From a virus, in the IMG/VR virus record IMGVR_UViG_3300025086_000287, positions 1 to 22,119 of that record: a stretch of DNA of 22,119 nt; one strand, 5' to 3'. The notes below the pieces were generated by a model. It saw only the letters and a list, made by a program, of their open reading frames with translations. It was not told the DNA's origin and did not search any database. Positions 1-22,119 of this stretch are shown in pieces. The translations under genes and the position numbers were made by a program. How positions within the stretch are numbered: the stretch's first letter is position 1; the number at the start of each line of letters is the position of its first letter.

Positions 1-39
1 CCTGAAGCTATCGTGACTGCCAAATATAACGCAGCATAA
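1..39 (+). CDS. C-terminal end of an upstream gene, probably the major capsid protein (partial)
   Basis: The window begins inside a reading frame that gives 12 residues (PEAIVTAKYNAA) and a TAA stop. Too little remains to identify the family directly. The guess of major capsid protein is positional: the next gene looks like a small beta-rich decoration protein, followed by head-to-tail connector proteins, and capsid genes normally sit just upstream of these. The stop codon overlaps the strong Shine-Dalgarno sequence of the next gene, so the two are likely co-translated. Confidence 0.4.
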   Translation, partial: PEAIVTAKYNAA

Positions 40-45
40 GGGGAG
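38..45 (+). promoter_or_regulatory. Strong ribosome binding site for the 159-aa structural gene
   Basis: AAGGGGAG lies 8 nt before the ATG at 54 and overlaps the stop codon of the preceding gene. It is one of the best Shine-Dalgarno matches in the window, as expected for a protein made in high copy such as a head decoration protein. Confidence 0.7.
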
Positions 46-53
46 ATTAAAAA

Positions 54-533
54 ATGGCTACTATAACATCACTTTTACTTCCTGCAACAGGTAACTCCAA
101 CAGAGGACGTATGCCTTATCAAGTTGAGTTAAGTATTGACTTGACTGCACAAGCTATTGATTGTTCATCTGGTGACGTAGTACAATGTATTACACTACCA
201 GCGAATACTCATATTCTTCATGCTGGTGTTCAAGTTGTTGAAAGCGCAACACAGAACACAGGTACAGATGCTACTGTAACATTAGGTGCAGCAGACGCTG
301 ACGAATATGTTACAGCATTTGATATTGATGGTGCGTCAGACTTGGCATATGCTCCAAGTGTTACACCTTCAGCAGAAGTTGTCCTGTCTTCAGCAGATAC
401 ACTAGACCTTACATTTGCAGGTTCTGGTGCTACCTTCACAGCAGGTAAACTTAGAGTTTACGCTCTATTGATGGACGTTTCCGAACAAGGAAGCTCATCA
501 GCTAATGAAGTCGATAGAGACACATTGGCATAA
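54..533 (+). CDS. Putative head decoration / small virion structural protein (159 aa)
   Basis: This is a 159-residue protein with no signal peptide or membrane segment. It is rich in Thr, Ala, Ser, Val and Asp, alternating in the way typical of beta-sandwich virion proteins. After a short N-terminal arm (residues 1-20), the body runs as repeated short beta-prone stretches separated by Gly/Asp turns and ends in an acidic, Ser-rich tail. Similar short proteins follow the capsid gene in marine podoviruses, where they are annotated as structural or hypothetical. It has a very strong ribosome binding site and a terminator-like hairpin right after it, so the capsid-decoration pair may form its own high-level transcription unit. 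The decoration role is inferred from position and composition, and no catalytic motif is visible. Confidence 0.55.
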   Translation: MATITSLLLPATGNSNRGRMPYQVELSIDLTAQAIDCSSGDVVQCITLPANTHILHAGVQVVESATQNTGTDATVTLGAADADEYVTAFDIDGASDLAYAPSVTPSAEVVLSSADTLDLTFAGSGATFTAGKLRVYALLMDVSEQGSSSANEVDRDTLA

Positions 534-545
534 TAAAAGCATATT

Positions 546-584
546 GGGGGCTGGGTCTAACTTGGCCCCCTACGCTTATTTTAA
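546..584 (+). terminator. Rho-independent terminator-like hairpin after the capsid/decoration genes
   Basis: GGGGGCT (546-552) can pair with GGCCCCC (564-570) across an 11-nt loop, giving six G-C pairs and one G-T pair in otherwise A+T-rich DNA. The downstream side reads TACGCTTATTTT. The upstream side (AATAAAAGCATA, 532-543) is partly complementary to it, so the stem could extend and might work in both directions. The T tract is interrupted, so termination may be partial, which would step expression down between head and tail genes. Confidence 0.65.
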
Positions 585-603
585 AATTATGAAAGATACT
601 TAG

Positions 604-1542
604 ATGGCAGAAACATATCTAACTTTAACTAATAAAGTACTTGCACGACTAAACGAAGTTGAACTAACAAGTTCGACTTTTTCATCGTCTAGAGGTATTC
701 AAACACAAGCTAAAACTGCTATCAATGAGGCTGTAAGATATATAAATCAAAGAGAATACAACTACCCTTTTAATCACGAAACAAAATCACAAACACTTAC
801 GGCAGGAGTAGTTAGATACTCATTACCTACAACCACTAAAGTTGTAGATTACAACACATTTAGAATAGTTAAAGATAGTGACTTGGCAGTTAGCGGAGGC
901 CAACTTTCTATCTTAAATTATAATGACTACGTAAGTAGAGCCATAGAACAAGAAGATGAAATAACAACTACAACATTAAATGGATCACACTCTGACTCAG
1001 TAACTACACTAACACTTACATCAACTACAGGATTTGACTCTTCAGGTACTGCCCATATAGGTAACGAAATTATATCTTATACAGGAACATTAGGTAACGA
1101 TCTTACAGGTGTAACACGAGGTGCAAGCTCTAGTACTGCATCTGCTCACGCTAGTGGAGTTACAGTTGCACAGTTTGATAAAGGAAGTGTACCTACTCAC
1201 GTAGTAAGAACACCCGACAATAACTATTTAATGTATCCTTATCCTGATAAATCATATGTAGTAAAGTTTGATTACTTTACGTATCCTACCGACATGGCTG
1301 CACATGATAGTACAACAACTATACCTGACAGATTTGCTGCAGTTATAGTAGATGGTGCAACTGCATTTATTTATCAATATAGAGGTGAGCTACAACAGTA
1401 CGGTATAAATTTTGAAAGATTTGAACAAGGTATAAAAAATATGCAGAGTTTATTAGTTAATAGATTTGAATATTTAAGGTCTACTTATATACCTTCAAAA
1501 GGTTATGTAGGAAATTCAAAAACAGTATTACGAGTTAATTAA
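604..1542 (+). CDS. Head-to-tail adaptor-like protein (312 aa)
   Basis: The N-terminal third (about residues 1-60) is helical and resembles adaptor/tail-tubular-A type proteins that join the portal to the short tail. The C-terminal 75 residues are again helical (IPDRFAAVIVDGATAFIYQY, then a run of hydrophobic heptads), as in that family. Between them, residues 130-189 form a Thr/Ser-rich beta insert that recurs in the next gene. Position supports the role: it follows the capsid genes and precedes a nozzle-like protein and the fibres. The ATG at 604 directly follows a 4-codon minicistron (ATG at 589, TAG at 601-603), and a GAAAG element 8 nt upstream is only a weak ribosome binding site. The stop overlaps the next start as TAATG. 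The exact subfamily (P22 gp4-like or T7 gp11-like) is not settled from sequence alone. Confidence 0.55.
   Translation: MAETYLTLTNKVLARLNEVELTSSTFSSSRGIQTQAKTAINEAVRYINQREYNYPFNHETKSQTLTAGVVRYSLPTTTKVVDYNTFRIVKDSDLAVSGGQLSILNYNDYVSRAIEQEDEITTTTLNGSHSDSVTTLTLTSTTGFDSSGTAHIGNEIISYTGTLGNDLTGVTRGASSSTASAHASGVTVAQFDKGSVPTHVVRTPDNNYLMYPYPDKSYVVKFDYFTYPTDMAAHDSTTTIPDRFAAVIVDGATAFIYQYRGELQQYGINFERFEQGIKNMQSLLVNRFEYLRSTYIPSKGYVGNSKTVLRVN
991..1170 (+). repeat. Insert domain copy 1, within the adaptor-like protein
   Basis: Residues 130-189 of the adaptor-like protein contain the ordered motifs STTGFDSSGTAHIGNE, ISYTGT, DLTGVTRGASSST and AHASGVTV. The same order and most key residues recur in the following gene (1866-2039). 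Part of the DNA is also alike: CTTACAGGTGTAACACGAG here against CTTACTGGTGTAACACGAG there. Confidence 0.75.
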
Positions 1543-3266
1543 TGCCTGATCAGTCACAAGTACAACCGTTTTCTTTTAACTGTGAAGGCGGTTTAGTTTT
1601 AAACAAGTCTACGTTTATTATGGAACCCGGACAGGCACTAGAGTTAACTAACTTTGAGCCAGATGTTGAAGGTGGATACAGACGTATTAATGGTTTTAAA
1701 CCTTACGTGTATCAACAAGTTCCTGAGACTACACTAAGTACTGAGCCTATACTAATGTCTGCACTATTTAATAACTATATTCTTGCTGCTAGAGGTGAGA
1801 AGATATATAGTTCAGCTAGTACAACACTAAGTCAAAAGATTGCTTCAGCTACTGGTATGACAGGGTCAGGTACTATTAATGTTGTATCTACTACTTCATT
1901 TAGTTCTAGTGGTACTGTAGGCATTAACTCAGAGATATTTACATATACAGGTAAGACAGCCACAACTCTTACTGGTGTAACACGAGCTACTAGTAGTACA
2001 ACTGCTGCTGCCCACTCAGCATCAGATACTGTATCAGAAAGTTGGACAGTAAGAGATACAGGAAGAACATCTGCTTCTAGATACAGATTTGAAAGATTTA
2101 ACTTTGATGGCAACGATAAGTTTATTTTTGTAGATCAAGTAAATGCACCAACTGTATTTAATGCATCTCTTTCTGCAACTGATGTTTCTACTTCTTCTGT
2201 ATCAGGTGCTAAAAACGTAGCTGCATTTAAAAATCATATGTTTTACTCTGGAATGTCGAGTACTCCTCAAGAGATTGTCTTTAGTAAACCTTTTGATGAA
2301 GATGATTTTACTTCTGCTGACGGTGCAGGTAGTATTAAAGTTGACGATACAATTGTAGGAATTAAAGTTTTCCGTGAGGATTTATTTATCTTTTGTGAAA
2401 ACAGAATATTTAAACTGTCAGGAACTTCCAGTACTAACTTTGCAGTTACACCTGTTACTCGTAACATTGGTTGTGTAAATGGAGATACAATACAGGAATT
2501 TGCTGGTGACTTAATATTCTTAGGTCCAGATGGACTACGTACTATTGCTGGTACTGCAAGAATTGGTGACGTTGAGTTAGGTACAATTAGTTCTAATGTT
2601 CAATCTATATTTAGAGAAAACCTTAGTGACTCAACAAACTTTACATCATTAGTAATACCTGACAAGACACAGTACAGAATATTCTTTTCTAAAGATGGTG
2701 GCGCACAAGCTGCTACATTAGGAGTAATATGTGTTTTAAAAGGACAGAACTTTGAGTTTTCACAAATGAAAGGTATACGTCCTAATTGTACAGATAGTGT
2801 TGTAGAAGCAGGAGATGTTATACCTGTACATGGTGGTTTTGATGGGTACGTATATAGACAAGACCAAGGTGATACATTTGACGGTACATTAATTCAAGCT
2901 AAGTATCGTAGTCCAGATCTTACCTTTGGAGATCCGGGCATTAGAAAACATATGCAAAGGGTAAATATAAATTACGCACCTGAATCAACTATTGACGCAG
3001 ATATGTTTGTAAGGTATGATTACGAAGATGCAAACTCCACACGACCTGCAGCGTATGCGTTAGATAGTTTAAATGTAGGTGGTGTGTATGGGTCTTCAGT
3101 CTATGGCACAGCGTCATACGGTGGTCCTTCATCACCCATCGTTAGAAAATCAGTAGAGGGTTCAGGCTTTGCTGTAGCATTAAGAGTAGAAGATGGGGCT
3201 AATTCAACTGGTCCATATTCATTAAAAGGATTTCAAATGGAGTTTCAATTAGGGGCTAGAAGATAA
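1542..3266 (+). CDS. Tail nozzle/hub-like structural protein (574 aa)
   Basis: The N-terminus carries a pattern common in podoviral nozzle/stabilisation proteins (P22 gp10-like, T7 gp12-like): a GGLVLNKSTFIMEPGQALEL segment, then NFEPDVEGGYRRINGFKPY. Most of the rest is beta-strand-rich with repeated short blades (for example GVICVLKGQNFEFSQMKGI), consistent with the beta-propeller expected at the tail tip. Residues 109-166 are a Thr/Ser-rich insert homologous to one in the preceding adaptor-like protein. There is no signal peptide, membrane segment or obvious enzyme motif. It starts in a TAATG overlap with only a weak ribosome binding site, so translational coupling to the adaptor gene is likely. 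The family is 472 aa in P22 and nearly 800 aa in T7, so 574 aa is in range. The assignment rests on motifs and gene order. Confidence 0.5.
   Translation: MPDQSQVQPFSFNCEGGLVLNKSTFIMEPGQALELTNFEPDVEGGYRRINGFKPYVYQQVPETTLSTEPILMSALFNNYILAARGEKIYSSASTTLSQKIASATGMTGSGTINVVSTTSFSSSGTVGINSEIFTYTGKTATTLTGVTRATSSTTAAAHSASDTVSESWTVRDTGRTSASRYRFERFNFDGNDKFIFVDQVNAPTVFNASLSATDVSTSSVSGAKNVAAFKNHMFYSGMSSTPQEIVFSKPFDEDDFTSADGAGSIKVDDTIVGIKVFREDLFIFCENRIFKLSGTSSTNFAVTPVTRNIGCVNGDTIQEFAGDLIFLGPDGLRTIAGTARIGDVELGTISSNVQSIFRENLSDSTNFTSLVIPDKTQYRIFFSKDGGAQAATLGVICVLKGQNFEFSQMKGIRPNCTDSVVEAGDVIPVHGGFDGYVYRQDQGDTFDGTLIQAKYRSPDLTFGDPGIRKHMQRVNINYAPESTIDADMFVRYDYEDANSTRPAAYALDSLNVGGVYGSSVYGTASYGGPSSPIVRKSVEGSGFAVALRVEDGANSTGPYSLKGFQMEFQLGARR
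1866..2039 (+). repeat. Insert domain copy 2, within the nozzle-like protein
   Basis: Residues 109-166 of the nozzle-like protein contain STTSFSSSGTVGINSE, FTYTGKT, TLTGVTRATSSTT and AHSASDTV, collinear with residues 130-189 of the adaptor-like protein. The conserved core is F-x-S-S-G-T, a Gly-Ile/Ile-Gly pair, E-I-x-x-Y-T-G, L-T-G-V-T-R, A-H and a terminal T-V. Confidence 0.75.
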
Positions 3267-6200
3267 TGGGTGCAACCTATACAAGACAATCAACTTACGC
3301 AGATGGAGATACCATAACTGCGGCACATACGAATGATGAGTTTGACCAACTCTTAGCTGCTTTCGCATCAAGTTCAGGACACACTCACGATGGTACAACA
3401 GCAGAAGGTGGTCCAATAACTAAACTACTAGGTAACACGCTTACATTTGGCGCGGCTACTTCAGGTACAGATATTACAATTACCTTTGATGGTGAGAGCA
3501 ATGATGGTGTACTTAAATGGATGGAAGACGAAGACTACTTTGAGTTCTCTGACGACATACTTGTAGCATCTACAGAAAAAGTACAACTTCGTGATACAGG
3601 CATATACATATACTCATCTACTGATGGACAGCTAGATGCTATTGCAGATGGTGAAGTGGCTATTACATCCCCTATAGTAGACATTGATGCCTCTACAGGT
3701 ATTGCCCTTGATGGTGCAAACCTTAACTCTACGTGGACAGTTAATGCAGCTAATAAAATACAGTGGCGTGATTCTGGGTTGTACATCAACTCCAGTACAG
3801 ATGGACAGCTAGACATTGTAGCTGACACAGAAATACAGATAGCAGCAACTACTATAGATATAAATGGTGCAGTTGATGTTAGTGGTGAAATAGCTGCAGC
3901 TTCTTTAGACATCTCAGGAAACATAGACGTTGATGGTATTACCAACTTAGATGTTGTAGACATTGATGGCGCAGTAGATATGGCTACAACACTGGCTGTT
4001 GCAGGTAACGTAGATTTTAATGGTGACCTTGATGTAGATGGAACAACAAACCTTGACGCTGTAGATATTGATGGTGCAGTACAGCTAGATGCTACACTTA
4101 CTATTGGTGCTAACGACCAAGGCTACGATGTAATACTGTATGGTGACACTGCCTCTGCAAATATAACTTGGGATACTTCTGCTGATGACTTAATCTTTAA
4201 TGGTGCAGCAGGGCTTATTGTTCCTGATGGACAGTTTACTTTAGGCAGTACAGCGGTCACATCAACTGCGGCTGAAATAAACTTACTTGATACTGCTTCT
4301 GCTAACTCAGTAGTTAATTCTAAAGCAGTTATTTATGGATCAAGTGGAGAGTTAGCTGGAACTTTATCTACGGCTGCTCAAGCTAATGTAACGTCTTTAG
4401 GTACACTTACTGCACTTACAGTAGATGATGTAGCTATTGACGGTAAAGTTATTACGATGACAGGTTCAGCTAGTGATACTGCTGTAATTACTGCTGCTGC
4501 CAATGGTGCTTTAAGCATTGTAACAACAGATGCAGCAGCCGCAGCAGCTAACATTCAGATTACTGCAGACGGTACAGCAGAACTAGCTGGTACAACTGTA
4601 ACATTAGATTCTGAGGGTGGCATTACACTAGACGCAAACGGTGGTACAATTACATTTGCTGATGATGGTGCTTCATTAGGTACAATTACATCTAGTGGAT
4701 ACTCAGGTACTTCTGCAGTTGCTACTACAGTAGTCGTATCTGACAACGAAAGTACTAACGAAAACAATGCTATTATATTCTCATCAGGTGGAGATGTAGA
4801 TGGTGGTACATTTGGATTAGAATCAGATGGAAACTTAACTTATAACCCAAGTACAGGTACACTTTCTGCTACTAATATTTCTGTTACTGGTACATTTACA
4901 ACAGTAGACTCTGTGACAATGGACGCTAACAATGCTGTTGTGTTTGAAGGGTCTACTGCTGATGCTCACGAAACTACCCTAACATCTATAGATGCTACAG
5001 GTGATAGAACTATATCTTTGCCTAACGTATCAGGTACACTGCCTGTACTAGCTGCAGCTTCTACTACACAAATCTCATCTACTCCAGAAGAGATCAACCT
5101 AATTGACGGTGGAACTGCAAGAGGCACAACTGCTGTAGCTTCAGGTGATGGCATACTTATTAATGACGCTGGAACGATGCGTATGACTAACGTAGATACT
5201 GTATCTACATACTTCTCTAGTCACAATGTTGGTGGTAGTAATATTGTTACAACGGGTGCATTAAACTCAGGATCTATTACATCTGGGTTTGGCACAATAG
5301 ATACTGGCTCAAGCAACATTACTACTACAGGTGTAGGTTCTTTTGGCTCACTAGATATTAGTGGTGCTATTGATGTTGATGGCACAACTAACTTAGACGT
5401 AGTAGATATAGACGGTGCTGTAGATATGGCATCTACATTAACAGTTAATGATAGTGTTACTTTTGTAAGCTCTGGTTCTTCAAAACCAGTTCTTACTATA
5501 AAAAATACTAATGCTGATACTACCCCTCCTGCTATTACATTCCAAAAAGATAGTTCCTCTCCTGCAGATAATGATGAAGTTGCAAACATAAACTTTTTTG
5601 GAGATGATGACGGAGGTAATGTTGCCGCATATGCTAATTTAAAAGTAGTTTCTACAGATGTTTCTGACGGTAGTGAAGATGGAAAGATGACTATCCAAAC
5701 TATGACAGCAGGAACACTAACAAATACCCTAGTATTGGAAAGCGGTGCTACTACTGTCTCTGGAACTCTTGCAGCTACAGGAAAGATTACCGCAGACGCA
5801 GGCATTGACATAGACAACTTCAACATAGATGGCACTACGATTGCGCTGTCTTCTGGTGATATGGTGCTTGATTCTGCAGGAGATATTGTCCTTGATGCTG
5901 GTGGACAAGATATAAATCTAAAAGATGACGGTACACATTTTGCGGCTTTGCAAAATGAAAATAGTGATTTTAGAATAATATCCATCATTTCTGATAAAGA
6001 TATAATATTTAGAGGTAATGATGGTGGTTCGTATATAGACGCCCTGACCCTTGATATGTCTGACGCTGGTAAAGCTGCATTTAATAAAGGTGCTACTTTT
6101 GGTGCTAGTGTTACAGCTCAAACAGATACAGATACATCTAACTCAGGAAGTGTTACATTAGACTTTGCGGCTAATCAAAACTTTGTACTTACAATGACAG

Positions 6201-6433
6201 GTAACGTAACCCTTGCTAACCCAACTACTGAGACTGTAGGACAGTCAGGATTTATCGCGTGTATACAAGATGGAACAGGATCACGAACATTGTCTTTAGG
6301 AACAGATTATGAAACAGCAGGTGGAGCAGGTATTACTCTAACTACAACAGCAAGTGCTACAGACCTCATACCTTATGTAGTTATTGCAGCCAACCGTATC
6401 CTACTTGGCACACCACAGTTGGCGTTCTCATAA
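3266..6433 (+). CDS. Long repetitive tail fibre protein (1055 aa)
   Basis: The first 50 residues form a probable anchor with the GHTHDGTTAEGGPI motif seen at the start of many marine phage fibres. A shaft follows, built of Asp/Gly/Thr/Ala-rich beta repeats. The unit RD-[ST]-G-[IL]-YI-SSTDGQLD occurs at residues 107-133 and 166-192. The unit DVDG-[IT]-TNLD-VDIDGAV occurs at 213-243, 250-278 and 695-725. The boxes TAAEINLLD (334-342) and TPEEINLID (606-614) are further hallmarks of this fibre class. The last 100 residues look like a more globular beta head. No intramolecular chaperone or peptidase motif is visible. The fibre probably trimerises and projects from the tail to contact the host. 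The start is fixed by a TAATG overlap and an AGGGG ribosome binding site. Confidence 0.8.
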   Translation: MGATYTRQSTYADGDTITAAHTNDEFDQLLAAFASSSGHTHDGTTAEGGPITKLLGNTLTFGAATSGTDITITFDGESNDGVLKWMEDEDYFEFSDDILVASTEKVQLRDTGIYIYSSTDGQLDAIADGEVAITSPIVDIDASTGIALDGANLNSTWTVNAANKIQWRDSGLYINSSTDGQLDIVADTEIQIAATTIDINGAVDVSGEIAAASLDISGNIDVDGITNLDVVDIDGAVDMATTLAVAGNVDFNGDLDVDGTTNLDAVDIDGAVQLDATLTIGANDQGYDVILYGDTASANITWDTSADDLIFNGAAGLIVPDGQFTLGSTAVTSTAAEINLLDTASANSVVNSKAVIYGSSGELAGTLSTAAQANVTSLGTLTALTVDDVAIDGKVITMTGSASDTAVITAAANGALSIVTTDAAAAAANIQITADGTAELAGTTVTLDSEGGITLDANGGTITFADDGASLGTITSSGYSGTSAVATTVVVSDNESTNENNAIIFSSGGDVDGGTFGLESDGNLTYNPSTGTLSATNISVTGTFTTVDSVTMDANNAVVFEGSTADAHETTLTSIDATGDRTISLPNVSGTLPVLAAASTTQISSTPEEINLIDGGTARGTTAVASGDGILINDAGTMRMTNVDTVSTYFSSHNVGGSNIVTTGALNSGSITSGFGTIDTGSSNITTTGVGSFGSLDISGAIDVDGTTNLDVVDIDGAVDMASTLTVNDSVTFVSSGSSKPVLTIKNTNADTTPPAITFQKDSSSPADNDEVANINFFGDDDGGNVAAYANLKVVSTDVSDGSEDGKMTIQTMTAGTLTNTLVLESGATTVSGTLAATGKITADAGIDIDNFNIDGTTIALSSGDMVLDSAGDIVLDAGGQDINLKDDGTHFAALQNENSDFRIISIISDKDIIFRGNDGGSYIDALTLDMSDAGKAAFNKGATFGASVTAQTDTDTSNSGSVTLDFAANQNFVLTMTGNVTLANPTTETVGQSGFIACIQDGTGSRTLSLGTDYETAGGAGITLTTTASATDLIPYVVIAANRILLGTPQLAFS
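3584..3664 (+). repeat. Fibre repeat type A, copy 1
   Basis: Encodes fibre residues 107-133, which begin QLRDTGIYIYSSTDGQLD. It aligns without gaps to the second copy at 3761-3841. The unit is a beta-strand/turn module of the shaft. Confidence 0.75.
3761..3841 (+). repeat. Fibre repeat type A, copy 2
   Basis: Encodes fibre residues 166-192, which begin QWRDSGLYINSSTDGQLD. The DNA word GATGGACAGCTAGA is shared exactly with copy 1, which suggests fairly recent duplication or homogenisation. Confidence 0.75.
3902..3994 (+). repeat. Fibre repeat type B, copy 1
   Basis: Encodes fibre residues 213-243: an SLDISG lead, then DVDGITNLDVVDIDGAVDMA. Nearly the same peptide recurs about 480 residues later at 5348-5440. 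Confidence 0.75.
4013..4099 (+). repeat. Fibre repeat type B, copy 2
   Basis: Encodes fibre residues 250-278 with the core DLDVDGTTNLDAVDIDGAV. It lies 37 residues after the start of copy 1, so the two are close to tandem. Confidence 0.75.
5348..5440 (+). repeat. Fibre repeat type B, copy 3
   Basis: Encodes fibre residues 695-725: SLDISGAIDVDGTTNLD, then the VDIDGAVDMA core. It matches copy 1 at almost every residue, although synonymous codons differ, so the peptide rather than the DNA appears to be conserved. Confidence 0.75.
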
Positions 6434-8907
6434 TGAGTGGTCCTTTTGGTGCATCACAATTTATGTACGCTTCTGGTGGGTTTTATTCTCACGAAATAAG
6501 TCATTCTATTAGATTTGATGATGGTTCTAGTGAATATTTAAGCCGTACTCCCGGCTCTGCTGGCAATCGTAAAACAATGACTTGGAGTGGTTGGTTTAAG
6601 CGTTCAGATTTAGCAGGACACCAAAGATTTTTTGGGGCAGGTGTTGATAATTATGTATCTTTTACTTCTGCTGGTGCAATAGAAATAAACCTCAGAAGTG
6701 GTGGTTCTACTAGTAACGCTTTTATAGTTACTAATAACCTACATAGAGATGTTAGTGCTTGGTATCATATTGTTGTAGCAATAGACACTACACAAGGAAC
6801 AGATACAAACAGAGTAAAAATTTATGTAAATGGAGTGCAACAAACAAGTTTTAGTGAGGATGCTTATCCATCCCAAAACAACGATTTAAATAGTTTTAAT
6901 AATACTGTTGAGCAATTTATTGGACGTTTTAGTGCAGGAAATTATTATGATGGATATATGGCAGAGGTACACTTCATAGATGGTCTTGCTTTAACTCCAG
7001 CCTCTTTTGGAGAAACTAAAAACGACATCTGGATTCCTAAAAATACGTCAGGTTTAACGTATGGAACACAAGGTTTTAGACTGCAATTTAAACAAGCAGG
7101 ATTAAGTGCAAATGCTAGTGGTCTAGGTGCTGATACTAGCGGAAATACTAATCACCTTAATAGTGTTAATCACGCAGCAAACGACAGAGTTCCTGACAGC
7201 CCTACAAATAACTTTTGTCTTCCAAATTCAGCACACAAAACAGACAATATTGTATTTTCTGAAGGTAATACAAAAGCTGTATTTTCTACATTTTCTCAAT
7301 CACCAAATGGAACGATAGGAGCTAGTTCTGGAAAGTGGTACTATGAAGTAAAAATGGATAGCACTCACGCAAGAATGGGTTTTTGTGAAAGCCATTGCCC
7401 ACAAGGTGATGCTGACACAAGTACAACCTTTCCATTGTATATGGTGTACAGTAACGGAAGTAATGGACTGTCAATTTATAATAGTGTAACTGAAAAATCA
7501 CTTAGTACAGAGAGTGGTTACACAAGTTTTTCTGGTGGTGACACTTTAGGTATTGCTTTTGATATTGATAATGGAAAATTATTTGCACACTTAAATGGAA
7601 CTTATTATAATTCTGGAGATCCAGCAGGTGGTACAGGAGCTTTAATTACTAGTATTACTGCACAAAGAGACGGCACATTTATACCTTATTTAAACTGTGG
7701 TACAAGTGCTTCAAGAACTTTTGAATTTAATTTTGGTGCGCCATCTCACGCTATATCGTCAGGGAACGCAGATGAAAACGGTTACGGAAACTTTGAGTAT
7801 GCAGTACCATCAGGTTTTTTATCTCTATGCACAGCCAACCTACCTGACCCAGTTGCAACAATAGACCCAGCCAAAGGTGGTTCTCCTCAAGATTATTTTA
7901 ATACTGCGCTTTATACAGGAACAGGTTCTCTTCTTGCAGTAACAACAGGATTTCAACCAGATTGGACTTGGATTAAACAGAGAAATGGTACTAACCAACA
8001 TATCGTACAAGACTCTGTAAGAGGTAATTTTATACTTTATCCAGATTCAGCTCAAGCTGAAGGTGCAACTGGTGGTGGATGGATTACTGAAACATCAACT
8101 GGATTTACGGCTGATGCTAATGGCCCAATAAACACTAGTGGAGATACTTATGCAGCTTGGGCTTGGAAAGCTGGAAGTGCATTTAGTAATGACGCAAGTG
8201 CTACAGGCGTTGGTTCTATAGACAGTTCAGGAAGTGTGAACACAGATGTTGGGTTTAGTATTATTAAATGGACAGCAGTAGGCTCAAGTGCAACCCAAAC
8301 TATAGCACACGGACTAGGTGCTGTACCAAAAATGATAATTATGAAAAACAGAGAAAGATCAGTTAATTGGGCGGTATATCACTTGGATATTGGAAACTCA
8401 CACGGACTAGAATTAAATACAAATGCTGCAGGAGCAAGTGATTCAGGATGGTGGAATAATACCCATCCTACGTCAACAGTTTTTACAACTGGAAATGGTA
8501 ATGGATTTCGTACAGGCGGTGTAGCAGAGGATTACATAGCTTACTGTTTTGCTGAAGTAAACGGTTACTCAAAGATTGGGAAATATTCTGGTAATTCAAA
8601 TGCAGATGGGCCGTTTATACATACAGGATTTAGACCAGCTTGGCTTATGTTCAAAAAAGACAATTCAGATGATGACTGGGCAATTCACGACAACAAACGA
8701 GTTGATAATGGTACAAATTCAAACCCTATTGATGATTATTTAAAACCAAATAGTACTGCTTCAGAAGGAGATGATGGTGCATCTGTAGACTTTTATTCTA
8801 ATGGTTTTAAGTGGCGTATAAATAGTGGAATGAGAAATAATAGTGGAGACACATACATCTATATGGCCTTTGCTGAACAGCCTCAAAAGTACTCTAACGC
8901 AAGATGA
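6433..8907 (+). CDS. LamG-SPRY adhesin / second tail fibre-like protein (824 aa)
   Basis: Three modules are visible. Residues about 24-185 look like a laminin-G/concanavalin-type lectin domain: SIRFDDGSSEYLSR, TMTWSGWFKRSD, WYHIVVAIDTT, VKIYVNGVQQ and DGYMAEVHFIDG are the usual strand motifs. Residues about 280-440 resemble a SPRY domain: GKWYYEVKMDS, GDTLGIAFDIDNGKLFAHLNG and a FIPYLNCG strand. Residues about 486-824 match a C-terminal region common in marine phage proteins, with TGFQPDWTWIKQR, AHGLGAVPKMIIMKNR and a second copy-like TGFRPAWLMFKKD. Lectin-type folds suggest binding to host surface glycans. The gene starts in a TAATG overlap and no Shine-Dalgarno sequence is visible before it, so it probably depends on reinitiation after the fibre gene. 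Whether it sits on the fibre or directly on the tail is unknown. Confidence 0.7.
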   Translation: MSGPFGASQFMYASGGFYSHEISHSIRFDDGSSEYLSRTPGSAGNRKTMTWSGWFKRSDLAGHQRFFGAGVDNYVSFTSAGAIEINLRSGGSTSNAFIVTNNLHRDVSAWYHIVVAIDTTQGTDTNRVKIYVNGVQQTSFSEDAYPSQNNDLNSFNNTVEQFIGRFSAGNYYDGYMAEVHFIDGLALTPASFGETKNDIWIPKNTSGLTYGTQGFRLQFKQAGLSANASGLGADTSGNTNHLNSVNHAANDRVPDSPTNNFCLPNSAHKTDNIVFSEGNTKAVFSTFSQSPNGTIGASSGKWYYEVKMDSTHARMGFCESHCPQGDADTSTTFPLYMVYSNGSNGLSIYNSVTEKSLSTESGYTSFSGGDTLGIAFDIDNGKLFAHLNGTYYNSGDPAGGTGALITSITAQRDGTFIPYLNCGTSASRTFEFNFGAPSHAISSGNADENGYGNFEYAVPSGFLSLCTANLPDPVATIDPAKGGSPQDYFNTALYTGTGSLLAVTTGFQPDWTWIKQRNGTNQHIVQDSVRGNFILYPDSAQAEGATGGGWITETSTGFTADANGPINTSGDTYAAWAWKAGSAFSNDASATGVGSIDSSGSVNTDVGFSIIKWTAVGSSATQTIAHGLGAVPKMIIMKNRERSVNWAVYHLDIGNSHGLELNTNAAGASDSGWWNNTHPTSTVFTTGNGNGFRTGGVAEDYIAYCFAEVNGYSKIGKYSGNSNADGPFIHTGFRPAWLMFKKDNSDDDWAIHDNKRVDNGTNSNPIDDYLKPNSTASEGDDGASVDFYSNGFKWRINSGMRNNSGDTYIYMAFAEQPQKYSNAR

Positions 8908-8919
8908 AGGAAACACAAT

Positions 8920-9072
8920 ATGCCTTGGAAATATAACGGTGAAAGAATCATTAAAGAAGGTAAGCCTTGGCAAGATGACGAAGGTATAAAACATCCTTGG
9001 TGTTGGGCTAGATGGGATGACGAATATAAAGGCTCTATGGGGCTAGTTTGGTATGAGGATTATAAACCGTGA
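8920..9072 (+). CDS. Small Trp-rich fibre-associated protein (50 aa)
   Basis: This 50-residue frame begins MPWKYNGERIIKEGKPW and ends LVWYEDYKP. Six of the 50 residues are Trp (3, 17, 27, 29, 32, 44). The layout (P-W near the start, G-x-x-W, a D-D-x-G-I-x-H-P segment, W-x-R-W, then G-L-V-W) resembles a short module that I recall at the ends of tail fibres and as separate small genes in marine phages. AAGGA lies 8 nt before the ATG and overlaps the stop of the adhesin gene. Its own stop overlaps the next start (GTGA, 4 nt). These junctions on both sides strongly support a real gene. A role as fibre chaperone or small fibre accessory protein is possible but inferred only from position. Confidence 0.75.
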   Translation: MPWKYNGERIIKEGKPWQDDEGIKHPWCWARWDDEYKGSMGLVWYEDYKP

Positions 9073-9341
9073 GTAAAGAACAAAACAACAGTTGGCATCT
9101 CAGTAAGTCCGTACCTGTAACACTTATAGTAGCACTGGTACTTCAAGCCGCCGCAATCGTGTGGACTGTATCACAGATGCAATCAAGTATAGCAGCAAAT
9201 GCTGACAACCTCATACGATTAGAAACACGAACAGAGAAGCTAGAACTAGCTGTACAAAGTCAAGCTGTAGCTTTAGCACGAATAGATGAGAACATAAAAG
9301 CAATACGAACTCACGTAGAGCGTATAGCATCTAAGGATTAA
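9069..9341 (+). CDS. Single-TM coiled-coil membrane protein, holin-like candidate (90 aa)
   Basis: It starts with GTG in a 4-nt overlap with the Trp-rich gene. Residues 1-14 are polar. Residues 15-35 form one hydrophobic segment (PVTLIVALVLQAAAIVWTV). Residues 36-86 are a charged amphipathic helix with regular Leu/Ile/Val spacing, which suggests a coiled coil. Small proteins of this build follow the fibre genes in many phages of marine Alphaproteobacteria, and in T7 the class II holin also follows the fibre gene. That supports a lysis or envelope role without proving it. A spanin or virion-membrane function would fit equally well. Confidence 0.6.
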   Translation: MSKEQNNSWHLSKSVPVTLIVALVLQAAAIVWTVSQMQSSIAANADNLIRLETRTEKLELAVQSQAVALARIDENIKAIRTHVERIASKD

Positions 9342-9351
9342 GGATAAAAGA

Positions 9352-11574
9352 ATGGCAAAGCAGTTTGCAGGTTTTACCAAAGAGCAGGATCAAGCACTAA
9401 AACGAAAAGTTGCTGAACGGTTGGGTCTACCCCCAAACTCACAACAAGATGAAATAGATTTGTTTGTGCAAGCTAGTACTAAAGCGCAAGGTCTTTTGAA
9501 TAACTTTACTGAGGTAGCTAGACGAAAAGTTGCGCCTATGCCTATGGCTACGGGTGGTTTTGTATTTCCTACAAAAAATGCTAGGGGTAATGTTAATAAA
9601 TTAAATCAACAAGACAACCCTGAGTACGCAGAAAATATAGAAAAACAAATGGCTGCAGTTGCAAAGTTACAGAATACTTTTCCTACTCCTCAAGAAGACA
9701 CAAGAAGGTTTCAAGAAGGTGGTACGACAACTGATCCAGCTAAAACATTCCTAGATAATGCACAACAAAACTATTCTACTGCATTAGCGGAACAACAAAC
9801 GGCACGAGATGCTTTAGCGGCAGACCCAAGCAACGCAGAATTAGTTACTGCACTAACTGCGGCTGACTCAAGAGTAGCACAAAGAAATGAAGCAGTTAAT
9901 CAGGCAACAGCACAGTTTAAACAGACTGCTATGCCAACTCCTGCAGAGTTAGTACAACAAAGCACAACAGATCCGCTATCTTTAGCTACAACTGCCGCCA
10001 CAAAGACTACAGCAACAGACCAAGCAACTGCAGGACTTATAGGTCCTACTGCAGGATTAATGGGGGCAACTACAGCGGCAACCCCTACAGCAGCAGATAC
10101 TGCCGCTGCAACAACACCAACAGTCACTCCAGCATCTTTAGCTACTGCCGCACAAGCGGCACCTGGTGTTAAAACAGCTACAGATGCAGCTCAAGCCGCG
10201 CAAGGAACTGTGTCTAGTGCAATGACTGCGGCACAAAAAACACCATCAGAAGCGGCACAGTTAGGATTAACTGCCGCACAAATTGCTGAATCTGCAAGAG
10301 TAGCTGATACTCCAGACAGAACTTTACAAGCAGGAGAAACCATAGCTGGCTCCACTGTTGATATGGCTAGGGTTAAAACAGAAACTAACTTTGAAGCGGC
10401 AACAGGTGCGCCATCTACTGATGCTACTGTGCAAGGACAACTAACTCAACTTATGCAAGACTTCGAGGGGGGTAATCCTCCTGCGTGGGCGGCTGGTGCA
10501 ATGAGAGCCGCAACTGCAGCTATGGCGCAAAGAGGTCTAGGGGCTTCAAGTATGGCAGGGCAAGCAATTATTCAAGCGGCTATGGAAAGTGCTTTACCTA
10601 TTGCTCAGATAGATGCATCTACCTTTGCACGGTTTGAAGAGCAAAACTTATCTAATAAACAACAAGCCGCTATGTTTGCGGCAGAGAAAAGAGCAGAGTT
10701 TTTAGGTTTAGAGTTTAATCAGGGCTTTCAGACTAGGGTATCTAATGCAGCCAAAATATCTGAGATAGCTAATGTTAACTTTACTGCTGATCAACAAGTT
10801 GCTTTAGAGAACGCTCGAATGGCACAGACAGTTGATTTGAATAACCTAAATGCATCTAATGCTAAAATACTTTCTGATGCGGCGGCATTGTCTCAAATTG
10901 ATTTAACTAATCTAAATAATAGACAACAAGCACAATCTCAGAACGCTAAGTCTTTTTTAGATATGGACTTGTCTAACTTAACTAATGCACAACAAACTGA
11001 GATGTTTAAGTCTCAAGCTATCGTAAACTCTTTACTATCAGATCAGGCGGCGGCTAATGCGGCTTCTCAGTTTAATGCCTCAAGTGAAAATCAAACAGAT
11101 CAATTCTTCGGTAATTTAACGGCTCAAGTAGCACAGTTTAACGCAGAACAATCTAATGCACTAACTAAGTTTAATGCAGGGGAAGCAAATGCACTAGAAG
11201 AGTTCAATGCTTCACAAGTTAATCTTAGAGAACAATTTAATGCACAGAACGGTTTAATTATTGAACAAGCTAATGCTGAGTGGTATCAAAAGATAGCAAC
11301 CACAGATAATGCCGCAATCAATCAAGCGAACAGAGATGCAGCGGCACAGGCTAACAATATGACGGCACTAGGGTTTGGTGCATATATGCAAGAGGTTCGT
11401 GACTTAATGTCTTTTGCTTGGCAAACATCAAACAATGATGCAGAAAGAGCAACCACCTTAGCAATAGCTAATTTACAAAAAGAAGCAGATGAAGCAAAAG
11501 CTAAAGCAAATAAAAGTTCAGGTCTGTGGGGTGCTGTTGGTAGCATCGGTGCTGCTCTGTTCCGAAAAACTTAA
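9352..11574 (+). CDS. Ala/Gln-rich virion protein with hendecad repeats, putative internal/ejection protein (740 aa)
   Basis: The N-terminal 130 residues are mixed and charged. Residues about 190-320 are a low-complexity Ala/Thr stretch. Residues 360-470 are helical. Residues 495-671 fall into 11-residue units, the clearest being QFNAEQSNALT, KFNAGEANALE, EFNASQVNLRE and QFNAQNGLIIE. The C-terminus ends in GLWGAVGSIGAALF, a short amphipathic glycine-rich tail. This overall build, especially the FNA units followed by an EW-x-Q segment, resembles structural proteins of marine phages. An extended helical rod or tube taking part in DNA ejection is an inference from that pattern and from the gene neighbourhood. 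The ATG at 9352 has AAGGA 7 nt upstream. The 3' end coincides with an out-of-frame extension of the next gene. Confidence 0.6.
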   Translation: MAKQFAGFTKEQDQALKRKVAERLGLPPNSQQDEIDLFVQASTKAQGLLNNFTEVARRKVAPMPMATGGFVFPTKNARGNVNKLNQQDNPEYAENIEKQMAAVAKLQNTFPTPQEDTRRFQEGGTTTDPAKTFLDNAQQNYSTALAEQQTARDALAADPSNAELVTALTAADSRVAQRNEAVNQATAQFKQTAMPTPAELVQQSTTDPLSLATTAATKTTATDQATAGLIGPTAGLMGATTAATPTAADTAAATTPTVTPASLATAAQAAPGVKTATDAAQAAQGTVSSAMTAAQKTPSEAAQLGLTAAQIAESARVADTPDRTLQAGETIAGSTVDMARVKTETNFEAATGAPSTDATVQGQLTQLMQDFEGGNPPAWAAGAMRAATAAMAQRGLGASSMAGQAIIQAAMESALPIAQIDASTFARFEEQNLSNKQQAAMFAAEKRAEFLGLEFNQGFQTRVSNAAKISEIANVNFTADQQVALENARMAQTVDLNNLNASNAKILSDAAALSQIDLTNLNNRQQAQSQNAKSFLDMDLSNLTNAQQTEMFKSQAIVNSLLSDQAAANAASQFNASSENQTDQFFGNLTAQVAQFNAEQSNALTKFNAGEANALEEFNASQVNLREQFNAQNGLIIEQANAEWYQKIATTDNAAINQANRDAAAQANNMTALGFGAYMQEVRDLMSFAWQTSNNDAERATTLAIANLQKEADEAKAKANKSSGLWGAVGSIGAALFRKT
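10834..11364 (+). repeat. Hendecad (11-residue) protein repeat region
   Basis: Encodes residues 495-671. Three 22-residue units begin DLNNLNA, DLTNLNN and DLSNLTN (495, 517, 539). From 573 onward, single 11-residue units begin at 573, 584, 595, 606, 617, 628 and 639, most with [QKE]-F-N-A. The phase is kept over about 16 units. Eleven-residue periodicity is the known signature of right-handed coiled coils or helical sheets. Confidence 0.8.
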
Positions 11575-11593
11575 TGCCAACGAAAGTATTACT

Positions 11594-12460
11594 ATGGCTG
11601 AGATAGAGAATGTTGGACTAGGTAGTCCTAGACCTATAAAAAGACCAGAAAATTTAGCTGAAGAGTTTGATAGGGTACTTAAAAATAATTCAGATGATAA
11701 TGAAATAAAACCTATTTTGCGCCCTAAGTTTGATGCAAGTAAGTTTTTAGATAAGATTATAAACTTATCATCTCCTGCTCCAAAACTTCGTCCTGAAGGT
11801 ACAGGAAAGACTGTAGTTGATGTTAGATTAAACAACGCAAACGCATCTATACAAAATTTATTAGATAAAATATCTGAAGCAGAAGGAACAACAACAGAGA
11901 AATTAAAGGAGATGAAAGTAAAAGATACTAGTCCTTATGATGCAGTGTATGGCTACAATCTTTTAACACCCGAAAAACGTGTTAGTAAAATGACACTAAA
12001 AGAATTATATACGTTTCAAGGTAAACTTATTGAAAAAACTATAGGCGAGGTAAAAGGTGCAGAGGAAAATGAAGGTACTTCGGCAGTAGGAAAGTTTCAA
12101 ATAGTAAGAAACTCTTTGTTTGGAAAAGGAGGAACTGCTGAAAAACCGACAGATACTTCTTGGGCAGGAGTGTTAGGGTTAGACGAAAAAACAGTTTTTA
12201 CTCCTGAGATACAAGAAAAAATAGCTAGGCTTGCCCTTAAAGAATCGGGCTATAACGCTTTTGTACAAGGTAATAAAACTCAAGAAGAACTTTTAAATGG
12301 AATTGCAAACATATGGGCATCTGTAGCGGATACGTCAGGTACAAGTAAATATGAACAACCTATTGGGGTAAAACCAAATATATTACTTCCTTTAATTAAT
12401 GATGTAAAAATTAATGCTGATGGACGAATTATAAAAGTTACCGAATTAAGAAAGAAATAA
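11594..12460 (+). CDS. Muramidase-like (lysozyme-fold) virion or lysis protein (288 aa; longer start possible)
   Basis: From the ATG at 11594 the first 75 residues are a Pro-rich linker with three RP motifs (SPRPIKRPE, KPILRPKF, PAPKLRPEG). The rest resembles a phage muramidase family. It has ISEAEGT with candidate catalytic Glu at 95 or 97, YDAVYGYN, SKMTLKELYTFQ, and EGTSAVGKFQIV (about residues 160-171), the usual S-x-x-G-x-[YF]-Q element of lysozyme-like domains. It would cut peptidoglycan, either as part of the ejection apparatus (as the T7 gp16 N-terminus does) or as endolysin. The frame is open upstream to 11468, and an ATG at 11489 would add 35 residues resembling a signal peptide but would overlap the previous gene by 86 nt. 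I chose 11594 because long same-strand overlaps are rare. Neither start has a good ribosome binding site. Confidence 0.6.
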   Translation: MAEIENVGLGSPRPIKRPENLAEEFDRVLKNNSDDNEIKPILRPKFDASKFLDKIINLSSPAPKLRPEGTGKTVVDVRLNNANASIQNLLDKISEAEGTTTEKLKEMKVKDTSPYDAVYGYNLLTPEKRVSKMTLKELYTFQGKLIEKTIGEVKGAEENEGTSAVGKFQIVRNSLFGKGGTAEKPTDTSWAGVLGLDEKTVFTPEIQEKIARLALKESGYNAFVQGNKTQEELLNGIANIWASVADTSGTSKYEQPIGVKPNILLPLINDVKINADGRIIKVTELRKK

Positions 12461-12464
12461 AAGT

Positions 12465-13586
12465 ATGGCATACAGTTACGGTGGATGGCAGGATGAGTTT
12501 AAAGGTCTAAGTAAAGAGACAGGCTTTAGAGGTGGCGCACCTGCTACTTTTGATAAACAAGAAGATGAAGCCCCAGTTGACCGTCCTCAAAAGCGTCCTG
12601 TTGTTAGAAATCCTTACGCGCCAATTATGAGACCTACAGGTTTAGGGGCTAAAAGTGAAGTAGTAGAGGACACCACAGAAAGTGATGATAGCATAGATAC
12701 CGTGTTTAAAAACATTATGGGTAACACAGACCCTTTAATTGCACCCTCTGCTTCTAACCTTACTACAGAACGAAACACTCGATTATACTTAGCGCAAAAA
12801 AGTAAAAGAAATAAAGATACTAATTCGTATTTAGATAACTTGTCTAACGGGTATGTTCCATTAGAGATGAAATCAGATCAAGCACCAGAAACTTTTTTAT
12901 TGTCTGATTATTATGATACGCTAGCTAAAGAAGAAGCAAGCAAATCTATTTTTGATCAAGATCAAGATAAATTAGGGGAGCTGTATCGAAAAAGAAATAA
13001 TGCAAGACAAGAAGAAAAACTTAAAATTGCTTTAGGAGAAACACCTAAACCTTTACCTAAATCTGATTTTAAATTAGATGTACGCACAGGGCGTAAATAT
13101 GATGCTTCTCCTTTTGCAGAAAGAATACTACAAAAAGGTACAGAAGGTTTACTGGGAACGCAAGAGTTTATAGATAGAACCGCTAAGTATTATGGCTATG
13201 AGTCTAAAGTACCCTATGGCTTAAATATGGCAACTCGTATCAGCCTAGGAGATTTGCCTCCTCTATCTGATGACCTAGATTCTGAGACAGGAAAGTATGT
13301 TGGTGGTAAGCCTACTTCTGGTTTTGTTGTCTTAAATAGGGATAACTATGTTATGTGGAGTGAAAAAGAAGGTATTGTTGTAGACAAAGTTAGGGCTGTT
13401 ATAGACGAGTATTCTGGTTTGCCTTTAGGAGATTATATATTTGGTGTTGCTGAAACCCTTAACAAAACAGTACAAACTCAAGAAGACTTTGATAGGTTAC
13501 AAAAAGAGCTAGGTCCTGAAGTAGATTTAGCAGGAATTATGCTAAGTATAAAAAATAATAAAGATAGTTTAGAAGGTTTATACTAA
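12465..13586 (+). CDS. Virion-associated protein of unknown function (373 aa)
   Basis: I do not recognise a domain. The N-terminus (MAYSYGGWQDEFKGLSKETG) leads into a Pro/Arg-rich unstructured stretch (residues 38-60: DRPQKRPVVRNPYAPIMRP) followed by GLGAKSE. The middle is charged and helical (KLGELYRKRNNARQEEKLKI), and the last 170 residues look like a compact mixed alpha/beta region (FVVLNRDNYVMWSEKEGIVV). There is no signal peptide or membrane segment. The RP and GLGAK motifs are shared with the muramidase-like and 949-aa proteins, suggesting these products belong to one assembly. It starts 4 nt after the previous stop with only a purine-rich leader. Role inferred from context: internal virion component or ejection partner. 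Confidence 0.55.
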   Translation: MAYSYGGWQDEFKGLSKETGFRGGAPATFDKQEDEAPVDRPQKRPVVRNPYAPIMRPTGLGAKSEVVEDTTESDDSIDTVFKNIMGNTDPLIAPSASNLTTERNTRLYLAQKSKRNKDTNSYLDNLSNGYVPLEMKSDQAPETFLLSDYYDTLAKEEASKSIFDQDQDKLGELYRKRNNARQEEKLKIALGETPKPLPKSDFKLDVRTGRKYDASPFAERILQKGTEGLLGTQEFIDRTAKYYGYESKVPYGLNMATRISLGDLPPLSDDLDSETGKYVGGKPTSGFVVLNRDNYVMWSEKEGIVVDKVRAVIDEYSGLPLGDYIFGVAETLNKTVQTQEDFDRLQKELGPEVDLAGIMLSIKNNKDSLEGLY

Positions 13587-14027
13587 ATGGGATTTCCTCT
13601 CGAACTAATTACTATGTTAGGCTCTACAATACTAGGTGGTGTAATGACTATCTGGGGGCAGTCAATAAAGGCTAAAGCAGAGCAGAACAAGATGCTTTTA
13701 CAACGTGCGGAGTTTAGGGCAGGAGCCGTAAAGGACGCTAGAGAATATGGAAGTAAAGATAAACACTTTGCGTGGACACGAAGACTTATTGCATTAGGAG
13801 CCGTTGGTGCTATAATAGTGTTACCTAAAGTAGCGGCAGTATGGTATCCTGAAATTGGAGTAGTTGTAGGATACACTGAAATACAGGGAGGTTTCTTTAA
13901 CTGGTTGTTTGGACCAGGGGAAGCTGTTGTATGGAAAGCCGCACGAGGTTTCGTAATCACTCCACTCGACACACATATCGTTTCAGCCATAGTAGGATTA
14001 TACTTTGGCGCAGGTTTTACTAAATAA
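13587..14027 (+). CDS. Three-TM holin-like membrane protein (146 aa)
   Basis: Three hydrophobic segments are visible: residues 5-23 (LELITMLGSTILGGVMTIW), 66-86 (RLIALGAVGAIIVLPKVAAVW) and 123-143 (VITPLDTHIVSAIVGLYF). A charged helical stretch (24-64) with AKAEQNKMLLQRAEFRAG separates the first two, and an aromatic stretch (FFNWLFGPGE) precedes the third. The layout resembles 3-TM holin-like proteins of marine phages and gene transfer agents. It starts directly after the preceding stop (TAAATG), with AGAAGG inside the preceding coding end as a distant ribosome binding site. A holin role is plausible, but its place between virion genes leaves open a virion or inner-membrane channel role during ejection. 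Confidence 0.65.
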   Translation: MGFPLELITMLGSTILGGVMTIWGQSIKAKAEQNKMLLQRAEFRAGAVKDAREYGSKDKHFAWTRRLIALGAVGAIIVLPKVAAVWYPEIGVVVGYTEIQGGFFNWLFGPGEAVVWKAARGFVITPLDTHIVSAIVGLYFGAGFTK

Positions 14028-14039
14028 GGTACACATAAA

Positions 14040-14600
14040 ATGGCAGAACTAATACAAGGTCCAATACCAGGACAATCTTTAACTGACTTACCTAAAAACT
14101 CTCCGTGGGAAAACCCTGCAGAGATAACTGAAGTAAGTGATGTAGCTAAACACTATATTGAACGGTTAGCTGATGATGATATTATGGATGATCTTACAAT
14201 AGTATTTAAACTGGGAGGAGACTTAAAGACGGTGACTGAAACTATTATGATGACAGGAGCTATGAATGGTGTGCATACCGTTGATGCAGGAATGTTAGCT
14301 GGCCCTGTTGTTGCTAGTTTTATTAAGATAGCAATGGAAGGGTATGGTATTGAAACCCCAGAAACAGGCGTTTCCCCAGAAGAAAAAGCTGAAGCAAAAA
14401 CATACGCTAGAGTTCTGAAGTTAGTTGAAATGGCACGAGAAAAAGGAAATAATGAAGAGGGTGACGCAGGAGATGAGCTACTTGCTGAAATGAGTAGTGC
14501 CATAGAAACTATGCCAGAGGCATCAGAAATAGAAGAAGCACCTGTTGAACCAGAAAGTAGTGATACTGGTGAGGGTCTTATGTCACGGGGAGTAGTATAA
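14040..14600 (+). CDS. Conserved acidic phage protein, probably virion-associated (186 aa)
   Basis: The N-terminus has the pattern GPIPGQSLTDLPKNSPWENP, which I recall from hypothetical proteins of cyanophages and other marine phages. Residues 30-105 form a helical core (VAKHYIERLADDD, ETIMMTGAMNGVHTVDAGML, GPVVASFIKIAMEG). The last 75 residues are strongly acidic and end in GLMSRGVV. The GLMS motif recurs in the next protein. AAGGT precedes the ATG by 10 nt, and the stop overlaps the next start (TAATG). No enzyme motif is seen. Linkage to the 949- and 1304-aa genes suggests a minor virion or assembly protein. Confidence 0.6.
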   Translation: MAELIQGPIPGQSLTDLPKNSPWENPAEITEVSDVAKHYIERLADDDIMDDLTIVFKLGGDLKTVTETIMMTGAMNGVHTVDAGMLAGPVVASFIKIAMEGYGIETPETGVSPEEKAEAKTYARVLKLVEMAREKGNNEEGDAGDELLAEMSSAIETMPEASEIEEAPVEPESSDTGEGLMSRGVV

Positions 14601-17449
14601 TGGATATTGATTGGAAAGCATTTGCAGAAGAGTTTTTAAGAGGCACTGCAACCTATATTAATGAGGACAAGGATGCTGCTCGTGCATTTAGAGAAAAGTT
14701 AAAAGAAGATGCAGAAGAAGGTAAGAAAGTTGTAATTAAAATGGATGTAGCTGCAAAAAGTATGTTACAACAAACAACAATAGCCGAAAACTTAGGTGCT
14801 ACACCAGGTATGATAGCCGCTGCTCTTACTTCTGGACCTGATGGCATTACAAAACTCGCTACAAAAATGCAAAGTATAAAAAATGCGTACACCTCAGAAG
14901 GGTTTGCTTACGATGATGCCGCAAAAGCAGAGGCAATAACAAAAGTAGAATTACCAGAACTATATGGTGCTGATTTTGCAAAACCTGAAGGGGGCTGGAA
15001 AACATTAGTAGATAAATACTTCAATGTAGGTGCAGGAACAATAGGAGATTACAAAGCACCACAACAAAGTATATTTGCACGAGCAATGGGACAAAATGCT
15101 AAAGATTACATCCGACAAGATTTAGATGCCGAAAAAGGTTTTATGGGACTAAGTACCTACGATTTAAGTCAACTTGATGGTACTAAAACGTATGATATTG
15201 GTGACGATACTGCAGGTTATCTTTCTTGGGGAGACTTAAATTTATTTGGTCAAAGTGCTTTGAAGAATTTGACAAAAAATACTGCTTCACAAGTTCGAGC
15301 TTTAAATACTTTAGAAAGTTTTCAACAGCTAAGAGATTATACTGGTACTCCTAAATTAACTCCATACTATAATCAATTAAATTTAGATCGTCAAATAAAA
15401 TTTGACAACGCAAGCGAAAGTGATAAAGCTAAATATGATTTAACTACAGAATGGAAAAACAACGCAACTTTAGCAGCTAGAAAATATTATCAAGACCAAA
15501 TAAATCAAAGAGTAGCGGAGGCTATAACACCTGATTTATTATCTAATATTCAAAAATATGGCGGCGAAAAAATATTTGGTAATAATCCAGGTTTAGTAAC
15601 ATCTTTTGACAATCAAACATACCCTGGTTTTGTTGCATCCTTACTAGCGGCAGCAGATGATGATTTTGAAGTACCTGATTCTACTGGAACTTCAAGAACG
15701 GAGCTTCCTAATATAATAAATACTGGTGAAGGTGGAAACGGTGACGAAGAAACAGGCTCAGTACCGTTTAATATAGAAAAAGTATTTAGTTATCCAAATT
15801 TAAAATTTTCTGTTGCGGCAGGAGAAAGTAAAACTATAAACAATATTTTTTCTGAATTTAGCGAGAATACAAATTTTACAAATCAAATTAGTTTTAAAGC
15901 TATAAAGACATCCGATGGTTTTAATAGGTTTTCTATGAGAAATAATGAGGAAGATAGAGAAGTTGTATTTGACTTTGATCCTGCGGATAACAGTATTATT
16001 AATATCTTTGTAAGAAGCAATACTGGTGGTGCAACTTATGATCCAGCAGTGTGGGAAGCAATGGCTTTAAATAAAGATAAACTATCTGAATTTTTAAAAA
16101 TAGACATTGCAGAAGTTGAAGGCGGCGAAGATGGAGAGACACCTCCTACTTTTGCCGAAGATGACATAAATGCAGCAGTAGCCGTATTAGGGTCAGACTT
16201 AGATAAATATAAAACTGATGGGGAATTTGACCCTGTAAAGATAAGAAAAGTTATTCAAGGGTGGTCTATAAATAAAGGAAGTGTGGAGTTAAAAGAGGCA
16301 CTAGGACAGGCTACAGGTTTTGGTGGCAATGAGCCTAATATGCCAGCCTTTATTAACAAAATTATTGAAACTTTAGGTGGAACTGTAGAAGTATCCTCTT
16401 TAGAAGAAAAAAACAAAAGTATTACAAATGCTAGTGGCGACGATACAAGCATAGTAGAAAAAATTGTAGATAGTATATTTAGTAAAGTTCACGCATCAAC
16501 TGTACAAAACTTGTCTGCAGATCAGATAGAGACACTAACAGGTGAACAAGGTTTAGATGAACAAGAGATTGAAGCAATTTTAAATATACAAAGGGAAGTT
16601 ATAGAAACCAAAGTTGCTAATAAAGAGTTAGATGTTAATGATCAAAAAGTTAAAATCTTAATTAATGAAGCATCCGTTAATAATAGACTTTTACCTAAAT
16701 CTATTTTGAAAGAGTTTGGATTATATAATGACATAACAAATAAAATTGTTGGGTTTACTGGGTCTAATACTTTAGAAGATAATCCTTTTATATCAAAAGA
16801 CGCACTAAATAGATTAAAAGAAAAAGAGAACATTACAGCAGAATCTACTATTGATGCCGACACTCAAAGAGATATAGCAAGAGGCCCAGCAGATGCCGCT
16901 AATTTAAATTTAGCTAAATTAATTGCAGCAGTTAAGGCAGGTAACATAGAAGAAGCAAATATACTTGCTCAACAGATTGAAGAAGCTAGAGATGAAAACA
17001 CAGATGTTACCCCTCCTGTAAAAACAGATGTCTCAAGTCAGGGACCAGTAGGTGTAGATACTTCTGTTCCTACTTTTGATACTAGCAATATAGGATTGAT
17101 GTCTAAACCTTCTATTGAAGTATCTGAAGATGAAAGTGTAACACGCCCTGTCTTTTCTAGTGGTTTAGGTGCAAAGGAAAACACAGACATTGCTCCTACT
17201 GGTACAGATGAAGACCCAGAGATTTCTATGGTTGTAGATAAAGTAATGGAGGCTGTCCCAGCTAAAAGCACATTAGGAAGAGTTACACCTAACAAGTTAA
17301 AGGTAACGAACTCCCAGCTTCGTAATGCTATTGTAAAAGCATTAGGCGGCAATAATGCACTACCTAAAAACAGTAAAGAACGAAAAACAATGATAGATAA
17401 AATTGCTAAAGCATACATTAGTAGACGTAAAGAAGAGGCATCTAAATAA
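14600..17449 (+). CDS. Large putative internal virion / DNA-ejection protein (949 aa)
   Basis: This is a long, mainly helical, acidic protein without signal peptide or membrane span. The N-terminal 330 residues are rich in amphipathic helix (FAEEFLRGTATYINEDKDAA, QRVAEAITPDLLSNIQKYGG). Residues about 390-480 are beta-prone (FSYPNLKFSVAAGESKTINN, VVFDFDPADNSIINIFVRSN). Residues 510-820 return to helices with many Ile/Glu/Lys. Residues 830-865 carry GLMSKPS and RPVFSSGLGAKE, motifs shared with three upstream proteins, and the last 60 residues are a basic helical tail (QLRNAIVKALGG, KTMIDKIAKAYISRRKEEA). It starts in a TAATG overlap with GGGGAG upstream and ends in another TAATG. Size and position just before the 1304-aa gene recall T7 gp15 followed by gp16, but I cannot show homology. 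Confidence 0.5.
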   Translation: MDIDWKAFAEEFLRGTATYINEDKDAARAFREKLKEDAEEGKKVVIKMDVAAKSMLQQTTIAENLGATPGMIAAALTSGPDGITKLATKMQSIKNAYTSEGFAYDDAAKAEAITKVELPELYGADFAKPEGGWKTLVDKYFNVGAGTIGDYKAPQQSIFARAMGQNAKDYIRQDLDAEKGFMGLSTYDLSQLDGTKTYDIGDDTAGYLSWGDLNLFGQSALKNLTKNTASQVRALNTLESFQQLRDYTGTPKLTPYYNQLNLDRQIKFDNASESDKAKYDLTTEWKNNATLAARKYYQDQINQRVAEAITPDLLSNIQKYGGEKIFGNNPGLVTSFDNQTYPGFVASLLAAADDDFEVPDSTGTSRTELPNIINTGEGGNGDEETGSVPFNIEKVFSYPNLKFSVAAGESKTINNIFSEFSENTNFTNQISFKAIKTSDGFNRFSMRNNEEDREVVFDFDPADNSIINIFVRSNTGGATYDPAVWEAMALNKDKLSEFLKIDIAEVEGGEDGETPPTFAEDDINAAVAVLGSDLDKYKTDGEFDPVKIRKVIQGWSINKGSVELKEALGQATGFGGNEPNMPAFINKIIETLGGTVEVSSLEEKNKSITNASGDDTSIVEKIVDSIFSKVHASTVQNLSADQIETLTGEQGLDEQEIEAILNIQREVIETKVANKELDVNDQKVKILINEASVNNRLLPKSILKEFGLYNDITNKIVGFTGSNTLEDNPFISKDALNRLKEKENITAESTIDADTQRDIARGPADAANLNLAKLIAAVKAGNIEEANILAQQIEEARDENTDVTPPVKTDVSSQGPVGVDTSVPTFDTSNIGLMSKPSIEVSEDESVTRPVFSSGLGAKENTDIAPTGTDEDPEISMVVDKVMEAVPAKSTLGRVTPNKLKVTNSQLRNAIVKALGGNNALPKNSKERKTMIDKIAKAYISRRKEEASK

Positions 17450-20400
17450 TGGCTGATCAACAAGTTAATAGTTCTACAGGTAGTATAGAAGAAGATATTA
17501 GAAGAGCAAATGAATCTACAGGTAGTATAGAAGAATATATTAGAAGAGCGAATGAATCTACAGGTAGTACTGAAACAAAAGAAAGAACCTCTACTTCTAC
17601 TAGGGTAAATCCTTATACGTCTACATCAGCCAGACAGAAACTTAAAGAGGCCGTAGACTTTGGTGGTGAATTAAGTAAAGCACAAATACTTGAAGATAAA
17701 AATAAAGTAGAGATAATACGTAATTATATGATGGCTAGACACGGCTCAAAGTATGATTCAACTAGAGCTATTGCTATTCCTGATACAAAGCTTGTAAATG
17801 ATTTTGTTCAGCATATGAGATACTTTACTGCTAATGTAGCTTCTACCGCTGGTGAATCTTATTGGGCATTTAATACAGCTACGGAAGACCAAAAACAAAT
17901 GGCTGGAGAAGCTTATCAATTATTTGATAAACTAGGTAATGTGTTTACTACAGGAACTGCAGGTGAAAAAATAACAGGAGTTAAAGATTATATTTTTGCT
18001 TCAGCTAAAGATCCCACAAACTATCTAGGTCTTGCAACAGGAGGCCTTTCTAAGTTTTTTACATTTGGGGCAAGTCAATCAGGAAAGACTGCCGTAAAAA
18101 GAGCAATGATACAAGCAGGTAAAGATGCCCTGTTAAAGAAAAAATCTAAAAATGCTGTAGTAAAAGCTATGAACACAGCAAAGACTAAAACTGCTGAAAC
18201 ATTAACAAAACAGTTTGCTAAATCTAAAGCAGGTAAAGAATTAATAAAAGAAGCAGGAGAAAATGCAGCTAAGTTTGAAACTAAAAAAATTCAAGCAACA
18301 GCTACAAACAATTTTAGAAGGTCTTTGTTAAATAGTGCCGCACGAAAGTCTTTACTGGCTACGGGCGCACTTGATGGTATAATTGCTGTAGGTCAAGATG
18401 CTCAGTACCAAGCAACCTACATAGAAACTGGAGCGCAAGCTGATTTTAATGAGTTTCAAAGTGCCGCTAGTTTTGCATTAGGTATTGTTGCGGCTGGAGG
18501 ACAATATACTTTTCAAAAGGCAGGACAAAAAAGTAGAAGTAAAGTAGACACAAAACTAAAAACTAAAATTAGAAAGAGTGCTAGGTTACTTAACACTCCG
18601 TTACTTTCTTTGAATTGGAGAAATGCTAAAACTGCTGATGAAGCAGTAAATAAAAACATAAATGATTCTGTTGATGCTTGGGCTAAAAAAGCAAAAGCTG
18701 GTAATTACAAAGACGGTCCTATGTTAAAAACTGAATTGCTTATGGAGATTGTACTAGGGGGCGACAAAAAAGGTGGGCTAGTTGAGCTATACAGAAAAAA
18801 TTCAGGTGGAACCCGTCTTGCTGCAGATGTACAGTTCTCTGATTTAATGTCTTTAATGACCCAGTATCTTAGCCCTGCTAATGTAAAAAAGATAGCTAAA
18901 AAGATAAACGCAGTAGATCCATACATAAAATTAGAAGATATGACTAATGCAAAAGCTCTTAAAACAACTTTAGGAGATATAATAAAAGACAACGCAAGTA
19001 TGGCAGGAAGAACTCTAAATGTACACAGTCAAGGACGAAAAGCATTAGATGCCGCAATAACAGCGTCCGAAATGGCTATGGCAGCACAAATACGTGCGCT
19101 TGATCCTGATGGCGTGATAGACTTTATACCTTTAATGGAGTACAAAAAAGGGCAAAGAGTTATACACAATAATGAAATATACACTGTTAAAAAAGATCAT
19201 AAATCAAAGAAAGCCTTTGAACTATCTAATTTTGAAATAGACAGAAACCCAAAGCCAATATCATATGGAGTAAATCTTTGGCGGCGATTGTTAGTTTCTT
19301 TACCTCAAACAACAGCACTAAACTTAAAAGGCTTTGCATCAATTTATACAGGCAATGGTTTAGCAGAGTTATTATCCGCAACTCAGTATAGCGCGGCTGC
19401 TATGTTGACAAGCGGAGCAAAAAGACAAGAAATGTTGCGTATGCGAAACATATACTTTCAAACACAGTCAAAGAAGTTTCAAAGTTTTTTCAATCCTTCC
19501 GATACATTTGAAACTTTTGAAGCCGTGCTAGAAAATAATAGGGATGCGCGAAAAGTTTTAACTGAAGCATACTATATGGGTGTGGAAAAGGCAGGGCCTC
19601 GTTTTGGAATGGACCCAGAAGGAACTGCAATTAGAACTTTAGAAACAACTGCAAATGTTGCTAATGCAGTTTCAGGCGTAAGATTACAAGATTTATTTAC
19701 TAAATCTCAATTCTTTATTCCTGAACTAGATAAGTTTCTTAAAATGAAACACAACAAAAGTTTAGATGAGATAATAGACTCAGGAGAATACTCTTTAATT
19801 GATGGTGAATCTATTGCATTTGCTGTTGATGGAACGCAAAAAGCAGTTTTCTCTAAAGATTACAGAAATATGAAAGGTGGTGGTGCTGCTGATCTTTTGT
19901 CAGGAGTTGCTCAGTTTGTAGAATTCACTTCAAAAATTGCTCCCTTTAACTTTATTCTTCCTTTTGGAAGGTTCTTGAACAATGTAGTTGCAACAGCACA
20001 TCAGTATGGTCCTACTGGTTTAATAGAAAGTGGTGTTGTTGAAGCAGTACGAAAAGCAAAACAAGCTGGAGGTGGTAAGGTAGCTCCTCGTTCAATATTA
20101 GAAAAAGCAAATGCACAGTCTGATTTTAACAAGGCATTAGTTGGAACAGGCGCACTTGTAGGTGTTACTCAATATCAATTTAATAAGTCTGAAGAGTTAG
20201 GAACATTTGAAGTTGATGGTCCTGGTGGAACAATTATTGATCACGAGTTTAACTTTCCTTTTTCATTGTTGTTAGCTGGAGGGGAGTATATTAAAAGTAG
20301 GATTGTTAATTCACCCGATTATGATGCAGAACAAAAAGAATGGAATTTTGAAAATGCTGCAGCAAAGGGTAGAGATTTAATAATAGGAAATCCATCCCCA

Positions 20401-21363
20401 GAGGCAAAAGATAATTTATTTAAACAGATAGGTGTAGGTCAGTTTATGACTAACAGTCAGTTTGGAAATGATTTAAATGCAATTTTAGATTTGTTATCTG
20501 CTGGAGTTAGAACAGGAAGAGAAAAAGACCAAGCAGATAAATTTATTCAAACAGGAGCATTATTATTTGCTGGGGCTACTAGACCCTTTGGAATGGCTAA
20601 TGATTTAACTGGTATGATAATGGGTTATGATACAGCTAAAGATCCTAGACAAACTATGGGTGGAAGGGAAGTATTTACGGAAAGTGCTACAAGGTACACA
20701 GGGCATATACTTCGTGCCGTTAATGAAAAGCTAGGGGAAGTTCTTTATGGAGAAGACAAAGCTAAAAAAATAACTGAAGCTATTACGTCTAAAGATTTCG
20801 TTAGTGCGCTTAGAGGAGGACGTATTGCGTCTTCAGGAAACCCATTTTCTAAAGTATTAGGGGTTAGGTATGACGAAGGTAAAACTAATACAGAGGCACT
20901 TGTAGCTGTGTTAGGAACAAATGACTACCAGTTAAATCAACGCACAAATCAACCTGCCTTAGACGAAACATTTAATAGAATAATACAACCTATTTTAGAC
21001 AGGCAAGCAAGACTATTATTAAGTAGTAAAACCTTTATGGAAGCACCTGAACTTAGAAAAAGACAGATCTTTGAAGGCCTACTTAAAACAATGAAAGAGG
21101 ACACTAGAAGAATAGTAGATGATTTAGGTAGCGTTGATGACGGTACGTTTAGATCATTAAAAGCAAACGAATTTAATAATGGCAAATATACAAAAGCAGT
21201 TAAAACAGAAGCTCTTCAGTATATGGAGAAAAATGGAAAACCAACTCAAATAAGAGATATGAGTGCTGGAGATCTTGAGATATTATTATTTTATGCTGAA
21301 CAAATAAACTTTGACGTTAATCAGTACGTTGAAACTTTTAAAGCTGGCAGACTAATAAAATAA
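17449..21363 (+). CDS. Very large putative DNA-ejection / internal core protein (1304 aa)
   Basis: This is the last and longest gene of the + strand block, close in size to T7 gp16 (1318 aa). Residues 9-41 are an in-frame tandem repeat with core STGSIEE-[DY]-IRRANE. Residues about 180-330 are Lys/Ala-rich amphipathic helices with short hydrophobic stretches (NYLGLATGGLSKFF, ATGALDGIIAVG, ASFALGIVAAGG) that could contact membrane. Residues 780-1304 resemble the C-terminal parts of giant marine phage virion proteins: QFFIPELDKFLKMKHNKSLD, FVEFTSKIAPFNFILPFGRF, GRDLIIGNPSPEAKDNL, ARLLLSSKTFM. No separate lytic domain is seen, in keeping with a muramidase-like gene elsewhere in the block. It starts in a TAATG overlap with AGAAGAGG upstream. 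The ejection role is inferred from size, composition and gene order. Confidence 0.6.
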   Translation: MADQQVNSSTGSIEEDIRRANESTGSIEEYIRRANESTGSTETKERTSTSTRVNPYTSTSARQKLKEAVDFGGELSKAQILEDKNKVEIIRNYMMARHGSKYDSTRAIAIPDTKLVNDFVQHMRYFTANVASTAGESYWAFNTATEDQKQMAGEAYQLFDKLGNVFTTGTAGEKITGVKDYIFASAKDPTNYLGLATGGLSKFFTFGASQSGKTAVKRAMIQAGKDALLKKKSKNAVVKAMNTAKTKTAETLTKQFAKSKAGKELIKEAGENAAKFETKKIQATATNNFRRSLLNSAARKSLLATGALDGIIAVGQDAQYQATYIETGAQADFNEFQSAASFALGIVAAGGQYTFQKAGQKSRSKVDTKLKTKIRKSARLLNTPLLSLNWRNAKTADEAVNKNINDSVDAWAKKAKAGNYKDGPMLKTELLMEIVLGGDKKGGLVELYRKNSGGTRLAADVQFSDLMSLMTQYLSPANVKKIAKKINAVDPYIKLEDMTNAKALKTTLGDIIKDNASMAGRTLNVHSQGRKALDAAITASEMAMAAQIRALDPDGVIDFIPLMEYKKGQRVIHNNEIYTVKKDHKSKKAFELSNFEIDRNPKPISYGVNLWRRLLVSLPQTTALNLKGFASIYTGNGLAELLSATQYSAAAMLTSGAKRQEMLRMRNIYFQTQSKKFQSFFNPSDTFETFEAVLENNRDARKVLTEAYYMGVEKAGPRFGMDPEGTAIRTLETTANVANAVSGVRLQDLFTKSQFFIPELDKFLKMKHNKSLDEIIDSGEYSLIDGESIAFAVDGTQKAVFSKDYRNMKGGGAADLLSGVAQFVEFTSKIAPFNFILPFGRFLNNVVATAHQYGPTGLIESGVVEAVRKAKQAGGGKVAPRSILEKANAQSDFNKALVGTGALVGVTQYQFNKSEELGTFEVDGPGGTIIDHEFNFPFSLLLAGGEYIKSRIVNSPDYDAEQKEWNFENAAAKGRDLIIGNPSPEAKDNLFKQIGVGQFMTNSQFGNDLNAILDLLSAGVRTGREKDQADKFIQTGALLFAGATRPFGMANDLTGMIMGYDTAKDPRQTMGGREVFTESATRYTGHILRAVNEKLGEVLYGEDKAKKITEAITSKDFVSALRGGRIASSGNPFSKVLGVRYDEGKTNTEALVAVLGTNDYQLNQRTNQPALDETFNRIIQPILDRQARLLLSSKTFMEAPELRKRQIFEGLLKTMKEDTRRIVDDLGSVDDGTFRSLKANEFNNGKYTKAVKTEALQYMEKNGKPTQIRDMSAGDLEILLFYAEQINFDVNQYVETFKAGRLIK
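17473..17571 (+). repeat. 42-bp in-frame tandem repeat (about 2.4 copies)
   Basis: Copies lie at 17473-17514 and 17515-17556, with a partial third at 17557-17571. Each encodes 14 residues, STGSIEE-[DY]-IRRANE. The two full copies differ at very few bases (GAT/TAT and GCA/GCG), so the duplication is recent or kept uniform. The length is a multiple of three, so copy-number change would not break the gene. Confidence 0.9.
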
Positions 21364-21364
21364 A

Positions 21365-21568
21365 CTACTTGATACCGTGCATTTCTACGCTTCGTTTTGC
21401 CCACAACTCTGTTTCCACTAAATGAAGTAGAGCGTTATCTAGCTCCACCTTATTATGAAGGTTCTCTTGCAATAACTTTTGTAGTGGCTTCATCAAACCA
21501 TTAAACTCGTTTTGAAATTTAGATCTTTTTCGGTTTATGTGTGCGTTAGCTTCTTGTTGTAGTTTCAT
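21365..21568 (-). CDS. Small helical protein, unknown; faint Acb2-like C-terminal helix (67 aa)
   Basis: The protein is predicted to be nearly all helix: a first helix over residues 5-35 (INRKRSKFQNEFNGLMKPLQ) and, after a short polar turn, a second over 40-64 (ELDNALLHLVETELWAKRSV). A two-helix hairpin with A-L-x-x-L-x-x-x-x-x-W-A in the second helix recalls small phage proteins of the Acb2 type, which bind cyclic nucleotide signals of the CBASS defence. The likeness is weak and comes from memory of the pattern only. Its ATG overlaps the stop of the endonuclease VII gene by 4 nt (ATGA), so the two are probably translationally coupled. It ends in TAG one base from the stop of the convergent 1304-aa gene. 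Confidence 0.65.
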   Translation of the reverse strand: MKLQQEANAHINRKRSKFQNEFNGLMKPLQKLLQENLHNKVELDNALLHLVETELWAKRSVEMHGIK

Positions 21569-21981
21569 TGTTTTTCTTCTTTGCTTTGTAATAGATATTT
21601 AATTGCTCTTTTTAAAGAAGTTATATTGTCTTGAAGTTGCCCCAATCCCATATTACATCTTTGACACAGATACCCCCTAAATTCACTAGTCTCCCAACAA
21701 TGATCCAATACCCAAGTGTTGCCCCCTGAAAAAGATAAATGTTCCAAGTCTTCTTTATTTTTTTCGCAAATAGGACAAGTATATTTATCATCAGGGTATG
21801 GATTATCCTTTTTAAGTGCAGCTCGTAGTTTTGAGTTTTTATTTCCACAAGAGTTACATTCAGGTCTTACATAGATAACACCAGGAAAGCTTTTAATATT
21901 CTTTACTTCACCACAAACACGACACTTTTTGGTGTCCCCAGGTTCTAGGTTGTGTTCAGTAGCAAAAAGATCTAACTGCAC
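21565..21981 (-). CDS. Recombination endonuclease VII family protein (138 aa)
   Basis: Residues 20-45 hold two CxxC pairs (C20/C23, C42/C45), the N-terminal zinc ribbon common in phage members. The core has CPIC (C69/C72), VLDHCWETSEFRGYLC (D93, H94) and CQRCNMGLGQLQDN (C106/C109, N110). This matches the Zn-binding and His-Me-finger plan of T4 endonuclease VII (Cys4 zinc, D-H, and Asn after the last Cys). The enzyme resolves Holliday junctions and other branches before packaging. The usual pattern is L-D-H-x-H, but here the second His is Trp (W96). The start codon is GTG, overlapping the upstream TAG by one base (TAGTG) with only a weak ribosome binding site. At 138 aa it is slightly shorter than T4's 157. 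Confidence 0.85.
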   Translation of the reverse strand: MQLDLFATEHNLEPGDTKKCRVCGEVKNIKSFPGVIYVRPECNSCGNKNSKLRAALKKDNPYPDDKYTCPICEKNKEDLEHLSFSGGNTWVLDHCWETSEFRGYLCQRCNMGLGQLQDNITSLKRAIKYLLQSKEEKQ

Positions 21982-22119
21982 TACACTAGATCCACAATTT
22001 CACAAACATCCCCACTACACGCTAGGGTTTGCATCCCTACAGTATTATCTTCTTTTTCATATGAAGATAACTTTTCCCAATCAATTTGTTTAGGGAAGTC
22101 TTTTAGTAATGCTTTGTAA
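21981..22119 (-). CDS. C-terminal end of an unidentified gene (partial)
   Basis: The last 45 residues of a frame entering from the window edge are visible. They begin YKALLKDFPKQIDWEKLSSY and end QTLACSGDVCEIVDLV, followed by TAG. The CSGDVC pair could bind metal or form a disulfide, but one pair is not diagnostic. Because it lies upstream of endonuclease VII in the same overlapping block, it may belong to the replication or recombination module. I cannot name the family from this fragment. Confidence 0.6.
   Translation of the reverse strand, partial: YKALLKDFPKQIDWEKLSSYEKEDNTVGMQTLACSGDVCEIVDLV

Follow-up and report, generated by a model that had tools for sequence, protein, structure and literature searches.

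A 740-amino-acid protein (P0001; 9352-11574, plus strand) encoded by a 22,119-base virus contig (IMG/VR record IMGVR_UViG_3300025086_000287; hereafter the window, that is, the whole stretch of DNA analyzed) contains between residues 429 and 670 (10636-11361, plus strand) a 242-residue rod of 22 hendecads in unbroken phase. The span enclosing this rod differs from that of the window by an exact multiple of 11 residues in each of the 215 family proteins in which it could be measured, and such strict length steps suggest an exactly registered rod. Structure prediction makes a helix likely over residues 429-670, and the protein is probably a virion component of the DNA-ejection cassette of a short-tailed phage. 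A further reading, drawn by analogy, is that several copies stand side by side in a DNA-ejection channel, as in the tube formed by protein H of phiX174; taken as a whole chain of steps, we regard this as evenly balanced between true and false.

The Source Phage and Its Late Genes

The source phage is an HMO-2011-type podovirus, a member of an abundant and widespread sea-water group that infects bacteria. Relatives of the window among annotated phages amount to 27 records of HMO-2011-type podoviruses and their cousins, comprising roseophages, pelagiphages, HMO-2011, Vibrio phage CHOED and phages of Aeromonas, Pseudoalteromonas, Rhizobium and Sinorhizobium; a host is named in 26 of these records and is proteobacterial every time. 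The named relatives are described as short-tailed (PMC9038755), and the tape-measure role entertained in the preliminary description is unlikely for a short-tailed phage. In nearly all annotated relatives the product of the rod gene is listed as 'hypothetical'. In phage ctYwJ313 (L092, 1604-4195) it is annotated 'huntingtin', perhaps on account of its Gln/Asn-rich repeats.

The window opens with tail-tube-like genes (604-3266, plus strand) encoding tubeA-like (312 aa) and tubeB-like (574 aa) proteins with matches to PHROG tail/connector families, followed by two long fiber-like genes, a holin-like gene and the rod gene, relatives of which occur throughout the HMO-2011-type phages. Downstream lie an adjoining lysozyme/endolysin-like gene (11489-12460, plus strand, 323 aa as listed; phrog_90 endolysin, E 5.6e-7), four more genes and a 1304-aa gene. 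These include a gene for a 186-aa protein (14040-14600, plus strand; IPGQSLT...) that shares an operon with the rod gene, and the late cassette ends in two large genes (949 and 1304 aa; 14600-21363, plus strand) whose order is kept and whose sizes are similar in the named phages.

Some features of the annotation deserve mention in their own right. As listed, the lysozyme-like ORF shares 86 bases with the end of the rod gene (window 11489-11594), its true start being more likely near 11594 (MAEIENVG...). The tubeB-like gene (1542-3266) carries the PHROG name 'amidase' (phrog_5107, E 1.7e-84) and its homologs in CHOED and Slicky01 are annotated 'dimodular nonribosomal peptide synthetase'; both names look like inherited misnomers. 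At the start of the 1304-aa gene there is a 42-bp direct repeat (17473-17569; 2.3 copies, 96% matches) that is in frame and encodes STGSIEE-IRRANE repeats. Finally, a small Cys-rich gene with CxxC pairs (HCWETSEFRGYLCQRCN) occupies 21565-21981 on the minus strand, opposite to the late genes, and presumably resembles an endonuclease VII-type recombination nuclease.

The Repeat and the Predicted Helix

The preliminary description located in-phase hendecads at residues 495-671 of the ORF, correctly converted to bases 10834-11364. The repeat itself is real: the five leading autocorrelation lags over these residues are 22 (z 6.0), 11 (z 5.2), 44 (z 5.0), 33 (z 3.9) and 55 (z 3.5), against a maximum z of 4.5 at any lag in 2000 composition-preserving shuffles. 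The extent then given was too short, since the phase runs free of gaps from about residue 429 (EEQNLSNKQQA) to 670, equal to eleven 22-mers. The switch from 22-residue DL-x-NL units to 11-residue FNA units stands as described, at about residue 561. Before it, six 22-residue units (residues 429-560; 10636-11031, plus strand) follow the consensus D-L-x-N-L-[SN]-N-x-Q-Q-x-A-L-x-N-A-x-x-x-x-x-M, and according to consensus and harmonics they carry two hydrophobic seams; after it, the conserved junction LLSDQAAANAASQFNA and 11-residue units of the form x-x-F-N-A-x-x-x-N-x-I (residues 561-670; 11032-11361, plus strand) present one hydrophobic face. Asn at position 4 is the commonest single residue of the repeat, being found in 14 of the 22 window units and at a median of 67% across 59 non-redundant relatives. 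Tandem Repeats Finder detected no DNA repeat in the rod region of the window and rod dN/dS against near relatives is 0.03-0.08 (pairs with computable dS), so the repeat in the window is one maintained at the protein level.

Outside the rod, the N-terminal half contains a predicted helical hairpin (residues 129-193; 9736-9930, plus strand), modeled by AlphaFold as helices 129-157 and 162-193 with pLDDT of about 80-88. The rod is flanked by two conserved non-repeat segments that served as HMM anchors, an N-terminal one with invariant alignment columns (residues 375-425; 10474-10626, plus strand; PPAWAAGAMRAATAAMAQRGLGASSMAGQAIIQAAMESALPIAQIDA...) and a C-terminal one (residues 676-708; 11377-11475, plus strand; AYMQEVRDLMSFAWQTSNNDAERATTLAIANL), and the tail listing shows that the C-terminal tail (residues 709-740; 11476-11571, plus strand) ends in a Gly-rich apolar segment. 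The protein matched no family in PHROGs, Pfam or NCBIfam (best Pfam score 16.2 bits, cut-off 32.5 bits), and searches of PDB sequences with the protein and its profile gave no match. Foldseek with the model found nothing useful in the PDB (a single match, E 9.9); its two strong hits to viral proteins, with identities of 33% and 31%, are probably members of the same family. Of 234 matches in a scan of genome contigs with narrow patterns, seven were relatives; each of the seven lies on a MAG contig, and these are read as phage contigs binned with their hosts.

A globular fold for residues 495-671, which would have spoken against a rod, is not predicted; AlphaFold returns nothing but helix, with a confidence that is low to moderate. 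The full-length model has a mean pLDDT of 47 and that of residues 370-740 (38 sequences) is all helix with a mean pLDDT of 56, in which a single helix covers 547-668 (for the most part at a pLDDT of about 60-76, with about 50 upstream); both are models of monomers. A long, gap-free helical hendecad rod, as the preliminary description had it, is nonetheless well supported because proline is absent from all 215 rods, Gly makes up 1.3% of their residues, the AlphaFold models are all helix and lengths change in exact steps of 11. If straight, the rod would measure about 36 nm in the window and from about 23 to about 119 nm in relatives; the 26 nm proposed earlier is correct for 176 residues and falls short of the whole rod.

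The low-confidence models contain helix breaks near residues 451-456, 494-501 and 541-546, which would allow hairpins. They leave room for an ejected protein that builds no tube, with the rod being either a structural part of an internal core that encircles the portal or a bundle folded back on itself in the head, and its length setting a core dimension. This alternative would accommodate the very long members, which could fold back, and it draws on the same cassette evidence as the ejection channel and on the changes of first-half lengths by 22 rather than 11 residues (see below). We hold it to be rather improbable, given a rod that has no Pro and little Gly for turns and a strict 11-residue step through both halves that a hairpin would not demand.

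The Length Rule Across the Family

A total of 247 loci were collected from IMG/VR and annotated phages, and rod length was taken as the span from I417 to R699, both of which lie outside the repeat and were located by HMM. ORFs with the N-terminal anchor numbered 237, those with the C-terminal anchor 229 and those with both 220, five of which were left out on account of an anchor column that was unaligned or out of order; the weakest C anchors scored 11-15 bits (L117, L105). The resulting set includes the window, near-copies and record duplicates (window = L078, CHOED = L102, L076 = L161). When reduced to non-redundant proteins at 70% identity, the multiple-of-11 rule holds in 59 of 59. A separate run, also with anchors outside the repeat, gave multiples of 11 in 77 of 78 proteins (four were dropped for weak anchors), the sole exception being L076, in which the C anchor was misplaced. 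A lack of 11-residue periodicity in homologs, which would have spoken against the hendecad reading, was not observed.

The lengths fall into 17 classes, from -88 to +550 residues relative to the window or 14 to 72 units, and the 87 proteins of class 0 have an identical span. When the rod is split at the conserved junction (residue 564), changes in the first half are multiples of 22 in 56 of the 59 non-redundant relatives and those in the second half are multiples of 11. The flanks served as controls: agreement modulo 11 was observed in 9 of 58 proteins from R699 to the stop codon and in 2 of 49 from the first Met to I417, the two flanks having 46 and 23 distinct lengths. A tree of the 59 proteins, for which the flanks were used together with the final part of the rod, requires 29 length changes.

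Gain of Units and the 110-Residue Ladder

Rods longer than that of the window lie mostly on two ladders of ten units, one of 32, 42, 52, 62 and 72 and the other of 30, 40 and 50, which hold 23 of the 25 non-redundant rods with more than 22 units; the off-ladder classes have 24 and 27. The longest rods, and only these, show a marked 110-residue super-repeat (47% identity at lag 110), and in two of the longest members the rod gene contains 330-bp tandem DNA repeats with 78-80% matches and no indels (L199, 1069-2250, 3.6 copies; L229, 4375-5169, 2.4 copies), which are the recent trace of the addition of ten-hendecad blocks. From the super-repeat and the DNA repeats in long rods it follows that units are gained by unequal exchange. 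The ladder itself could be the outcome of chance plus shared descent.

These repeats, along with the recurrence of 110-residue steps, would also fit the view that the length rule is a mutational by-product, in which unequal crossing-over between repeats generates indels in multiples of 33 bp and structure imposes no constraint. We find this quite improbable: the DNA repeat of the window has decayed with the phase intact, and indels, frequent in the flanks, leave no trace other than multiples of 11 in the 59 non-redundant rods. Crossing-over accounts for the origin of the units and not for a phase that never slips. Since the rod of the window keeps its phase though the DNA repeat is gone, and since the flanks accept indels that the rods do not, non-11 indels in the rod were probably removed by selection.

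A more speculative proposal, doubtful in our own estimate, is that the channel would be built from a modular hendecad helix with two levels of length control: steps of 11 residues would apply everywhere, and long forms would grow by 110 residues at a time (ten hendecads, or about 16.5 nm), giving the forms of 22, 32, 42, 52, 62 and 72 and of 30, 40 and 50 units. Reach might then be tuned by whole modules, in the manner of a tape-measure-like ruler without a long tail.

Faces of the Rod

The preliminary description expected hydrophobicity to peak at a period of 11/3. For the whole rod this does not hold: the main peak is at 2.75 (11/4; power 13.0, shuffle maximum 9.3) and the harmonic at 11/3 (3.67) is no more than at shuffle level. 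The expectation is borne out in the FNA part of the window alone (0.39; shuffle 99% 0.29). The period of 11/4 dominates on account of the 22-mer half, whose two hydrophobic seams on an 11/3 wheel lie near 65 degrees (positions 2, 5 and 9) and 235 degrees (positions 3, 7 and 11). Between them are an uncharged amide/small side, formed by positions 6 and 10 (for the most part Ala or uncharged-polar), and a charged side comprising positions 8 and 1, the most charged of all. The second harmonic reaches 0.39 and 0.34 in the two halves (shuffle 99% 0.03-0.05); the FNA half has one dominant face at 217 degrees (harmonic 0.32, shuffle 99% 0.04) and the 22-mer half a weak one-face moment only.

Tetrabrachion-type right-handed hendecad coiled coils and the undecads of NadA3 share the 11-residue phase with the rod and have one seam at 11/3, from which the first half of the rod differs in its two seams and 11/4 hydrophobic period. 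Of the features that define such coiled coils, an 11-residue repeat without phase slips is present, and a single seam at 11/3 is found in the FNA half and not in the rod as a whole. We infer right-handedness, which a period of 11/3 (3.67) entails only for helices packed along a seam of that period. By the principles of coiled coils, helices that stand side by side in barrels or sheets require two opposite seams.

A single hydrophobic face is also what would be expected if the rod were an 11/3 amphipathic helix of the type of the alpha-synuclein and perilipin repeats, lying on membranes and softening the envelope. Helices of this type typically have 11-residue repeats that contain uncharged polar side chains. 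The one-faced FNA half and the apolar C-terminal tails point in this direction. The 22-mer half with its opposite seams does not, and neither does the content of K, only 3% in the rod, when membrane-lying 11/3 helices are often Lys-rich for contact with lipid heads; such a role appears very improbable.

The closest parallel is protein H of phiX174, likewise a DNA-delivery protein with a hendecad helix and alone among ten comparators in showing lag-11 periodicity (z 4.5). It was also the only phage hendecad rod found in the literature covered, a scope that left outside preprints and most subscription journals. Three hendecads of H are reported to lie in an amide-lined tube with the amide-rich face turned inward (PMC7354561). 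On an 11/3 wheel, the make-up of the rod faces would fit an amide-lined inner face of this type. The two proteins differ in that H forms a decameric tube in a tailless ssDNA phage, in that three hendecads are followed by heptads where the rod family has 14-72 hendecads, and in the lack of a sequence relation (hhalign 0.3%). A likeness of another kind is offered by the tape measure proteins of the lactococcal phages TP901-1 and p2, which have 11- and 18-residue repeats (PMC5099701). These are long helical phage proteins with aromatic-marked 11-residue repeats as in the rod; they differ in setting the length of long tails and, in TP901-1, in mixing repeats of 11 and 18, whereas the phage group of the rod is short-tailed.

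The Probable Ejection Cassette

Homologs of tubeA and tubeB precede the rod gene in 34 and 40 loci, and are found in HMO-2011, CHOED, Slicky01, phiM6, MQM1, HTVC033P and N3_13. On the other side, the 186-aa gene is present downstream in 57 of the 58 loci whose DNA continues for 3 kb or more beyond the rod gene and in all 44 of those that continue for 6 kb or more, and a homolog of the 1304-aa protein occurs within 6 kb in 33 of the 44. The 186-aa protein (IPGQSLT motif) matched nothing in Pfam, PHROG or NCBIfam and may be a second ejection component. The rod gene is thus located, like known ejection proteins, in a late cassette behind tail-tube genes and together with other ejection candidates; the arrangement of the rod gene and its neighbors is that of podoviral ejection proteins.

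In podoviruses of such type, candidate ejectosomal genes are reported to come after tubeB (PMC10386132). For SU10, a run of five proteins, gp20-24, is reported to be present in virions and missing after release, and a periplasmic channel is proposed to be formed by them (PMC9509320). The cassettes of SU10 (gp20-24), Salmonella phage 7-11 (gp20-24), T7 (gp14-16) and P22 (gp7/20/16) resemble the window in their place after the tube genes and in gene order and sizes, and like the window group they have a peptidoglycan hydrolase nearby and, in some members on both sides, a Peptidase_S74 domain. In particular, gp20 of phage 7-11, annotated as a DNA ejection protein, has an equivalent place in a cassette of similar gene sizes and ends in S74. 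Sequence comparison does not extend this likeness: rod anchors and partner genes found no significant match in a nine-protein set (best E 0.03-0.3), 7-11 gp20 shows no demonstrable relation and has no 11-residue repeat, and hhalign against T7 gp13-16, P22 gp7/14/16/20/26 and phiX174 H gave probabilities of 1.7% or less. The ejection role put forward in the preliminary description therefore gains from gene order and partner genes and finds no backing in homology to the ejection proteins compared.

The ends of the protein vary within the family. Peptidase_S74 is found at the C-terminus of the roseophage relatives CRP-3, CRP-212, CRP-235 and CRP-738 (26.7-41.5 bits; cut-off 22), that is, in four of nine relatives scanned, all of one clade, and is absent from the window protein. 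The rod protein of CRP-235 (L097, 1001-3535) combines this domain with an N-terminal LysM (42 bits), which is a case of domain shuffling at both rod ends. Two S74-bearing relatives matched PHROGs, one named 'virion structural protein' and the other 'DNA ejection protein'; the ejection match (CRP-738) covers the S74 end only.

S74 is typical of trimeric fibers and spikes, being best known from endosialidase spikes and fibers, and its presence counts, within that one clade, against an ejection channel. It raises the alternative of a trimeric tail needle or fiber outside the virion, in which the rod would be the shaft, S74 its folding chaperone and the length steps the product of tandem duplication within a coiled coil. 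Known right-handed shafts built of hendecads frequently have three or four chains, rods as long as 119 nm are more readily accommodated outside the head than within it, and the LysM of CRP-235 could bind the wall from outside. We nevertheless consider a trimeric shaft unlikely. It needs one hydrophobic seam where the 22-mer half has two; separate tail-fiber genes precede the rod gene; the P22 needle gp26 shows a heptad-type lag of 14 and not 11; and S74, besides being limited to one clade, also occurs on the annotated ejection protein 7-11 gp20.

Proposed Mechanism and Significance

In the ejection-channel reading, which we prefer, the rod gene would encode an internal virion protein of the ejection cassette, and its residues 429-670 would form one continuous alpha-helix of 22 hendecads. 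As 11 residues would make three turns, inserted units would keep every residue on its face, while an indel of any different size would turn the faces, and no such indel survives. A shift of 4 or 7 residues, equal to a rotation of 33 degrees, would disrupt all four faces together, and this may be why the 11-residue rule is so strict. The two seams, the amide face and the charged face would be the make-up for a barrel or sheet with an amide-lined inside, and several copies, having left the capsid, might align in register and form part of a channel carrying DNA across the envelope.

Certain observations weigh against this model. In addition to the missing homology to T7, P22 and 7-11 ejection proteins and to phiX174 H, the lack of an 11/3 hydrophobic harmonic over the rod as a whole and the low AlphaFold confidence in the first half, a straight rod of 72 units would be too long for a podovirus head and the longest rods exceed the thickness of the envelope.

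If the ejection-channel reading is true, the cassette gains a mechanism and the family would supply a natural length series, from 14 to 72 units of identical phase, with which channel measurement and assembly in podoviruses could be tested. The strict 11-step rule would then also constitute a clean natural experiment on rotational phase in a helical barrel.
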